Shown here: positions 1 to 64,000 of the stretch, one piece after another
Layout of the letters: each line of letters opens with the position of its first letter
Position numbering within the stretch: position 1 is the first letter of the stretch
Source: Kosakonia oryzae
Lineage (GTDB): Bacteria > Pseudomonadota > Gammaproteobacteria > Enterobacterales > Enterobacteriaceae
Direction of reading: 5' to 3'
Assembly (NCBI RefSeq): GCF_001658025.2
Contig: NZ_CP014007.2
Span: forward strand, 682,001-746,000
Length of the DNA: 64,000 nucleotides
Made by a program: the position numbers and the translations under genes
Notes under the pieces: model-generated
Seen by the model: the letters and a program-made list of their open reading frames with translations, nothing else
Databases searched by the model: none
Told to the model about the DNA's origin: nothing

Positions 1-295
1 CATTGCTGTGGGTTTTAAACACGCCGACCGGCTTGCCGGATTGCACCAGCAGCGTTTCGTCATCGTTAAGCTGCTTCAGCGCTTCCACCATTTTGTCAAA
101 GCACTCCCAGTTACGCGCTGCCCGTCCAATCCCCCCGTAAACCACCAGCTCTTTCGGGTTTTCCGCGACTTCGGGATCAAGGTTGTTCATCAGCATGCGC
201 AGCGGCGCTTCGGTCAGCCAGCTTTTCGCATTCAATGTCGTGCCGCGCGGCGCTCTGATCTCAACATCACGATAACGGGAAAATTCACTACTCAT
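1..295 (-). CDS. hutU: Urocanate hydratase, N-terminal part (cut by window edge)
   Basis: The visible 98 residues begin [18 protein letters not shown] and include [13 protein letters not shown], which I recognise as the N-terminus of urocanate hydratase. This NAD-dependent cytosolic enzyme converts urocanate to imidazolonepropionate, step two of histidine catabolism. The ATG at 293-295 is preceded by a good ribosome binding site (AGAAGG, read on the minus strand around 303-308). The gene runs out of the window, so the NAD-binding and catalytic parts cannot be checked. It is transcribed away from the importer/lyase operon, with a shared upstream region carrying HutC-type palindromes. Confidence 0.93.
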
Positions 296-346
296 GCGGT
301 TTACCTTCTTTGTTTGATAGCAGGATAAATGCTTACTGACGTTGTC

Positions 347-360
347 TTGTATATACATGA
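347..360. promoter_or_regulatory. HutC-type operator upstream of hutU
   Basis: TTGTATATACATGA contains the perfect palindrome TGTATATACA (348-357). The same ten bases recur at 9909-9918, between hutC and hutF. The form TGTA-N2-TACA agrees with what I recall of HutC sites in pseudomonads. It lies about 55 bases upstream of the hutU start codon. The assignment as a HutC site is inference from the repeat and from the presence of hutC in the same locus. Confidence 0.65.
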
Positions 361-682
361 TAAGCACATATGGTGCCACTTTGATCGATTTATTTATTAT
401 CTATGTAAAACAGCAACTTGTAATTTACTGTTTTCCGGGAGGCGCTGAGGGAAGGGATTTTAGCGTGCTTTACTGCACTATTATTGTGCTTAACGGCAGA
501 AAAATGATCATTTTAAGTGCATTAATGCGCTGTTTTATGGCGAGAGAACAGGGCGATAAAGCAGAGGTAATCCGCCTGGTTAGACTGATTTTATTAACGA
601 GATATTATTATGTTATTGTTTTTAATGGTTTTTAATTTATCGATATATGTTGCGATTACGTTATGGCACATGGCTTGCAAGT

Positions 683-703
683 TGTACATACAAGGATATA
701 CAT
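683..703. promoter_or_regulatory. HutC-type operator upstream of importer/lyase operon
   Basis: TGTACATACA (683-692) fits the same TGTA-N2-TACA pattern. It is followed directly by GATATACAT, a half-like copy (695-703). It lies about 70 bases upstream of the first gene of the operon and would overlap its likely promoter. This places the importer, lyase and CoA genes under the same urocanate-responsive repressor as hutU and hutF, by inference. Confidence 0.6.
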
Positions 704-761
704 AAAGCATTTTGCATCGCCGTCACAACGGGACGGCAAGTGATGACCATAAGGCGTAACG

Positions 762-1859
762 ATGATTACTTTCAACAATGTGACCAAGCATTACGACGAC
801 GGTACCGTCGTGGTCGATGGCCTGAACTTTGTCGCGCCAGGAGGCAAAATTACCGTGCTGGTAGGGCCGTCGGGCTGCGGCAAAACCACCTCATTACGCA
901 TGATCAACCGGCTGGTCGAACCCTCTTCCGGCACGATTTTGCTCAATGGTGAATCCACCGCGCAGATGGATGTGGTGCAGTTGCGTCGGCGCATTGGTTA
1001 CGTGATCCAGAATGCCGGGTTGTTCCCGCATAAAACCATCATCGACAACATCGCCACCACCGCCATCCTTAATGGCGCAGCGAAAAGCAAAGCCAGGGCC
1101 AGAGCGGCGGAATTACTGGAAGTGGTCGGTCTGGCGCCGCAATTGGCGAAACGCTATCCGTGGCAGCTCTCCGGCGGGCAACAGCAGCGCGTCGGTGTGG
1201 CGCGCGCGCTGGCCGCCGATCCGGAATTTATGCTGATGGACGAACCCTTCAGCGCAGTCGATCCTGTCGTGCGTGAACAGTTGCAGGAAGAGTTTCTGCG
1301 CATTCAGAAAGAGGTCAGCAAGACCATCATTATGGTCACCCACGATATTGATGAAGCGATGAAACTGGGTGATTGCGTTGCGGTGCTGAAGCCTGGCGGC
1401 AAGCTGGCGCAACTGGCGACGCCGGGCGAATTGCTGAATGCGCCGCAGAGCGAATTTGTTGCCGATTTCATTGGCCGCGACCGCGGTTATCGCAAACTCA
1501 GTTTCCACACCTCCGCACCACTGACGGCATTGCAGGCGGAACCGGCCATCGAAATGGGCGCAACCCTTGCGCAGGCGCGTGGTATCAGCGCGCAACGTTG
1601 GCTACTGGTGACGCAGCAGGGCAAAGCCTGCGGCTGGTTTGATACGCATCAGCAGGTAACGGTGATTGCGCCGGAAAACGTCAATCTCGGCGCGACGTTT
1701 TCTCCGCAGGGCGGCACGCTGCGCCAGTTGCTGGATTCGGCGCTCAGCTCTCCCTGCCATCGCGCCGTGGTGGTTGATGAACAGCTTGCCCCGCTGGGAT
1801 CGCTGGCGCTGGAAAATGTGCTGGATGCCTGCAAATCGCTGACCCAGGAGGCGCTATGA
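762..1859 (+). CDS. ABC transporter ATPase, quaternary-amine (OpuCA/ProV-like) family
   Basis: This 365-residue ATPase powers a betaine-type importer. Walker A GPSGCGKTT is at 35-43, the signature LSGGQQQR at 136-143, Walker B LMDEPFSAVDP around 158-168 and the switch histidine at 194 (VTHD). About 110 residues follow the nucleotide-binding domain and look like a degenerate CBS-type regulatory tail, as in OpuCA, ProV and EgtV. It is the first gene of an eight-gene operon, and its stop overlaps the next start (ATGA). The family handles glycine betaine, choline, carnitine, ergothioneine, and histidine in the HutV subgroup. Substrate cannot be read from the ATPase. Confidence 0.88.
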   Translation: MITFNNVTKHYDDGTVVVDGLNFVAPGGKITVLVGPSGCGKTTSLRMINRLVEPSSGTILLNGESTAQMDVVQLRRRIGYVIQNAGLFPHKTIIDNIATTAILNGAAKSKARARAAELLEVVGLAPQLAKRYPWQLSGGQQQRVGVARALAADPEFMLMDEPFSAVDPVVREQLQEEFLRIQKEVSKTIIMVTHDIDEAMKLGDCVAVLKPGGKLAQLATPGELLNAPQSEFVADFIGRDRGYRKLSFHTSAPLTALQAEPAIEMGATLAQARGISAQRWLLVTQQGKACGWFDTHQQVTVIAPENVNLGATFSPQGGTLRQLLDSALSSPCHRAVVVDEQLAPLGSLALENVLDACKSLTQEAL

Positions 1860-2500
1860 GATTTGACTGGCTGTGGGGGCAAAGCGACAGGATCCTCAAC
1901 CTGCTGCTCTGGCACTGCTATTTGTCGATTACGCCAATCCTGATCGGCCTGCTGCTGGCGATCCCGGTGGGCTGGGCGGTGAACAACCTGCCGAAAGTGA
2001 AAGGGATCGTGCTGAACCTGTTCGGCCTGTTGTACACCATTCCTTCGCTGGCGCTGTTCGTGCTGCTGCCGCCGCTGCTGAATACGCAGATTCTCGACCC
2101 GATCAACGTGGTCGTTGCGTTGACCATTTACAGCTTCGCGCTGCTGGTTAGAACCGTGTGCGACGGGCTGGATTCCGTTGCCGAAGATACCCGCCAGTCC
2201 GCTTTCGCGCTGGGGTACAAGCCGCTACAGCAATTTTTGCAGATCGACCTGCCGCTTGCCGTGCCGGTGATCGGCTCCGGGCTGCGCGTGGCGGTGGTTT
2301 CTAACGTCAGCATTGTGTCGGTGGCCGCGCTGATTGGCGCGCCGCAGTTAGGTTCGCTGTTTACCCAGGGTTTTCAGCTTCAGTTCCTCACCCCGATTAT
2401 CGCCGGGATTGTGCTGTGCATCGCGCTGGCTTTCATTCTGGATTGCCTGGTGGTGGCGATAACCCGTTCGTTAAGCCGCTGGCAACCGCAAAGGGGATAA
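1856..2500 (+). CDS. ABC transporter permease 1 (OpuCB/YehW-like)
   Basis: This 214-residue inner-membrane protein has about five to six hydrophobic segments. An EAA-type coupling loop near residues 115-135 (AFALGYKPLQQFLQIDLP) contacts the ATPase. Length and layout match the permeases of OpuC/Yeh-type quaternary-amine importers. The start codon overlaps the ATPase stop, implying translational coupling. A second, different permease follows 3 bases downstream, so the membrane part is probably a heterodimer. That differs from HutXWV histidine importers, which have one permease. Confidence 0.87.
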   Translation: MRFDWLWGQSDRILNLLLWHCYLSITPILIGLLLAIPVGWAVNNLPKVKGIVLNLFGLLYTIPSLALFVLLPPLLNTQILDPINVVVALTIYSFALLVRTVCDGLDSVAEDTRQSAFALGYKPLQQFLQIDLPLAVPVIGSGLRVAVVSNVSIVSVAALIGAPQLGSLFTQGFQLQFLTPIIAGIVLCIALAFILDCLVVAITRSLSRWQPQRG

Positions 2501-2503
2501 CTG

Positions 2504-3184
2504 ATGAGTGAATGGTTTCTCGATCTCAGCCACTGGTACGGCGACGACGGCATTGTGCCGCTGCTGTTGCAGCATATCGGTTACAGCGCGGCGGCGCTGG
2601 CGATTGCCGTTGCCATTGCTTTTCCGGTCGGCTGCTATACCGGCCATACCGGTAAAGGGGAGGCGCTGCTGATTGGCACCACCAACGCCCTGCGTTCGTT
2701 GCCCTCTTTTGGCCTGATTATTTTGCTGGTGATCCTGCTGGCAGGCTATTTCGAATCGGATATGGCCTTTGTTTTGCCCTGCATCATCGTGCTGGTGGTG
2801 CTGGCACTGCCGCCAGTGGCGCTGGGCGTACATGCGGGTATCCGTTCTGTCGATCCCAGCGTGCATGACGCGGCAAAAGGGATTGGCCTGACGCCGCTTC
2901 AGGTGCTGTTGCAGGTCGAGTTGCCCTGCGCAATGCCGCTGATCCTCTCCGGGATCCGCAGCGCCGCACTGCAAATTGTCTCCACCGCGACCATTGCGGC
3001 ATACGTTTCACTCGGCGGCCTGGGGCGATTGATTATCGACGGGCGTGCCGCCAACGACTTTGCGCAGATGACCGCCGGGGCCATCCTCGTCGCGCTACTG
3101 GCATTGATCATTGATCTCTTTTTTTCGCTTTCAGGGAAAGTCGTGGTTTCACCGGGCATCACCCGGAAAACCAAAAACCAGTGA
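2504..3184 (+). CDS. ABC transporter permease 2 (OpuCD/YehY-like)
   Basis: This 226-residue inner-membrane permease has an EAA loop near 122-141 (DAAKGIGLTPLQVLLQVELP). It pairs with the preceding permease and the ATPase. The first 20 residues carry a short acidic periplasmic-type leader before the first hydrophobic segment, as in OpuC-type permeases. It is followed after 33 bases by the binding-protein gene, which has its own ribosome binding site (AGAAGG). Confidence 0.87.
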   Translation: MSEWFLDLSHWYGDDGIVPLLLQHIGYSAAALAIAVAIAFPVGCYTGHTGKGEALLIGTTNALRSLPSFGLIILLVILLAGYFESDMAFVLPCIIVLVVLALPPVALGVHAGIRSVDPSVHDAAKGIGLTPLQVLLQVELPCAMPLILSGIRSAALQIVSTATIAAYVSLGGLGRLIIDGRAANDFAQMTAGAILVALLALIIDLFFSLSGKVVVSPGITRKTKNQ

Positions 3185-3217
3185 TGTTGGGTCCTTTAAT
3201 TACAGAAGGTTAATAAG

Positions 3218-4099
3218 ATGATTAAGAAACGCTATTTAACGTTGTTCAGTGCCGCGCTGCTGTCTGTCGCTTCTTCTGTCTGGGCTGCTGATGCCGGCCA
3301 GAAAGTGATTATTGGTTCGGCGGATTTTCCGGAAAACCAGCTGCTGGCGACCATCTACGCCGGGGCGCTGGAAGCGCAAAACATTCCCGTCGAGAAAAAA
3401 CTCAATATCGGTAGCCGTGAAGTCTATATTCCGGCGCTGCTGGACGGTTCCATCACCGTGATCCCGGAGTACAGCGGCGCGCTGCTGAGCTATCTGGATG
3501 CGAAAAATGAAGCGCACAGCTCGGAAGATGTGGCGAAAGCGCTGGCCGCTAAGCTGCCGGAAAAAGTGAAAATGCTCAACACTTCCACGGCGCAGAACAG
3601 CGATGTACTGGCGGTCACGAAGAAAACGGCCGACAAATACAAACTGAAAACCATCGACGATCTGAAACCTATCGCCGGGCAGTTAGTGCTTGGCGGCCCG
3701 GCGGAGTGGAAAACCCGTCATGAAGGCGTTCCCGGCCTGCGTGACGTTTACGGCCTGAATTTCAAAACCTTCAAAGTGCTGGATGTCGCTGGCCCGCTGA
3801 CGCTGACGGCGCTGAAAAACAACCAGATTCAGGTCGCTGACCTGACTTCCACAACGCCGGAGATCAAAAAAGATCACCTGGTCGCGCTGGAAGATCCGAA
3901 GCATCTGTTTGCCGCGCAGAACATCGTGCCGATTGTCGCCAGCAGCACGCTGAACCCGACCATTGAAAGCACGCTGAACAAAATCTCCGCGCAGCTCACC
4001 ACCGAAGATCTGATTTCCATGAATGAACAGCTTGCTGAGTTCGCCAGCATTGATGATGTGGCGCACCAGTGGCTGGTTAAACACCAACTGAGCAAGTAA
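3218..4099 (+). CDS. Periplasmic betaine-type binding protein (OpuCC/OsmF-like)
   Basis: This 293-residue protein has a Sec signal peptide (residues 1-23, likely cleaved after VWA). The mature part shows the OpuAC-type fold pattern IIGSADFPEN, then GSREVYIPALLDGS and IPEYSGALL. Tyrosines at 47, 70, 85 and 92 are candidates for the aromatic cage that holds trimethylammonium groups in this family. It would deliver substrate to the two permeases. The neighbouring histidase-fold lyase suggests an imidazole-bearing betaine such as hercynine or ergothioneine. Histidine itself (HutX role) or glycine betaine are the alternatives. Confidence 0.86.
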   Translation: MIKKRYLTLFSAALLSVASSVWAADAGQKVIIGSADFPENQLLATIYAGALEAQNIPVEKKLNIGSREVYIPALLDGSITVIPEYSGALLSYLDAKNEAHSSEDVAKALAAKLPEKVKMLNTSTAQNSDVLAVTKKTADKYKLKTIDDLKPIAGQLVLGGPAEWKTRHEGVPGLRDVYGLNFKTFKVLDVAGPLTLTALKNNQIQVADLTSTTPEIKKDHLVALEDPKHLFAAQNIVPIVASSTLNPTIESTLNKISAQLTTEDLISMNEQLAEFASIDDVAHQWLVKHQLSK

Positions 4100-4113
4100 G
4101 GAACGGCTGCGAG

Positions 4114-5673
4114 ATGACAACAACAACCCGTTCTTCCACGCCGCAGGCGGATGCGGTCACCTTAGGCACTGCTGCCACTACCATTGATGAACTGGTACGC
4201 ATTGCCGATGGCGCGCCGGTTGTTCTGGCTGATGATGCGCTGGCGCAAATGGATAAGGTCAGCGGCTACATTCACAACGCGATTGCTGAAGGGAAGGTGA
4301 TTTATGGTCTGACGACCGGCGTGGGAGACCTGGTAACTGAGCGTCTCTCTGCGGATCAAATTGCCAGTGTGCAGCTCAATATGCTGCGCAGCCACGCCTG
4401 CGGGATGGGGCCGGATCTGTCGGTGCGGGAAGTGCGGGCGATGATGGCGGTGATGCTGAAATCGCTGCTGCAGGGCTACAGCGGCGTCAGCGCTGAACTG
4501 GCACAGCGGATGTGTCTGATGCTGAACCGGCAGGTGACGCCGTGGTCGCCTGCCAGCGGTTCCGTGGGGTATCTGATTGCTACCGCACATATCGGCTTAT
4601 CGCTGTTTGGCGAAGGGCAGTGTTGGTATCAGGGCGAGTTGTTGCCCTCCGCCGAAGCGCTGGCGAAAGCGGGCATTGCGCCGCGCATTCCCGGCCCGCG
4701 CGAAGGGCACGCGCTGATCAGCGGTACCTACGAAATTACCGCACTGGCCTGTCTGGCGGTGCGGGATTTCGAACAGTTGCTGCCAATCGCGGATATGGCT
4801 GGCGGCATGTGTCTCGAAGCGTTGAAAGGCAACACCCGCGGCTATGACGCGCGTCTGCACGCTCTGCGTCCTCATGACGGGCAACAAGAAACGGCGCAGA
4901 TTTTGCGCCGCTTACTGCACGGCAGCGAGATCCTTCAGCGTTACCGCGACCACCGGGTACAAGATGCGCTCAGCTTGCGCTGCATCCCGCAAATCCATGG
5001 CGCAGTGCGCGATCAACTGGCGCATTGCCGTCATATCGTCACCACTGAACTCAATTCGGTAACCGACAACCCGGTATTTTTAATTGAAGACGACGCGCTG
5101 GTGATTTTGCCAGGCGGCAACGGTCACGGTGCGCCGCTGGCGCTGGCGCTCGATGCGCTGGCGGTGGCTATCGCGCAACTGAGTACCGCGTCGCAAGCGC
5201 GTTCTGACCGTATCACTAACGTGCATCTCAGCGGTTTACCGGCTTTTCTGGTCGGCAAAAGCGGCGCCAATTCCGGGATGATGATCCCGCCGTATGTCGC
5301 CGCCGCACTCGCCGGGGATAACCGCAGCCTGGCGGCGCCCGCCAGCGTACATACGGTTTCCACCTGTGCCGGGCAGGAAGACCATATCAGCATGGGCGTT
5401 TCCTCGGCGCGAAAAGCGATGCAGGCGGTGGCAAACGCAGTAGATATCGTGGCTATTGAACTGCTGTGCGCCTGTCAGGCGATTGAATTCCACCGCCCGC
5501 TACGCGCCTCGGTGGGTACAGAACTGACGCTGGCGAAGGTGCGCCAGCAAGTCGCGTTTCGGGAAACCGACACGCCGCTGTACACGGATATGCATGCCGT
5601 CCGGGATCTGATTGCGGATGGCGAACTGAGCCGCCAGCTTACTTTACTGATTGAGGAGGGGGCTGATGAGTGA
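4114..5673 (+). CDS. Histidase-fold lyase with non-canonical active site; candidate trimethylamine lyase (ergothionase/hercynase-like)
   Basis: This 519-residue protein clearly belongs to the histidine/phenylalanine ammonia-lyase superfamily: YGLTTGVG at 64-71, SHACG at 93-97, GQEDH at 420-424. Aligned by eye to Pseudomonas and Klebsiella HutH, the MIO-forming segment GSVG-ASG-DLAPLAH reads GSVG-YLIATAH. The ASG triad is missing there, and an ASG (147-149) sits just before SVG instead. Other cofactor residues also change: Asn195 becomes Ser203, Tyr280 becomes Leu286, Phe329 becomes Gly337. A lysine (382) replaces the asparagine in the FLVxNGGVNSG segment. Tyr64, Arg289 and Glu422 remain. Ergothionase is a known member of this fold that eliminates trimethylamine by acid/base catalysis without MIO. 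The operon's betaine-type importer fits that. Ordinary histidase activity seems unlikely but is not excluded. Confidence 0.8.
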   Translation: MTTTTRSSTPQADAVTLGTAATTIDELVRIADGAPVVLADDALAQMDKVSGYIHNAIAEGKVIYGLTTGVGDLVTERLSADQIASVQLNMLRSHACGMGPDLSVREVRAMMAVMLKSLLQGYSGVSAELAQRMCLMLNRQVTPWSPASGSVGYLIATAHIGLSLFGEGQCWYQGELLPSAEALAKAGIAPRIPGPREGHALISGTYEITALACLAVRDFEQLLPIADMAGGMCLEALKGNTRGYDARLHALRPHDGQQETAQILRRLLHGSEILQRYRDHRVQDALSLRCIPQIHGAVRDQLAHCRHIVTTELNSVTDNPVFLIEDDALVILPGGNGHGAPLALALDALAVAIAQLSTASQARSDRITNVHLSGLPAFLVGKSGANSGMMIPPYVAAALAGDNRSLAAPASVHTVSTCAGQEDHISMGVSSARKAMQAVANAVDIVAIELLCACQAIEFHRPLRASVGTELTLAKVRQQVAFRETDTPLYTDMHAVRDLIADGELSRQLTLLIEEGADE

Positions 5674-6862
5674 AGCTATTAAGCCGCTCAGTGGCGTACG
5701 GGTACTCGATCTGTCGCGCGTGTTGGCGGGTCCGTGGTGTGCCTCGCTGCTTAACGATCTTGGCGCTGAAGTTATCAAGATCGAGATGCCAGGCAGCGGC
5801 GACGATTCCCGCGCTTTTACGCCGCATATCAACGGCGAGAGCAGCTACTTTATGCAGCTCAACCACGGCAAAAAAAGCGTCACGCTGGATCTGAAAAGCC
5901 CGCAGGGCTTAGCGATCCTCAAAGATCTGGTCGCCTGTTCGGACGTGCTGGTGGAGAACTTTCGCCCCGGCGTAACCCAGCGGCTGGGGATTGATTATGC
6001 GACGCTACAGGCCATCAATCCGCGGCTGGTTTACGTCAGCATCTCCGGCTTTGGTCAGCAAGGCTCGCTGGCGCATAAAGCGGCTTACGACCATATCATC
6101 CAGGCGATTGGCGGCATTATGCAGGTCACCGGCTGGGCGAATGGCGAACCCACGCGCGTTGGCGATGCGATTGGTGATGTGGTCGCCGGGCTGTATGGCA
6201 GTTGGGCGGTACTGGCGGCGCTGCTTCAGCGTGGCATTACCGACAAGGGCCAGCATCTGGATGTCTCGATGCTCGATACCATGGTGACGCTGCAAATGGT
6301 GTCGTTAACCCAGTGGATCGGCGGCCAGCCCAGCGCCGGAAGGCTTGGTAATGCGCACCCGATCAGCGCGCCGATGGACAGCTACCGGGCGCAGGATGGA
6401 CATATCGTTATTGCTGTCGCCAACGACAAACTCTTCCGCCAGCTTGCCGGTGCAATGGGAAATCCCGCGCTGGTGGACGATCCTCGCTTTGCCAGCGATC
6501 CGCAGCGGCTGGCGCATCAACAGCCCTTGCGCGAAGAGATTGAACGCTGGCTCGCAGATAAAAGCGTCAGCGACGCGCAGGCACTGCTGGATAGCGCTGG
6601 CGTTCCGGCCTCGCCGGTACTGCGCCTCGATCAGATCCTCGGCAGCGATTACGCCCACCAACGCGAGCTGGTGAAACAGATCCAGCACCCGCGTGCAGGC
6701 GCGATCTCTATTGTGCCGCAGCCGGTGAAAATGAGCGGTGCGCCGGGCGAACCGGCGCTGATCCCGCCGGTGCTGGGGGAACATACGCTCATGGTATTGC
6801 GTGAAGTGCTGGGTATGGATGAGGCAACGCTCGTGCAGCTGCAAACGCAGGGCGTGATTTAG
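5666..6862 (+). CDS. Class III (CaiB/BaiF family) CoA-transferase
   Basis: This 398-residue protein moves CoA between carboxylic acids. The N-terminal LDLSRVLAGPWCASLL and the segment GDAIGDVVAGLYGS are family hallmarks. Asp171 aligns with the catalytic aspartate (Asp169) of formyl-CoA transferase. I chose ATG 5666 over an in-frame TTG at 5651 because GGAGGGGG sits at the right distance. The start overlaps the lyase stop by eight bases, so the two are probably translationally coupled. In this operon the likely acid to be activated is the acrylate product of the lyase. A carnitine-type acid is an alternative, since CaiB belongs to the same family. Confidence 0.9.
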   Translation: MSEAIKPLSGVRVLDLSRVLAGPWCASLLNDLGAEVIKIEMPGSGDDSRAFTPHINGESSYFMQLNHGKKSVTLDLKSPQGLAILKDLVACSDVLVENFRPGVTQRLGIDYATLQAINPRLVYVSISGFGQQGSLAHKAAYDHIIQAIGGIMQVTGWANGEPTRVGDAIGDVVAGLYGSWAVLAALLQRGITDKGQHLDVSMLDTMVTLQMVSLTQWIGGQPSAGRLGNAHPISAPMDSYRAQDGHIVIAVANDKLFRQLAGAMGNPALVDDPRFASDPQRLAHQQPLREEIERWLADKSVSDAQALLDSAGVPASPVLRLDQILGSDYAHQRELVKQIQHPRAGAISIVPQPVKMSGAPGEPALIPPVLGEHTLMVLREVLGMDEATLVQLQTQGVI

Positions 6863-6873
6863 GGGAGAAAAAC

Positions 6874-7770
6874 ATGTCGCGAATTAATAAAGTGGCGGTG
6901 ATTGGTGCCGGAACCATGGGCGCACGTATTGCTGTCGTCATGGCCCGCGCGGGTTATCGCGTCAGTCTCTATTCCCGCTCGCAGGAAACGCTGGATAAAG
7001 CTCAGGCGATCGTTGAATCGCGGGTCGCTCAGGCCGATGTGCAGTACAGCACGTCGCTGGAAAGCTGCCTGGCAGGCGCGGATATGGTGTCGGAAAACGT
7101 GGCGGAAGAGGTGGCGCTCAAACAACATCTGTTCAGCCTTATTGAGCCACAGGTTTCTGCAGACTGCTTGCTGACGACCAATACTTCCAGTGTCTCCATC
7201 ACGCAACTGGCATCGGTGCTCAGTAACCCGCAGCGGCTGATTGGTATGCACTGGTTTAACCCGGCGGATACCATGCCGATGATTGAAATTGTGCGCGGCG
7301 AGAAAACCGCCGACGACGTTTGCCAGCGCGTTCGCGATTTGTGTGCACAGCTTGATAAAGAGACCATCACCGTGAATCAGGACATTCCGGGCTTTATTAT
7401 CAACCGCCTGCAATACGCCATGCTGCGCGAGGCGCTCTATCTGGTGAGCGCCGGGATTGGCTCGATTGAGGATGTTGACCGTGCAGTGCAGCGTACGCTG
7501 GCACCGCGCTGGGCGGCGATGGGGCCAATGAAACTGATGGATTTCGCCGGGCTGGATACGGTCGAGAAAGTCGCCGGGATATTGCTGCCCGCGCTGGATA
7601 ACAGCACGACGCTGCCATCCTGGCTGCTGGAGAAAGTCGCGACGAAACAACTGGGGGTGAAAAGCGGGGAAGGCTTTTATTGCTGGGATGGGCAAAGCGC
7701 GGCGGCGGCAATGCGTCACCGTGAAGCGATCGTCACCAGCCTGACGGCGAGGAGCGCGGACGATGAGTGA
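6874..7770 (+). CDS. 3-hydroxyacyl-CoA dehydrogenase family protein
   Basis: This 298-residue NAD-dependent dehydrogenase is about the length of stand-alone 3-hydroxybutyryl-CoA dehydrogenases. The Rossmann motif GAGTMG is at 11-16, TNTSS at 102-106 and GMHWFNP around 124-130. His126 and Glu138 form the expected catalytic pair. The C-terminal helical domain contains GVKSGEGFYCW, typical of the family. It would oxidise a 3-hydroxyacyl-CoA to the 3-oxo form. L-carnitine dehydrogenase is a relative, so a free hydroxy-acid substrate is possible. The gene overlaps the following hydratase by eight bases. Confidence 0.9.
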   Translation: MSRINKVAVIGAGTMGARIAVVMARAGYRVSLYSRSQETLDKAQAIVESRVAQADVQYSTSLESCLAGADMVSENVAEEVALKQHLFSLIEPQVSADCLLTTNTSSVSITQLASVLSNPQRLIGMHWFNPADTMPMIEIVRGEKTADDVCQRVRDLCAQLDKETITVNQDIPGFIINRLQYAMLREALYLVSAGIGSIEDVDRAVQRTLAPRWAAMGPMKLMDFAGLDTVEKVAGILLPALDNSTTLPSWLLEKVATKQLGVKSGEGFYCWDGQSAAAAMRHREAIVTSLTARSADDE

Positions 7771-8530
7771 TATTTTATGTAGCCATGAAGATGCCGTTGC
7801 CGTTGTTACGCTGAACCGCCCGCAGAAATATAACGCTCTGACCGCAGAGATGCTGGATGCGCTGGTCACTACGCTGCTGCAGCTTGAGCAGGATCCGCAG
7901 GTACGTGCCATTGTGCTGTTGGGCGGCCCGAAAGCCTTCTCCGCCGGGGCAGATACCGGCACGCTGGCGTCGGCTTCCGCCATCACTTTATGGCGCAGCG
8001 GTTTTAGCGAGAAATGGGATCGCATTGCCGCCATTGAAAAACCAGTGATTGCTGCTGTTTCAGGTTATGCGCTCGGCGGTGGGCTGGAGCTGGCGCTGCT
8101 GTGCGACATCATTATTGCCGACACCACGGCGCAGTTTGGGTTACCGGAAAGCCATATCGGCATTATTCCGGGCGCCGGAGGAACGCAGCGGCTGGTGCGT
8201 GCGGTAGGGAAATCACTGGCGATGGAGATGCTGCTTGGCGCCAGACGCATCACCGGCGAAGAGGCGCGTCAGGCGGGGCTGATTAGCCAGTTGGTTCAGC
8301 CTGATGAACTGGCAACGCAGGCGCTAAACATTGCGCGCCAAATCGCCAAAGCCGCGCCGCTGGCGGCCGCGATGATCAAAAAAGCGGTGCTGGCCAGCTA
8401 CGAAATGCCATTAAGTGCGGGAGTGGCTTATGAGCGAGCGCTCTCGGCGCTGATTGCCGATAGTGAAGATCGCGCCGCCGGGCTGGCGGCGTTTCAGAAC
8501 AGGCAGACGCCGCAGTTTAGCGGGCGTTAA
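7763..8530 (+). CDS. Enoyl-CoA hydratase (crotonase family)
   Basis: This 255-residue crotonase has the oxyanion-hole segments FSAGAD (59-64) and GGGLELAL (105-112). Glu109 and Glu129 align with the two catalytic glutamates of enoyl-CoA hydratase, so hydratase rather than isomerase or ligase chemistry is expected. It would add water across the acrylyl-CoA made by the CoA-transferase. The dehydrogenase upstream would then oxidise the product. No thiolase follows. The gene ends the operon and meets hutD tail to tail with a four-base overlap. CaiD-type crotonobetainyl-CoA hydratase is an alternative identity. Confidence 0.9.
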   Translation: MSDILCSHEDAVAVVTLNRPQKYNALTAEMLDALVTTLLQLEQDPQVRAIVLLGGPKAFSAGADTGTLASASAITLWRSGFSEKWDRIAAIEKPVIAAVSGYALGGGLELALLCDIIIADTTAQFGLPESHIGIIPGAGGTQRLVRAVGKSLAMEMLLGARRITGEEARQAGLISQLVQPDELATQALNIARQIAKAAPLAAAMIKKAVLASYEMPLSAGVAYERALSALIADSEDRAAGLAAFQNRQTPQFSGR

Positions 8531-9081
8531 CGGGATGTCAGCGTCACGCAGGCAAAAAGCGTGTCGCTGCCTGCGTGGACGGCAACCGTTGCCGGGTTAT
8601 CGATTAGCAGGCTGTCGTAATGTTGCAGGGTATGGCGTTCACCCGCAACGGTGACATCAAGCAACTTTCCGGCATTGAACAGCAGCATCGTTCCCTGTTG
8701 ATGTTGCCATGCGCCATCGCGCAGCCAGCGCACCGTTGCATGAGTGGTTTCACGGCGATAAATCACGTTGAAATCGAGTAACGGCCCGCCGACAACCTCG
8801 CAAAACACTTCGCTGTCGCCGTTAAAATCCGTCGCCTGAAACGGTGGAATTAACGCGCTGCGCTGCTCATCAACCGTCAGAAACATACCGTCACCTTCCA
8901 GCACGCTGATATTTCGCAGGTAACCGGAGAAACGTGAGAATGCGCCATCTTCGCGGATCGTCGCGACCGATATGCGCCAGGCATACTGTTCGCTGGCGGG
9001 AAAACGGCACACTTCGCGGGTGACGCCCTGGCCATTTTTCCAGCGCATCTCAGCGTAGCCGCTATAAGGCAGCAGTCTCAT
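8527..9081 (-). CDS. hutD: HutD/Ves family protein
   Basis: This 184-residue beta-barrel (cupin-like) protein starts MRLLPYSGYAEMRWKNGQGVT, where the MxWKNGxGxT segment is characteristic of HutD/Ves. HutD is conserved in hut loci. In Pseudomonas it is proposed to limit hut expression, perhaps by binding formiminoglutamate or urocanate-related metabolites. The biochemical role is not settled. It overlaps hutC by four bases (ATGA), so the two form one leftward transcript, and it converges on the enoyl-CoA hydratase. Confidence 0.9.
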   Translation of the reverse strand: MRLLPYSGYAEMRWKNGQGVTREVCRFPASEQYAWRISVATIREDGAFSRFSGYLRNISVLEGDGMFLTVDEQRSALIPPFQATDFNGDSEVFCEVVGGPLLDFNVIYRRETTHATVRWLRDGAWQHQQGTMLLFNAGKLLDVTVAGERHTLQHYDSLLIDNPATVAVHAGSDTLFACVTLTSR

Positions 9082-9839
9082 TTACGCATGCTTCCTTCCA
9101 GGCGGTAGCGTGAACCTGGATAGACCAGGCGCACGCTGGTGACGATTTTTTTGTCCTGACGACCGGTCCAGGTGCGGCGGTTCACTTGCAGGCAGGGGGT
9201 GTGCTCATCGATTTCCAGATAAACGCACTCGCTGCGGGGCACGTTCACGGCTTCGATAATATGCTCGCCCTCGACAATCGGCGCGATGGAAGAGAGATAG
9301 GCATTCGGGGTGATACGGGTGAAATCCTGTTGCAGATAGTCCGGCACAATCAGTGCATTCACCAGCCTGTCTTCCAGCATCACCGGAACGCCGTTTTCAT
9401 AATGACAAATTAGCGAATGGAACAGGCGGCTGCCTTTCGGCAGATTAAAAGCCAGCGCTTGCTGGGCATCTGCATGCAGTTGGGTCAGCTCCAGCACTCT
9501 GGCATGATGGCGATGACCGCGGCTGGCAATCTCATCGGCAATGTTGTTGATTTCCAGCAGCGCCGACTGCCCGCGCACTTCGGCGACAAAGGTGCCAACG
9601 CCCTGCATGCGCACCAGCAGCCCTTCGGCGGTCAGTTCACGCAGCGCGCGGTTAATGGTCATTCGGCTGTAGCCAAACTGACTGACCAGCTCGCTTTCAG
9701 ACGGCACGCGGTAGTTCACCGGCCAGGCGCCGCTGTGGATATTGGTTTTGATCATGCTCTTCACCCTTTCATAGAAAGGGGCGGGCTGATCGAGATGCGT
9801 CTCGCCTGCGGCTGCTTTAAAAATTTCGCTTTGCTCCAT
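9078..9839 (-). CDS. hutC: Histidine utilisation repressor HutC (GntR family)
   Basis: This 253-residue regulator has an N-terminal winged helix (about 20-88, including RVPSESELVSQFGYSRMTINRAL) and a C-terminal UTRA ligand domain (about 105-245, ending YPGSRYRLEGSMRK). The domain order and ending are those of HutC, which represses hut genes until urocanate binds. Its start faces hutF. The space between them (9840-9949) carries two palindromic elements, so autoregulation is likely. The same palindrome upstream of the importer operon suggests that operon is part of its regulon. Confidence 0.93.
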   Translation of the reverse strand: MEQSEIFKAAAGETHLDQPAPFYERVKSMIKTNIHSGAWPVNYRVPSESELVSQFGYSRMTINRALRELTAEGLLVRMQGVGTFVAEVRGQSALLEINNIADEIASRGHRHHARVLELTQLHADAQQALAFNLPKGSRLFHSLICHYENGVPVMLEDRLVNALIVPDYLQQDFTRITPNAYLSSIAPIVEGEHIIEAVNVPRSECVYLEIDEHTPCLQVNRRTWTGRQDKKIVTSVRLVYPGSRYRLEGSMRK

Positions 9840-9891
9840 TAACCCTTTCCTCGGCCGGATGACCGTTGAAGTTTACTCTACGCACAATTGG

Positions 9892-9919
9892 ATGTATATA
9901 TATAAACATGTATATACAT
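9892..9919. promoter_or_regulatory. Double HutC-type operator between hutC and hutF
   Basis: The site holds TGTATATATA at 9893-9902 and the perfect palindrome TGTATATACA at 9909-9918, spaced 16 bases centre to centre. The second copy is identical to that at 348-357 upstream of hutU. The site lies in the 110-base gap between divergent hutC and hutF and could control both. The HutC assignment is inferred from position and repetition. Confidence 0.65.
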
Positions 9920-9949
9920 CTTCTATAACGGCAGGCGGTGAGGGGATAT

Positions 9950-11317
9950 ATGACGGTATATTTCGCGGCAAAAGCATTGTTGCCGCAGGGCTGGGCGGAG
10001 AATGTCCGCATTACGGTTTCCGCACAGGGCATCATCACCGCGCTGGAAAGCGGTAGTCAGCCAGACGACCACACAATTTGCCTGGACGGTTTCCTGGTGC
10101 CGGGCATGCCAAACCTGCATTCGCACGCCTTTCAGCGTGCCATGGCCGGGCTGACCGAAGTGGTGGGCGATCCGGCAGACAGCTTCTGGACATGGCGCGA
10201 TTTGATGTACCGGCTGGTGGATAAAATCACCCCCGAGCAACTGGAAACCATCGCCAGCTATCTGTACATCGAAATGCTGAAGGCCGGTTATACCTCGGTG
10301 GCCGAGTTTCACTATTTGCACCACGATCGCGGCGGAAAACCTTATGCGCAGCCTGCAGAGCTGGCGTTGCGTATTTCGCAAGCGGCGAAAACGGCGGGCA
10401 TTGGCCTGACGTTACTGCCGGTGCTTTACAGCTTCGCCGGTTTTGGCGGGCAGCCAGCGACCGCCGGGCAGAGCCGCTTTATTCATGATACGGAAGGCTA
10501 TCTGGCGCTGCATGAGGCGCTGACATCGCAGCTTGCGGCTGAGCCGATGCAGCGTACCGGGCTGTGCTTCCACTCGCTACGGGCCGTTACGCCGGAGCAG
10601 ATGCAGCATGTGCTCAACGCCTGCCCGCAACCGCAGCCGATGCATATTCATATTGCCGAGCAGCAAAAAGAGGTCGATGACTGCGTGGCCTGGTCCGGGC
10701 TGCGTCCGGTGGAGTGGCTTTACCAGCATATGCCGGTGGATGAGCAGTGGTGCCTGATTCACGCCACGCATCTTACGCCGCAGGAAACCCAACAGATTGC
10801 CGCTTCCGGCGCAGTGGCGGGCTTGTGCCTGACCACCGAAGCCAATCTTGGTGACGGTATTTTCCCGGGGCCGGACTATCTTGCGCAGCAGGGGCGCTGG
10901 GGGATTGGCTCCGACAGCCATATCAGCGTCAGCGTCAGCGAGGATTTGCGCTGGTTTGAGTACGGGCAACGGTTAAACAAACAGCGGCGCAACTTGCTTC
11001 ATCTGCCGGATGAACCTTATATCGGCAATGTGCTGTATCAGGGCGCATTGCAGGGCGGACGCCGCGCGCTGGGGCAGGCGATTGGTCAACTGGCGACCGG
11101 CCATCGTGCGGATATGCTGTTGCTCGACAGCCGCGATCCCTTCCTTGCTGCCGCAGGCGATCGTGAACGTCTGAATCGCTGGATTTTCGCCTGTTCGACG
11201 AACCCGATAAAAAGGGTGATGACCGGCGGACGCTGGGTGATTGAAGAGGGGCGTCACGCGCAGGAAGAGCAGGTGACAGCCGCGTTTATCAAGGTCATGC
11301 AGCAACTGGTGGCGTAA
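9950..11317 (+). CDS. hutF: Formimidoylglutamate deiminase
   Basis: This 455-residue amidohydrolase matches HutF, which deiminates N-formimidoyl-glutamate to N-formylglutamate plus ammonia in the five-step histidine route. Likely metal ligands are His57 and His59 (PNLHSHAFQRA), His234 (HIHIAEQ) and Asp322 (GIGSDSH). The segment EDLRWFEYGQRL after the aspartate is typical of HutF rather than of other deaminases. I chose ATG 9950, with AGGGGA 5-6 bases upstream, over an in-frame GTG at 9938. An N-formylglutamate deformylase (HutG) would be needed next and is not in the window. Confidence 0.92.
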   Translation: MTVYFAAKALLPQGWAENVRITVSAQGIITALESGSQPDDHTICLDGFLVPGMPNLHSHAFQRAMAGLTEVVGDPADSFWTWRDLMYRLVDKITPEQLETIASYLYIEMLKAGYTSVAEFHYLHHDRGGKPYAQPAELALRISQAAKTAGIGLTLLPVLYSFAGFGGQPATAGQSRFIHDTEGYLALHEALTSQLAAEPMQRTGLCFHSLRAVTPEQMQHVLNACPQPQPMHIHIAEQQKEVDDCVAWSGLRPVEWLYQHMPVDEQWCLIHATHLTPQETQQIAASGAVAGLCLTTEANLGDGIFPGPDYLAQQGRWGIGSDSHISVSVSEDLRWFEYGQRLNKQRRNLLHLPDEPYIGNVLYQGALQGGRRALGQAIGQLATGHRADMLLLDSRDPFLAAAGDRERLNRWIFACSTNPIKRVMTGGRWVIEEGRHAQEEQVTAAFIKVMQQLVA

Positions 11318-11322
11318 AACAA

Positions 11323-11347
11323 GGGATGCCAGGCGGCATCCCTTTTT
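11323..11347 (+). terminator. Intrinsic terminator after hutF
   Basis: An eight-base-pair stem GGGATGCC / GGCATCCC (11323-11330 with 11335-11342, loop AGGC) is followed directly by TTTTT. It sits six bases after the hutF stop and separates it from the convergent esterase gene. Confidence 0.85.
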
Positions 11348-11352
11348 GTCTC

Positions 11353-11961
11353 TTAATCTACGCGGTTAAGCAGCGGCAGCAGGAAGTTTGCCGCTTTCAT
11401 CGCGCCGTTCGCCGTAATGGTGTGCGGCACGCCGGGCTCAAAATAGGTATCAACATCGACACCCGCCGCGCCAAGCAGTTCGGCAGCATGCTGGCTCTGC
11501 TGATAGTGAATCACCGGATCGCTCTCTCCGTGCACCAGCAGCACCGGCGTGTGCGGCGCAGGTTGCCACGGCTGTGCCGAGGCCAGACGACCGGAAAACG
11601 CTACCACCGCTGCCAGCGGCCACTCGGCATTGACCAGCGCATCCAGCGACATAATCGCCCCTTGCGAAAAACCACTCAGCACCAGCTTGTCTCGTCCGGG
11701 CTGCACATCGTGTTTCTCCAGCAGGCCATTAATGGTGGCGTTAAAGGCACTGCGGGCTTCGGCAATCCGCGCGGCGCGCGTTTCATCGGTAATGCCATTA
11801 ACGCTGAACCACTGGAAACCCGGCCCCATATCAAAAGGCGACGGCCCGTCCGGCGTGGCGATAATCACATCGTCGAGAGTTTGCGACCAGTATTTCCCCA
11901 GACCTTGCAAATCCGAGCCACGGCTACCGACGCCGTGCAACAGCACAATCATTTTTTTCAT
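11353..11961 (-). CDS. Alpha/beta-hydrolase, phospholipase/carboxylesterase family (YpfH-like)
   Basis: This 202-residue serine hydrolase has a complete triad: Ser99 in GFSQG, Asp148 in GESDPVI and His180 in GVPHTI. LLHGVGS at 7-13 supplies the oxyanion loop. It resembles E. coli YpfH and bacterial carboxylesterases acting on short acyl esters. There is no signal peptide, so it acts in the cytosol. It follows yqjG by 12 bases and is probably the last gene of a yqjF-yqjG-esterase operon, a linkage that suggests a role in handling quinone-like or xenobiotic esters. Confidence 0.85.
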   Translation of the reverse strand: MKKMIVLLHGVGSRGSDLQGLGKYWSQTLDDVIIATPDGPSPFDMGPGFQWFSVNGITDETRAARIAEARSAFNATINGLLEKHDVQPGRDKLVLSGFSQGAIMSLDALVNAEWPLAAVVAFSGRLASAQPWQPAPHTPVLLVHGESDPVIHYQQSQHAAELLGAAGVDVDTYFEPGVPHTITANGAMKAANFLLPLLNRVD

Positions 11962-11973
11962 TATTGCTTCCTG

Positions 11974-12930
11974 TCACAGCCCGTAAGCGCGTAAATCCGG
12001 CCCTTGCGGAACAATACCATTGGGGTTGAGGGCTTTAATCGAGTAATAACCCTGCTTGATATGGTCAATATTCACCGTCTCGCGAATACCGGGAACCGCC
12101 AGCATCTCGCGCAGATAGCGATCCAGATTCGGATACTCCGCCAGCTTACGAAGATTGCATTTAAACAATCCGTGGTAAGCCGCATCGAAGCGAACTAGCG
12201 TGACAAACAGGCGAATATCTGCCTCGGTAAGCTGCGTGCCGCACAGGAACGTGCGCTGAGCGAGATGGTTTTCCAGCTTATCAAGCTGGCTGAACACATC
12301 GTTCACCGCTTCTTCGTAACTCACCTGGGTGGTGGCAAAACCGGCGCGATAAACCCCGTTATTGAGGTTCGGGTAGATCTCCGCATTCAACTGGTCGATC
12401 TCATCGCGCAGGTGTGCTGGATAGAGATCGACCGCGTTGTTTGCCAGCGAACCAAAGCCGCTGTTCAGCATACGGACAATGTCGGCCGACTCGTTATTGA
12501 CGATGGTGTGGGTTTGCTTATCCCACAGCACCGGCACCGTTGCGCGCCCGGTAAAGCGCGGATCGGCGCGGGTATAGAGCTGGTGCAGCCATTCGGCCTG
12601 ATTCAGTGTGTCACGGTCGGCGCCTGGGTAGTCGCCAAAGTGCCAGCCTTCATCGAGCAGCCATGGTTCAACTACTGACACGCTGATCGCCGATTCCAGC
12701 CCTTTCAGCTTGCGGGCAATCAGCGTGCGCGAGGCCCAGGGGCAAATGAGCGCCACATACAGATGGTAACGGCCAGGTTCGGCGATGAATCCGCCTTCGC
12801 CGGTGATACCGGGTGCCCCGTCCGGGGTTACCCAGTGGCGAAAGCTGGAGGTCTGGCGAACAAAACCGCCTTTCTCGTCGGTGGCCTGAACCGGGTGCCA
12901 GTCGGCCGTCCATTTACCCTCAATCAGCAT
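11974..12930 (-). CDS. yqjG: Glutathionyl-hydroquinone reductase YqjG
   Basis: This 318-residue Xi-class glutathione transferase carries CPWA at 63-66, where Cys63 attacks the glutathionyl-hydroquinone substrate. The segment NNESADIVRMLNS is typical of the thioredoxin-like domain, followed by the all-helical C-terminal domain. The enzyme uses GSH to release free hydroquinones. It is cytosolic. It lies 10 bases after yqjF, the same pairing as in E. coli. Confidence 0.93.
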   Translation of the reverse strand: MLIEGKWTADWHPVQATDEKGGFVRQTSSFRHWVTPDGAPGITGEGGFIAEPGRYHLYVALICPWASRTLIARKLKGLESAISVSVVEPWLLDEGWHFGDYPGADRDTLNQAEWLHQLYTRADPRFTGRATVPVLWDKQTHTIVNNESADIVRMLNSGFGSLANNAVDLYPAHLRDEIDQLNAEIYPNLNNGVYRAGFATTQVSYEEAVNDVFSQLDKLENHLAQRTFLCGTQLTEADIRLFVTLVRFDAAYHGLFKCNLRKLAEYPNLDRYLREMLAVPGIRETVNIDHIKQGYYSIKALNPNGIVPQGPDLRAYGL

Positions 12931-12940
12931 GCCGCCTCCG

Positions 12941-13348
12941 TTAGCCTTTTACCGGTGTGGGCTTCAGGGCAAATTTGCCGTCGCCCGTCAGCGCCAGTGT
13001 TAACAGACCAACAATCCAGAAGGCCGGGAACTCCCAACCGCCGTTCGGGTTAGTAAAGAAGAAACCGGCCGGGCCATGAACGGTGAAGATAGCGCCGAGC
13101 AGAATCGGGATCAGCACAATCGCCACAATACGCGCGTAAATACCGAGGATCAGGGCAATCGCCCCTACCAGTTCAACCGCCATGGTGATATAGGCCAGCC
13201 AGCCTGGCAGACCGAGCGAGGCGAAGAACTTCGCGGTGCCCGCCGGGGTGAAGGCGAAAAATTTCAGACTAAAGTGCGCCAGAAACAGAATACCGAGCGC
13301 CAGGCGCATAATCAGTGCGGCATAGGGGGTTGTGCGTTGGTCAAACAT
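12941..13348 (-). CDS. yqjF: DoxX-family inner-membrane protein YqjF
   Basis: This 135-residue protein has four hydrophobic segments and the DoxX pattern (RLALGILFLAHFSLKFF near the N-terminus). The family is linked to quinone or thiosulfate redox at the membrane and often sits beside glutathione-dependent enzymes. The exact reaction is unknown. It is the first gene of the yqjF-yqjG-esterase operon. Its promoter region (13349-13450) carries two inverted repeats that could bind the adjacent LysR protein. Confidence 0.9.
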   Translation of the reverse strand: MFDQRTTPYAALIMRLALGILFLAHFSLKFFAFTPAGTAKFFASLGLPGWLAYITMAVELVGAIALILGIYARIVAIVLIPILLGAIFTVHGPAGFFFTNPNGGWEFPAFWIVGLLTLALTGDGKFALKPTPVKG

Positions 13349-13391
13349 GGTGGTGTTCCTCTCAGTCAGTTGATGAGAGGAGTGTAAAGTC

Positions 13392-13447
13392 TTTCCAGCC
13401 GGAAAATTATCCGCGTAAAACAGGGATGTTTATTTCCATTTTGGAAA
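13392..13447. promoter_or_regulatory. Paired inverted repeats in the yqjF promoter (candidate LysR sites)
   Basis: Two short palindromes lie upstream of yqjF: TTTCC-AGCC-GGAAA (13392-13405) and TTTCCA-TTT-TGGAAA (13433-13447). Both share TTCC/GGAA half-sites, fit a LysR-type T-N11-A core, and are about four helical turns apart. The LysR gene ends four bases beyond the second. Binding is inferred. Confidence 0.5.
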
Positions 13448-13450
13448 TTA

Positions 13451-14362
13451 TCACCATCCCTGTTCCCATTCCGGCTGCAGCGAGAAAACCTCCACCAGAA
13501 AATCGATCAGCACGCGGGATTTCTGCGCCAGGTAACGAGCGGGCGGATAAACGGCGAACAGCGCCAGCGGCGGGGCTTCATAGGCAGTGAGCACCGGTTT
13601 GACGCGCTGCTCTTTCAACGCTTTACCGGCGACAAACACCGGAATGCGCGCTATGCCCAGGCCGGCGCAGGCGGCTTCAAGGCACACTTCAGCGTTGGAA
13701 AATTTACTGTGTCCGCGCACCGGCTGAAGATGCAGTTGGTTGTGCTCATCGAGGAAAGGCCAGTGCCAGGGATCGCGGAAGTTGGTGTCAACAATCAGGC
13801 TGTGTTGCTCAAGCTGCTGCCAGTGCGTGGGCTCACCCTGCCGGGCAAGGTAATCCGGCGCGGCTACCACCACATTGCGGATCGCGCACAGGCGGCGGGC
13901 CACCAGGCTGCTGTCGGAAAGCGCGCCGATGCGCAGGGCAACATCAAACCCTTCATCCACCACGTTGACCAGCCGGTCGGCAAAGCTGACATCCAGTTCG
14001 ATTTCAGGGTAGCGACGGGCAAACGCCACCAGATGCGGCGTGAGCTGAGAAGTGCCAAACGTGACGGGCGCAGAGATGCGCAGCAAACCAGAAGGCGCGT
14101 TGGCGATATTGCGCACGGCATCGTTAAGCGCATCGTAATCAATCAGTAACTGGCGGATACGATCGTAATAGGCCAGCCCCACTTCGGTTGGCGTCAGCGA
14201 GCGGGTGCTGCGTCGCAGCAGATTAACGCCCAGCTCCTGTTCCAGGCGGGAGATGAGTTTTGACGCCTGGCCGTGGCTGGTACCGCAGCGTAGCGCCGCA
14301 CCGGTAAAGCTGCCCGTTTCCATCACCGCCACAAACATGCGATCGCAATCCAGCCGTTCCAT
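13451..14362 (-). CDS. LysR-family transcriptional regulator
   Basis: This 303-residue regulator has an N-terminal winged helix (about 1-60: MERLDCDRMFVAVMETGSF, then SKLISRLEQELGVNLLRRSTR) and a periplasmic-binding-like effector domain starting near LLRISAPVTFG. I chose the ATG at 14360-14362 because the family usually starts just before the first helix. A longer reading from 14419 adds 19 residues without support. It points into the yqjF operon and probably controls it, sensing an aromatic or quinone-type ligand. The effector is unknown. Confidence 0.85.
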   Translation of the reverse strand: MERLDCDRMFVAVMETGSFTGAALRCGTSHGQASKLISRLEQELGVNLLRRSTRSLTPTEVGLAYYDRIRQLLIDYDALNDAVRNIANAPSGLLRISAPVTFGTSQLTPHLVAFARRYPEIELDVSFADRLVNVVDEGFDVALRIGALSDSSLVARRLCAIRNVVVAAPDYLARQGEPTHWQQLEQHSLIVDTNFRDPWHWPFLDEHNQLHLQPVRGHSKFSNAEVCLEAACAGLGIARIPVFVAGKALKEQRVKPVLTAYEAPPLALFAVYPPARYLAQKSRVLIDFLVEVFSLQPEWEQGW

Positions 14363-14422
14363 ACGTCTTTTCCGCAGAATTATCAGTGCTTCACCATAGC
14401 AAAAGCGCGCCACGGGCAACAG

Positions 14423-15283
14423 TCAGCGCCGTTGCGACGCGTGATTTTTACGGTATTGCAGCGGTGTTTCACCGATACCTTTCCTGAAAGCGCTAATAAA
14501 CCAGGTGACGTCAGAAAACCCCACCAGTGCGGCGATATCGCGAATGCTGTGCGGGCTGTGCAGCAGATAATCGCAAGCTTTGCGCAGGCGAATGGTGTTG
14601 AGATAGTGGTTAATCGGCTCGCCGGTTTCTTCATGGAAGCGGCGCGAGATGTAGCTGCGCGATTTCCCCAGCTCCTGCGCCAGCTTTTCCAGGCTGAATT
14701 TTTGCTGGTAGTTCTCTTCCAGCCAGAACATCACTGGCGTGGCAATGCCGCAACCTTCTTCCGGCAATTTCTCACTCTCTTCCGGCAACATGCTCAGCAA
14801 AGTCAACAACAGGCAGGCGACCTGTTCGCCGTTCAGTTTCGCGCTGGCGGCCAGCCTGGCGTAGCCGCTGAACAGATGGTCGATATGGGCGTGAATAGCG
14901 GCTACATCCATCACCACCGCCGCGCCGCCGCGCTGAGAAAGCCGCTGCAAACGGCAGTGATTGTGCGGGAAATCGCGAAAATAATGGAGGATCGCGTGGT
15001 GATCAACATGAATGATGGTGCGGCGATAACTCGCCTGCGCCTGCTCATCGACCATCACTTTATGGATGGTGAGCGGCGGAAAGAAAAACAGCCGTCCAGG
15101 GCGCATAGTGTACTGGCGGTTATCGACGATCACCACGCCAAACCCCTCCTCGACATACAGCACTTCCAGGCACTGATGCCAGTGGTGATAGCGCACCGTA
15201 TTGGCAAACAGGCGGCTGAACGATGCAACCGCATCGTTGAGGGTGATCAGTTCCAGTCTCTCTGTTTGCCAGTTGTCTGCCAT
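14423..15283 (-). CDS. AraC-family regulator of the uronide cluster
   Basis: This 286-residue protein has an N-terminal cupin-type sensor domain (RPGRLFFFPPLTIH and neighbours, about 30-110). The C-terminal double helix-turn-helix (about 185-286) contains EKLAQELGKSRSYISRRF and VGFSDVTWFISAFRKGIG. It is divergent from the DUF2264 gene across a 165-base gap, the usual place for a local activator. The inducer is probably an unsaturated uronide or related oligosaccharide, judged only from the neighbours. Confidence 0.85.
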   Translation of the reverse strand: MADNWQTERLELITLNDAVASFSRLFANTVRYHHWHQCLEVLYVEEGFGVVIVDNRQYTMRPGRLFFFPPLTIHKVMVDEQAQASYRRTIIHVDHHAILHYFRDFPHNHCRLQRLSQRGGAAVVMDVAAIHAHIDHLFSGYARLAASAKLNGEQVACLLLTLLSMLPEESEKLPEEGCGIATPVMFWLEENYQQKFSLEKLAQELGKSRSYISRRFHEETGEPINHYLNTIRLRKACDYLLHSPHSIRDIAALVGFSDVTWFISAFRKGIGETPLQYRKNHASQRR

Positions 15284-15448
15284 AGTGCAACCAAACTCAA
15301 CTTTTGCCCCGATGACGCTATTTATAAACCACGGTTTTAAATTTCCTCAACAGCGGGTTCAGCCAAAGCTTAGCGGTGTGACAGAGCTAACATTTCCCCT
15401 TCCTGGCGATTCACTATGCTTCTGCCACACGATACGGGAGAGAAACCT

Positions 15449-17272
15449 ATGCAGGCGGCGGAAGTGAAAACCTCAAATCCATTGTCATCGCGCGCGGAGG
15501 TAGCCAGCGCGTTGACGCAGATGCTGGACGCGCTGGATAAGCAGTTTCCACAGGGTGCAGCGCGATTTTCGCTGGGAGCAACCAGCGCGCATTACAGCGC
15601 AGATATTGCCGAAATGGAGGGGCTGTCCCGCGCGTTGTGGGGGCTGTTTCCGTTGATGGCGGGCGGCGATGTGGAAACATTCAGCGATAAATATCTGACG
15701 GCCATTAAGCGCGGCACCGATCCACAAAGTGCCGGTTACTGGGGGAAAACCGGGCCGTACGATCAGCGGCTGGTGGAGATGGCCGCTTACGGTCTGGGGC
15801 TGGCGTTACTCGGCGATAAGCTGGCGGTGAAATTCAGCGAGACTGAGGCCGATAATCTGCATCAGTGGCTTAATCAAATCACCGATGCTGAGATGCCCGA
15901 CAGCAACTGGAATTTCTTCGCCATCATGGTGCAACTGGGGTTTAAACGCGCCGGATTACCCTGGGAGCCAGCAGCTATCGCGCACCGTTTTCGCCTGATG
16001 GATGCCTATTACCTTGGCGACGGCTGGTATTCCGATGGTCCTGGCCGACCAAAGGATTACTACATTTCGATGGCGTTCCATTTCTATGGCCTGATCTACG
16101 CCACGCTGAATGGGGAAGAGGATGCCGAACGCGCGGCGATGATCCGCCAGCGAGCCAGCCTGTTTGCACAGGACTTTATCTATATGTCGGCGGCAGAAGG
16201 GGAGTCGGTGCCGTTTGGCCGCAGCCTGACCTACCGTTTTGCGATGGTGGCCTTCTGGAGCGCGGTGGCGTTCTCCGGGCTGGAAGTCTTTTCACCCGGC
16301 GTGGTGAAAGGGCTGATCCTGCGCCATTTACGCTGGTGGCTACGGCAGCCGATTTTCGATCGCGACGGCATCCTGACGCTCGGTTTTGCTTATCCGAACC
16401 TGGCGATGTGCGAAGACTACAACTCGCCGGGCTCGCCCTACTGGGCGCTGAAAGTCTTTTTGATCCTGGCACTGCCGGAATCCCATACCTTCTGGCGATC
16501 GGAAGAGCTGCCGCTGCCCGCGCTGGCTCCACAGCGCGTTATTCCGCCAGCGGGGCAGCTCCTCGTGCATACCGAACAATCACGGCATGTCTGGATGCTG
16601 ACGTCCGGTCAGTTGGAACTGAACAACTACGTCAATACCGAGGCGAAATACACCAAATTTGCCTACTCCAGCCGCTTCGGTTTCACCATTGAACGTGGGC
16701 GCTATGGCATCAAGCATGCGGCCTGTGATTCTATGCTGTTACTCAGTGAAGGTGATAACTACTTCCGCGGCCGCCGCGAATGTGACGAGGTTGTGGTCAG
16801 CCCACAGGCGATTTTCTCCCGCTGGTCACCGTGGCATAACGTGCAGATTTCGACGTGGCTTATTCCCTGTGGAGACTGGCATTTACGCGTGCATCGCATT
16901 GATTCACAACGCCATTTACAAAGCGTCGAGGGCGGTTTTGCGGTGCTGAAAGCCCCGCATCGTCATGAGCAAAACGGCAGCCTGGTTGTGGCGGAAAATG
17001 GCGTCAGCGGTATTTTCGAACTGCTGGCTGATAATCCTCGGGAAGCTGACAGCGTGGTAACGCCGCCGAACAGCAGCATTATGTTTGCTCCTTGCGCCTC
17101 CATTCCCGTGCTGCGCGGCACGATAACGCCGGGCCGGCAATGGCTGGCCTGCGCGGTGCAGGCGGCCGTGACAGAGCAGGCGTTTCATCCGCATTTACCG
17201 CAATTATCCATAGAAGAAGATGCGCTGGTGATCTATTCGCCCGCGCAGGAAAAAATCGTCATTACATTTTAA
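15449..17272 (+). CDS. DUF2264 family protein
   Basis: This 607-residue protein without a signal peptide shows typical DUF2264 features: GLSRALWGLFPLMAGG near the start, PDSNWNFFAIMV, then SYNxPGSPYW-like NSPGSPYWALKVF. The N-terminal half looks like an alpha/alpha barrel and the C-terminal third is beta-rich. No activity is established for the family that I can name with confidence. It often sits with GH88/GH105 hydrolases, so a lyase or hydrolase role on uronic acid oligosaccharides is plausible. ATG 15449 has GGGAGAG upstream. An in-frame ATG at 15416 lacks one. Confidence 0.85.
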   Translation: MQAAEVKTSNPLSSRAEVASALTQMLDALDKQFPQGAARFSLGATSAHYSADIAEMEGLSRALWGLFPLMAGGDVETFSDKYLTAIKRGTDPQSAGYWGKTGPYDQRLVEMAAYGLGLALLGDKLAVKFSETEADNLHQWLNQITDAEMPDSNWNFFAIMVQLGFKRAGLPWEPAAIAHRFRLMDAYYLGDGWYSDGPGRPKDYYISMAFHFYGLIYATLNGEEDAERAAMIRQRASLFAQDFIYMSAAEGESVPFGRSLTYRFAMVAFWSAVAFSGLEVFSPGVVKGLILRHLRWWLRQPIFDRDGILTLGFAYPNLAMCEDYNSPGSPYWALKVFLILALPESHTFWRSEELPLPALAPQRVIPPAGQLLVHTEQSRHVWMLTSGQLELNNYVNTEAKYTKFAYSSRFGFTIERGRYGIKHAACDSMLLLSEGDNYFRGRRECDEVVVSPQAIFSRWSPWHNVQISTWLIPCGDWHLRVHRIDSQRHLQSVEGGFAVLKAPHRHEQNGSLVVAENGVSGIFELLADNPREADSVVTPPNSSIMFAPCASIPVLRGTITPGRQWLACAVQAAVTEQAFHPHLPQLSIEEDALVIYSPAQEKIVITF

Positions 17273-17279
17273 TTAAACG

Positions 17280-17295
17280 CCCGGCTGCAGCCGGG
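17280..17295. other. Perfect GC-rich palindrome between DUF2264 and symporter genes
   Basis: CCCGGCTGCAGCCGGG is a 16-base perfect palindrome that can fold as a six-pair stem with a TGCA loop. The sequence after it is AT-rich (TAAATAT) but has no proper T-run. It may act as an attenuator or mRNA 3' end that sets the ratio between the cytosolic enzyme and the transporter. Confidence 0.45.
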
Positions 17296-17335
17296 TAAAT
17301 ATCTCTGAACCCTACATGCTTTCGTCGAGGATAGT

Positions 17336-18604
17336 ATGGAAAGAATAACCATTAATAATAAAGCAGAGTATTACAAAATCAGCAGCTTTATATTTCTCTA
17401 CTTTTTTACCTGGTCCGCCAGTATTGGTTTGTTGGCTATCTGGTTGGGGCAAAAAGCCAATCTTAGCGGAACGGTAATTGGTACTGTATTTGCTATAAAT
17501 GGGATATTTTCAGTGATCCTGAAACCAATATATGGTTATATCCTGGATAAAATCGGCATGAGCAAATATTTGCTCTATTTTGTTGTGCTGATGTCTGCGC
17601 TGATGGCACCATTTTTTATCTACGTGTATCAACCGCTGCTTATTTCCAATACCTTAGTGGGCATTATTGTTGGCGCGATTTATTTAAGTTTTGCCTGGTA
17701 TGCCGGGGTTGCTGCCTGCGAATCCTATACCGATCGCTACAGTCGCTTAAACGGCATGGAGTTCGGGCAAATCCGCATGTGGGGATCGCTCGGCTGGGCT
17801 GTTGCATCGTCGTTTTCCGGCCTGCTGTTTAACCTCTCGCCAGCTTATAACTTCATCATGGGTTCTGTTGCCTCGCTGATCATGCTGGTGGTTCTACTGA
17901 GCCTGAAAGTGAATGTCCACTCCGCTCACGCCAGCGATGTGCTGACGAAAGAGAAAATCGTGCCAGCGGATGTTTACGCGCTGCTGCGTAACCGAAAATT
18001 CTGGGCTTTCTGCCTGTATGTTGCAGGCGTGGCATGGATGATGTTTATCGCGGAACAGCAGTTCTCCCGTTACTTTGTCACCTTCTTTACCGATATCCAC
18101 CAGGGCAACGCGGTGTTTGGTTACCTGGGCACGGTGCAGTCCGGCATGGAATTTGTCATGTATATGGTGATCCCGCTGTTTGTTAATTTTATCGGTGCCA
18201 AGCGCGGGTTGCTGATTGTCGGGTTGGTGGTGGGGGCGCGGCTGATTATTTCCGGGCTGTGCGAATCGCATCTGCTGATTTCGGTATTAAAACCGCTGTA
18301 CGGTCTGGAAATCTGCCTGCTGTTGGTGTCGGTATTTAAATATATCGCCGAGCATTTCGATAAGCGGGTTAACGCCACCATGTATTTATTAGGTTATCAG
18401 GCCATGTTGTATGTCGGTAATGTGGTGGTCTCTTCTCCGGCCGGAATATTATATGACCGTATCGGTTTTGAAAATACCTACATCATTATGGGCTGTATTG
18501 CGCTGAGCTTTACTTTTATTTCGTTATTTACCTTGTCTGCCTGCCAGAGCAAATGGCGACAACATGGAGCATTAGATATTGCCCGCGATAATGCAGTGCG
18601 CTGA
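17336..18604 (+). CDS. MFS oligosaccharide:H+ symporter (LacY-like)
   Basis: This 422-residue inner-membrane protein has about twelve hydrophobic segments. The sequence around Glu129 and Arg147 (FGQIRMWGSLGWA) matches the LacY segment that carries the sugar- and proton-coupling residues Glu126 and Arg144. It therefore belongs to the oligosaccharide:H+ symporter group (LacY, CscB, RafB; RhiT is a rhamnogalacturonide carrier often found beside similar hydrolases). Context indicates an unsaturated uronide disaccharide as cargo. It lies between the DUF2264 gene and the GH88 gene in one operon. Confidence 0.87.
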   Translation: MERITINNKAEYYKISSFIFLYFFTWSASIGLLAIWLGQKANLSGTVIGTVFAINGIFSVILKPIYGYILDKIGMSKYLLYFVVLMSALMAPFFIYVYQPLLISNTLVGIIVGAIYLSFAWYAGVAACESYTDRYSRLNGMEFGQIRMWGSLGWAVASSFSGLLFNLSPAYNFIMGSVASLIMLVVLLSLKVNVHSAHASDVLTKEKIVPADVYALLRNRKFWAFCLYVAGVAWMMFIAEQQFSRYFVTFFTDIHQGNAVFGYLGTVQSGMEFVMYMVIPLFVNFIGAKRGLLIVGLVVGARLIISGLCESHLLISVLKPLYGLEICLLLVSVFKYIAEHFDKRVNATMYLLGYQAMLYVGNVVVSSPAGILYDRIGFENTYIIMGCIALSFTFISLFTLSACQSKWRQHGALDIARDNAVR

Positions 18605-18636
18605 TCTTATTTTCTGTAACAACAAGGAACCGAAAT

Positions 18637-19827
18637 ATGTTAAGTAAAATCGTTGAGGAAACGTTACGCGATTATCCGGGCGCGCCAATGGATGTGCAGG
18701 CGTTTAAAGATGAACTGGATTCCGCACGTGCGCATACCCTTGAACTGATTCGCCGTCATTTAACGGATTTCGGTGATAAATTCCCCGCCGAAACCTGCGT
18801 CCACGGCTATTATCCGCTGACTAAAAATGTTGAGTGGACCACCAGCTTCTGGACCGGGCAATTGTGGCTGGCATGGGAGATGAGCGGCGATGACAGTTTC
18901 CGTGCGATGGCGGAGCGCCACGTGCGCTCGTTTGGTCTGCGCATTGCCGGACGTCACGATACCAACACACACGATCTGGGCTTCTTATATACGCTCTCCT
19001 GCGTGGCGGCCTGGCGTCTGACCGGTAATCATGAGGCGCGCGGGTTTGCCCTGCTGGCTGCCGAAGCACTGCTGGAACGTTTTCACGAGAAAGCGCAGAT
19101 CATCCAGGCGTGGGGCGATTTGCAGGATCCTGAGCAGGCCGGGCGCATGATCATCGACTGCAACATGAACCTGCCGCTGCTTTACTGGGCCAGTGAGCAG
19201 ACCGGGGATCGGCGCTTTGCCCAGGCGGCGCAGGCACATGTACAGCAAGCGGCGAAATACCTGATCCGTGAAGATGCTTCCACTTTTCACACGTATTATA
19301 TGGACGTGCAAACGGGCGCTCCGCGCTATGGCAACACGCAGCAGGGGTATGCCGATGACTCCTGCTGGTCGCGCGGCCAGGCGTGGGGGATTTATGGTTT
19401 CCTGCTGAGCTTTATCTACACCGGTGATAAAGAGATGGTGGCGCTGTCGAAACGGCTGGCGAATTACTTCCTCAACCGTTTACCGGAAGATGCGGTGTGC
19501 CACTGGGATCTGGCGCTGGTGGGCAGCGATGCGCTGCGCGACTCCTCTTCGGCGGCGATTGCGGTGTGCGGCTTGCTGGAACTGATTAAACATCTGCCAG
19601 TGACCGATCCCGATCACGCGCGTTATCAACAGTGGGCGATGCGCATTATGTCGTCGCTGGGTAAGCACTACCTGGCCGGGAAAAATGAAGCCACGACCGG
19701 GCTACTGAAACATTCGGTCTACCATCTGTCGGGCAATAAAGGGGTGGATGAGTGCTGTAGCTGGGGGGATTATTTCTATGTGGAGGCGCTGGCGCGCTTT
19801 TCGCAGAGCTGGAAATTGTACTGGTAG
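18637..19827 (+). CDS. GH88 unsaturated glucuronyl hydrolase
   Basis: This 396-residue cytosolic enzyme has the GH88 pattern throughout: WTTSFWTGQLWLAWE, HDLGFLYTLS, IIDCNMNLPLLYWASE, GYADDSCWSRGQAW, RDSSSAAIA. Asp113 and Asp174 match the two catalytic aspartates of the family. Such enzymes hydrate the vinyl ether of a 4,5-unsaturated uronic acid released by a lyase, freeing the second sugar. Whether the source is a glycosaminoglycan, gellan-like or plant uronide cannot be told. The lyase that would make its substrate is not in the cluster. It is the last gene before a terminator hairpin. Confidence 0.92.
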   Translation: MLSKIVEETLRDYPGAPMDVQAFKDELDSARAHTLELIRRHLTDFGDKFPAETCVHGYYPLTKNVEWTTSFWTGQLWLAWEMSGDDSFRAMAERHVRSFGLRIAGRHDTNTHDLGFLYTLSCVAAWRLTGNHEARGFALLAAEALLERFHEKAQIIQAWGDLQDPEQAGRMIIDCNMNLPLLYWASEQTGDRRFAQAAQAHVQQAAKYLIREDASTFHTYYMDVQTGAPRYGNTQQGYADDSCWSRGQAWGIYGFLLSFIYTGDKEMVALSKRLANYFLNRLPEDAVCHWDLALVGSDALRDSSSAAIAVCGLLELIKHLPVTDPDHARYQQWAMRIMSSLGKHYLAGKNEATTGLLKHSVYHLSGNKGVDECCSWGDYFYVEALARFSQSWKLYW

Positions 19828-19837
19828 AAATAAAAAC

Positions 19838-19867
19838 GCCGGATAGCGGCTGCGCTTATCCGGCTTT
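19838..19867 (+). terminator. Hairpin after the GH88 gene
   Basis: GCCGGATA (19838-19845) pairs with TATCCGGC (19857-19864) around an 11-base loop, followed by a short TTTCGT tail. It lies between the GH88 gene and the convergent ygiN. It is a weak intrinsic terminator or repeat-type element. Confidence 0.6.
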
Positions 19868-19904
19868 CGTCACTTCCCCTCACCGCGCGGTAAGGGGCGC
19901 GTGC

Positions 19905-20219
19905 TCAAAGACCCGCTTGCAGGATGCGGATATGCGTTTCCAGCACGTCGCCTTTGACCGCTTCGCTCCACGCTTTCATGTGCGGCGTTTGCAGATGCGC
20001 TTCAAGATGCGCCACGCTTTCCCACCGCTCCACCATCATAATGGAATCCGGCGCAGTAGCCTGGAAACTAACGCCCGCAGCGTGATCGACCAGCGGCTCA
20101 TAGCCGTGACACCCCTCTTCCTGCAACACCACAGGAACGATTTTCGCGAACTGATCGAGCACCGCCTGGCGATGATGCTGCCCGGGACGGGTACGGATTT
20201 CGGCAATAACTGTCAACAT
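19905..20219 (-). CDS. ygiN: Quinol monooxygenase YgiN
   Basis: This 104-residue protein of the ABM (antibiotic biosynthesis monooxygenase) fold starts MLTVIAEIRTRPGQHHRQAVL, with later MMVERWESVAHLEAHLQTPHM. In E. coli it oxidises quinols such as menadiol without a cofactor and forms a quinone redox cycle with MdaB. It follows mdaB with a 34-base gap, so the two are probably cotranscribed. In E. coli the next gene is parE, but here the uronide cluster takes that place. Confidence 0.92.
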   Translation of the reverse strand: MLTVIAEIRTRPGQHHRQAVLDQFAKIVPVVLQEEGCHGYEPLVDHAAGVSFQATAPDSIMMVERWESVAHLEAHLQTPHMKAWSEAVKGDVLETHIRILQAGL

Positions 20220-20253
20220 AATTGGCTAACTCCTTCTAAGTCCAGCTACACAG

Positions 20254-20835
20254 TTAAGCAAAAATCTCCGCCAGATGCTTGCGATATTCTGCGATATAGC
20301 GCGGCACGTCCGGCATTTTAATCACGTCATTGGTGATAAAGGTCGGCAGCGCTTCCATACCGAGGAACTGATTCGCTTTGTGGAACGGCAGGTAAACACC
20401 ATCAACGCCGACACCGTGGAAGAACTGATCTTTCTCGGTGAACGCTTCCATCGGCGCATTCCAGGTCAGCGACAGCATATAGGTTTTGCCCTGAATCAGC
20501 CCGCCGGAACCGTATTTTTTGGAGGCATCGGAACGGGTGCGACCATCGCTGGCATACAGTGAACCGTGACCTTCAGTGAACACGTCGTCCATATATTTCT
20601 TCACCGTCCACGGCGCGCCCATCCACCAGCCCGGCATCTGCCAGATAACAGTGTCGGCCCACAGGAAGTTCTGCACTTCCGCCTGGACGTCGTAATCGCC
20701 GTCGGTACGCACGGTTTTAACATCATGTCCGAGGTCGCGCAGATAGCTTTCCGCGACTTCGGTCAGGGTGTCGTTCAGTTGACCATTAGAGTGCGCGAAT
20801 TTTTTCGCACCGTTGATAATCAGAATATTGCTCAT
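20254..20835 (-). CDS. mdaB: NAD(P)H:quinone oxidoreductase MdaB
   Basis: This 193-residue flavodoxin-like FAD enzyme starts MSNILIINGAKKFAHSNGQLN. The segments WQMPGWWMGAPWTVKKY and LSLTWNAPMEAF line the flavin and quinone site. It performs two-electron reduction of quinones, avoiding semiquinone radicals, and protects against oxidative stress. The 106-base gap to qseC contains its own promoter region, so it need not depend on qseBC. Confidence 0.93.
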   Translation of the reverse strand: MSNILIINGAKKFAHSNGQLNDTLTEVAESYLRDLGHDVKTVRTDGDYDVQAEVQNFLWADTVIWQMPGWWMGAPWTVKKYMDDVFTEGHGSLYASDGRTRSDASKKYGSGGLIQGKTYMLSLTWNAPMEAFTEKDQFFHGVGVDGVYLPFHKANQFLGMEALPTFITNDVIKMPDVPRYIAEYRKHLAEIFA

Positions 20836-20941
20836 GGGATGTCCTCAATCAAAATCGAATGACGGCAATGTTACCCTGAACATCGGTACGGAAAAATTGG
20901 AAAAAAGTGCAAAGACTTTTACGCTGGATGCAATAATCGCG

Positions 20942-22288
20942 CTACCACGTTATCTGTGCGATAAAGCCTCCTTCAGGATGATTGCTGAAGGAAACCGACA
21001 TGTGGTGCAGCCTGGCGATGCGTTTAACAATCGACAAACCTAGACCGCTGCCGGTGGCGCTTTGCCCTGGCGGGCGGTAGAAACGCTCACCGGCGTGCTT
21101 TTGCATCTCATCGCTCATGCCGGGGCCATTGTCCCGCACGGTCAGCGAGTGGCTATCGAGCGTGACATCCACCGTGCTTCCCGGCGGGCTGTAGCGGATC
21201 GCATTATCCAGCAGATTGCGGATCAGCAGGCTGAGTAACAGCGGCTGGCCTTCGCGGTTGACGGAAGGCGTATTCAGATGTAACCGCACTTCAATACCCG
21301 CCTGCTGCGCCGGATGGTAGATATCCATGATGGCTGATTGCAGCACATTCTCCAGCGCAACGGTTTCGATATCCGCCAGGTTATCCAGCGAATCCAGCCT
21401 TGATAAGGTGAGCAACTGATCGACCAGCCGTGTGGCGCGATCAATACCGCGATGCAGCTGGGAGAGCGCCTTTTGCAGCGCTTCGGAGTCGTCATGGGAA
21501 AGCTGCGCCACGTCGGTTTGTACTTTCAGCGCCGCCAGCGGGCTACGCAGCTCATGCGCGGCATCAGAGGTAAAGCGCCGCTCGCGCAGCATCATGGTGT
21601 GCGTGCGGGCAAACAGCTGATTCAGTGCATCGACCAGCGGTCGTACTTCGCTGGGCACGCCTTGCGAATTGAGTGGTTGAGCGAGATCCGGCGCGCGATG
21701 CCGTAGCGCCAGCGCCAGTTTTTTCAGCGGTCGCAATTCAATACTCAGCAGCACGATCAGTAAGATCAGCATTAATGGCAGAGCCACCAGCCAGGGCGTG
21801 AGCTGGGAGGTGATGATCTCCAGCGCCATCTCCTGGCGATATTCCCACTCCTGGCCGACCACGATGCGGAAGGTATTGTCCGGTGCGGTCAGCCAGAGAA
21901 AACGCCAGCGTTCATCATCGTCGCGCAAATGACCATTATCAAAACCTTCGCGCCGGTAGCTGTAAGGGATATCTTTGCCGTTTTCGCCGTCGTGCAGCAG
22001 CATTTTGCCGTCGGTTGAATAGATGGCGAATGCCAGCGCGTCATCGTCCAGATGACCGTGTTTGATCTTCTTGCTGGCGATCTGCGGCGCGGGATTTTTA
22101 AGCTGTTCAAATTCCATCACGCTTAAGCGTTTGGCAAACAACATTTGCTGAGTATCGAACAACTTATCAAGCTTTGAACGCGTCTGATCCCAGGCCACCA
22201 GGCTGGCGCACAGCCAGGCCGCCATAGCCAGCAGAAAGAAGAGTAGGGTCAGGCGCAGGCGCAGACTCAGTGGACGGGCAATTTTCAT
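20942..22288 (-). CDS. qseC: Sensor histidine kinase QseC
   Basis: This 448-residue membrane kinase has a hydrophobic segment at about 12-33, a periplasmic sensor region (about 35-160) and a second segment at about 165-184. The dimerisation helix with phosphorylated His245 ([16 protein letters not shown]) follows, then the ATPase domain ([28 protein letters not shown]). QseC responds to autoinducer-3 and catecholamines in E. coli and phosphorylates QseB. It overlaps qseB by four bases. Confidence 0.93.
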
Positions 22289-22944
22289 GCGTCTCCCAGC
22301 GTATAACCGATGCCATGAACGGTGCGGATAAAGGTGCTGCCGAGCTTGCGCCGCAAGTGGTGGACATGCACTTCGACCGCGTTGCTGGAGACTTCATCGT
22401 CCCAGTTATAGAGTTTCTCTTCGATTAATTTACGCGGTAACACGCGTCCGGCGTTGCGCAGCAGCAGCTCCAGCAGGGCAAACTCTTTCGGCTTTAATAC
22501 CAGCGTTTCGCCCTCTAGCGTGGCGATCAGGCTGGCCGGATCAAGGGTTACCGGGCCGTGTCGCAGCACGCTTTGCGTCTGCCCGTGGGTGCGGCGAATA
22601 AGCACTTCCAGCCGGGCGGCAACCTCGACCAGCGCAAAAGGTTTGCACAGATAATCGTCAGCGCCCAGGCGCAAACCTTCGACACGCTGCTCAATGGCAT
22701 CGCGGGCGGTGAGAATCAATACCGGTTCGCTGCGTTTTTGGCTGCGCCAGTGGCGAAGAATATCCAGCCCGTCAATGCCTGGCAGCGTCAAATCCAGAAT
22801 CACCGCATCGTAAGGCGCGGCAAACAGCGCGGCCTGACCCTGCTTGCCTTCGGTGAACCAGTCAACGCTAAATCCTTTTTTGCTCAGCCCGGCTTTGATG
22901 CCATCGCCGATGAGCGTGTCATCTTCAATCAATAAAATGCGCAC
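22285..22944 (-). CDS. qseB: Response regulator QseB (OmpR family)
   Basis: This 219-residue regulator has a receiver domain with the acidic pair EDD (7-9), phosphorylated Asp51 and a conserved lysine near 101. The C-terminal winged helix includes [31 protein letters not shown]-type elements. It is divergent from ygiW. An 11-base tandem repeat in the shared promoter looks like its binding site. Together with QseC it controls motility and envelope genes in relatives. Confidence 0.93.
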
Positions 22945-23027
22945 ATCGCCTCCTTTCTCACTCGACTTTCATGCAGTTAAACCGTTTGCGACAAGTAATG
23001 TACAGCGGAAATTTTTCTTTTCGCCCC

Positions 23028-23049
23028 TTAAGAAGTTGTTAAGAACTTG
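23028..23049. promoter_or_regulatory. Tandem 11-base repeat, candidate QseB/PmrA box
   Basis: TTAAGAAGTTG (23028-23038) is followed without gap by TTAAGAACTTG (23039-23049), ten of eleven bases identical. Direct repeats with 11-base period and a TTAA core are the usual form of PmrA and QseB sites. It lies about 45 bases upstream of ygiW and 85 upstream of qseB. Confidence 0.65.
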
Positions 23050-23091
23050 CAGGTTAAATGAGCGGAAACCACAGAAAAAGGGAGAGAAAAG

Positions 23092-23481
23092 ATGAAGAAG
23101 ATTTCTGCAATTATCGCCGCTATTGCACTGTGTTCCGCCCCCGCTTTCGCGGCGAATCAAGGGGGCTTTACCGGGCCGGGTTCCACGCAGCAGAGCGGTG
23201 GATTTACCGGGCCGGACAGCAGCAAAGCCACCGTCGAAAGCGCTAAATCGCTGCGCGACGATGCGTGGGTTACGCTGCGTGGCAACATTGTTGAGCGCCT
23301 TTCTGATGATACCTATTTATTTAAGGATGCAACCGGCACCATCAATATCGATATCAACCGTAAGCGCTGGAATGGCGTGACGGTCGGGCCACAGGATGTG
23401 GTCGAAATTCAGGGCGAAGTCGATAAAGACTGGAATTCAGTGGAAATCGACGTCAAAGAGATTCGTAAAGTCACTCAGTAA
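23092..23481 (+). CDS. ygiW: Periplasmic OB-fold protein YgiW (VisP-like)
   Basis: This 129-residue protein has a Sec signal peptide (1-21, cleaved after AFA). A small tandem repeat of GGFTGPxS follows, and then the BOF (bacterial OB-fold) domain with GNIVERLSDDTYLFKDATG. Homologues bind cationic peptides, peptidoglycan or lysozyme inhibitors and respond to stress. The molecular role is only partly known. Its promoter holds the candidate QseB box, in line with QseBC control in relatives. Confidence 0.9.
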   Translation: MKKISAIIAAIALCSAPAFAANQGGFTGPGSTQQSGGFTGPDSSKATVESAKSLRDDAWVTLRGNIVERLSDDTYLFKDATGTINIDINRKRWNGVTVGPQDVVEIQGEVDKDWNSVEIDVKEIRKVTQ

Positions 23482-23598
23482 GCGCCTGTTGTGCGCGAAA
23501 AATCGCTCATCGCTATGACTCTTCGCCGCAGATAAGGTAGTATCTGCGGCAATATTGCCGCCGCACAGGTGGCCGCATACGTTGAGGAATCTCGATTA

Positions 23599-25857
23599 AT
23601 GAGCGATATGGCAGAGCGCCTTGCGCTGCATGAATTTACGGAAAACGCATACCTGAACTACTCCATGTACGTCATCATGGATCGTGCGTTGCCGTTTATC
23701 GGTGATGGCCTGAAGCCGGTTCAGCGCCGCATCGTTTACGCAATGTCAGAGCTGGGGTTGAACGCCAGCGCGAAGTTTAAAAAATCCGCCCGTACGGTCG
23801 GCGATGTATTAGGTAAATACCATCCGCACGGCGATAGCGCCTGTTACGAAGCGATGGTGCTGATGGCGCAGCCGTTCTCCTACCGCTATCCGCTGGTGGA
23901 TGGCCAGGGCAACTGGGGCGCGCCGGACGATCCGAAGTCCTTCGCCGCCATGCGTTATACCGAATCCCGCCTGTCGAAATACGCCGAACTGCTGCTCAGT
24001 GAACTGGGCCAGGGCACCGTTGACTGGGTGCCGAACTTCGACGGTACGTTGCAGGAGCCGAAAATGCTGCCTGCGCGGTTGCCGAACATCCTGCTGAACG
24101 GCACTACCGGTATTGCGGTTGGGATGGCAACGGACATTCCGCCGCACAACCTGCGTGAAGTGGCGAATGCCGCCATCGCCCTGATTGAACAGCCGAAAAC
24201 CACGCTCGATCACCTGCTGGATATTGTGCAGGGGCCGGATTATCCGACCGAAGCAGAGATCATCACCTCCCGCGCTGAAATCCGTAAAATTTACCAGAAC
24301 GGTCGCGGCTCAGTGCGCATGCGCGCGGTGTGGAAAAAAGAGGATGGCGCAGTAGTGATCACGGCGCTGCCGCATCAGGTTTCCGGCGCGCGCGTGCTGG
24401 AGCAGATTGCCGCCCAGATGCGCAATAAAAAGCTGCCGATGGTCGACGATCTGCGTGACGAGTCGGATCATGAAAACCCGACGCGTCTGGTGATTGTGCC
24501 GCGCTCTAATCGCGTGGATATGGAGCAGGTGATGAACCACCTGTTCGCCACCACCGATCTGGAAAAGAGCTATCGCATTAACCTGAACATGATCGGTCTG
24601 GATGGTCGTCCGGCGGTGAAAAACCTGCTGGAGATACTGACCGAATGGCTGGCGTTCCGCCGCGATACCGTACGCCGCCGTCTGAACCATCGTCTGGAGA
24701 AAGTGCTCAAGCGCCTGCATATCCTGGAAGGTTTGCTGGTCGCGTTTCTCAATATCGACGAAGTGATCGAAATTATCCGTACTGAAGATGATCCGAAACC
24801 GGCGTTGATGTCGCGTTTTGGCATCAGTGAAACGCAGGCGGAAGCGATCCTTGAGTTAAAACTGCGTCATCTCGCCAAACTGGAAGAGATGAAAATTCGC
24901 GGTGAGCAGAACGAGCTGGAAAAAGAGCGCGATCAGTTGCAGGCGATCCTGGCTTCCGAGCGCAAGATGGACAATCTGCTGAAGAAAGAGTTGCAGGCTG
25001 ACGCCGCGGCATTTGGCGACGATCGCCGTTCGCCGCTGCATGAGCGTGAAGAAGCGAAAGCGATGAACGAGCATGACATGCAGCCGTCTGAGCCGGTCAC
25101 TATCGTGCTGTCGCAAATGGGCTGGGTACGCAGCGCCAAAGGCCATGACATTGATGCGCAGGGTCTGAGTTACAAAGCCGGAGACAGCTGGAAAGCGTCG
25201 GTGAAAGGTAAGAGCAACCAGCCCGTGGTGTTTATTGATACCACCGGGCGCAGCTACGCTATCGATCCGATTACGCTGCCGTCTGCGCGCGGCCAGGGCG
25301 AGCCGTTAACCGGTAAGCTGACGCTGCCGCCGGGCGCGACAGTTGAGCATATGATCATGAGTAGCGACGATCAGAAGCTGCTGATGGCTTCCGATGCTGG
25401 TTACGGCTTTGTCTGCACTTTCAACGATTTAGTGGCGCGGAACCGCGCCGGTAAAACGCTGATCAGCCTGCCGGATGGGGCGAAAGTGATGCCGCCGCTG
25501 GCGATCGATAATGATGACGATATGCTGCTGGCCATCACCACCGCAGGGCGCATGCTGATGTTCCCGGTGAGCGATCTGCCGCAGTTGTCGAAAGGCAAAG
25601 GCAACAAGATCATTGGCATTCCGTCGGCGGATGCGGCGAAAGGTGTTGATGGTCTGGCGCATCTCTATTTGCTGCCGCCGCTCAGCACGCTGACCATTCA
25701 TGTCGGCAAACGTAAAATCAAACTGCGTCCGGAAGAGTTGCAGAAAGTGCAGGGCGAGCGCGGACGCCGCGGTACGCTGATGCGCGGCTTGCAGAAAATC
25801 GACCGCGTGGAAATTGATGCTCCTTCCCGTCCGACGGCAGGCGATAGCGAAGAATAA
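23599..25857 (+). CDS. parC: DNA topoisomerase IV subunit A
   Basis: This 752-residue protein is almost identical in length and sequence to E. coli ParC. Together with ParE it separates linked daughter chromosomes. The active-site tyrosine is Tyr120 (AAMRY), preceded by the DNA-gate residues. In the quinolone-resistance region Ser80 and Glu84 are present, the susceptible form. The C-terminal half carries the beta-pinwheel DNA-wrapping domain. ATG 23599 ([13 protein letters not shown]) matches the known start. An in-frame codon at 23569 would add ten unsupported residues. E. coli genes mqsRA, ygiV and ygiS, normally between ygiW and parC, are absent. Confidence 0.97.
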
Positions 25858-25871
25858 TCTTCCTAAAGTGT

Positions 25872-25896
25872 GCGCCTCTCCTTTCTGGAGGGGCGC
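25872..25896 (+). other. Hairpin after parC
   Basis: GCGCCTCTCC (25872-25881) pairs with GGAGGGGCGC (25887-25896) with one G-T pair and a five-base loop. There is no T-run after it. It may stabilise or end the parC mRNA, but it is not a standard intrinsic terminator. Confidence 0.4.
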
Positions 25897-26080
25897 ATGT
25901 ACACGTAAAATTTCCCGTAAAAGCGTTGTTTATTCGTGCATTGCGATTAACAATACGTTGTTTTAAAGGCCGCATAACACAAAAGCCCAGACCAGGTAAT
26001 GGTCATTGGTGGCACAGCCTGTTTTAGCGTCATTGCAGGCATGGATATTATGCTCAAAGGTATGGGCTTCAGAGGTCGCT

Positions 26081-26818
26081 ATGCTATTCATTTTTCGTAT
26101 AATCATCGTTGTTATTTACTCCATTCTGGTGTGCGTATTCGGGTCAATCTACTGTCTGTTCAGTCCGCGTAATCCTAAGCATGTCGCCACGTTCGGCCAT
26201 ATGTTTGGCCGCCTTGCACCGGTGCTTGGGCTGAAAGTGGAAACCCGTTTGCCGCCGGGCGCTGAGAAATTCGGTAACGCCATTTACATCGCCAACCACC
26301 AGAACAACTACGACATGGTTACGGCGTCCAGCATTGTGTTGCCGCCAACGGTGACGGTGGGCAAAAAGAGCCTGCTGTGGATCCCGTTTTTTGGCCAGCT
26401 TTACTGGCTGACCGGCAACCTGCTGATCGACCGTGATAACAGGGCGAAAGCGCACGGTACCATTGCTCAGGTGGTGAAACAGATCCAGAAACGCAATATC
26501 TCCATCTGGATGTTCCCGGAAGGCACCCGCAGCCGTGGACGCGGTCTGCTGCCGTTTAAAACCGGCGCGTTTCATGCGGCGATTGCGGCGGGCGTGCCAA
26601 TTATCCCGGTTTGCGTTTCCACCACCTCTAACAAAATCAACCTTAACCGCCTGCGCAACGGTCTGGCGATTGTTGAGATGCTGCCGCCTATTGATGTGAC
26701 GCAGTTTGGTAAAGATCAGGTTCGCCAACTGGCGACGTACTGCCATGATCTGATGGCAAAAAAGATTGAAGAGCTGGATAAAGAAGTTGCCGAACGCGAA
26801 GCAGCAGGCCGGGTTTAA
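26081..26818 (+). CDS. plsC: 1-acyl-sn-glycerol-3-phosphate acyltransferase
   Basis: This 245-residue inner-membrane enzyme makes phosphatidic acid, the second acylation of phospholipid synthesis. The N-terminal hydrophobic segment is followed by the catalytic NHxxxxD motif at His73/Asp78 (NHQNNYD) and the glycerol-phosphate binding FPEGTRS at 145-151. ATG 26081 has AGAGGT upstream and gives the E. coli length exactly. The earlier in-frame start at 26006 is rejected. The parC-plsC-ftsP order is conserved. Confidence 0.96.
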   Translation: MLFIFRIIIVVIYSILVCVFGSIYCLFSPRNPKHVATFGHMFGRLAPVLGLKVETRLPPGAEKFGNAIYIANHQNNYDMVTASSIVLPPTVTVGKKSLLWIPFFGQLYWLTGNLLIDRDNRAKAHGTIAQVVKQIQKRNISIWMFPEGTRSRGRGLLPFKTGAFHAAIAAGVPIIPVCVSTTSNKINLNRLRNGLAIVEMLPPIDVTQFGKDQVRQLATYCHDLMAKKIEELDKEVAEREAAGRV

Positions 26819-26890
26819 TCTTTCGTCACAAAGCAAGTCCGGCAGCGGTATCGCTTTCGGCGTATTGAGTTAGTTTTACACGGAGCAAAT

Positions 26891-28303
26891 ATGTCACTCA
26901 GTCGGCGTCAGTTTCTTCAGGCATCAGGAGTTGCGCTTTGTGCAGGCGCGGTGCCGCTGAGAGCAAATGCTGCCGGGCAGCAACCCCCGCTGCCGGTTCC
27001 TCCTCTGCTGGAATCGCGACGCGGCCAGCCGCTGTTTATGACGCTGCAACGCGCGCACTGGTCATTTGCAACCGGTACCCGCGCGCAGGTCTCCGGCATT
27101 AACGGGCGTTACCTGGGGCCGACTATTCGCGTCTGGAACGGTGACGACGTTAAGCTGATTTACAGTAACCGGCTGGCGGAGAATGTCGCCATGACCGTCA
27201 GCGGTTTGCAGGTGCCTGGCCCACTGATGGGCGGTGCCGCGCGGATGATGACGGCGAACAACGACTGGGCGCCTGTGCTGCCGATCCGCCAGAGCGCGGC
27301 GACGCTGTGGTATCACGCCAACACGCCAAACCGCAGCGCTCAACAGGTTTACAACGGCCTTGCCGGTATGTGGCTGGTGGAAGATGAAATCAGCAAATCG
27401 CTGCCGGTGCCGAACCACTACGGCGTGGATGATTTTCCGATCATTATTCAGGACAAAAGGCTGGATAACTTCGGTACGCCGGAGTACAGCGAGCCGGGAA
27501 GCGGTGGGTTTGTCGGCGATACACTGATGGTGAACGGCGCGCAAAGCCCGTATGTTGAGGTCTCGCGCGGATGGGTGCGTCTGCGTTTACTGAATGCCTC
27601 CAACTCCCGCCGCTATCAGTTGCAAATGAGCGATGGCCGCGCGTTGCATGTGATTGCGGGCGATCAGGGGTTTTTACCTGCACCCGTTTCCGTAAAACAA
27701 CTGTCGCTGGCACCTGGCGAACGTCGCGAAGTACTGGTAGATATGACCAACGGCGATGAAGTGTCGATCACCTGCGGCGAAGCGGCGAGTTTGATGGACA
27801 GGCTGCGCGGCATCTTTGAACCGTCCAGCATTTTAATCTCCACGCTGGTGCTGACGCTGCGTCCGACCGGGCTGCTGCCGCTGGTGACTGATACGCTGCC
27901 GATGCGCCTGCTGCCGTCTGATGTCCTGGCCGGCACGCCGACGCGCAGCCGCGATATTACGTTGGGCAGCGATCCGGGCATTAACGGTCAATTGTGGGAC
28001 ACGCAGCGTATTGATATCACCGCTCAGCAAGGGACATGGGAGCGCTGGACCGTGCGCGCAGAGATGCCGCAGTCGTTCCACATTGAAGGCGTGATGTTCC
28101 TCGTGCGCAACGTAAATGGCGCGCTGCCGTTCCCGGAAGATCGGGGCTGGAAAGACACGGTGTGGATCGACGGGCAGGTTGAGCTGCTGGTGTGGTTCGG
28201 TCAGCCTTCATGGCCGCACTTTCCTTTTCAGTTCCAGAGCCAGACGCTGGAAATGGCCGATCGCGGCTCTGTGGGGCAACTGCTGGTCAACCCGTCGGCG
28301 TAA
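26891..28303 (+). CDS. ftsP: Cell division protein FtsP (SufI)
   Basis: This 470-residue periplasmic protein has a Tat signal (SRRQFLQASG, then a hydrophobic stretch to ANA at about 27). The fold is a three-domain multicopper-oxidase type. The usual copper-binding HxH motifs are replaced (for example LWYHANTP retained without partners), as in E. coli FtsP, so it is structural rather than an oxidase. It protects or stabilises the divisome under stress. It ends in a hairpin at 28312-28334. Confidence 0.95.
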   Translation: MSLSRRQFLQASGVALCAGAVPLRANAAGQQPPLPVPPLLESRRGQPLFMTLQRAHWSFATGTRAQVSGINGRYLGPTIRVWNGDDVKLIYSNRLAENVAMTVSGLQVPGPLMGGAARMMTANNDWAPVLPIRQSAATLWYHANTPNRSAQQVYNGLAGMWLVEDEISKSLPVPNHYGVDDFPIIIQDKRLDNFGTPEYSEPGSGGFVGDTLMVNGAQSPYVEVSRGWVRLRLLNASNSRRYQLQMSDGRALHVIAGDQGFLPAPVSVKQLSLAPGERREVLVDMTNGDEVSITCGEAASLMDRLRGIFEPSSILISTLVLTLRPTGLLPLVTDTLPMRLLPSDVLAGTPTRSRDITLGSDPGINGQLWDTQRIDITAQQGTWERWTVRAEMPQSFHIEGVMFLVRNVNGALPFPEDRGWKDTVWIDGQVELLVWFGQPSWPHFPFQFQSQTLEMADRGSVGQLLVNPSA

Positions 28304-28311
28304 ATTCCACA

Positions 28312-28334
28312 GCCTGATAACGCACTTATCAGGC
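28312..28334 (+). terminator. Hairpin after ftsP
   Basis: A nine-pair perfect stem GCCTGATAA / TTATCAGGC (28312-28320 with 28326-28334) has loop CGCAC and is followed by TTATGTT. The T-tail is poor, so termination may be partial. Confidence 0.6.
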
Positions 28335-28454
28335 TTATGTTCCCTGAGCTTTTCGGGCACCGGAAACAAGCGCGTAATACTCCTTCATTTCCCGCTACAA
28401 TCCGGCGTATAATCGCCGGCCTTTGATTATTTTTTTACCAATTCTGGAAGCAAA

Positions 28455-30638
28455 ATGAGCGCAATATCCCTGATCCAGCCGGATCGAGACCTTTTCTCCT
28501 GGCCCCAGTACTGGGCGGCCTGCTTCGGCCCTGCGCCTTTTTTGCCGATGACGCGCGAAGAGATGGATCAACTTGGCTGGGATAGCTGCGACATTATTCT
28601 GGTTACTGGCGATGCGTATGTCGATCACCCGAGCTTCGGCATGGCGATTTGCGGTCGTATGCTGGAAGCACAGGGTTTCCGTGTCGGCATCATTTCCCAG
28701 CCGGACTGGAACAGCAAAGACGATTTTATGCGTCTGGGCAAACCGAACCTGTTCTTCGGCGTAACCGCCGGAAACATGGACTCGATGATCAACCGCTATA
28801 CCGCCGATCGTAAGCTGCGCCACGACGATGCCTACACGGCGGATAACGTTGCCGGTAAACGTCCGGATCGCGCCACGCTGGTATATACCCAGCGCTGCAA
28901 AGAGGCATGGAAAGATGTGCCGGTGATCCTTGGTGGTATTGAAGCCAGCCTGCGCCGTACCGCGCATTACGATTACTGGTCTGATACCGTGCGCCGCTCG
29001 GTATTGATCGATGCCAAAGCCGACATGCTGATGTTCGGTAACGGTGAGCGCCCGCTGGTTGAAGTGGCGCACCGCCTTGCCGCCGGAGAGCCGATCGCGG
29101 AGATCCGCGATGTTCGCAATACGGCGATCATTGTTAAAGAAGCGCTGCCGGGCTGGAGCGGAGTGGATTCCACCCGTCTGGATACGCCCGGCAAAATCGA
29201 TCCGATCCCGCATCCTTATGGTGAAGATCTGCCGTGCGCGGATAATAAACCGGTCGCACCGCAGGCGCAGGAAGTGAAGCGCGTCACCGTTCAGCCGCCG
29301 CGTCCGAAACCGTGGGAGAAAACCTACGTGCTGTTGCCTTCCTACGAGAAGGTAAAAAGCGACAAGGTGCTCTACGCGCATGCATCGCGTATTTTGCATC
29401 ATGAAACTAACCCCGGTTGCGCCCGTGCGCTGTTACAAAAGCATGGCGATCGTTATATCTGGATCAACCCGCCAGCGATTCCGCTCTCCACCGAAGAGAT
29501 GGACAGCGTTTTTGCACTGCCGTACCAGCGCGTGCCGCATCCGTCATACGGTAAGAGCCGTATTCCGGCGTACGAGATGATCCGCTTTTCGATCAACATC
29601 ATGCGCGGCTGTTTTGGCGGCTGCTCTTTCTGCTCTATCACCGAGCATGAAGGGCGCATTATTCAGAGCCGCTCTGAAGATTCGATCATCAATGAAATCG
29701 AAGCGATCCGTGATTCGGTGCCGGGCTTTACCGGCGTGATTTCCGATCTGGGCGGCCCGACGGCCAACATGTATATGCTGCGCTGCAAATCGCCGCGTGC
29801 GGAGCAAACCTGCCGTCGTCTCTCCTGTGTCTATCCGGATATCTGCCCGCACATGGATACCAACCATCAGCCGACCATCGATCTCTATCGCCGTGCGCGC
29901 AGCCTGAAAGGCATCAAGAAGATCCTGATTGCCTCGGGTGTGCGTTACGATCTGGCGGTGGAAGATCCGCGCTATGTGAAGGAGCTGGCGACGCACCACG
30001 TTGGTGGTTACCTGAAGATTGCTCCTGAGCATACCGAAGAGGGGCCGCTGTCGAAAATGATGAAGCCGGGTATGGGCAGTTACGATCGCTTTAAACAGCT
30101 GTTCGATACCTATTCAAAAGAGGCGGGTAAAGAGCAGTATCTGATCCCGTACTTTATCTCGGCGCACCCGGGCACGCGTGATGAGGATATGGTGAACCTG
30201 GCGCTGTGGCTGAAACGCCACCGTTTCCGTCTCGACCAGGTACAGAACTTCTATCCTTCACCGCTGGCTAACTCAACCACCATGTATTACACCGGCAAAA
30301 ACCCGCTGTCGAAAATCGACTACAAGAGCGAGGAAGTGGTGGTGCCGAAAGGGGATAAACAGCGTCGTCTGCATAAAGCACTGCTGCGTTACCACGATCC
30401 GGCGAACTGGCCGCTGCTGCGCGAAGCGCTGGAAGCGATGGGCAAAAAGCATCTGATCGGCTCGCGTCGTGATTGCCTGGTGCCTGCGCCTACGCTTGAC
30501 GAGATGCGCGAAGCACGCCGCCAGAATCGCCAGTCGCGCCCGGCCCTGACCAAACACACGCCGATTGTGCACCAGCGCAGCAACGGTAAAAGCACCGCTG
30601 CGGCACCCGCGAAAAAGCGCGCGCCGCGCGTGCGTTAA
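28455..30638 (+). CDS. ygiQ: Radical SAM protein YgiQ
   Basis: This 727-residue protein has the radical SAM cluster motif CX3CX2C at Cys386, Cys390 and Cys393 (GCFGGCSFC). An N-terminal B12-binding-like domain is suggested by [15 protein letters not shown]. The basic C-terminal tail (KKRAPRVR) may contact RNA. The function is unproven. Some work on E. coli relates it to ubiquinone or RNA modification, but I do not rely on that. It has its own promoter region after the ftsP hairpin. Confidence 0.93.
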
Positions 30639-30647
30639 GCGCAATAA

Positions 30648-30673
30648 AAAACCCGGCAAAAACGCCGGGTTTT
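30648..30673. terminator. Bidirectional terminator between ygiQ and dkgA
   Basis: AAAACCCGGC (30648-30657) pairs with GCCGGGTTTT (30664-30673) across a six-base AAAAAC loop. Both strands end the stem in a T-run, so it can serve ygiQ on the plus strand and dkgA on the minus strand. Confidence 0.88.
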
Positions 30674-30697
30674 GTTTAGCAGTAATCGAATAAAACG

Positions 30698-31525
30698 TTA
30701 ACCGCCGAACTGATCCGGGTCCGGCCCCAGCCGTTTACCCTGTTCCAGTTTGGCGATTTCTGCCAGCTCATCTTTGTCCAGACGGAAATCCCAGACGTCG
30801 AAGTTTTCGGCAATACGCGCCGGAGTGACCGATTTCGGGATCACCACCAGCCCGCTGTCGAGATGCCAGCGGATCGTCACCTGCGCCGGTGTTTTGCCAT
30901 ATTTATCCGCCAGATCGCGAATAATTTTCTGATCAAACACACCTTCGCCGCCCTGCGCCAGCGGGCTCCAGGATTCAGTCTGGATCTTATGCGTGGCATT
31001 CCAGGCATGGAGCTGGCGCTGCTGCAGCAGCGGGTGCAGCTCGATCTGGTTGATCACCGGCGCTACGCCGGTTTCATCGATGATCCTTTGCAGGTGAGGA
31101 ATCTGGAAGTTGCATACGCCGATGCTCTTCACCAGACCCTGTTTTTGCAGTTCGATCATGCCTTTCCAGGCGTCCACGTAATGATCGATTGCCGGAACCG
31201 GCCAATGCATCAACCAGAGATCGATATAGTCGAGCTGGAGTTTTTTCAGGCTCTCCTGCAAGGCTTCTGCCGGCCGTTTCTGATCATCGTTCCACAGTTT
31301 GGTGGTGATAAAGAGTTCCTCGCGCGCCACGCCTGCACTGGCTAATGCTTTGCCAACGCCGTCTTCATTTTTGTAGGCCGTGGCGGTATCGATCGAACGA
31401 TAGCCCACTTCCAGCGCTTTATGGATGGCGGTTACCACTTCCTCGTTGCTTGCTTTCCACACGCCAAGGCCGAGTTGCGGCATCAGGTTGCCATCGGAAA
31501 GCTTAATCACGGTGGGATGTGTCAT
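30698..31525 (-). CDS. dkgA: Aldo-keto reductase DkgA (2,5-diketo-D-gluconate / methylglyoxal reductase)
   Basis: This 275-residue NADPH-dependent reductase has the E. coli length. The catalytic tyrosine is Tyr51 and its partner Asp46 (RSIDTATAYKNEDGVG), with the NADPH-binding IPKSVTPARIAEN near the C-terminus. It reduces methylglyoxal, beta-keto esters and 2,5-diketogluconate. It lies downstream of yqhD on the same strand, and both are induced by YqhC in response to toxic aldehydes. Confidence 0.95.
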   Translation of the reverse strand: MTHPTVIKLSDGNLMPQLGLGVWKASNEEVVTAIHKALEVGYRSIDTATAYKNEDGVGKALASAGVAREELFITTKLWNDDQKRPAEALQESLKKLQLDYIDLWLMHWPVPAIDHYVDAWKGMIELQKQGLVKSIGVCNFQIPHLQRIIDETGVAPVINQIELHPLLQQRQLHAWNATHKIQTESWSPLAQGGEGVFDQKIIRDLADKYGKTPAQVTIRWHLDSGLVVIPKSVTPARIAENFDVWDFRLDKDELAEIAKLEQGKRLGPDPDQFGG

Positions 31526-31545
31526 GCATTTCTCCTTTCAATGGG

Positions 31546-31568
31546 CTTACCGGGACAAGCCCGGTAAG
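31546..31568 (-). other. Perfect hairpin in the yqhD-dkgA spacer
   Basis: CTTACCGGG (31546-31554) and CCCGGTAAG (31560-31568) form a nine-pair stem with a five-base loop, 21 bases ahead of the dkgA start on the transcript. There is no T-run after it on the minus strand. It could be an mRNA processing or stability element between the two reductase genes. Confidence 0.5.
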
Positions 31569-31626
31569 GTGGTTTGCCTTAAGTGTGGTCGAAAAAACCA
31601 AAAACGGAAGCCGGGCTTTTTAGTGC

Positions 31627-32790
31627 TTAGCGTGCCGCTTCGTAGATACGACGGCTGACATCCAGCGTAATATCGTGATGTTCGCCAAGTTGCGTCATGC
31701 CATGTTCTTCCAGTTTCGCCAGCAGCGCCGGGATGGAGCTACCGTCAAGGCCGTAGCCGGAAAGACGCGTCGGTACGCCCATACGTTCGAAGAAGTTGCG
31801 GGTGGCTGCGATTGCGGCATCAATGCGCTCATTTTCGGAACCTTCAGTGATATTCCATACGCGTTCTGCATATTGCAGCAGTTTTTCGCGTTTGGTTTCA
31901 CGTTTTTCATTCCACAGCGCCGGCAGCACAATCGCCAGTGTCTGCGCGTGATCCAGCCCGTGCATTGCGGTCAGTTCATGGCCCAGCATATGGGTTGCCC
32001 AGTCCTGCGGTACGCCCGCGCCAATCAGGCCGTTCAGCGCCTGTGTCGCTGCCCACATCACGTTGGCGCGAACATCGTAGTTTTCCGGTTCCTGCAGTGC
32101 TTTCGGGCCTTCTTCGATAAGCGTCAGCAGAATACCTTCGGCAAAACGATCCTGAATTTTGCCGTTCACCGGCCAGGTAACGTACTGCTCAACGGTGTGC
32201 ACGAACGCATCGATCACACCATTAGCCACCTGGCGCGGCGGCAGAGTGTAGGTATACACCGGATCCAATACGGCAAACACCGGCTGAACGAACGCCGAGT
32301 GGAATGCCTGCTTATCACCTGTGGCTTTGCGTGAAACCACGGCACCGGCATTGGATTCAGAGCCGGTAGCGGGCAGTGTCAGCACGGAACCCATCGGAAT
32401 AGCGCTTTTGATTTCTCTGCCGCCGGTTTGCAGGATGTGCCACGGATCGATGCCGTCAGCATAGTTTGCCGCAGCGGCGATAAATTTGGTGCCGTCCAGC
32501 ACAGAACCCCCACCCACGGCCAGCAGGAAGGTGACGTGTTCTTCGCGAACAATTTTTACGGCTTTCATCAGGGTTTCGTAAGTCGGGTTTGGTTCGATAC
32601 CGCTGAATTCAAGAATGTCCAGCCCTTCCAGCGCGCTGTAAACCTGATCCAGTACGCCGTTTTTCTTCACGCTACCGCCACCGTAAGTGATCAGCACGCG
32701 TGCGCCAGTTGGGATTTGCCCACGCAGGTCGGCAATCGCGCCTTTACCAAACAGAATGCGGGTCGGGGTATGCAGATTGAAGTTGTTCAT
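31627..32790 (-). CDS. yqhD: NADPH-dependent aldehyde reductase / alcohol dehydrogenase YqhD
   Basis: This 387-residue iron-type alcohol dehydrogenase is nearly the same as E. coli YqhD. The coenzyme loop GGGSVLDGTK binds NADPH. Metal ligands lie in DAFVHTVEQY and in GHELTAMHGLDHAQ (Asp194, His198, His267, His281 in the family numbering). It reduces short aldehydes including those from lipid peroxidation. I use the ATG at 32788-32790 (MNNFNLHTPTRILFG), the E. coli start. The longer frame to 32946 is unsupported. Transcription is probably switched on by divergent YqhC. Confidence 0.96.
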   Translation of the reverse strand: MNNFNLHTPTRILFGKGAIADLRGQIPTGARVLITYGGGSVKKNGVLDQVYSALEGLDILEFSGIEPNPTYETLMKAVKIVREEHVTFLLAVGGGSVLDGTKFIAAAANYADGIDPWHILQTGGREIKSAIPMGSVLTLPATGSESNAGAVVSRKATGDKQAFHSAFVQPVFAVLDPVYTYTLPPRQVANGVIDAFVHTVEQYVTWPVNGKIQDRFAEGILLTLIEEGPKALQEPENYDVRANVMWAATQALNGLIGAGVPQDWATHMLGHELTAMHGLDHAQTLAIVLPALWNEKRETKREKLLQYAERVWNITEGSENERIDAAIAATRNFFERMGVPTRLSGYGLDGSSIPALLAKLEEHGMTQLGEHHDITLDVSRRIYEAAR

Positions 32791-32984
32791 TGCTCGTTCC
32801 CTTCTAACTAGAGGTGAAAAAAAGAGGCAGCGGACTGCCTGATGAAGATTATTGTGGGCGTGCGCGCCGACTCTCTCAATGCACATTCCTGCCGATGTCT
32901 TGCCTGTTTCTCCATGTGGCTGGAGAAAAAGCACAAAACTCTGCACACTGTGCTCGTCAAAATGTCTTGCCGGAGTAGCGAAAA

Positions 32985-33884
32985 ATGAAGCGTGAAGAGA
33001 TTTGCCTGCAACTGACAGAAAAAATTAAACGACTGAAAATTAACGAAAACCGTCTGGCTGAGTTATTGCCGGATATTCGCCTGCTGTACGGTACGCAACC
33101 GGGAACCCGCACGCCGGTGATGTACCTGCCAGGGATCGTTTTTCTCTTTTCCGGCCATAAAATTGGTTATATCAATGAAAGGGTGTTCCGTTATGACACC
33201 AATGAATATTTGCTGCTGACGGTTCCTCTGCCGTTTGAGTGTGAAACCTTCGCTACGCCGGAGGTGCCGCTGGCAGGGTTGCGCCTAAATGTCGATATCC
33301 TGCAGTTGCAGGAGCTGCTGATGGATATTGGTGAAGATGAATATTTCCACCCCGGCGCTGCGGCCAGCGGTATCAACTCGGCGGTACTGTCGGAAGAGAT
33401 CCTCTGTGCGGCAGAACGTTTGCTGGATGTGATGGAGCATCCACTGGATGCCCGTATTCTCGGTAAGCAAATTATCCGTGAAATGCTGTATCACGTACTG
33501 ACCGGGCCGCGCGGCGAAGCGCTGCTGGCGCTGGTCAGCCGTCAGACGCATTTTAGCCTGATCAGCCGCGTGCTGAAACGTATTGAAAGCCAGTACACGG
33601 AAAACCTCAGTGTGGATCAACTGGCGGCGGAAGCCAATATGAGCGTCTCGGCGTTTCACCACAACTTTAAGTCTGTTACCAGCACGTCGCCGTTGCAGTA
33701 TTTGAAAACATACCGCCTGCACAAAGCGCGGATGCTGATGGTGCATGACGGCATGAAAGCCAGCGCGGCGGCAATACGCGTAGGGTATGAAAGCCCGTCG
33801 CAATTCAGCCGCGAATTTAAGCGCTATTTCGGCCTGACGCCGGGTGAAGATGTGGCAAGGATCCGCCTGATACAGGGCGCGTGA
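32985..33884 (+). CDS. yqhC: AraC-family activator YqhC
   Basis: This 299-residue regulator has an AraC N-terminal sensor domain and a C-terminal double helix-turn-helix ([18 protein letters not shown], then [20 protein letters not shown]). It is divergent from yqhD across a 194-base promoter region. In E. coli it activates yqhD and dkgA when aldehydes such as glyoxal or furfural are present. It converges with yghB. Confidence 0.93.
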
Positions 33885-33915
33885 TTTTCCCTCTCCCGGA
33901 GCGGAGAGGGGTGAA

Positions 33916-34575
33916 TCAGACGTTGCAATACTTTTTCTTCAGCACCACGGTGACCGCGCCGACAAGGCCAATCACCAGCAGGAACAGCGGCAGCAGCATC
34001 AGGAAGGTCATCACCTGATCTTCATGACGTTTGACGAAAGGGATCATGCTGATGGCATAGCCCAGCGACATCACCACGGCAACCCACAGCAGTGCGCTCA
34101 GCCAGTTAAACAGCTGGAAGCGGCGGTTCGACAGGCCGGAAATGCCCGCCATGGTAGGCAGCAACGTGCGCACAAACGCAAGAAAGCGACCGGCCAGCAG
34201 CGCCAGCAGACCATGACGGTCAAACATATAGGTTGCCCGTTCGTGATATTTCACCGGCAGATGCGACAGCCAGCTCTTTACCACCCGCGTATTGCCGAGC
34301 CATTTTCCTTGCAGATAACTCAGCCAGCAGCCGAGGCTGGCAGCGCTGGTGAGGATCGCGAGGGTGGAGATGAAGTCCATGCAGCCGCGCGCAACCAGTG
34401 CGCCAGCGAGCAGTAAAAGGCTGTCGCCCGGTAAAAATGAGGCAGGAAGCAAGCCGTTTTCTAAAAACAACGTAGCAAACATCACCAGATAAACGACACC
34501 GACAACATGTGGGTTTGCCAGCGCAGCAAAGTCGTGATGCCAGAGCGCAGCAATAATATCTTGAATAACAGCCAT
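33916..34575 (-). CDS. yghB: DedA-family membrane protein YghB
   Basis: This 219-residue inner-membrane protein has the DedA (SNARE-associated/VTT) pattern: [22 protein letters not shown] early and [19 protein letters not shown] in the middle. These segments correspond to the re-entrant loops with the essential acidic and arginine residues. YghB with YqjA is needed for proton-motive-force-linked homeostasis, cell division and drug tolerance in E. coli, and the family is linked to undecaprenyl-phosphate flipping. It follows metC on the same strand. Confidence 0.94.
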
Positions 34576-34691
34576 GGACTTTCCTGTGGTACTGCGAAGA
34601 GGAGGCTATTGTACTCCAACTCGCCTGAAACACCTTGATCCGGGGCGCAAGAAATAAGAAATTTCCCGCCTTGCTGCCCCGAACGCCAGGT

Positions 34692-35879
34692 TTACACGAT
34701 GCGCTGGAAGCCTGCCACTAAATCTTCAATCAGATCATCAACATTCTCTAAACCGACATGCAGACGGATTAATGTTCCGCTGAAATCGACGCCGCCATCC
34801 GGGCGAATCGCCGCGAGCTGTTCTGGCTGGTTCGCCAGAATCAGCGATTCATAGCCGCCCCATGAATAGGCCATGCTGAACAGTTTGAAGTGGTCGAGAT
34901 ATTGCGCCAGCTCTTCATTGCTTAGTCGTTTATTCAGCACGAACGAGAACAAACCGCTGCTGCCGGTGAAGTCGCGTTTCCAGTATTCATGACCTTTACT
35001 GCCAGGCAGTGCAGGGTGGTTAACGCGCGCCACTTGCGGATGCGTTGCCAGCCATTCGGCAATCTTCAGGCTGCTTTCATGATGTTGACGCAAACGGACG
35101 CCGAGCGTACGCAGACCACGGCTGGTCATATAAGCCGTGTCGGCATCGACCATTTGCCCCATCAGATAGGCATTTTCACGCAGTTGTTCCCAACAACGTG
35201 CATTCGATACCGCCGTACCGATCATGCCGTCGGAGTGGCCAATCAGATATTTAGTGGCGGCCTGAATGGAGATATCAATATCGAATTCCAGCGCCTTAAA
35301 CAGGATCCCCGCCGCCCAGGTGTTATCGATCATGATAATCGCCTCTGGCGCAACGCTTCTCACCGCCTGAACAATGGCCGGAACGTCGTGGACTTCCATG
35401 GTGATCGAACCGGGAGATTCGAGAAACACCACTTTGGTGTTGGGCTGGATCAGCTTGACGATACTGGAGCCGATCAGCGGGTCAAACCAACTGGTGGTGA
35501 CGCCCAGTTTGGCGAGAATTTTGGTGCAGAAATCCTGGCTTGGCTCGTAGGCCGTGTTGGTCATCAACACATGATCGCCCTGTTCGACAAACGCCAGAAT
35601 AGTATTGGCTACCGCTGCCGCTCCACAGGGGAACAGCGCACAGCCCGCACCGCCTTCAAGTTCGCACATCGCTTCCTGTAATGAGAAGTGCGTCAGCGTG
35701 CCGCGACGGCCGTAAAACAATTCACCATTGGCGCGATTGCGTGTGGCATGTTTTTTGGCTTCAACCGTGTCGAATACCAGTGAAGACGCGCGCTGGATAA
35801 CGCTGTTCACCGAACCCTGCGTGTACTTTTTACTGCGCCCTGCGTTTACCAGAGCGGTATCTATATGCTTCGCCGTCAT
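34692..35879 (-). CDS. metC: Cystathionine beta-lyase
   Basis: This 395-residue PLP enzyme cleaves cystathionine to homocysteine, pyruvate and ammonia in methionine synthesis. The PLP lysine lies in [17 protein letters not shown] (about residue 210), and the cofactor phosphate site is at [12 protein letters not shown]. The promoter region carries three tandem MetJ-type boxes at 35899-35922. Its divergent neighbour is exbB, as in E. coli. Confidence 0.96.
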
Positions 35880-35898
35880 TGTTGCTCAACCTGTTTTT

Positions 35899-35922
35899 AT
35901 ACGTCTGGATGTCCAGACTACC
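35899..35922. promoter_or_regulatory. MetJ operator upstream of metC
   Basis: Three consecutive eight-base boxes ATACGTCT, GGATGTCC and AGACTACC resemble the AGACGTCT consensus. They lie 20-43 bases upstream of the metC start. MetJ with S-adenosylmethionine represses metC in enterics. Confidence 0.8.
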
Positions 35923-36052
35923 ATGATTGCGCGTTGATGCATCGCCATGTTGGCGGCAGAGCCTTAATTTTTTCTCATTCCGTGCCGGGCGAGGGCATTT
36001 ACTGTGTTAGCGCAAGGAAACTGGCCTCTCTTTACGGCACTATGTAAATACT

Positions 36053-36068
36053 AATGAGAACCACTATC
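36053..36068. promoter_or_regulatory. Fur box upstream of exbB
   Basis: AATGAGAACCACTATC matches 13 of 16 positions of the Fur consensus core AATGATAATCATTATC. It sits about 65 bases upstream of the exbB start, where iron-responsive repression of exbBD is expected. Confidence 0.75.
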
Positions 36069-36131
36069 AATTCGGTGGCATTTTGATATTATTACGCGCA
36101 GATTTTGTGATTTGCGTCTCGGAGATACACA

Positions 36132-36863
36132 GTGGGTAATAATTTGATGCAGACGGATCTATCCGTGTGGGGTATGTATCACCATGCCGACATCGTCGTA
36201 AAGATTGTGATGATCGGCCTGATTCTCGCGTCAGTCGTTACATGGGCGCTGTTCTTCAGTAAAAGCGCGGAGATGATCTCGCAGAAGCGCCGCCTTAAGC
36301 GCGAGCAGCAGAAACTGGCTGAAGCACGTTCTTTGGATCAGGCCAGCGAAATTGCCTCCTCTTTCCACGCCAGAAGTCTGAGTCTGTCATTAATTAATGA
36401 AGCCCAGAATGAACTGGAGTTATCCGCAGGCAGCGAAGACAACGAAGGCATTAAAGAGCGTACCGGCTTCCGCCTCGAACGCCGTGTTGCGGCGACCGGC
36501 CGCCATATGGGGCGCGGCAACGGCTATCTTGCGACGATTGGCGCGATTTCACCGTTTATCGGCCTGTTTGGTACGGTCTGGGGCATCATGAACAGCTTTA
36601 TCGGTATTGCGCAAACGCAGACCACTAACCTTGCTGTTGTGGCGCCGGGTATCGCAGAAGCGCTGCTGGCAACGGCTATCGGCCTGGTAGCGGCAATTCC
36701 GGCGGTGGTAATTTATAACGTCTTTGCCCGCATGATTGGCAGTTACAAAGCCATGCTTGGCGATGTTGCCGCACAGGTTCTGCTGCTGCAAAGCCGCGAT
36801 CTTGACCTGGCCGCCAGCAATGCGCAGCCGGTTCGTACCGCGTCGAAATTACGTGTAGGTTGA
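36132..36863 (+). CDS. exbB: TonB energy-transducing protein ExbB
   Basis: This 243-residue inner-membrane protein is close to E. coli ExbB (244). It has three membrane segments, the last two forming the proton channel pentamer ([18 protein letters not shown] and [18 protein letters not shown]). With ExbD it couples proton flow to TonB for import of ferric siderophores and vitamin B12. The start is GTG (GTGGGTAATAATTTG), as in E. coli. A Fur box lies upstream. Confidence 0.96.
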
Positions 36864-36869
36864 TGCTTT

Positions 36870-37295
36870 ATGGCAATGCGTCTTAACGAAAACCTGGATG
36901 ATAATGGCGAAATGCACGAAATCAACGTGACGCCGTTTATCGACGTTATGTTGGTGCTGCTGATTATCTTTATGGTGGCCGCGCCGCTTGCCACCGTTGA
37001 TGTAAAAGTGAATCTTCCGGCTTCTACCAGCCAGCCGCAGCCGCGTCCGGAAAAACCGGTCTACCTGTCGGTGAAAGCGGATAACACCATGTTCATCGGC
37101 AACGATCCGGTAACCGACGAGACGATGGTTAACCAGCTCAATGCCGTGACGGAAGGCAAAAAGGACACCACGATCTTCTTCCGTGCGGATAAAACCGTCG
37201 ATTACGAGACGATGATGAAAGTGATGGATACCCTGCATCAGGCGGGCTATCTCAAAATCGGTCTGGTCGGTGAAGAGACGGTTAAAGCACACTAA
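36870..37295 (+). CDS. exbD: TonB energy-transducing protein ExbD
   Basis: This 141-residue protein has one membrane segment (about 23-43) containing the proton-carrying Asp25 in TPFIDVMLVLLIIFMV, followed by a periplasmic domain that contacts TonB. It lies 6 bases after exbB, which is the usual operon. It is followed by a strong terminator. Confidence 0.96.
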   Translation: MAMRLNENLDDNGEMHEINVTPFIDVMLVLLIIFMVAAPLATVDVKVNLPASTSQPQPRPEKPVYLSVKADNTMFIGNDPVTDETMVNQLNAVTEGKKDTTIFFRADKTVDYETMMKVMDTLHQAGYLKIGLVGEETVKAH

Positions 37296-37317
37296 ACTCG
37301 GTGCTGATAAGTGAGAA

Positions 37318-37342
37318 AAGCTGGCAAAGGCCAGCTTTTTTT
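37318..37342 (+). terminator. Intrinsic terminator after exbD
   Basis: An eight-pair stem AAGCTGGC / GCCAGCTT (37318-37325 with 37330-37337) has loop AAAG and is followed by TTTTT. Confidence 0.88.
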
Positions 37343-37378
37343 ATATCGGATATATGAAGGAATAAAAAAGCGACGCGC

Positions 37379-37849
37379 TTATTTTGATTTTATGTCTGCG
37401 GTTTTTTCTTGCTTCTCCGGCGCGGCTTTTTGGTTGCTCGTCTCTGGCGCGACGGTGGTGACCGTCGTCGTATGGTATTCGCCGTCGCTGAGTTTGCGGC
37501 TCAGGCGCAGCGTCGCAGTTTCCCGCGCCAGCAAATGTTGGTAGTTAGCCTCCAGCCGCCCCAGGATTTTGTCGCGCAGTTCCGGCTTTAGCTCGATGAT
37601 GGCATTGATCACCGCACCGTAAATTTCCTCTTTCACCTGTAACGGGTAGATTTCACGGCGGTTCTGCCATTTCAGGCGCACAAGCGCCGCAGGAATGGAA
37701 ACCAGCTCATGGGCAATACGGGCAATGGTTTCATTTTTACTGAGTATCAGCGCCTCTTTATTGTGCTCTAAGATAAATTCATCGCTATTTTTGTCAGTTA
37801 AAGTTAAATAAACATTATTATCGACATCGCTCACGTCATTCATCCCCAA
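37379..37849 (-). CDS. Hypothetical protein, second gene of a two-gene unit
   Basis: I do not recognise this 156-residue protein. It has no signal peptide or membrane segment. The first half is mixed alpha/beta (NNVYLTLTDKNSDEFILEHN). The middle is helical with IARIAHELVSIPAALVRLKW, and the C-terminal 35 residues are a low-complexity Thr/Lys/Glu tail (EKQEKTADIKSK). It overlaps the upstream gene by 14 bases, so the two are cotranscribed. Base composition is more AT-rich than in the exbD and yqhA neighbours, which suggests acquisition. Confidence 0.65.
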   Translation of the reverse strand: MGMNDVSDVDNNVYLTLTDKNSDEFILEHNKEALILSKNETIARIAHELVSIPAALVRLKWQNRREIYPLQVKEEIYGAVINAIIELKPELRDKILGRLEANYQHLLARETATLRLSRKLSDGEYHTTTVTTVAPETSNQKAAPEKQEKTADIKSK

Positions 37850-38240
37850 GCTTATAAAATAGTGGCCCGTCCTTTTCTCGAGTAATCAGGTTAAGCCAAA
37901 TCTCATTCCCGTTTTCATTAATTTGCTGCGTTTTTTCGGTAATTATTTGACTTAATGCCTGGGGTTCAATCTCGCCCTCTTCCTGTAAGTCATTAAGCAG
38001 ACGGGCGAATGTCTCGATTTTTACTACCCGCAACAGACGCTCTTTTATATGGCGATCGCGCTCTTCAAGTAACATATTTCTTGACTGCCCACCGCGGCTG
38101 GCATTAGCTAATATATCGTTGGCATGATCGGCGAGGGTTGTTTTCCCCTGAGCTAAATTAGTTTCTGTTCCTTCTTCTCCAGGACTGGTTTCAGCAGTAG
38201 AAATATGAAATCGTGCCGGGACAAGATTCTCGGGAAGCAT
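37836..38240 (-). CDS. Hypothetical protein, first gene of a two-gene unit
   Basis: This 134-residue soluble protein is of unknown family. The first 55 residues are polar and probably unstructured (ISTAETSPGEEGTETNLAQ). The rest is predicted helical, charged and coiled-coil-like (LLEERDRHIKERLLRVVKIETF, split by polar turns). It ends EKDGPLFYKLGDE. Its start is 100 bases from the divergent 38343 gene. The shared promoter region suggests the three genes act together, but no function can be named. Confidence 0.62.
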   Translation of the reverse strand: MLPENLVPARFHISTAETSPGEEGTETNLAQGKTTLADHANDILANASRGGQSRNMLLEERDRHIKERLLRVVKIETFARLLNDLQEEGEIEPQALSQIITEKTQQINENGNEIWLNLITREKDGPLFYKLGDE

Positions 38241-38342
38241 TTCTAATGTCCTTTAATATCAACAAGGAAGAGGGAGTGCGGGCGTGAGGTTCGTTGACAA
38301 TATCACGGCGCACTTTTAAAATCAAAAAAAAGGAGCCTGCTC

Positions 38343-38849
38343 ATGAACAGTATTTTTTATTCTGTCATTGCTATATTGCTGCTGACGGGCGGCGTACTTT
38401 TATTGATGCGAGAGTACAATAAAAACACTCCCCTTAGTGAAATTGACGATCGCCCTCCGCAGTATCATCCATTGTCAAAAGAGGAAGGCGAAGATCATTT
38501 TTCGGTATTAATGAACGCGATTACTCCGGTATGGTACTGGCGCGTCAACCATGAATATATTGATTTTCTTCATGCGACAATTAAACGTATGAACATGGCG
38601 GAATTAAATAGTACGCCGGGTTTATTTGAAGCCCAGCGTCGCTGTAGCGATCTCAATTCAGCGGTGTATAAGTATTACGACAATATAAAAAAACGCTGTG
38701 TCAACGGTGAAAAAGTCTCGCAGTCCGATCTGGATGTCCTCAATCTGCGCCAGTGTTTTCGCGAGTTCAGTATGGAAGCCTATCCGGCGCTGGTGGTGCT
38801 GGTCTGGCCTGAGTATCAGCGGCCGTGGGTGAACCCGGAGGATGTGTAA
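38343..38849 (+). CDS. Hypothetical membrane-anchored protein
   Basis: This 168-residue protein has one N-terminal membrane segment (about 4-22, IFYSVIAILLLTGGVLLLM), likely a type II anchor or uncleaved signal. A soluble helical domain rich in aromatic residues follows (VWYWRVNHEYIDFLHATI, LNSAVYKYYDNIKKRC). The two cysteines at about 101 and 119 could pair if the domain is periplasmic. GGAG precedes the ATG at good distance. The family is not recognised. It is divergent from the two hypothetical genes on the minus strand. Confidence 0.62.
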   Translation: MNSIFYSVIAILLLTGGVLLLMREYNKNTPLSEIDDRPPQYHPLSKEEGEDHFSVLMNAITPVWYWRVNHEYIDFLHATIKRMNMAELNSTPGLFEAQRRCSDLNSAVYKYYDNIKKRCVNGEKVSQSDLDVLNLRQCFREFSMEAYPALVVLVWPEYQRPWVNPEDV

Positions 38850-38930
38850 CCCCGGCCGGCCGGGTGTTGCAAACTGTTTGCCATCCTGAGATATACTGGG
38901 CGTCGGTTTCGTTATCTGACAGGACACTAA

Positions 38931-39431
<501 letters not shown>

Positions 39432-39450
39432 TAAAGCCGCAAGAGGGCGG

Positions 39451-39484
39451 AAAGCCGGGCAAGCAACGCTACCCGGCTTTTTTG
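39451..39484. terminator. Bidirectional terminator between yqhA and yghZ
   Basis: AAAGCCGGG (39451-39459) pairs with CCCGGCTTT (39472-39480), continuing TTTG on the plus strand. The minus strand also reads out into T residues (complement of the AAA at 39451). Confidence 0.82.
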
Positions 39485-40525
39485 TTATTTATCTGACGAT
39501 GCCTGCCACAGATTCAACTCGCCGTCGGCAACATGCTTATCGATTTGCGCCAGTTCCCCTTCACTAAACGTCAGGTTATTCAACGCCAGTACGTTCTCTT
39601 CGATTTGCTCCGGACGGCTTGCGCCAATCAGCACGGAAGTCACGCGCTGGTCTTTCAATAACCAGCTCAACGCCATTTGCGCCATCGACTGTCCGCGATG
39701 TTGCGCCATATCATTGAGTAACCGCAGGCTGTTGAGATTGCTCTCCGTCAGCATTTTCTCCGTCAAACCGCGCACTTTTTTACCTTCACGCTGCATACGG
39801 GAACCTTCCGGAATGCCGTTCAGGTATTTACCGGTCAGCAGCCCCTGCGCCAGCGGGGTAAATGCAATACATCCCACGCCGTTATCTTCCAGCGTATCGA
39901 GCAGGCCGGTTTTATCGACCCAGCGGTTCAGCAGGTTGTACGAAGGCTGATGGATAAGCAGCGGGATCTTCCACTCGCGCAGCAACGCTGCCATCTGTTG
40001 CGTACGTTCAGTGGAGTAAGACGAGATGCCGACATACAACGCTTTACCGCTTTGCACCGCCTGGGCGAGCGCTGCTGCGGTCTCTTCCATCGGCGTTTTT
40101 TCATCTACGCGGTGTGAATAAAAGATATCCACGTAGTCAACGCCCATGCGTTTCAGGCTCTGATCGAGGCTGGCCAACAGGTATTTACGCGAGCCGCCGG
40201 AACCATACGGGCCAGGCCACATATCGTAGCCAGCCTTGGTGGAAATAATGATTTCATCGCGATAAACGGCGAAGTCATCGCGTAGCAGGCGACCAAAATT
40301 CTCTTCCGCACTGCCCGCTGGCGGCCCGTAGTTGTTGGCTAAATCAAAGTGGGTAATGCCAAGGTCAAAGGCTTTACGCAGCAGGGCGCGTTGCGAATCC
40401 CGCGCCTGTCCATAACCAAAGCTGTGCCACAAACCGAGGGAAAGCGCGGGCAGTTGCAGGCCGCTTTTACCGCAGTATCGATACTGCATCTGTTCGTAGC
40501 GATTCGGATTGGCGAAACCGGGCAT
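39485..40525 (-). CDS. yghZ: L-glyceraldehyde 3-phosphate reductase (aldo-keto reductase)
   Basis: This 346-residue NADPH-dependent AKR is the same length as E. coli YghZ (Gpr). The catalytic segment is DLANNYGPPAGSAEENFG, with the tyrosine as acid, and YVDIFYSHRVDEKTPMEE follows. It detoxifies L-glyceraldehyde 3-phosphate and methylglyoxal. It is convergent with yqhA and divergent from yghX. Confidence 0.95.
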   Translation of the reverse strand: MPGFANPNRYEQMQYRYCGKSGLQLPALSLGLWHSFGYGQARDSQRALLRKAFDLGITHFDLANNYGPPAGSAEENFGRLLRDDFAVYRDEIIISTKAGYDMWPGPYGSGGSRKYLLASLDQSLKRMGVDYVDIFYSHRVDEKTPMEETAAALAQAVQSGKALYVGISSYSTERTQQMAALLREWKIPLLIHQPSYNLLNRWVDKTGLLDTLEDNGVGCIAFTPLAQGLLTGKYLNGIPEGSRMQREGKKVRGLTEKMLTESNLNSLRLLNDMAQHRGQSMAQMALSWLLKDQRVTSVLIGASRPEQIEENVLALNNLTFSEGELAQIDKHVADGELNLWQASSDK

Positions 40526-40689
40526 GATGTCTCCTTTCTTATCTGGCTTTTATATGAAAATCGAAACAGCGTTTTTATCTTACGTCCGTTTTCAGCTTAT
40601 CAAAAGGTTATGGTTATACCTGCGCATTTTTTAGGCAAAAACCGTAACGCTATGCTTTGCTTAGAGTGGCGAAATGGAGGAGACAGAGA

Positions 40690-41577
40690 ATGACGCGTTT
40701 GACGGCGAAAGATTTTCCGCAAGAGTTGCTCGATTACTATGACTACTACGCGCATGGCAAAATCAACAAGCGCGAGTTTTTACAGATAGCTGGCAAATAC
40801 ACGGTCGGCGGCATGACCGCGCTGGCACTGTTCAATCTGCTAAAGCCCAACTACGCGCTGGCAACGCAGGTCGAATTTACCGATCCGGATATTCGCCCCG
40901 AGTACATCACCTGGCCATCGCCCAACGGTCACGGCGAGGTTCGCGGTTATCTGGTTAAACCGACAAAAGCAACGGGCAAAGTGCCGGCCGTAGTGGTGGT
41001 GCATGAAAATCGCGGGCTGAATCCGTATATCGAAGATGTCGCCCGCCGCGTAGCCAAAGCCGGTTACATCGCGCTGGCTCCGGATGGGTTAAGCTCCGTT
41101 GGCGGCTATCCCGGCAATGATGATGAAGGGCGCGAGCTGCAACAAAAAGTCGATCCTACAAAACTGATGAATGACTTCTTTGCCGCCATTGAGTTTCTGC
41201 AAAAGCATCCGGATGCCACGGGCAAAGTCGGGATCACCGGCTTTTGTTACGGCGGCGGCGTTGCGAACGCGGCGGCGGTTGCGTATCCGGAGCTGGCCTG
41301 TGCAGTGCCGTTTTATGGTCGCCAGCCGCCCGTCGCCGGGGTGGCAAAAATCAAGGCGCCGTTACTGCTCCACTACGCTGCGCTGGACAAAAACATTAAC
41401 GAAGGCTGGCCTGCCTATGAACAGGCGCTGAAGGCCAACCACAAGGTATTTGAAGCTTATATCTACCCGGCCGTAAACCACGGTTTTCATAACGATTCAA
41501 CGCCGCGCTACGATCATGCGGCGGCGGAACTAGCCTGGCAACGAACCCTTGGATGGTTTGAAAAATATCTGCATTGA
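40690..41577 (+). CDS. yghX: Dienelactone hydrolase family protein YghX
   Basis: This 295-residue alpha/beta hydrolase has the nucleophile elbow GFCYGGGVA (cysteine nucleophile, as in dienelactone hydrolases) and a late catalytic histidine in VNHGFHND. The N-terminal region (KREFLQIAGKYTVGGMTALALF) looks like an atypical Tat or membrane-type leader. The substrate is unknown. It is intact here, whereas in E. coli K-12 the gene is disrupted. ATG 40690 follows GGAGGAGACAGAG. An upstream frame from 40657 is discarded. Confidence 0.92.
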   Translation: MTRLTAKDFPQELLDYYDYYAHGKINKREFLQIAGKYTVGGMTALALFNLLKPNYALATQVEFTDPDIRPEYITWPSPNGHGEVRGYLVKPTKATGKVPAVVVVHENRGLNPYIEDVARRVAKAGYIALAPDGLSSVGGYPGNDDEGRELQQKVDPTKLMNDFFAAIEFLQKHPDATGKVGITGFCYGGGVANAAAVAYPELACAVPFYGRQPPVAGVAKIKAPLLLHYAALDKNINEGWPAYEQALKANHKVFEAYIYPAVNHGFHNDSTPRYDHAAAELAWQRTLGWFEKYLH

Positions 41578-42563
41578 GTGGATCGTTCCCGAAAAAAGAG
41601 CAGGGAATCGCCAGTGGCGCAATATATCGTTAATAATAAATTAGCGATGACTCCTCGTATAAGAAGGCTTTAGTGCCGATTTTTATGCTGTTAAGTGGTA
41701 AATGACACATTCTGTAAAGATAATGGCGCATTTTTATTATCCGGTTTGCAAGTAAAACTGCGCTATTAATTTACGTTAGGTGTTCTCCTTCTTCTGCGAA
41801 AATTCCTGGATAAATGTCTGCGAAAAATCTTTCGCGCGAGACGTCAGTGGGCGATTGCTAATAGCCCGGATGCCTCGCCGAATATAAGCCTTTCTTCTCA
41901 CTGTGGCTGAAATCAGGTACATGATTGCGTTCGCAGGTTCGCTGCTGTATCGCTTCAGGCCAGTGTGTATGCGGCTTACGGCGCGATGTCCGCGCCAGTA
42001 AGTGCGAAAAAGCATTACCGTCGTCAGGGTAATAAATAGTCAGTTAATCATCCTTAAAATAAATTTTAATAACCCTTAATCATCATTTTTATTTGTTTTA
42101 AAAAAAGCTTTTTCATTATTTAATGCGATTTTTGTCTATGTGTTATTATTCATTTTTTGATTTTTTAAATATCCTTATTTTAAATTTTAGCTGCGTTTAA
42201 ATTTTTCCATTATATATATCATTCAGCCCGTTATGTTTTTACATATTATTATTTATGGATTTTAAAACCTTTAACTCCGGAAATAATTAGCTGATTAATA
42301 TTTTTCTTTGTTTTGTTAAAAAACAATTACTTATGTTTATTTATTGTAAACAAACGCCGTGGGGGTGATGCTGATTAATAACCCAATGATGAGACAGAAT
42401 AAGATCCTGTACGGCCCTGGTACAGGCTGGCGGAAAAGCATAAGGGTGAAATTTTTTTATCATTTTTTTCACCTTTACCATGCAGAATTTTCTTGTCCAT
42501 GCCGATAACGGAGATAAGTCTCGCCCGCAGGCGAGAATGTACCTTCACCGCAAGGATAATATT
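41578..42563. promoter_or_regulatory. 986-base AT-rich region ahead of the chemoreceptor
   Basis: There is no convincing gene between yghX and the chemoreceptor. The stretch 42040-42360 is very AT-rich and full of T-runs. Nearer the gene there is a seven-pair inverted repeat CCTGTAC / GTACAGG (42406-42412 with 42420-42426). A T-rich-loop hairpin GGTGAAA / TTTCACC follows (42445-42451 with 42467-42473), and then a flagellar-type promoter element. It may hold upstream regulator sites or an unannotated small RNA, but nothing can be assigned. Confidence 0.5.
42483..42508 (+). promoter_or_regulatory. FliA (sigma-28) promoter of the chemoreceptor
   Basis: GCCGATAA at 42501-42508 is an exact match to the sigma-28 minus-10 consensus. 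The matching minus-35 region is weak (CAGAATTT at 42483-42490 against TAAAGTTT, five of eight). Chemoreceptor genes in enterics are typically class 3 flagellar genes read by FliA. The start point would fall near 42515, supporting ATG 42564 as the start of translation. Confidence 0.7.
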
Positions 42564-44213
42564 ATGAGTATGCTTCGTAACTTTACTATACGAGCCGTTA
42601 TGCTGGCGATCCTCGGGATCTTCGGCCTGCTGTGGTCAGGCGTCGGTTTGTATAGCGTTTTTTCTCTGTCAAAAGTGGCCGACGGCAATGAGGTGGATCG
42701 CCAGTTAGTGTCACAGATGACTCTGCTTAGCCAGGGCAATGATCAGTACTTTCGGTTTGTGACTCGTCTCAGTCGCGTAATGGAAGCCAAAGCTGCGGGT
42801 GGCTCGCCGGATATGGCGCCGGTTCAACAGGCGCTGGACAATATGACCCGTTATCTGGCGGCGTTTAAAGCGATTTCGCCAGGGCCGATAGATGCGAAAA
42901 TCTCTGAGCAAGTGATCAGTAACTGGCAGACGCTGCTGGAGCAGGGGATCACGCCGCAATTTCAACTGGCGCAGCAGGGAACACCTGACGCTTATCGCCA
43001 GCAAGCAAATAATGTTACGCCGGGTTTAAGCCGCAACTTTGGGGCGGCGGCCGAAAGCTTTAATAAAGCTGCGGGCGAGATGCTCGATCAGACGCGCGTT
43101 GTCGTCGATAGCCAGACGAAAACCACCCGCGTGGCAATTATTTCAGCGATGGTGATTGGCCTGTTGATCCTGCTCTTTACCGACCGCTACCTGGTCAACA
43201 TGCTGGTGCGCCCGCTGGATCGTATCCGTGCGCATTTCACGGTGATGGCGCAGGGCGATCTCAGCCAGCCGCTGGAAGATTTTGGTCGTAACTGCGTCGG
43301 CAAAGTCGTACCGCTGTTGCTGGCGATGCAGGATAGCCTGCGTGAAGCGGTTAGCAGTATCCGCCACGGTAGCGAAAATATCTGGCGCGGAGCGAGTGAG
43401 ATCTCTTCCGGCAATAATGATCTCTCTTCCCGTACCGAAGAGCAGGCCGCCGCGCTGGAGCAGACGGCAGCCAGCATGGAAGAACTGACTTCAACGGTCA
43501 AACTGAATGCGGATAACGCCAGCCAGGCCAGCCAACTGGCGGAAGTGGCGTCAGCCACTGCCAGCAAAGGCGGCGCGCTGGTTAAAGACGTTATCAGCAC
43601 GATGGAGGGTATTTCCGGTAGTTCGAAGAAAATTGCTGAGATCACCACTGTCATTAACAGCATTGCCTTCCAGACGAACATTCTGGCGCTGAACGCTGCG
43701 GTTGAAGCGGCGCGCGCAGGTGAACAAGGGCGTGGTTTTGCCGTCGTCGCCGGGGAAGTTCGTAACCTTGCCAGCCGCAGTGCGGGCGCGGCGAAAGAGA
43801 TCGAAACGCTGATCGCCGATTCAGTCAGCCGCGTCGAGAAAGGGGCGCAACTGGTGAACGACACCGGCACCACCATGGAAAGTATCCTGCGGGCCGTGAC
43901 CGAAGTGACCACCATTATGAAAGAAATTGCCTCGGCCTCTGCGGAGCAGAGTAAAGGTATCTCTCAGGTGGGTGTTGCGATCAGCCAGATGGATAGCGTC
44001 ACGCAGCAGAACGCCTCGCTGGTGGAGCAGATCTCTGCGGCAGCGGCGGCGCTGGAGCGCCAGACAGAAGAGCTGCAACGTTCTGTTCAGCAGTTCCGTC
44101 TTTCCAGTAACGAGCAGAATAACTTAGCAACGACAGCGCTGGTGAAACCGGATTTGTCGCGCAAAACCACCTCTAAATCTGCCGCATCGTCGGACGAGTG
44201 GGTGGCGTTTTAA
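42564..44213 (+). CDS. Methyl-accepting chemotaxis protein
   Basis: This 549-residue receptor has a membrane segment at about 10-33, a periplasmic four-helix sensing domain (about 35-190), a second segment at about 193-212 and HAMP to about 265. The signalling hairpin tip is [20 protein letters not shown], bracketed by methylation helices ([14 protein letters not shown] and later repeats). The C-terminus DEWVAF lacks the NWETF CheR/CheB tether, so it depends on other receptors for adaptation. The ligand is unknown. ATG 42564 has AAGGAT upstream. An in-frame ATG at 42480 lies above the likely FliA promoter. Confidence 0.93.
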
Positions 44214-44220
44214 TCAGCGC

Positions 44221-44276
44221 TATCACCCCCGCAACAGATCGTTATATAATTTTTTATATAGCGATTGGGGGTGATA
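44221..44276 (+). promoter_or_regulatory. Long hairpin that covers the yghW ribosome binding site
   Basis: A perfect ten-pair outer stem TATCACCCCC (44221-44230) / GGGGGTGATA (44267-44276) encloses an inner eleven-pair stem ATCGTTATATA (44238-44248) / TATATAGCGAT (44255-44265) with one G-T pair. The right arm contains the GGGGGTG that serves as the yghW ribosome binding site, four bases ahead of ATG 44280. There is no T-run, so it is not a terminator. Control of translation by folding is inferred. Confidence 0.65.
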
Positions 44277-44279
44277 ACG

Positions 44280-44567
44280 ATGGAAAACCATTTTGGTAAA
44301 GGTTTAATGGCCGGGCTGAATGCAGCACAGGCGGATAGCGCCAGCAATGTGGCGCATTTCTGCCCGGACTATAAGCGGGGTTTTGTCCTTGGGTTTTCGC
44401 ACCGCATGTTTGAAAAGACAGGCGATCGACAGCTCAGCGCGTGGGAAGCAGGCATTCTCACTCGCCGCTACGGGCTGGATAAAGAGATGGTGATGGACTT
44501 CTTTCGCGAGAGTCGCTCCAGCACGGTGATCCGATTTTTTATGGCGGGATACCGCCTCGAAACATAA
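44280..44567 (+). CDS. yghW: DUF2623 protein YghW
   Basis: This 95-residue soluble protein is very close to E. coli YghW ([58 protein letters not shown]). The function is unknown. Its place directly upstream of hybO is the same as in E. coli. I use ATG 44280 rather than the TTG at 44265. The start is preceded by a long hairpin that hides the ribosome binding site. Confidence 0.93.
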
Positions 44568-44606
44568 CAATACGCTTCGCTCAATATGTAGTTCTCTTTT
44601 GTGAAG

Positions 44607-44638
44607 GTCACTTTTGTCGAGGGTGACTTTCATTTTTT
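44607..44638 (+). terminator. Weak terminator-like hairpin after yghW
   Basis: GTCAC (44607-44611) can pair with GTGAC (44623-44627), followed by TTTCATTTTTTTT. The stem is short. The rest of the 242-base gap to hybO holds the hydrogenase promoter, which I could not define. Confidence 0.4.
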
Positions 44639-44809
44639 TTGTTCATTTGTGCCCTAATACCCCTACACCCCGTCCGTGTAATGTAATCCCCGTCTCATTT
44701 TTGCATAATGCCCCTGATTTTTATGTGCTTAATTGTCGGAGCGATCGCAGCACTCTTCTTCCTGTTGGATGGAGAATATTCTTAGTTCGGGCTGAGGAAT
44801 AAAAAATAA

Positions 44810-45928
44810 ATGGCAGGAGATAATTTACATTTAGCGTCCCAGGGTGTGAGTCGTCGTGATTTTATGAAGCTGTGTGCCGCGCTGGCGGCCACGATGGGGC
44901 TGAGCGGCAAGGCTGCCGCAGAGATGGCAGAAGCCATCAGCCATCCGCAACGTCCTCCGGTTGTCTGGATTGGTGCGCAGGAGTGCACCGGATGTACCGA
45001 ATCGCTGCTTCGCGCCACCCATCCCACCGTTGAAAACCTTGTGCTGGAAACCATTTCGCTGGAGTACCACGAAGTGCTTTCCGCCGCGTTCGGGCATCAG
45101 GCTGAAGAGAACAAACACCATGCGCTGGAGCAGTACAAAGGCCAGTACGTGCTGGTGGTTGACGGCTCCATTCCGATGAAAGACGGCGGCATTTATTGCA
45201 TGGTGGCCGGCGAGCCTATTGTTGACCATATTCGCAAGGCGGCAGAAAACGCAGCCGCCATTATCGCGATCGGTTCCTGCGCCGCCTGGGGCGGTGTGGC
45301 GGCGGCAGGTGTGAACCCTACCGGCGCGGTCAGTTTGCAGGCGGTGTTGCCAGGAAAAACAGTGATTAATATTCCTGGCTGTCCGCCGAACCCACAAAAT
45401 TTCCTCGCTACCGTGGCGCATCTCATCACCTTTGGCAAACCCCCGGCGCTGGACAGCAAAAATCGGCCCGCGTTTGCTTATGGGCGCTTGATCCATGAAC
45501 ACTGCGAGCGCCGCCCGCACTTCGATGCTGGCCGTTTTGCGAAAGAGTTCGGCGATGCCGGGCACCGGCAGGGCTGGTGTCTTTATCACCTCGGCTGTAA
45601 AGGCCCGGAAACCTGGGGCAACTGCTCGACGTTACAGTTTTGCGATGTCGGCGGCGCATGGCCAGTTGCTATTGGTCACCCTTGTTACGGCTGTAATGAA
45701 GAAGGCGTTGGCTTTCATAAAGGCATCTCTCAGCTTGCTCATGTCGAAAATCCAACACCGCGCGCTGAAAAACCCGACGTGCAACTGAAAGAGGGCGGCA
45801 CGGTGTCGGCAACGGCCGTCGGCCTGCTGGGTGGCGTAGTCGGTCTGGTGGCGGGCGTTGGCGTGATGACGGTGCGCGAGCTGGGACGGCAACAGAAGAA
45901 AAACGACGCTGATTCGCAGGGAGAATAG
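44810..45928 (+). CDS. hybO: Hydrogenase 2 small subunit
   Basis: This 372-residue protein is the same length as E. coli HybO. A Tat signal ([14 protein letters not shown]) exports the folded complex. The mature part binds three iron-sulfur clusters, with the proximal cluster cysteines starting at [14 protein letters not shown]. It ends in a C-terminal membrane helix ([17 protein letters not shown]). It passes electrons from the NiFe site in HybC to HybA/HybB. First gene of hybOABCDEFG, whose genes are nearly all overlapping or a few bases apart. Confidence 0.96.
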
Positions 45929-45930
45929 CC

Positions 45931-46908
45931 GTGAACAGACGTGATTTTCTCAAAGTGGCGTCCGGCGGGGCGCTGCTGGTGGGGGGATCGTCCGCCAGTT
46001 TTGCCGTTGCGCAAAACCGGCCGCCGATTCCCGGAGCGCTGGGAATGCTATATGACTCGACGCTCTGTGTCGGCTGCCAGGCCTGCGTTTCGCGATGTCA
46101 GGCAATCAACTCGCCGGTGCCTAATCCGCAGGGTGAACAAACCTGGTCGAACAACGACAAACTCTCTCCGTATACCAACAACATTATTCAGGTTTGGCAC
46201 AGCGGTAACGGGCAAAACAAAGATCAGACCGAAAATGGCTATGCCTACATCAAAAAGCAGTGCATGCACTGTGTGGATGCCAACTGCGTGTCGGTCTGCC
46301 CGGTACAGGCGCTGAAGAAAGACGCTGTCACCGGCATTGTTCACTACAACCCGGATGTTTGTACCGGCTGCCGCTACTGTATGGTCGCCTGTCCTTTCGA
46401 CGTGCCGAAATATGATTACGACAACCCGTTCGGCCAGATCCACAAATGCCAGCTCTGCAATCAGAAAGGCGTCGAACGTCTTGATAAAGGCGGGCTTCCG
46501 GGCTGCGTGGAAGTTTGCCCGGCAGGGGCGGTGATTTACGGCACCCGCGAGGAGCTGCTGGCCGAAGCCAAAAAACGCCTCACGCTGAAGCCGGGTTCCG
46601 AATATCGCTATCCCCGCCAGACGCTGCATGCCGATGATGTTTACCTTCACGATGTCCCGCACTACTACCCGCACTTGTACGGCGAGAAAGAGGGCGGCGG
46701 CACGCAGGTGCTGGTGCTGACAGGCGTGCCTTATACCGATCTTGGTTTACCGGCGCTGGACTCCCTGGCGACCGGCGCGCGATCCGAACACGTTCAGCAT
46801 ACGGTGTACAAAGGCATGATGTTGCCGCTGGCGGTGCTGGCAGGTCTGACGGCGCTGGTACGGCGTAATACAAAGGAGCATCACGAGGAGGATGACCATG
46901 AGTCATGA
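45931..46908 (+). CDS. hybA: Hydrogenase 2 iron-sulfur subunit HybA
   Basis: This 325-residue periplasmic ferredoxin has a Tat-type signal ([16 protein letters not shown]). Cysteine clusters for four [4Fe-4S] centres include [25 protein letters not shown] and [12 protein letters not shown], and a C-terminal membrane helix follows ([15 protein letters not shown]). It links HybO to the membrane subunit HybB. The start is GTG 45931, two bases after hybO. Confidence 0.95.
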
Positions 46909-48070
46909 TCCACAAGCCATGGGCGGTAAGTTGCTGAGCAAACCCGTGCTAGTGTTCGCCCCGCTGATCGTGCTGTGCGCGATCTTTATTCTCAAGCGTC
47001 TGATCTTCGGTCTTGGATCGGTCTCCGATCTGAACGGCGGTTATCCGTGGGGGATCTGGATCGCCTTTGACCTGCTGATCGGCACCGGCTTTGCCTGCGG
47101 CGGCTGGGCGCTGGCGTGGGCGGTTTATGTCTTCAACCGCGGCGATTACCATCCGCTGGTGCGTCCGGCGCTGCTGTGCAGCTTGTTCGGTTACTCGCTG
47201 GGCGGGTTATCCATCACCATTGACGTTGGCCGTTACTGGAATCTGCCCTATTTCTACATTCCCGGACACTTCAACGTCAATTCGGTGCTGTTCGAAACGG
47301 CCGTCTGTATGACCATCTATATCGGCGTGATGGCGCTGGAATTTGCGCCTGCGCTGCTGGAAAGGCTGGGCTGGAAGGTTTCGTTGCGCCGCCTGAATAA
47401 GGTGATGTTTTTTATCATCGCCCTTGGCGCGCTGCTGCCGACGATGCACCAGTCATCGATGGGCTCGCTGATGATTGCCGCCGGATACAAAGTCTATCCG
47501 CTGTGGCAAAGCTACGAAATGCTGCCGCTCTTCTCACTGCTGACTGCTTTTATTATGGGCTTTTCGATCGTTATCTTTGAAGGCTCCTTAATGCAGGCCA
47601 GCCTGCGCGGCAACGGCCCGGATGAGAAGCGCCTGTTCAATAAACTGATGGGCGTGCTAAGCGTCCTGCTGGCGCTGTTCCTGCTGCTGCGCGTCGGTGA
47701 AATCAGCTGGCGCGGCAAGTGGCATTACGCATTCGCCGGGGATTTTTACAGCCTGATATTCTGGCTGGAACTGGCACTGCTGGCCTTCCCGCTGCTGGCA
47801 CTGCGCGTTTCCCGCTGGCGCAACGATTCCCGCGTTCTGTTCCTGGCCGCGCTCAGCATGCTGTTAGGTTGCGCGCTGTGGCGGCTCTCCTATTCGCTGC
47901 TGGCGTTCAATCCGGGCAACGGATACAGCTACTTCCCGACCTGGGAGGAGCTGATGATCTCTATTGGTTTTGTGGCAATTGAAGTCTGTGCATACATCTT
48001 ACTCATACGTCTGTTGCCGATTATTCCTCCGTTAAAAACACCTGCGCGACATGAGGCGAGCGAAGCATGA
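46898..48070 (+). CDS. hybB: Hydrogenase 2 membrane subunit HybB
   Basis: This 390-residue NrfD-type integral protein has about ten membrane helices. It exchanges electrons with the quinone pool and may couple this to proton movement. ATG 46898 ([11 protein letters not shown]) matches E. coli. An ATG six bases earlier is less likely. The start overlaps the hybA stop by 11 bases and its end overlaps hybC (ATGA). Confidence 0.95.
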
Positions 48071-49770
48071 GTCAACGTATCACCATCGATCCGGTGACCC
48101 GCATTGAGGGTCATTTACGCATTGATTGCGAAATTGAAAACGGCGTCGTATCAAAGGCCTGGTCATCGGGCACCATGTGGCGCGGAATGGAAGAGATTGT
48201 GAAGGATCGCGATCCGCGCGATGCCTGGATCATCATGCAGCGTATTTGTGGTGTTTGTACCACCATTCACGCCATCGCCTCGGTGCGGGCAGTCGAAAGT
48301 GCGCTGAAGGTCAATGTGCCGCTGAATGCGCAATACATCCGCAATATCATTCTTGCCGCGCACTCGATCCACGATCACATCGTCCATTTTTATCAGCTCT
48401 CGGCGCTCGACTGGGTGGATATCACCTCGGCATTGCAGGCCGATCCGGCAAAAGCCGCCGCGCTGCTGCACGGGATCTCTGACTGGCCGCTGAACAGCGA
48501 AGGCGAGTTCAAAGCGGTGCAGGATAAGATCAAAGCGCTGGTTGCCAGTGGGCAGTTGGGTATTTTTGCCAACGGCTACTGGGGGCATCCGGCAATGAAG
48601 TTACCGCCGGAAGTGAACCTGATAGCCGTCGCACACTACCTGCAAGCGCTGGAGTGCCAGCGCGATGCTAACCGCATTGTGGCGCTGCTCGGCGGCAAGT
48701 CGCCGCATATCCAGAACCTGGCGGTCGGCGGTGTCGCCAACCCGATCAACCTCGACGGTATTGAAGTGCTGAACCTTGAACGCCTGATGTACCTGAAGTC
48801 GTTTATCGATCGCCTCGAGGGCTTTATTGAACAGGTTTATAAAGTCGATACCGCCGTCATTGCCGCGTTCTATCCCGAGTGGTTGTCGCTCGGTAAAGGC
48901 GCGGTGAATTACCTCAGCACGCCGGAATTTCCCACCGATGCGAAAAATGGCAGCTTCCTGTTCCCTGGCGGGTACATTGAAAACGCCGATCTCAGCACCT
49001 TCCGGGCGATCACCACCGGTGACGATCCGTTTATGGTGAAAGGGATCCAGGAGAGCGCGAAACACGCGTGGTACAAAGACGAGGCGCCGCAGGAGCCGTG
49101 GCAGGGCACGACATTGCCGCAGTACACCGGCTGGCAGGAAGAGGGCAAATATTCCTGGGTGAAATCGCCCACCTTTTACGGCAAAACGGTGGAGGTTGGT
49201 CCGCTGGCTAATATGCTCTGCAAACTGGCGGCGAAGCACGAAACCACGGCGACGAAGCTGAATGATATTGTCGCTATTTACCAGAAATTAACCGGCAAAA
49301 CGATCGGTGTGGCGCAGCTACATTCAACGCTGGGACGCATTATTGGCCGCACCGTTCACGCCTGCGAACTGCACGGCGTGTTGCAAAATCAGTATCAGGC
49401 GCTGATCGATAATATCGGCAAAGGCGACATGCAGACCTATGCGAAAACCGACATTCCACAGAGCGGCGAGTTTAAAGGCGTCGGCTTTCTGGAAGCGCCG
49501 CGCGGCATGCTCTCCCACTGGGTAGTGATCAAAGACGGTAAAATCGCGAACTATCAGGCGATTGTGCCATCGACCTGGAATGCCGGGCCGCGCAACTTTA
49601 ATGATGACGCCGGGCCGTACGAGCTGTCGCTGGTGGGCACGCCGGTTGCGGACGTGCAAAAACCGCTGGAAGTGGTGCGCACCGTGCATTCGTTCGATCC
49701 CTGTATGTCCTGCGCAGTGCATGTGCTGGACGCGGACGGCAACGATGTTGTGTCGGTGAAGGTGCTGTGA
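48067..49770 (+). CDS. hybC: Hydrogenase 2 large subunit
   Basis: This 567-residue subunit holds the NiFe(CN)2CO site. The ligand motifs are RICGVC near residue 60 and DPCMSCAVH near the C-terminus. The last 15 residues after that histidine (VLDADGNDVVSVKVL) are removed by HybD after nickel insertion. It oxidises hydrogen in respiration or makes it under reducing conditions. It has no signal of its own and travels with HybO. Confidence 0.97.
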   Translation: MSQRITIDPVTRIEGHLRIDCEIENGVVSKAWSSGTMWRGMEEIVKDRDPRDAWIIMQRICGVCTTIHAIASVRAVESALKVNVPLNAQYIRNIILAAHSIHDHIVHFYQLSALDWVDITSALQADPAKAAALLHGISDWPLNSEGEFKAVQDKIKALVASGQLGIFANGYWGHPAMKLPPEVNLIAVAHYLQALECQRDANRIVALLGGKSPHIQNLAVGGVANPINLDGIEVLNLERLMYLKSFIDRLEGFIEQVYKVDTAVIAAFYPEWLSLGKGAVNYLSTPEFPTDAKNGSFLFPGGYIENADLSTFRAITTGDDPFMVKGIQESAKHAWYKDEAPQEPWQGTTLPQYTGWQEEGKYSWVKSPTFYGKTVEVGPLANMLCKLAAKHETTATKLNDIVAIYQKLTGKTIGVAQLHSTLGRIIGRTVHACELHGVLQNQYQALIDNIGKGDMQTYAKTDIPQSGEFKGVGFLEAPRGMLSHWVVIKDGKIANYQAIVPSTWNAGPRNFNDDAGPYELSLVGTPVADVQKPLEVVRTVHSFDPCMSCAVHVLDADGNDVVSVKVL

Positions 49771-50267
49771 TGTCAATTTTAGTGCTGGGCGTCGGCAACA
49801 TTTTATTGACCGACGAAGCGATTGGCGTACGGGTTGTGGAGGCGCTGGCGCAGCGCTTCCATCTGCCGGAAGAGGTTGAAGCGCTGGATGGCGGTACTGC
49901 CGGAATGGAACTGCTCGACGCGATGGCTAACCGCGATCACCTGATTATTGCCGACGCGATCGTCAGCCGGAAAAGCGAGCCTGGAAGGGTCATCATCCTG
50001 CGTGATGACGAAGTGCCGACGCTGTTCAGCAATAAAATTTCTCCGCACCAATTAGGGCTGGCGGACGTACTGTCAGCGCTGCGTTTTACCGGTGAGTTTC
50101 CGGCGAAACTGACGCTGATTGGCGTTACGCCAGCCTCGCTGGAGCCGCATATCGGCATGACGCCGGTGGTGGAAGCCTGCCTTGATCGTGCGCTGGCGGC
50201 GGTGATTGATGCGTTGGCTGAATCCGGCGTTGTGCTGACGCCACGGGAGGCTGCTCATGCACAATGA
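49770..50267 (+). CDS. hybD: Hydrogenase 2 maturation protease
   Basis: This 165-residue endopeptidase cleaves the HybC C-terminus. ILVLGVGNILLTDEAIG includes the nickel-sensing Glu16, with further ligands at Asp62 and His93 in the family numbering (LIIADAI, ISPHQLGLADVL). I prefer ATG 49770, sharing one base with the hybC stop, over the GTG at 49767. Confidence 0.94.
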   Translation: MSILVLGVGNILLTDEAIGVRVVEALAQRFHLPEEVEALDGGTAGMELLDAMANRDHLIIADAIVSRKSEPGRVIILRDDEVPTLFSNKISPHQLGLADVLSALRFTGEFPAKLTLIGVTPASLEPHIGMTPVVEACLDRALAAVIDALAESGVVLTPREAAHAQ

Positions 50268-50739
50268 TGAATTCCCAGGATTTGACGTTTCGCCGCACCG
50301 CGAAGTGCAGCAGGCTTTTAAGGCAATTGCCGCCCATGAAATGCAGGGGCTGCCGTTTGTGCATCCGCAAATGGACGTGTACGCCACGCCGTTTACTCTG
50401 TTTGAAAACCAGTGGCTTGGCTGCGTGCTGACGCCGTGGATGCTGAGTTTGCACATCTATCCCGGCCCGCAGCAATGCTGGCCGGTGCGGCGCGTCAGCG
50501 AGCGGCTGGGGTTGCAACTGCCCTACGGCGAGATGACCTTTACCGTTGGCGAATTACCGGCACTGGGGCAGTACCTGAGTTGCTCCTTAATGTCGCCATT
50601 AACACCCGATCTCAGCCCGCAGCAGGGCGTACAACTGGCGGATAACTGCCTGAAAATGGCGCTCTCGCTACCGGTCACGGATGCCAGTCTCAGCCGCCGC
50701 GCGCTGCTGTTCGGCCAGCGAGGCGCACAGCATGCATGA
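50257..50739 (+). CDS. hybE: Hydrogenase 2 chaperone HybE
   Basis: This 160-residue cytosolic chaperone binds the Tat signal of HybO and holds back export until HybC is mature. PYGEMTFTVGELPALGQYLSC matches the E. coli protein, including the GQYLSCSLMSPL segment. It overlaps hybD by 11 bases and hybF by 8. Confidence 0.94.
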   Translation: MHNDEFPGFDVSPHREVQQAFKAIAAHEMQGLPFVHPQMDVYATPFTLFENQWLGCVLTPWMLSLHIYPGPQQCWPVRRVSERLGLQLPYGEMTFTVGELPALGQYLSCSLMSPLTPDLSPQQGVQLADNCLKMALSLPVTDASLSRRALLFGQRGAQHA

Positions 50740-51070
50740 GTTATCGCTGTGCCAGAATGCTGTGGAAATTATCGAACAGCAGGCGAGGCAGCACGGCGCG
50801 CAGCGCGTAACGGGCGTCTGGCTGGAAATCGGCGCGCTGGCCTGTATCGAAGAGAGCGCTCTGCGGTTCGGTTTTGATATTGCCTGTCGCGATACGCTGG
50901 CGCAGGGATGCACGCTGCATATCATCCATAAACCCGCCCAGGCGTGGTGCTGGAACTGTAGCGCGTCGGTAGAGATCACCCGGCACGATGAGTGCCCGCG
51001 TTGTCACTGCCCGACGTTGCATATTGAGCACAGCGACGGCGTGCAGATTAAAAGTATTGAAGTGGAGTAA
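50732..51070 (+). CDS. hybF: Hydrogenase nickel incorporation protein HybF (HypA family)
   Basis: This 112-residue metallochaperone has the N-terminal nickel-binding MHEL (His2) and a zinc site made by Cys73, Cys76, Cys88 and Cys91 (CWNC, CPRC). It supplies nickel to HybC with HypB. ATG 50732 is fixed by the need for His at position 2. A longer frame from 50681 would bury it. Confidence 0.94.
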
Positions 51071-51077
51071 GACAACG

Positions 51078-51329
51078 ATGTGTATAGGCGTACCGGGCCA
51101 GGTGGTGGCCGTTGGCGAAGATTTCCATCAACTGGCGCAGGTTGATGTGTGTGGTGTGCGCCGCGACGTCAATATCGCGCTGGTGTGCGAAGAATCGCCA
51201 CGTCAATTGCTCGGTCAGTGGGTGCTGGTACATGTTGGCTTTGCCATGAGCATTATTGACGAGCAGGAGGCGCTGGCGACGCTTGCGGCACTTCGACAAA
51301 TGGAGAGCGACGAGCTGGCAGCGAGATAA
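51078..51329 (+). CDS. hybG: Hydrogenase maturation factor HybG (HypC family)
   Basis: This 83-residue chaperone starts MCIGVPGQ. Cys2 binds the Fe(CN)2CO group with HypD and hands it to HybC. Start ATG 51078 is set by that invariant N-terminus. It is the last gene of the hyb operon. The palindrome after it has no T-run on the plus strand, so where the operon ends is unclear. Confidence 0.95.
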
Positions 51330-51333
51330 GAAA

Positions 51334-51353
51334 CCGGGCGGCATTCCGCCCGG
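51334..51353 (-). terminator. Terminator of yghU on the minus strand
   Basis: An eight-pair stem CCGGGCGG / CCGCCCGG (51334-51341 with 51346-51353, four-base loop) reads out into TTTCTT on the minus strand. It lies just past the yghU stop and also faces the hybG end. Confidence 0.65.
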
Positions 51354-51362
51354 CGAGGAAGA

Positions 51363-52226
51363 TTAGGCGTTGCGTTTATCTTCGGTCTGCGTATCGAAAT
51401 CGCTGGCGTCATGGCGTTCGTGCAGCTGCTCGTTCGGCGCGCCGAACGTACGGTTAACGATACGACCACGTTTCACTGCCGGGCGGGCGAAAATCTCCTG
51501 TGCCCAGCGCTGCACGTTTTTATAGCTGCCCGCATCGAGGAATTCGGCGGCGTCATACACATTGCCAAGCACCACGTTGCCGTACCACGGCCAAATCGCC
51601 ATATCGGCAATGGTGTATTCATCACCCGCAATAAATTTATGGTTGGCTAGCTGTTTATCCAGCACGTCCAGCTGGCGTTTGGCTTCCATGGTAAAGCGGT
51701 TGATAGCGTACTCAATTTTAACCGGCGCATAGTTGTAGAAGTGGCCAAAGCCGCCGCCGAGAAACGGCGCAGAGCCCTGTAACCAGAACAGCCAGTTCAG
51801 CGTTTCCGTGCGTCCTGCCGGATCTTTTGGCAGGAAGTGGCCGAATTTCTCTGCCAGATACAGCAGGATCGCGCCGGATTCAAACACCCGCGTCGGCGGC
51901 GTCGTGCTGTGATCGCGCAGCGCCGGGATTTTAGAGTTCGGGTTGACGTCGACAAAACCGCTGGAGAATTGATCCCCTTCGCCGATACGAATCAGCCAGG
52001 CGTCGTACTCCGCCGCGCTAACCCCTTTGGCCAGCAGTTCTTCCAGCATGATCGTGACTTTCTGACCATTCGGCGTGCCGAGCGAATAGAGCTGGAGCGG
52101 GTGTTTGCCCACCGGCAATGTTTTGTCGTGCGTCGGGCCGGAAACCGGGCGGTTGATATTCGCGAAAGCGCCGCCGCTGGATTTATCCCACGTCCAGACC
52201 TTCGGTGGCTGGTAGTTGTCTGACAT
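51363..52226 (-). CDS. yghU: Disulfide-bond oxidoreductase YghU (Nu-class GST)
   Basis: This 287-residue glutathione transferase homologue is close to E. coli YghU. The N-terminal thioredoxin domain follows a 45-residue extension (WTWDKSSGGAFANINRPVSG), which is typical of Nu-class members that bind two glutathiones. RVFESGAILLYLAEKFG marks the glutathione site. It reduces disulfides and organic peroxides. Confidence 0.94.
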   Translation of the reverse strand: MSDNYQPPKVWTWDKSSGGAFANINRPVSGPTHDKTLPVGKHPLQLYSLGTPNGQKVTIMLEELLAKGVSAAEYDAWLIRIGEGDQFSSGFVDVNPNSKIPALRDHSTTPPTRVFESGAILLYLAEKFGHFLPKDPAGRTETLNWLFWLQGSAPFLGGGFGHFYNYAPVKIEYAINRFTMEAKRQLDVLDKQLANHKFIAGDEYTIADMAIWPWYGNVVLGNVYDAAEFLDAGSYKNVQRWAQEIFARPAVKRGRIVNRTFGAPNEQLHERHDASDFDTQTEDKRNA

Positions 52227-52289
52227 TTTGGTCCGCCTTTTCGTTGATGTGTTGAAGTTCAGGTTAAGTCAGTATAAGTGGTCGCGGGC

Positions 52290-52847
52290 TCAGGCAAGGA
52301 TGCGCTGCGCCCAGACGCTGATGTCATCACCGCTGCCAAGATCGGCCTGCACCAGCCCATTGACCATAAAGGTTGGGGAAACATGAATGCCGTTCTGGCG
52401 CGCGTATTTGCAGTGCCATTTGATTTCGGTTTGCAGCTCCGGGCGGGCAAAAGCTTCTGCCAGTTGCACGCCGCTGTAGTTTTCAATGCGTTCAATAATC
52501 TGCTGCGGTGTGGCATCCATATTCGGACCGCTGCAATGATCCGTAAATTCAAACTCTTCACGATGATCGGCAACCGCGCGCAGCACTTTATGCGCGGCGT
52601 TTTTGCCATCGGGCAGCGTCGATGCTGCGAGGATGCAACGCACAATCACACCAGAGAAGAGGTGCCAGGGCTGTGATTGCAGGCGAATTTTGACCGTCAT
52701 GTTCTCTTCGCCGACGGCTTCTAACAGCGCTTCCAGTTTGTTAAACGCCCGGACGGAGAAGGGGCAGGTGGGTTCGATAAAGATCTCAAAAGTTCGGGGG
52801 CCGTGGCCCCAGCTTAGCGGTGCGGCATGTAAAGGTTGTTGGCTCAT
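52290..52847 (-). CDS. DsbA-type thioredoxin-fold protein (CPxS)
   Basis: This 185-residue cytosolic protein has a thioredoxin fold with the active-site-like motif CPFS in EPTCPFSVRAF (about 29-32) and the cis-proline loop GIHVSPTFMVNG. Only the first cysteine of a CxxC pair is present. That fits glutathione- or substrate-binding oxidoreductases more than a disulfide oxidase. No signal peptide. It lies 64 bases upstream of yghU's start side on the same strand. Exact substrate unknown. I take ATG 52847; 52853 is also possible. Confidence 0.78.
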   Translation of the reverse strand: MSQQPLHAAPLSWGHGPRTFEIFIEPTCPFSVRAFNKLEALLEAVGEENMTVKIRLQSQPWHLFSGVIVRCILAASTLPDGKNAAHKVLRAVADHREEFEFTDHCSGPNMDATPQQIIERIENYSGVQLAEAFARPELQTEIKWHCKYARQNGIHVSPTFMVNGLVQADLGSGDDISVWAQRILA

Positions 52848-53257
52848 GGTCACTCCTGCTGTTTTTCATTTTGTGAGAGTTTGAGAGTAGCAGCATGCCG
52901 CAGGCGCGGGGAGTTCGTTTGGCGTCGGATGCGGTTATCATGCGAGGTTTGCTGGCTATCGCATTTCCACACTCGAATGTTTTAACAATAAGAAATAAAC
53001 ACTACTGCAATGTATATAATTAACGTTTAAGAGATCACTTAAATAATATTTAAATTAATAAATCCATCTTAACGTAAATTATCAATGTGATTGTTCGGTA
53101 TTTGCTTATTTACATTTTGTCTGTAGCGCTGATTATTTCATCATTATTTGTTATTAATCCGTTTCTCTCTGCTGTCGATAATCGTTATGAGGGCTTTTTT
53201 TCGACTCAGATCGGAGGAGTCATTAGCGAATTATCCGGGTAACCAGCAGCGGAGATA
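52848..53257. other. AT-rich gap without recognisable gene
   Basis: From about 52975 to 53170 the sequence is strongly AT-rich with many T/A runs, unlike the GC-rich genes to the left. GTCGATAA at 53174-53181 is one base off the sigma-28 minus-10 element, but a clear minus-35 is missing. I see nothing else. Confidence 0.5.
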
Positions 53258-53749
53258 ATGATGCAGGAGATTCAGGCGATTCAGGCAACCACGCACCTTG
53301 CCAATGCAACACAAGAAAATACGGCCACCAAAGCCGATCTACACACCACTACTGAAAACGGAGCGGGTAACAAATCTCATCAGGACGAAAGTACCAAAGT
53401 CACGCTCTCCAGCCGCGCCGAAAGCCATAAAGAGGCGAAGGGTATAAAGGCGGAGCAGCAGCTTGCAGAAAAGAAAGAAATCGAAAATCATCAAATTGAT
53501 TATTCGCTGGCAATGACCGGCATTCCGCAATTTGGCGGGCGTCTGGTAACAGTTGTTAAATATCCTGACGGCAGCACGGAAATGATTGACGCTTTTTCCG
53601 GTAAAAAAGTGACGCAGGAGGAATTAGACCTTGCGCGGGCCGCGAAAGAAAACAGCGAACATGTGCAACGCAAGCAGGAAGCGAAAAAGGCTGCGCTGGA
53701 AGTGCAGGCACTCACTCCCGGAGAATCACAGCCGACGGATCTGGAATAA
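53258..53749 (+). CDS. Hypothetical hydrophilic protein
   Basis: This 163-residue protein is of unknown family and has no signal or membrane segment. The first 85 residues are polar and repeat-poor (many Thr, Asn, Lys, Glu), containing STKVTLSSRAESHKE. The DxVxLS-like part recalls FlgM and other disordered flagellar regulators, but this is a weak likeness. A small compact region follows (YSLAMTGIPQFGGRLVTVVKY), then a charged helix (ELDLARAAKENSEHVQRK). GGAGATA lies before the start, and ATG 53261 is an alternative. The context is AT-rich and isolated. Confidence 0.6.
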   Translation: MMQEIQAIQATTHLANATQENTATKADLHTTTENGAGNKSHQDESTKVTLSSRAESHKEAKGIKAEQQLAEKKEIENHQIDYSLAMTGIPQFGGRLVTVVKYPDGSTEMIDAFSGKKVTQEELDLARAAKENSEHVQRKQEAKKAALEVQALTPGESQPTDLE

Positions 53750-54096
53750 TCCTCTGGCGGTAAATCCGTAATAAAGGTAAAGGCTATTCAGAATTTATCC
53801 ATAAAATATATCTTATATGTTATGGGAAGCCTGAGCTAAATATCGTAGCCGCGTTGGTGTGTATTTAGTTTAAGTCAGTATCGGTGCCATTTTCCTTCAG
53901 CTATTTATCGCTGAGGATTGCGGCTGTCTGGCGTTCTGCCGCGCGAGAAGGTACACGCTCCTGTTTTCACTGATGACAGAATACGCCACTTGCTTAGCAG
54001 GCTTAATATTGACTATGTGAGGAATATGCCGGAGTAAATGATGGGTTATTATGAGGAAGATGAGTTTTTCAACCACATTAATTATGTGGTTAATTT
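53750..54096. other. Gap without recognisable gene
   Basis: This 347-base stretch separates two small unknown genes that converge on it. I find no promoter, strong hairpin or coding pattern that I can support. The base composition is mixed, with AT-rich ends. Confidence 0.4.
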
Positions 54097-54333
54097 TTAC
54101 GGTATCTGACGTTTGGTTTTGTTGTGTTTTTCTTTGTAGTCGGCAATCGCCTGATTGATGTTTTCTGTTTCGATAACATCCACCTTTTCATCGTTAAAGA
54201 ACACTTCATAGTGGCCGGATACATATTTAAATGTGAAAACTTTCCCCTGATAGCGAACGCGTCTCTCCTTCACCGACAAGCCTCTGCTGCGCATAGCCAC
54301 TTTTGCCATCGTATCTATCTTTTTATTTTTCAT
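54097..54333 (-). CDS. Hypothetical small basic protein
   Basis: This 78-residue lysine-rich protein reads as a basic N-terminus, a beta-hairpin-like core (VRYQGKVFTFKYVSGHYEVFF), then an acidic-to-basic helix (NINQAIADYKEKHNKTKRQ). Such a core is common in small phage- or plasmid-derived proteins, but no family is recognised. It is AT-rich and flanked by non-coding AT-rich sequence. The expression of this gene is not certain. Confidence 0.45.
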   Translation of the reverse strand: MKNKKIDTMAKVAMRSRGLSVKERRVRYQGKVFTFKYVSGHYEVFFNDEKVDVIETENINQAIADYKEKHNKTKRQIP

Positions 54334-54675
54334 AGCTATTTTGTTTACCTTTTCAGGCTGTTATGCGATGCCTGTATTTTATTCCGCGAGTTCAGGTGCT
54401 AATTTGTTATCCTCTCAAAGAAAATCAACGGTTGCCAGAACCTGATGCTTAATAATAGATGAAATATTTCTGCGTAACTTAAGGTTATCTTAATCTTAAG
54501 AATATCCTGTAGTTAATCATTGACATATTAATTTAGTTATTCGCCTTTTTATGGTGTTTAATTTCAAAACGTTCTTTTTGATAATTGTTTCGATTCTCAT
54601 TTCACCTTTGCTAGTATTAAACTTCCGCCGGGTCGCATGCACTGGCTATTACACTTATTTTTAAAAGGAATGAGG
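54334..54675. promoter_or_regulatory. Upstream region of the ferric transporter, with a possible Fur box
   Basis: This 342-base AT-rich region precedes the iron-binding protein. GATAATTGTTTCGATTCTC (54580-54598) matches 12 of 19 positions of the Fur consensus GATAATGATAATCATTATC, with both ends conserved. It lies about 80 bases upstream of the start, where repression by iron-loaded Fur would make sense. The rest shows no gene. Confidence 0.45.
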
Positions 54676-55692
54676 ATGAAGAATCGCTTTTTGCCGTTCT
54701 GTTCAATCGCACTGGTCATCTCTTCGGTTTTCGCCGCGTCTGCGGCTTCTGCCGCCACTAACGACGACGGGATCGTGGTGTATAACGCGCAGCATGAAAA
54801 CCTGACAAAATCCTGGGTTGATGAATTCACCAAAGAAACGGGTATTAAAGTGACGCTGCGTAATGGCGGCGACACGGAACTGGGCAACCAGCTTGTTCAG
54901 GAAGGAAAGGTTTCTCCTGCTGATGTCTTCCTCACCGAAAACTCACCGGCCATGACGCTGGTCGATAATGCCAACCTGTTCGCGCCGCTGGATGCCGACA
55001 CCCTGAAGCAGGTTCCGGCGCAGTTCCGCCCGGCGCATGGCCGCTGGATCGGTATTGCCGCGCGCAGCACGGTGTTTGTTTATAACCCGACAAAAATCAG
55101 CGCGGCGCAGCTTCCGGCATCGATAATGGATTTAGCCAAACCGGAATGGAAAGGCCGCTGGGCGGCGTCTCCGTCAGGTGCCGACTTCCAGGCGATTGTC
55201 AGCGCGATGCTCACGCTGAAAGGTGAAAAAGTCACGCTCGACTGGCTGAAAGCCATGAAGACCAATTTCGTGCCTTATAAAGGCAACAGTACTGTCTTAA
55301 AAGCGGTAAATGCCGGGCAGATTGATGGCGGCGTTATCTACCACTACTACTACTTTGTTGATCAGGCCAAAACCGGCGAAAACAGCAAAAACACCCAGCT
55401 TCACTACTTTAAGCATCAGGATCCGGGCGCCTTCGTCAGCATTTCCGGCGGCGGTGTTTTAGCTTCCAGTAAGCACCAGAAACAGGCGCAGGCCTTCATC
55501 AAGTGGATCACCGGTAAAACCGGGCAGGATATGCTGCGTACCAATACCGCTTTTGAATATGCTGTCGGTGCGGGCGCAGCTTCCAACGCGAAACTGGTGC
55601 CGCTGAATCAACTGGATGCGCCAAAAGTGGAGCCTTCTGCGCTGAACAGCAAAAAAGTGAGCGAGTTAATGACCGAGGCCGGTCTTCTGTAA
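54676..55692 (+). CDS. fbpA: Periplasmic ferric-iron-binding protein (FbpA family)
   Basis: This 338-residue protein has a Sec signal peptide (1-27, cleaved near ASAA). The mature start is [22 protein letters not shown]. The YHYYYFVDQ segment at about 222-230 carries the adjacent tyrosines that bind Fe(III) in FbpA, SfuA and HitA. It feeds iron to the permease FbpB and ATPase FbpC that follow. ATG 54676 with AAGGAATGAGG upstream was chosen over the earlier in-frame starts 54637 and 54670. Confidence 0.9.
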
Positions 55693-55699
55693 TTGCGGT

Positions 55700-57289
55700 A
55701 TGAATGAGCGTCTTATGTCCAGTTTGAGTCTTCCGGCGACACGCCGCGCGGCCAGCCAAACCGTCCGGCGTCGCCCTTCCGGGGTGCTGGTGGTATTAGC
55801 CACTTTTGCGGCACTGCTTGCTTTACTGCCCGTGGGATTTGTTATTGGGGTGGGTATTGATACCGGGTGGCCGACGGTGAAGGCGCTCATTTTTCGCCCG
55901 CGCGTTGGTGAGCTACTCAACAACACCTTTTTGCTGATTGTCTGCGCTGTTCCGGCCTGTGTGGCGGCAGGAATTGCCATGGCCTGGTTGACGGAGCGAA
56001 CCACGCTGCCTGGCCGGCGCGTCTGGTCGCTGCTGGCCGTTGCGCCGCTGGCGATCCCGGCGTTTGTGCAAAGTTATGCCTGGGTCAGTGTCGCGCCGGG
56101 TTTCAATGGTTTGCCCGCCGCCGTTTTTCTCGCGGTGCTGGCCTATTTTCCCTTTATTTATATGCCGGTAGCCGCCGTATTGCGTCGGCTGGATCCGGGC
56201 CTTGAAGATGTAGCCGCCTCGCTGGGAACGCCGCCATGGCGCATCTTTTTCCGTGTGGTTTTGCCGCAACTCAAACTGGCAATTTGCGGCGGTGCGTTGC
56301 TGGTTGCGCTGCATTTACTGGCGGAATATGGCCTGTTCGTGATGATCCGTTTTGATACCTTCACCACCGCCATTTATGACCAGTTTCAGTCCACCTTTAG
56401 CGGCCCGGCTGCCAACATGCTGGCGGGCGTACTTGCTCTCTGTTGCCTGGCGTTGTTATTACTGGAGACCGCCGCGCGCGGTAAAGCGCGTTATGCCCGC
56501 GTCGGTGCAGGCGCGGCGCGCCAGCAACATCGCATTGTGCTTGGTCGCGGGAGTTCGGCGTGTGGATTCGCGCTGATGCTGGTGATGGCTCTTCTCGCGC
56601 TCGGTACGCCGATGGTGGTGCTTGCCCGCTGGCTGTGGCTTGGCGGGTTGGCGAACTGGTCCAGCGCCGATTTGTGGCTTTCTCTGCGCCAGACGCTGTT
56701 TCTGGCCTTTTGCGGTGCACTGCTGACAACCGCGTTTGCGCTGCCGACGGCCTGGCTGGCGGTGCGCCATCCGCGTCCGCTGATCCGCGTGCTGGAGGGA
56801 TGCAACTACGTCACCAGTTCGCTGCCAGGCATCGTTGTCGCGCTGGCGCTGGTCACCGTCACTATCCATTATGCCCGGCCGATTTACCAAACCGAAGTCA
56901 CACTGTTTCTGGCGTATATGCTGATGCTAATGCCGAGAGCGCTCATCAATCTGCGCGCCGGAATTGCGCAAGCGCCGGTGGAACTGGAACAGGTGGCGCA
57001 AAGCCTTGGCACTTCGCCCGGCAGAGCGCTATTGAGCGTCACGCTGCGGCTGGCGGCTCCAGGTGCTGCAGCGGCGGCGGCGCTTGTCTTTCTCGGTGTC
57101 AGCAATGAACTGACCGCCACGCTACTGCTTTCGCCGCTTGGCACCCGCACGCTGGCGACCGGTTTCTGGGCGCTCACCAGCGAGATCGATTATGTTGCGG
57201 CCTCGCCCTACGCGCTGCTGATGATTTTGATTTCCCTGCCGTTGACCGGCCTTCTCTATAAGCAATCACAAAAACTGTCGGGTCTTTAA
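55700..57289 (+). CDS. fbpB: Ferric-iron ABC transporter permease (fused two-domain)
   Basis: This 529-residue inner-membrane protein has about twelve hydrophobic segments and two EAA loops ([20 protein letters not shown] near 170-195 and [19 protein letters not shown] near 430-450), so both permease halves are in one chain. That is the architecture of SfuB/FbpB. It lies 7 bases after fbpA and one base before fbpC. Confidence 0.92.
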
Positions 57290-57290
57290 G

Positions 57291-58325
57291 ATGTTAGAAC
57301 TGAGCAATATTTCCAAATCCTTTGGCTCCGCACGTGTACTGGACAGTGTGAACCTGCTTATTCCACCCGGCAGTCGTACGGCGATTGTTGGCCCGTCTGG
57401 CTCGGGAAAAACCACGTTACTGCGGTTGATTGCCGGGTTTGAGCGGCCAGACAGCGGGCAGATAATGATGCACGGAAAGCCGCTATTTGCTGGCGATCAG
57501 TTTGTTCCCGCCCATCAACGTAAAATTGGTTTTGTTCCGCAAGAAGGTGCGTTGTTCCCGCATTTGCGGGTGGGGGAAAACATTGCCTGGGGGCTGAGCG
57601 GCTCCCGTCATGAGAAGCGTGAGCGTGTGGACGCGTTAATGGCGATGGTGTCGCTGGATAGCAAACTGGCTCAGCGCTGGCCGCATGAGATCTCCGGCGG
57701 TCAGCAGCAGCGCGTCGCTCTGGCGCGTGCGCTGGCGCAGCAGCCATCGCTGATGCTGCTCGATGAACCTTTCTCCGCGCTGGATACCGGTTTGCGTGCC
57801 GCCACGCGTAAAGCGACGGCAGATTTACTGACTCAGGCGGGCGTAGCGTCGATTCTGGTCACTCACGATCAGAAAGAGGCGTTGTCATTCGCCAGCCAGA
57901 TTGCGGTGATCCGCCACGGACGCTTTGCCCAGATTGGTTCGCCCTTTGAAGTCTATTCGCAGCCTGCGGATGAAGAAACCGCGCTGTTTTTAGGCGACGC
58001 GCTGATAATGCCAGCCGAGGTGGCGCAAGGAAAAGCGCGCTGCCAGCTTGGCGACATTCCGGTTGATGATGCGTCGGTTTCCGGCGCGCGGCGTATTATG
58101 CTGCGCCCGGAGCAAATCAGCGTCGAGCCGTGCGATAGCGCAGCGGGGCTGCCGCAGGCGCACATTGTGGATATCGATTTCGTCGGTTACCTCTCCGCGC
58201 TGACGCTCGCTTTTGCGCATACAGACGAACAGATTACCGTGCAGACCGTTACCCGGCCAGGCTGGTTGCCGGGTATGAAGGTTAATATCCAGATTAACGG
58301 CTGCGCGCGCGTGTTTGCTGTGTGA
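57291..58325 (+). CDS. fbpC: Ferric-iron ABC transporter ATPase
   Basis: This 344-residue ATPase has Walker A at 34-42 (GPSGSGKTT), signature ISGGQQQR at 134-141 and Walker B LMLLDEP at 154-160, followed by a TOBE-like regulatory domain (about 240-340, RRIMLRPEQISVEP). It drives Fe(III) import by FbpAB. It is the last gene of fbpABC and ends 238 bases before the small reading frame that precedes the pectinesterase. Confidence 0.92.
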   Translation: MLELSNISKSFGSARVLDSVNLLIPPGSRTAIVGPSGSGKTTLLRLIAGFERPDSGQIMMHGKPLFAGDQFVPAHQRKIGFVPQEGALFPHLRVGENIAWGLSGSRHEKRERVDALMAMVSLDSKLAQRWPHEISGGQQQRVALARALAQQPSLMLLDEPFSALDTGLRAATRKATADLLTQAGVASILVTHDQKEALSFASQIAVIRHGRFAQIGSPFEVYSQPADEETALFLGDALIMPAEVAQGKARCQLGDIPVDDASVSGARRIMLRPEQISVEPCDSAAGLPQAHIVDIDFVGYLSALTLAFAHTDEQITVQTVTRPGWLPGMKVNIQINGCARVFAV

Positions 58326-58563
58326 TCGCCCGCCCGCTTTGCAGCGGGCTTGTTTGCCCATTGTCATATTTTTGAATTTGATCTCAAAACGATGTTTTTT
58401 AGTGTGTAAAACTTCATTTTGATTTTTCCCTATAATAATTAATACCTTCTTTTAGCCGGATATGCATTGCGCGTTCCGGCATTTTATTAACTTCGCTTTT
58501 TCCAGAAACAGAAACTTTCGCTTACGCCGGTGCTGTCAGGCCGGGAGGATCTGTTTCAGGAGA

Positions 58564-58713
58564 ATGCCTGTGCAATACACTCTGGGATTTACTGCGCTGT
58601 TGGGCTGTCTGCCCGTAATAGCAAATGCCGCCACGCTGCTGGTCCGACAAATTCGCCAAACACCTTCGTTGTGCGTGCCGACTGACACACTAAAAAACGA
58701 AGGAGAGTTTTGA
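58564..58713 (+). CDS. Possible small secreted leader peptide ahead of pectinesterase
   Basis: This 49-residue reading frame has a signal-peptide-like start (MPVQYTLGFTALLGCLPVIANAA) and a short tail with one cysteine. CAGGAGA precedes the ATG. Its stop overlaps the pectinesterase start as TGATG, which is typical of translational coupling. The family is not recognised. It may be a real coupling peptide, a remnant of a larger gene, or chance. Confidence 0.35.
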   Translation: MPVQYTLGFTALLGCLPVIANAATLLVRQIRQTPSLCVPTDTLKNEGEF

Positions 58714-59798
58714 TGAAGACATTGCACTATTCCGCTCTGTTGCTGGCTTGTATTGGCACCAGCCCGTTCGCTGCGCTGGCAGGAGAGTGGAACGCGGTCG
58801 TTTCCGCCACGCCGCAGGCGGGCGAGTTTGCCTCCATCAGCCAGGCGCTGGCCGCTGCGCCGAAAAGCGGGACGCCGTGGCGCATTCTGATCAAAGAGGG
58901 ACGCTGGAACGAGCGGCTGGTGATTGAAAAACCGGTCACGCTGGTGGGGCAGTCAAAAGATCGGACGCAGATTGAAGCGAATACCCCGGCGGGCGCGCTG
59001 GATGCCAGCGGGAAAAAGTGGGGAACCGGGCGTACCAGCACGGTGGAGATCCGCGCCACCGGCGTGACGATCGAGAATCTGACCATCCGCAACAGCTTTG
59101 ATTTTCCGGCTAATGCCGCGCTGGCGGATACCGATCCGAAAAAGCTGAAAGATACGCAGGCGGTAGCGCTGATGATTTCTGAAGGCGCGGATAAGGCGCG
59201 TTTCCGCCATGTCCGGCTGGAGGGGTATCAGGACACGTTCTACAGCAAAAGCGGCAGCCGCAGTTATTTCACCGATTGTGAAGTGAGCGGTCATGTCGAT
59301 TTTATCTTTGGCCCTGGCATTGCGGTGTTTGATCGCTGCGACATTATTGCCCGCAACCGCAATGATATTGACCCGCCGTACGGCTATATCACTGCGCCCG
59401 CCACCCAACAGGATCAGAAATTTGGCTTGTTTATTATCAACAGTAAATTAAGCAAAGAGCCGGGCGTACCGGCAAACAGCTTTGCGCTCGGGCGTCCATG
59501 GCATCCAACCACTGAATTCAGTGACGGGCGTTATGCCGATCCGCATGCCATTGGCCTGGCGGCGTTTATTCACTGCGAGATTGACGACCATATTTACGGC
59601 TGGGACAAAATGTCCGGCAAAGATAAAGCCGGAAATAAAATCTGGTTCTACCCGGAAGATAGCCGTTTTTATGAGTCCGACAATCGTGGGCCTGGCGCCG
59701 GGCAGGGCGGCGCACGCTACCAGCTCGCGAAGGCGAACGCGGCGCAGTACAGCCTGGCAGCGATTTTTGATGGCTGGGATAAAACCCTGTTGGAGTAA
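58713..59798 (+). CDS. pemA: Pectin methylesterase (CE8 family)
   Basis: This 361-residue secreted enzyme has a Sec signal peptide (1-23, ALA) and removes methyl groups from pectin. The right-handed beta-helix carries Gln149 (DTQAVAL), acid Asp174 in GYQDTFY and nucleophile Asp196 in GHVDFIFG, with LGRPWHPTTEFSDGRYADP near the end. It matches Dickeya PemA along its length. No pectate lyase or polygalacturonase is next to it. I use ATG 58713; TTG 58710 is an unlikely start. Confidence 0.93.
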   Translation: MKTLHYSALLLACIGTSPFAALAGEWNAVVSATPQAGEFASISQALAAAPKSGTPWRILIKEGRWNERLVIEKPVTLVGQSKDRTQIEANTPAGALDASGKKWGTGRTSTVEIRATGVTIENLTIRNSFDFPANAALADTDPKKLKDTQAVALMISEGADKARFRHVRLEGYQDTFYSKSGSRSYFTDCEVSGHVDFIFGPGIAVFDRCDIIARNRNDIDPPYGYITAPATQQDQKFGLFIINSKLSKEPGVPANSFALGRPWHPTTEFSDGRYADPHAIGLAAFIHCEIDDHIYGWDKMSGKDKAGNKIWFYPEDSRFYESDNRGPGAGQGGARYQLAKANAAQYSLAAIFDGWDKTLLE

Positions 59799-59811
59799 AT
59801 TTTCAGACATT

Positions 59812-59834
59812 GCCCCCGGTAACGGGGGCGATTT
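59812..59834 (+). terminator. Intrinsic terminator after pectinesterase
   Basis: A seven-pair GC-only stem GCCCCCG / CGGGGGC (59812-59818 with 59823-59829) has loop GTAA and is followed by GATTTT. It lies between the convergent pemA and flavin reductase genes. Confidence 0.78.
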
Positions 59835-59840
59835 TCGCCA

Positions 59841-60428
59841 TCAATTGCCGTATTTAACGTTAAAGCCCAGCGCATCGCCGACCGTGTCATATTCGCGGAA
59901 ATTAAAAATAAGCGGCTTCCATTGGGTGGAATCGACAATGCCGTTTTCCCCTAAAAGGTGGTTTTCTACCCACAGATTGACAATATCCAGCTCGGCGAGA
60001 ATAAAACGGCCTTTATCACTGATGGACACTAAGCGGCATTCCGCCTGAATCGGGCATTCAGCAATGCGCGGCGGAGCAATGTCAATTGAGGCTTCCGCAT
60101 TCAGCCCGGCTTTGGCGAATTTATCATGGCAGATTTCCACGCCCCATTTGGTCTGGTTTTCCGACAGCGTATCGCCGCCGGTCAACCTGCCAACCTGCTC
60201 GACTTTCTCCCACAGGGTATGATCGGGAATATTGATGACCGCATCGGAACCGGCCACTAAATTACTGTGTGTTTTGCTCCCCTTACTTATTCCAATAATG
60301 ATTTTCTCACCGAGTGAAATAGATGATGAGGCGGCGCAGATATTATTTTTCCCTTCGCTATCTTGCGTGGTAACCATAAACACAGGAAAGCCGTAATAGA
60401 ATGAATTGAGTTTTGATTTGCTTTTCAT
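59841..60428 (-). CDS. Flavin reductase family (FMN-binding split barrel) protein
   Basis: This 195-residue protein has the flavin reductase pattern: FPVFMVTTQDSEGKNNICAASSS binds FMN, then IIIGISKGSKTHSN and NFREYDTVGDALGF. Members use NAD(P)H to reduce free flavin, or act as flavoproteins of unknown substrate (the FlaRed/DIM6 group). It has no partner oxygenase nearby. The 212-base gap to the divergent YeaR-like gene holds both promoters. Confidence 0.85.
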   Translation of the reverse strand: MKSKSKLNSFYYGFPVFMVTTQDSEGKNNICAASSSISLGEKIIIGISKGSKTHSNLVAGSDAVINIPDHTLWEKVEQVGRLTGGDTLSENQTKWGVEICHDKFAKAGLNAEASIDIAPPRIAECPIQAECRLVSISDKGRFILAELDIVNLWVENHLLGENGIVDSTQWKPLIFNFREYDTVGDALGFNVKYGN

Positions 60429-60640
60429 TGTCTCTTTTCTCTTATATTTAAAGTCGTAATGAGACTATTTTTCACCCTGCTGATGGTCTTTTACAATAAC
60501 CCTTTTTGAGTAGTGAAAATTAGCAAGAAATAGCCACTAAAAAAAGTAGACCACAAATTTTAAAAGAGGTATATGATATGCAACATATTCTTTTCCCCCT
60601 CCCGGTGAGCACCGCTTGCCGAGAACTTTGAGGATGAAAC

Positions 60641-60973
60641 ATGCAACGTATTGCCATACCCGCAAACTATGTTCACACCCGCACGACGCCGTTCTGGACG
60701 AAAGAAACCGCCCCGGCGTCTATCTGGAAACGCCATCTGGACGCCGGTACAAGGCAGGGTGTTTACCCGCGACTGAGCGTGTCGCAAGGGGCGATCCGCT
60801 ATAACGGTTACGCGGATGAAACCAGCCCGCAACCGGTAGAAACCGTGACAATCAATGCCGGGGAATTTGCCGTCTTTCCGCCGGAAAAATGGCACAACAT
60901 TGAAGCATTAACCGACGACACAATATTTAGCGTCGATTTCTATGTTGACTCGAAAATTTTGCTGGAAGAGTGA
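60641..60973 (+). CDS. DUF1971 protein (YeaR-like), first copy
   Basis: This 110-residue cupin-like protein begins with an HTRTTPFWTKETAP motif and ends FPPEKWHNIEALTDDTIFSVDFY, the DUF1971 signature found in E. coli YeaR and in TehB-linked proteins. In E. coli yeaR-yoaG is induced by nitrate and nitric oxide through NarL and NsrR. Part of the function is unknown. A near-match to an NsrR half-site (AAGAGGTATAT, around 60564) lies upstream but is not convincing. Confidence 0.85.
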   Translation: MQRIAIPANYVHTRTTPFWTKETAPASIWKRHLDAGTRQGVYPRLSVSQGAIRYNGYADETSPQPVETVTINAGEFAVFPPEKWHNIEALTDDTIFSVDFYVDSKILLEE

Positions 60974-60983
60974 GGTATTTATC

Positions 60984-61313
60984 ATGACGACTGAAAATAA
61001 AGGTTATTCTTTAGCGGTTTCTCATTCCGGCAAGCATGAAACGAAAGAAAAAATATGGCTGAAGCCGATGTCATTATATGTGCCGGATGTTGCCGTAGAA
61101 GCGGTTGCTGAGCTGACTTCCGGCTTTAGCGAAAATAACAGTGAATATGTTCTGACGGTCACGAACAACAATAATGGCGTTTCTGTCGATAAAGAATTTT
61201 CCAGCCTTGATGCATTGAAAGATCCGCTTAATGCCGCCGACTCGGTAAAAGAGTTGATTAACATTGTCCGTGGCTACGAATCGGATGAAGAAACCAATGT
61301 GTGCGGCTGGTAA
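60984..61313 (+). CDS. DUF1869 protein (YoaG-like, extended)
   Basis: This 109-residue protein has a C-terminal half that matches YoaG (YVLTVTNNNNGVSVD, then INIVRGYESDEETNVCGW, with the same final CGW). The N-terminal 50 residues are not present in the 60-residue E. coli protein. The function is unknown. Start ATG 60984 follows GAGG at 60972. It lies between two DUF1971 genes, repeating the yeaR-yoaG pair seen in E. coli. Confidence 0.82.
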   Translation: MTTENKGYSLAVSHSGKHETKEKIWLKPMSLYVPDVAVEAVAELTSGFSENNSEYVLTVTNNNNGVSVDKEFSSLDALKDPLNAADSVKELINIVRGYESDEETNVCGW

Positions 61314-61336
61314 TTCGACACTTCAGGAGGTTTTCG

Positions 61337-61693
61337 ATGGCATATCAAATTCCGCTTCACTTCCGCCATACCCGCTCCACGCCGTTCTGGACGAAAGAGA
61401 CGGTACCGCAGGCGCTGCTCACTCATCACAATACCAAAAAGGGCGTTTATGGCCGTTTGTCGGTAATGCAGGGCGCAGTGAAGTATTTCGGTTTTGCCGG
61501 TGAGCACGACACCACGCCGGAAGTGGAAGTGGTGATTGAAGCCGGGCACTTTGGCATCAGCCCGCCGCAATACTGGCATCACATTGAATTACTTACCGAT
61601 GACACGTACTTCAATATCGATTTCTTTGCCGATCCGCACGAAGCGCTGGAAGGAAAAGGGATCGGTCAGGTGGTCAATACGCACCGCAGCTAA
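61337..61693 (+). CDS. DUF1971 protein (YeaR-like), second copy
   Basis: This 118-residue paralogue of the first copy shares HTRSTPFWTKETVP and ends similarly (SPPQYWHHIELLTDDTYFNID). It keeps the metal-site-like histidines. It is preceded by AGGAGG before ATG 61337, so it is probably well translated. Two copies around one YoaG suggest a heteromeric complex or a duplication. Nitrosative stress or nitrate respiration is the likely context by analogy. Confidence 0.85.
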   Translation: MAYQIPLHFRHTRSTPFWTKETVPQALLTHHNTKKGVYGRLSVMQGAVKYFGFAGEHDTTPEVEVVIEAGHFGISPPQYWHHIELLTDDTYFNIDFFADPHEALEGKGIGQVVNTHRS

Positions 61694-61701
61694 ACGCCAC
61701 G

Positions 61702-61725
61702 CGCCCGGGGCTGACCGGGCGTTTT
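61702..61725 (+). terminator. Terminator between the YeaR-like operon and budR
   Basis: CGCCCGG (61702-61708) pairs with CCGGGCG (61715-61721) across a six-base loop, followed by TTTT. Confidence 0.8.
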
Positions 61726-61728
61726 CGT

Positions 61729-62601
61729 TCAGAAGTTATCAATAAACCGCTTCACTGCCGGTGAACGCTCGAATTTCCTCCACGCCAGCGCCACGTCTGT
61801 TTTCAACACTTCACCTTTGATGCGGTGGAACGTCACCAGCGGATGACTAAAGCAGGACATGGATTGCGGGACAATGGCGAAACCAAATCCTGCGCTGACC
61901 ATGCTCAGCGATGAAGAAAATTGCGATGCCTGCTGCGGGTGGCTCATGTCGATGCCGGCGCGCAGACAGGCATTGTAAATCAGTTCGTACAGCCCCGGCG
62001 CCACCATCTGTGGGAAGATCACCAAAGGCGTGTCGCACAGCTCCGACAGCGCGAGTTCGGCTTCATCGGCCAGCGGATGTGAGCGGTGCAACGCAATCAG
62101 CATCGGCTCTTCATCAATCAATTTCAGATTAAATATTTTGCTGTTTTCACAGGGCAGGCGCACAAAAGCAACGTCGATCAGCCCTTCATCCAGCTCCTGC
62201 ATGAGCGTCGCCATATTGTCCTCTTTCTGATGGAGCATGACCTGCGGATAGTCATGCTGAAACTGGCGCAGCACGGCAAAAATACGGATGTGAAAAGCGT
62301 TGGAACTGGTCACGCCAAGATAGAGCTTGCCGTTGATCCCGCGCGCGATGCCTTTGGCTTTTTCCAGTGCGGCATCACTTAAGGCGAGGATCTGGCAGGC
62401 ATCTTCGTAGAAGGCTTCGCCCGCATCGGTGAGCTCCACGCCGCGCGTTAATCGGTGAAATAACGGCGTCCCCACTTCTTGCTCAAGACGGCGAATTTGC
62501 TGGCTCAGCGGCGGCTGCGACATGCCCAGCATTTCTGCTGCGCGGGTGAAATGTTGCGTCTGCGCAACGGCGACAAAATAGCGTAGATAACGAAGTTCCA
62601 T
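61729..62601 (-). CDS. budR: LysR regulator of the butanediol operon (BudR)
   Basis: This 290-residue LysR protein has a winged helix at about 1-60 (MELRYLRYFVAVAQTQHFTRAAEML) and an effector domain from LYLGVTSSNAFH. It is divergent from budA, and the pair budR-budA is the conserved arrangement in which acetate-sensing BudR activates budABC at low pH and low oxygen. A perfect inverted repeat CAAACC-N5-GGTTTG sits just upstream of its start. Confidence 0.88.
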   Translation of the reverse strand: MELRYLRYFVAVAQTQHFTRAAEMLGMSQPPLSQQIRRLEQEVGTPLFHRLTRGVELTDAGEAFYEDACQILALSDAALEKAKGIARGINGKLYLGVTSSNAFHIRIFAVLRQFQHDYPQVMLHQKEDNMATLMQELDEGLIDVAFVRLPCENSKIFNLKLIDEEPMLIALHRSHPLADEAELALSELCDTPLVIFPQMVAPGLYELIYNACLRAGIDMSHPQQASQFSSSLSMVSAGFGFAIVPQSMSCFSHPLVTFHRIKGEVLKTDVALAWRKFERSPAVKRFIDNF

Positions 62602-62614
62602 ATCGAAAACATCT

Positions 62615-62631
62615 CAAACCGTGATGGTTTG
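62615..62631. promoter_or_regulatory. BudR binding site (inverted repeat)
   Basis: CAAACC-GTGAT-GGTTTG is a perfect six-base inverted repeat, 14 bases from the budR start and 78-94 bases upstream of budA. The position and symmetry fit a LysR-type activator site controlling both genes. Confidence 0.7.
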
Positions 62632-62708
62632 TATATTGGAATCTCTCGCTGAAACGAGTCAATATTTAATCAGCTTTTCTAAAGGTCTACTCAATGAGGT
62701 ATTAGAGG

Positions 62709-63488
62709 ATGACTAATCTAAATGATTGTTCCTGCAAAGAAAATTTAAGTGAAACAATTCGTGCTTTTTCTAAAAGCAAACCTGAATGTGTGATATATCA
62801 AACATCGCTAATGAGTGCGCTATTAAGTGGGGTTTACGAAGGAAATACCACGATTAAGGATTTACTCAATCACGGCGATTTTGGACTCGGCACGTTTAAT
62901 GAACTGGATGGCGAACTGATTGCCTTCAACAGCGAGGTCTATCAGTTGCGTGCAGATGGCAGCGCCAGGGAGGCGCGCCCCGAGCAAAAAACGCCGTTTG
63001 CCGTGATGACCTGGTTCCGGCCGAGCTACAGCCAGCAGTTCGATGCTCCCGTCAGCCGTCAACAATTGCACGAGATCATTGATAAACAGATTCCTTCCGA
63101 CAACCTTTTTTGCGCCCTGCGCATTGAGGGCCATTTTCGCCACGCGCACACCCGCACCGTGCCGCGCCAGACGCCACCTTACCGGGCGATGACCGACGTG
63201 CTCGACGATCAGCCGGTGTTTCGCTTTAACAGCCGCGCGGGCGTATTGGTCGGTTTCCGTACGCCGCAGCATATGCAGGGAATCAATGTTGCCGGTTATC
63301 ACGAACACTTTATTACCGATGATCGGCGCGGCGGTGGTCATTTGCTGGATTATCAGTTGGATCACGGCACGTTGACCTTCGGTGAGATTCATAAACTGAT
63401 GGTTGATTTACCTGCGGATGCGGCGTTTCTTCAGGCCGATCTGCATCCGGATAATCTCGATGCCGCAATTCGTTCGGTAGAAAGCTGA
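62709..63488 (+). CDS. budA: Alpha-acetolactate decarboxylase
   Basis: This 259-residue zinc enzyme converts acetolactate to acetoin. The ligands are His198, His200 (YHEHF) and His211 (GGGH), with the conserved GHFRHAHTRTVPRQTPPY around 141-158 lining the site. Length and motifs match Klebsiella/Enterobacter BudA. Acetoin protects the cell from acidification and feeds butanediol dehydrogenase. It is followed after 22 bases by budB. Confidence 0.95.
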   Translation: MTNLNDCSCKENLSETIRAFSKSKPECVIYQTSLMSALLSGVYEGNTTIKDLLNHGDFGLGTFNELDGELIAFNSEVYQLRADGSAREARPEQKTPFAVMTWFRPSYSQQFDAPVSRQQLHEIIDKQIPSDNLFCALRIEGHFRHAHTRTVPRQTPPYRAMTDVLDDQPVFRFNSRAGVLVGFRTPQHMQGINVAGYHEHFITDDRRGGGHLLDYQLDHGTLTFGEIHKLMVDLPADAAFLQADLHPDNLDAAIRSVES

Positions 63489-63510
63489 AACAGAGACAAA
63501 GGAGTGACTA

Positions 63511-64000
63511 ATGAGCAATGAAAACCATACGCAGCAGTGGGCGCATGGCGCCGACATGGTGGTGAAACAACTGGAAGCTCAGGGCGTTAAACAGGTTTTC
63601 GGCATTCCAGGCGCGAAAATCGATAAAGTTTTTGACTCCCTTCTGGATTCATCCATCAAAATAATTCCGGTTCGTCACGAAGCCAATGCTGCCTTTATGG
63701 CGGGTGCGGTCGGACGCATTACCGGCAAGGCGGGCGTGGCGCTGGTCACCTCCGGGCCCGGCTGCTCCAACCTTATCACTGGTATGGCGACCGCGAACAG
63801 CGAAGGCGATCCGGTGGTGGCGCTGGGCGGCGCGGTAAAACGCGCCGACAAAGCCAAACTGGTGCACCAAAGCATGGATACCGTCGCGATGTTTAGCCCG
63901 GTGACCAAATACGCTGTAGAAGTTCCTTCTTCTGATGCCATTGCCGAAGTGGTATCGAATGCGTTTCGCGCCGCCGAACAGGGGCGGCCAGGCAGCGCTT
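63511..64000 (+). CDS. budB: Catabolic acetolactate synthase, N-terminal part (cut by window edge)
   Basis: The visible 163 residues ([50 protein letters not shown]) are those of the thiamine-diphosphate enzyme that condenses two pyruvates to acetolactate. The ThDP-activating glutamate is Glu57. The FAD-independent catabolic (pH 6) type is expected beside budA. The C-terminal ThDP-binding part lies outside the window. Confidence 0.93.

Follow-up and report, generated by a model that had tools for sequence, protein, structure and literature searches.

Eight plus-strand open reading frames at positions 762-8530 of the window (the whole 64,000-nucleotide stretch that was analysed) form one tight operon, in which neighbours overlap or are separated by at most 33 bp. 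The sequence-only reading had placed an importer, a histidase-fold lyase, a CoA-transferase, a dehydrogenase and a hydratase here, and the open reading frames and Pfam matches confirm this, all eight proteins exceeding the Pfam cut-offs for their families. A complete hut cluster encloses the operon, with hutG-hutI-hutU on the left and hutD-hutC-hutF on the right. The genes hutG, hutI and hutU, each above its NCBIfam equivalog cut-off, lie just left of the window, and hutU extends into it. The proposed hut setting is thus stronger than the window alone shows.

1..379, minus strand: hutU, urocanate hydratase, 3' part left of the window (TIGR01228, 1019.9 bits, cut-off 375; L033:4620-6380)
348..357, unstranded: putative HutC operator TGTATATACA, about 53 bp upstream of the likely hutU start
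682..693, unstranded: putative HutC operator TTGTACATACAA, 68 bp upstream of the first start codon of the importer operon
762..1859, plus strand: ABC importer ATPase, ProV/OpuC type (ABC_tran; TIGR01186 290 bits, under the cut-off of 326.6)
1856..2500, plus strand: ABC importer permease A (BPD_transp_1)
2504..3184, plus strand: ABC importer permease B (BPD_transp_1)
3218..4099, plus strand: substrate-binding protein, OpuAC family, with EgtU determinants and most of the aromatic cage replaced
4114..5673, plus strand: MIO-less histidase-fold lyase (type A), proposed hercynine trimethylamine-lyase (Lyase_aromatic)
5666..6862, plus strand: family III CoA-transferase (CoA_transf_3; ATG at 5666, TTG at 5651 in the list of open reading frames)
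6874..7770, plus strand: 3-hydroxyacyl-CoA dehydrogenase (3HCDH)
7763..8530, plus strand: enoyl-CoA hydratase (ECH_1)
8527..9081, minus strand: hutD (Pfam HutD, 159 bits)
9078..9839, minus strand: hutC, GntR-family repressor (TIGR02018, 297.8 bits, cut-off 220)
9909..9918, unstranded: putative HutC operator TGTATATACA, between hutC and hutF
9938..11317, plus strand: hutF, formimidoylglutamate deiminase (TIGR02022, 677 bits, cut-off 413)

The likelier start of hutU is Met29 of its longest open reading frame, at window position 295. Its product is a classic urocanase, the only one in the genome: thiourocanate models score under their cut-offs, no second urocanase was found, and an Ert-type thiourocanate or S-methyl thiourocanate hydratase is absent from the genome. 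The cluster itself lacks a MIO-type HutH. The only other Lyase_aromatic protein of the genome is an intact, ASG-type HutH at C1:1588774, about 0.9 Mb away; tblastn with 15 proteins (the cluster's 14 plus HutH) revealed no further hut gene within 18 kb around it, and no hutU relic adjoins the orphan HutH in this genome or in genome G329.

Control by HutC had also been suggested, and three putative TGTA-N2-TACA sites stand in the right promoters (3 observed in the window, 0.30 expected). The sequence TTGTACATACAA occurs once in the 5.4 Mb genome and is present in all 11 hut-linked promoters checked. In the available text of PMC12977541, TGTA-N2-TACA is the consensus of HutC in the Pseudomonas HutC regulon, so that a HutC family member and these operators are common to both systems; unlike the Pseudomonas regulon as that text presents it, the window has a HutC-type operator before a betaine-type importer/lyase operon.

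Active site and phylogeny of the lyase

The histidase fold of the lyase is plain from its sequence. Its MIO site had been described as broken; the loss holds, but it amounts to more than a break, as the ASG tripeptide is entirely and cleanly deleted (GSVG-ASG-DLAPLAH in HutH, GSVG---YLIATAH in the window lyase) and the residue after it changes from D to Y. Because 33 other distinct proteins, forming one clade with the window lyase, carry the same loop, a sequencing error is excluded. In HAL numbering, Y53, H83, R283 and E414 are kept, and three residues are changed (N195 to S or G, Y280 to L, F329 to G); the N, Y and F at these positions and ASG are kept in 11 of 11 HutH rows. The numbering and the roles of active-site residues, including H83, E414 and R283 as imidazole/carboxylate residues, are those customary for HAL.

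The lyase shares with HutH its fold, its imidazole and carboxylate residues and its position in a hut cluster, and is 37% identical to the HutH of its own genome, which differs in having ASG. It matches HutH structures at 350 bits and ergothionase at 194 bits, and is thus nearer to HutH, but falls under both HutH model cut-offs (507.4 vs 539.15; 519 vs 524). None of nine MIO-less lyases scanned passes the first HutH cut-off, and three (L044, L048, L077) pass that of the histidine ammonia-lyase subfamily PRK09367. Ergothionase (Treponema denticola PDB 6s7j/6s7q; Burkholderia sp. HME13) likewise has a MIO-less histidase fold, with Y53, H83, R283 and E414 and, in two rows compared, N195S and Y280L. 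However, the loop of these two rows reads EGD where the window lyase has a three-residue deletion and Y, and ergothionase keeps F329 where type A lyases have G. In our tree, with 6s7j aligned by way of the P. gingeri ergothionase, type A lyases do not group with the T. denticola ergothionase; a single MIO-less clade including ergothionase was rejected (p-AU 0.0014), L119, L120, L121, L123 and 6s7j being long branches. These comparisons place the lyase in a MIO-less family separate from that of ergothionase. The settings differ too: the P. gingeri ergothionase locus L120 comprises thiourocanate hydratase and thiohydantoin desulfurase, whereas the window lyase sits among classic hut genes. We found no characterised enzyme of exactly this clade in the literature searched, and two sequence patterns revealed no relatives on viral contigs.

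Relatives in other genomes and exchange with HutH

Two Pantoea genomes carry type A lyases 56-59% identical to the window lyase, with an importer of the same type alongside. Both loci encode an S-methyl thiourocanate hydratase (972 and 977 bits, cut-off 880) and an S-methyl thiohydantoin desulfurase (568 and 566 bits, cut-off 450), and in L080, the one of the two that was scanned for them, ErtD (700, cut-off 600) and ErtE (527, cut-off 520) are found. These loci otherwise lack a first step, which a trimethylamine-lyase would supply. Because the two relatives lie in S-methyl-ergothioneine (Ert-type) operons (NF058531, NF058532, NF058538, NF058540), we read the type A family as probable histidine-betaine trimethylamine-lyases. 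Together with the N195S and Y280L shared with ergothionase, they support the trimethylamine elimination that had been predicted, and the proposed pairing of a betaine-type importer with a MIO-less lyase in one operon likewise finds support. The Pantoea operons share the importer type and the lyase with the window, but use a dedicated hydratase, desulfurase and amidohydrolases where the window locus has HutU/I/F/G and CoA genes.

Three of 30 genomes (Pectobacterium betavasculorum, Rosenbergiella and Tatumella) have a full hut cluster with a single urocanase and no PF00221 protein other than the type A lyase. Within the genus, 15 genomes with one urocanase each were surveyed, and eight have type A 5-6 kb from hutU; in the other seven, hutU adjoins a HutH-like gene in six (ASG loop checked in four) and the two are on separate contigs in one. 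All eight type A genomes retain a HutH-like protein as well, and in three type A genomes an internally deleted hutU remnant lies next to an intact HutH. Importer-lyase DNA is found on at least 164 plasmid records, and Klebsiella plasmid proteins of this kind are annotated as 'aromatic amino acid ammonia-lyase' or 'histidine ammonia-lyase'. Across the pocket positions compared, hut-linked and CoA-linked lyases differ only at N195, which is S or G in the hut-linked ones, and both have M382/P384; Ert-type lyases depart from them at M382/A384.

The binding protein and its ligand

The binding protein is of the same family as that of the EgtU importer and keeps E375 and R379. Compared with EgtU as set out in the available text of PMC9732360, however, it has other residues at the thione-contact and EgtU-specific positions and in most of the aromatic cage. 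All four EgtU determinants (K242, G244, T274, F293) are exchanged, including G244 to F and F293 to Y, and G244F alone is given there as costing EgtUC about 100-fold in affinity. The cage was compared with that of quaternary-amine binding proteins of subcluster F-III (F293 or Y, Y341, Y419, Y443): one of the four positions is aromatic in the window protein (F293 to Y, Y341 to D, Y419 to T, Y443 to Q). None of the 23 tabulated family rows retains Y341 or Y443, and position 419 is T, L or F, with F in two Ert-linked rows. As judged from these residues, the loss of most of the quaternary-amine cage is the main evidence against a betaine as ligand, and a caution for the whole idea of the sequence-only reading.

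This bears on a rather improbable alternative, that the lyase acts without MIO on histidine or another N-substituted histidine and that the importer carries histidine or a conjugate and no quaternary betaine. The polar and acidic cage replacements would suit a primary or secondary amine, the histidine-recognition residues of the lyase are kept, three MIO-less lyases pass PRK09367, and three genomes hold type A as the sole PF00221 protein of a full hut set. On the other side, we know of no mechanism by which histidine loses ammonia without MIO, and the cavity left by MIO, F329 and Y280 would suit a bulkier leaving group; the Pantoea relatives lie in betaine operons, and the eight type A genomes of the genus keep a HutH-like protein too.

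Ergothioneine, the other substrate proposed, is disfavoured as the main one by the HutU model test and the pocket comparison: the genome's one urocanase is a classic HutU (1020 bits), and the residues that define EgtU in the accessible part of PMC9732360 are replaced in the binding protein. A dual specificity is unlikely, though a little less so than a histidine lyase. Here importer and lyase would also take ergothioneine or its S-methyl form, hercynine-derived urocanate would enter Hut, and the CoA genes would serve thiourocanate, which HutU cannot hydrate. The closest binding protein in the PDB by single-sequence search is EgtUC (about 100 bits), and the family profile matches best Lmo1422/BilEB (4z7e), whose ligand is ergothioneine according to the same portion of PMC9732360; because of this profile match the ligand could still be ergothioneine-like. 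Likewise, Ert-linked relatives handle C2-sulfur compounds, and the CoA genes, which urocanate would not require, are found at type A loci alone. The replaced determinants, G244F among them, argue against it, as do the M382/P384 shared by hut- and CoA-linked lyases but not by Ert-type ones. So does the presence in R. tropici and P. gingeri, both of which have type A lyases, of Ert-type or ergothionase loci apart from these.

The CoA genes and the proposed pathway

A search for the same gene set in other genomes, as had been advised, found the CoA-transferase, dehydrogenase and hydratase genes exclusively at type A lyase loci, in 7 of 295 family genomes. They are under purifying selection, and several type A/CoA loci without hut enzyme genes (Rouxiella, Rahnella, Rhizobium, Burkholderia) have HutC-type regulators of their own. 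Of 19 hut-linked loci, 11 have no intact CoA genes, and decayed remnants persist in some; in Pectobacterium betavasculorum a possible CoA-transferase remnant is plausible by eye but does not exceed a shuffled control. Setting CoA gene presence against hut linkage by independent pairs yielded a single pair, too few to be informative. The dedicated CoA module that had been postulated therefore stands, but not as the main fate of the lyase product, which given these absences is probably the ordinary Hut pathway. Judging by their distribution, the CoA genes look like an optional second route for that product. Since they are superfluous for urocanate in an organism with HutU, they hint at a second product.

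Carnitine-type metabolism (CaiB/CaiD/carnitine dehydrogenase relatives) had been named as an alternative. The importer type and the combination of CoA-transferase, hydratase and dehydrogenase would fit it, or some unrelated betaine metabolism, the lyase taking no part. We consider this very improbable: within family genomes the CoA genes were seen nowhere but next to this lyase, the linked regulator is HutC, and the NCBIfam scores are far too low (L-carnitine CoA-transferase 126 vs 413; carnitine dehydrogenases 119 vs 592 and 104 vs 414).

The reading we prefer, at a probability of about 60%, is a self-contained hut cluster in which a MIO-less trimethylamine-lyase replaces histidine ammonia-lyase and feeds hercynine, as urocanate and trimethylamine, into Hut under HutC. 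Gene order, the MIO deletion, the retained base, imidazole and carboxylate residues, the operator motifs, the single urocanase, and the co-occurrences and losses are read directly from the DNA; from this context we infer the identity of the substrate, the release of trimethylamine and every reaction of the CoA branch. The OpuC-type importer would bring in a betaine of histidine, most probably hercynine. In analogy to Tyr53 of HAL, Tyr64 of the lyase would be the base that abstracts the beta proton, and the cleavage would yield urocanate and trimethylamine; MIO would be unnecessary because trimethylamine is already a good leaving group. Urocanate would relieve HutC and pass through HutU, HutI, HutF and HutG to glutamate. 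The CoA-transferase, hydratase and dehydrogenase may offer an optional side route for the same acrylate product, from urocanyl-CoA to the 3-hydroxy and 3-oxo acyl-CoA. Such a branch as an alternative to Hut, in which hercynine-derived urocanate is converted to its CoA ester and then hydrated and oxidised much as in beta-oxidation, is a tentative proposal that we rate below even odds.

If true, hercynine, the sulfur-free partner of ergothioneine, would have a catabolic entry of its own, to urocanate and trimethylamine without the MIO cofactor, and the classic histidine-breakdown pathway a new way in. A MIO-less histidase-fold lyase family separate from ergothionase would explain why some genomes have hut clusters but no MIO-type HutH, and the 'ammonia-lyase' names of such lyases in databases would need correction. 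The exclusive three-gene CoA module would expose an unrecognised fate of urocanate or an analogue, and the lyase may be a further source of trimethylamine in Enterobacterales.

The operon and its hut surroundings

All eight ORFs that the sequence-only reading had described for the operon (762..8530) are present, and the named families were matched over Pfam cut-offs. The start of the CoA-transferase is most likely ATG 5666, overlapping the lyase stop. The source genome is a single contig of 5.42 Mb, and the best match to the lyase among named genomes is in Kosakonia sacchari (98%).

Hut genes accompanying the operon
hutG, hutI, hutU: directly left of the operon, opposite direction; each over its NCBIfam equivalog cut-off
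hutF: over its NCBIfam cut-off
hutC: 297.8 against a cut-off of 220
hutD: Pfam HutD match

The urocanase of the window is of the classic kind. It scores 1020 bits with the hutU model and stays below the cut-offs of the models for S-methyl-thiourocanate hydratase (716 against 880) and thiourocanate hydratase (694 against 930). It is the sole urocanase in the genome. The same genome (G000) has an intact ASG-type HutH at C1:1588774 (locus L053); tblastn with 15 proteins revealed no further hut genes within 18 kb around it, and none of four neighbours scanned against NCBIfam is a hut protein. This orphan HutH is flanked by an alanine-transaminase-like gene, with a type VI secretion gene ~2 kb beyond on the other side.

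A lyase family without the MIO tripeptide

The window lyase carries a clean deletion of the MIO tripeptide (GSVG-ASG-DLAPLAH to GSVG-YLIATAH). We defined lyases with a GSVGYLIAT loop as type A, and the group with a GSVGYL(T/S)HMAH loop, ~42% identical to the window lyase, as type B. The 295 family genomes hold ten intact type A genes and one broken copy (70-100% identity to the query). Loops in 94 distinct lyase rows were 34 type A, 23 other GSVGY, 33 ASG and 4 other.

The tree of 61 rows comprised every type A row (34), 11 type B rows (including two distant Acetobacter proteins), 11 hand-picked ASG-type rows, the 4 with other loops and 6s7j, the T. denticola ergothionase. Type A and type B each formed a clade (support 100/100 and 100/99) and grouped as sisters (98/91), while 6s7j and a P. 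gingeri protein made up a separate clade outside both. A single clade uniting all rows of types A and B with the ergothionases was rejected (p-AU 0.0014, with the caveat of long branches). For the P. gingeri protein, the top PDB match is 6s7j (275 bits). The locus of this protein also encodes a thiourocanate hydratase scoring 1026 bits (cut-off 930) and a thiohydantoin desulfurase scoring 606 (cut-off 440); thus, this is a true ergothionase locus.

Active-site positions and residue roles follow P. putida HAL. Y53, H83, Q277, R283 and E414 are retained in 34/34 type A rows, all of which lack ASG and have L for Y280 and G for F329; N195 is replaced by S in 28 rows and by G in six. The two ergothionase rows share L280 and S195 with most type A rows, but retain F329 and have an EGD loop. 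HutH, in contrast, keeps ASG, N195, Y280 and F329 in 11/11 rows. Hut-linked type A rows (19) have the same residues at these positions as CoA-linked or importer-only rows (13), save for the six G195, whereas the two Ert-linked rows have S in place of both M382 and A384 (384 is P in other type A).

Scanning ten lyases (nine MIO-less, one HutH) against NCBIfam returned histidine, tyrosine and phenylalanine lyase and aminomutase models (E <=1e-70), and no model for a histidine-betaine trimethylamine-lyase was among the matches at that level. The cut-off of the histidine ammonia-lyase subfamily PRK09367 was passed by three of the nine MIO-less lyases (L044, L048, L077), and that of TIGR01225 (hutH) by none of them.

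Type B loci (L014-L032, L044-L052, L125) encode MIO-less lyases with GSVGYLTHMAH, ~42% identical to the window lyase and often in hut loci. That of L044 accompanies a HisJQMP-like importer beside an MIO-type HutH and hutC/D/F/I/G; that of L048 is preceded by a choline/ProV-type ATPase. Histidase-fold proteins without a normal ASG also occur in Rhizobium tropici and Acidisoma (L119:7642-9225, L121:6398-7912, L123:2209-3993), with loops such as GSIGCADIG and GSIGAGDLG; the one in L119 adjoins ErtD (783 bits) and ErtE (633 bits).

Locus classes, product and substrate

Two peptide patterns scanned over 84,980 species genomes gave 33 loci, one of which (L087) has an ASG loop. By tblastn we tabulated 35 loci: the 32 type A scan loci, several of them the same records as family-sample genomes, the window region, genome G004 and one Klebsiella plasmid.

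Classes of type A loci
Hut-linked, intact CoA genes: 8
Hut-linked, without intact CoA genes: 11 (including L082, with many genes broken)
CoA genes, no linked hut enzyme genes: 7 (L040 has an MIO-type HutH ~11 kb off)
CoA and some hut genes, other arrangements: 3 (L081, L084, L086)
Importer and lyase, no orthologous CoA set: 3 (L071, L074, L078)
Ert-type: 2 (Pantoea; L080, L085)
Too short to class: 1 (L079)

In the Acetobacter okinawensis locus (L081:19778-21298), CoA genes, hutI, hutF, hutG and hutC accompany a type A lyase and a second, type-B-like MIO-less lyase. Many genes of L082 (G028, Enterobacter sp. EA-1, CP025776.1) are in pieces, in a genome scored as 49% complete; the breaks are probably artefacts of assembly and not true decay. 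Two hut loci encode NCS1-type permeases, L072 (3169-4431, between hutI and hutU) and L049 (9483-10910, beside a type B lyase); these are possibly urocanate or histidine transporters.

Importer-lyase DNA, queried from a Klebsiella plasmid, matched 211 of 72,556 plasmid records (164 over >=80% of the query; 191 from Klebsiella) and 2 of 5,426 E. coli genomes, both times on plasmids. The one plasmid stretch viewed in full (L088, NZ_CP029739.1) has a hut cluster, the MIO-less lyase and importer, and no CoA genes. In the rows inspected, plasmid lyases carry the annotation aromatic amino acid ammonia-lyase or histidine ammonia-lyase.

In both Pantoea Ert-type loci, an S-methyl thiourocanate hydratase was matched at 972 and 977 bits, over its cut-off of 880, and an S-methyl thiohydantoin desulfurase at 568 and 566 bits, over a cut-off of 450. 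ErtD (700, cut-off 600) and ErtE (527, cut-off 520) were matched in L080, the one of the two scanned for them. The type A lyase most simply fills the trimethylamine-lyase step of these loci, and for this reason the whole type A family can be read as putative histidine-betaine trimethylamine-lyases.

HutU homologues of hut-linked loci are close to the classic HutU of the window (86-99% identity). Urocanase was found in 30/30 genomes searched. In three of these, all drafts of unstated completeness (Pectobacterium betavasculorum, Rosenbergiella epipactidis, Tatumella morbirosei), type A is the only PF00221 protein, alongside one urocanase in the locus, and no other entry to the hut pathway is visible. 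Within the genus, the swap of lyase and HutH can be seen directly: each of 15 genomes has one urocanase, and type A lies 5-6 kb from hutU in eight. Among the seven without type A, hutU is beside a HutH-like gene in six and on a separate contig from it in one; all four of these HutH-like genes whose loci were obtained and checked have the ASG loop. G268, which lacks type A, has a classic locus of hutI, hutC, hutU and HutH. Three type A genomes (L056, L159, L160) have a working hutU in the lyase cluster and a hutU relic, lacking residues ~87-464, beside an intact HutH; no such relic was found in the window's genome or G329. From the classic HutU pairing, the three genomes with type A alone and the genus swap, it follows that the lyase product is of the urocanate type. 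Given the betaine reading, we infer hercynine (trimethylhistidine) as its parent. Titles and opening parts of abstracts in open-licence literature yielded no report of a hercynine-to-urocanate route, and nothing on ergothioneine, urocanate and CoA-transferase combined.

Pseudomonas HutC is reported to bind TGTA-N2-TACA and to be released by urocanate (PMC12977541). The window has three putative sites against 0.30 expected (1/100 shuffles reached three): one each upstream of hutU and the importer operon, and a third in the hutC-hutF gap. TTGTACATACAA, which occurs once in the window's genome, lies upstream of the importer in 11/11 hut-linked loci checked. Its core, TGTACATACA, occurs in three of seven other loci (L069, L070, L073) and was not seen in L075, L076, L077 and L078; the stretches compared differed in length, and L078 offered only a very short one. 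Of the seven CoA loci that lack linked hut enzyme genes, four have their own HutC-type regulators over the cut-off of 220, as does importer-only L078 (236); the tblastn locus table shows none in L070, L075 and L040.

HutC-type regulator scores in CoA loci
L069: 293
L073: 286
L076: 254 (a second, 217, is below the cut-off)
L077: 255 and 224

The binding protein and the CoA module

The sequence-only reading had also allowed ergothioneine as ligand; loss of the thione contacts argues against it. Relative to EgtUC residues given in PMC9732360, the binding protein has A for K242, D at 243, F for G244, S for T274 and Y for F293, and retains N339, E375 and R379. Three of the four cage aromatics are replaced (Y341 by D, Y419 by T, Y443 by Q). 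None of the 23 family rows tabulated keeps Y341 or Y443; at position 419, 21 of them have T or L, and the two Ert-linked proteins, which also have V341, have F. The loss of the cage argues against a simple betaine site. The family profile best matches Lmo1422 (4z7e), reported to bind ergothioneine (PMC9732360), followed by acetylcholine and nicotine sensors and then EgtUC. F37, Y85 and W164, invariant in nine rows, may at a guess form an alternative aromatic set.

Dehydrogenase orthologues (E <=1e-70, 59-100% identity; at most eight candidates scored per genome) occur in exactly 7/295 family genomes, always beside the lyase. CoA-transferase orthologues (>=69% identity; next best 50%) occur in the same seven, and both are absent from the remaining type A genomes (G188, G219, G141 and broken G028). 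On this distribution, the CoA module is dedicated to the lyase. Residues presumed catalytic are invariant in 12/12 sequences (transferase Asp; dehydrogenase His and Glu; hydratase two Glu), and comparison with two close loci gives a dN/dS of 0.06-0.16, a rough value since dS >1. The module is nevertheless dispensable, because its presence changes at least nine times on the tree, versus once for hut linkage (33 rows hand-scored from family-genome and locus tables, Acetobacter counted as not hut-linked). K. quasisacchari retains 34 transferase residues joined to ~106 decayed hydratase residues, K. arachidis a hydratase tail (10/10 residues, control maximum 6), and L159 a CoA-gene relic; because the three are closely related, their losses may be non-independent. 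In the other seven hut-only loci examined, no relic rose above the control.

No thiolase was recognised among the scanned part of the neighbours in the loci examined. Repeated CoA loss at hut-linked loci fits two routes for one product; alternatively, the CoA genes could serve a second product, for example thiourocanate. In our preferred reading, hercynine would be imported and cleaved to trimethylamine and urocanate, which would enter the Hut pathway under HutC.
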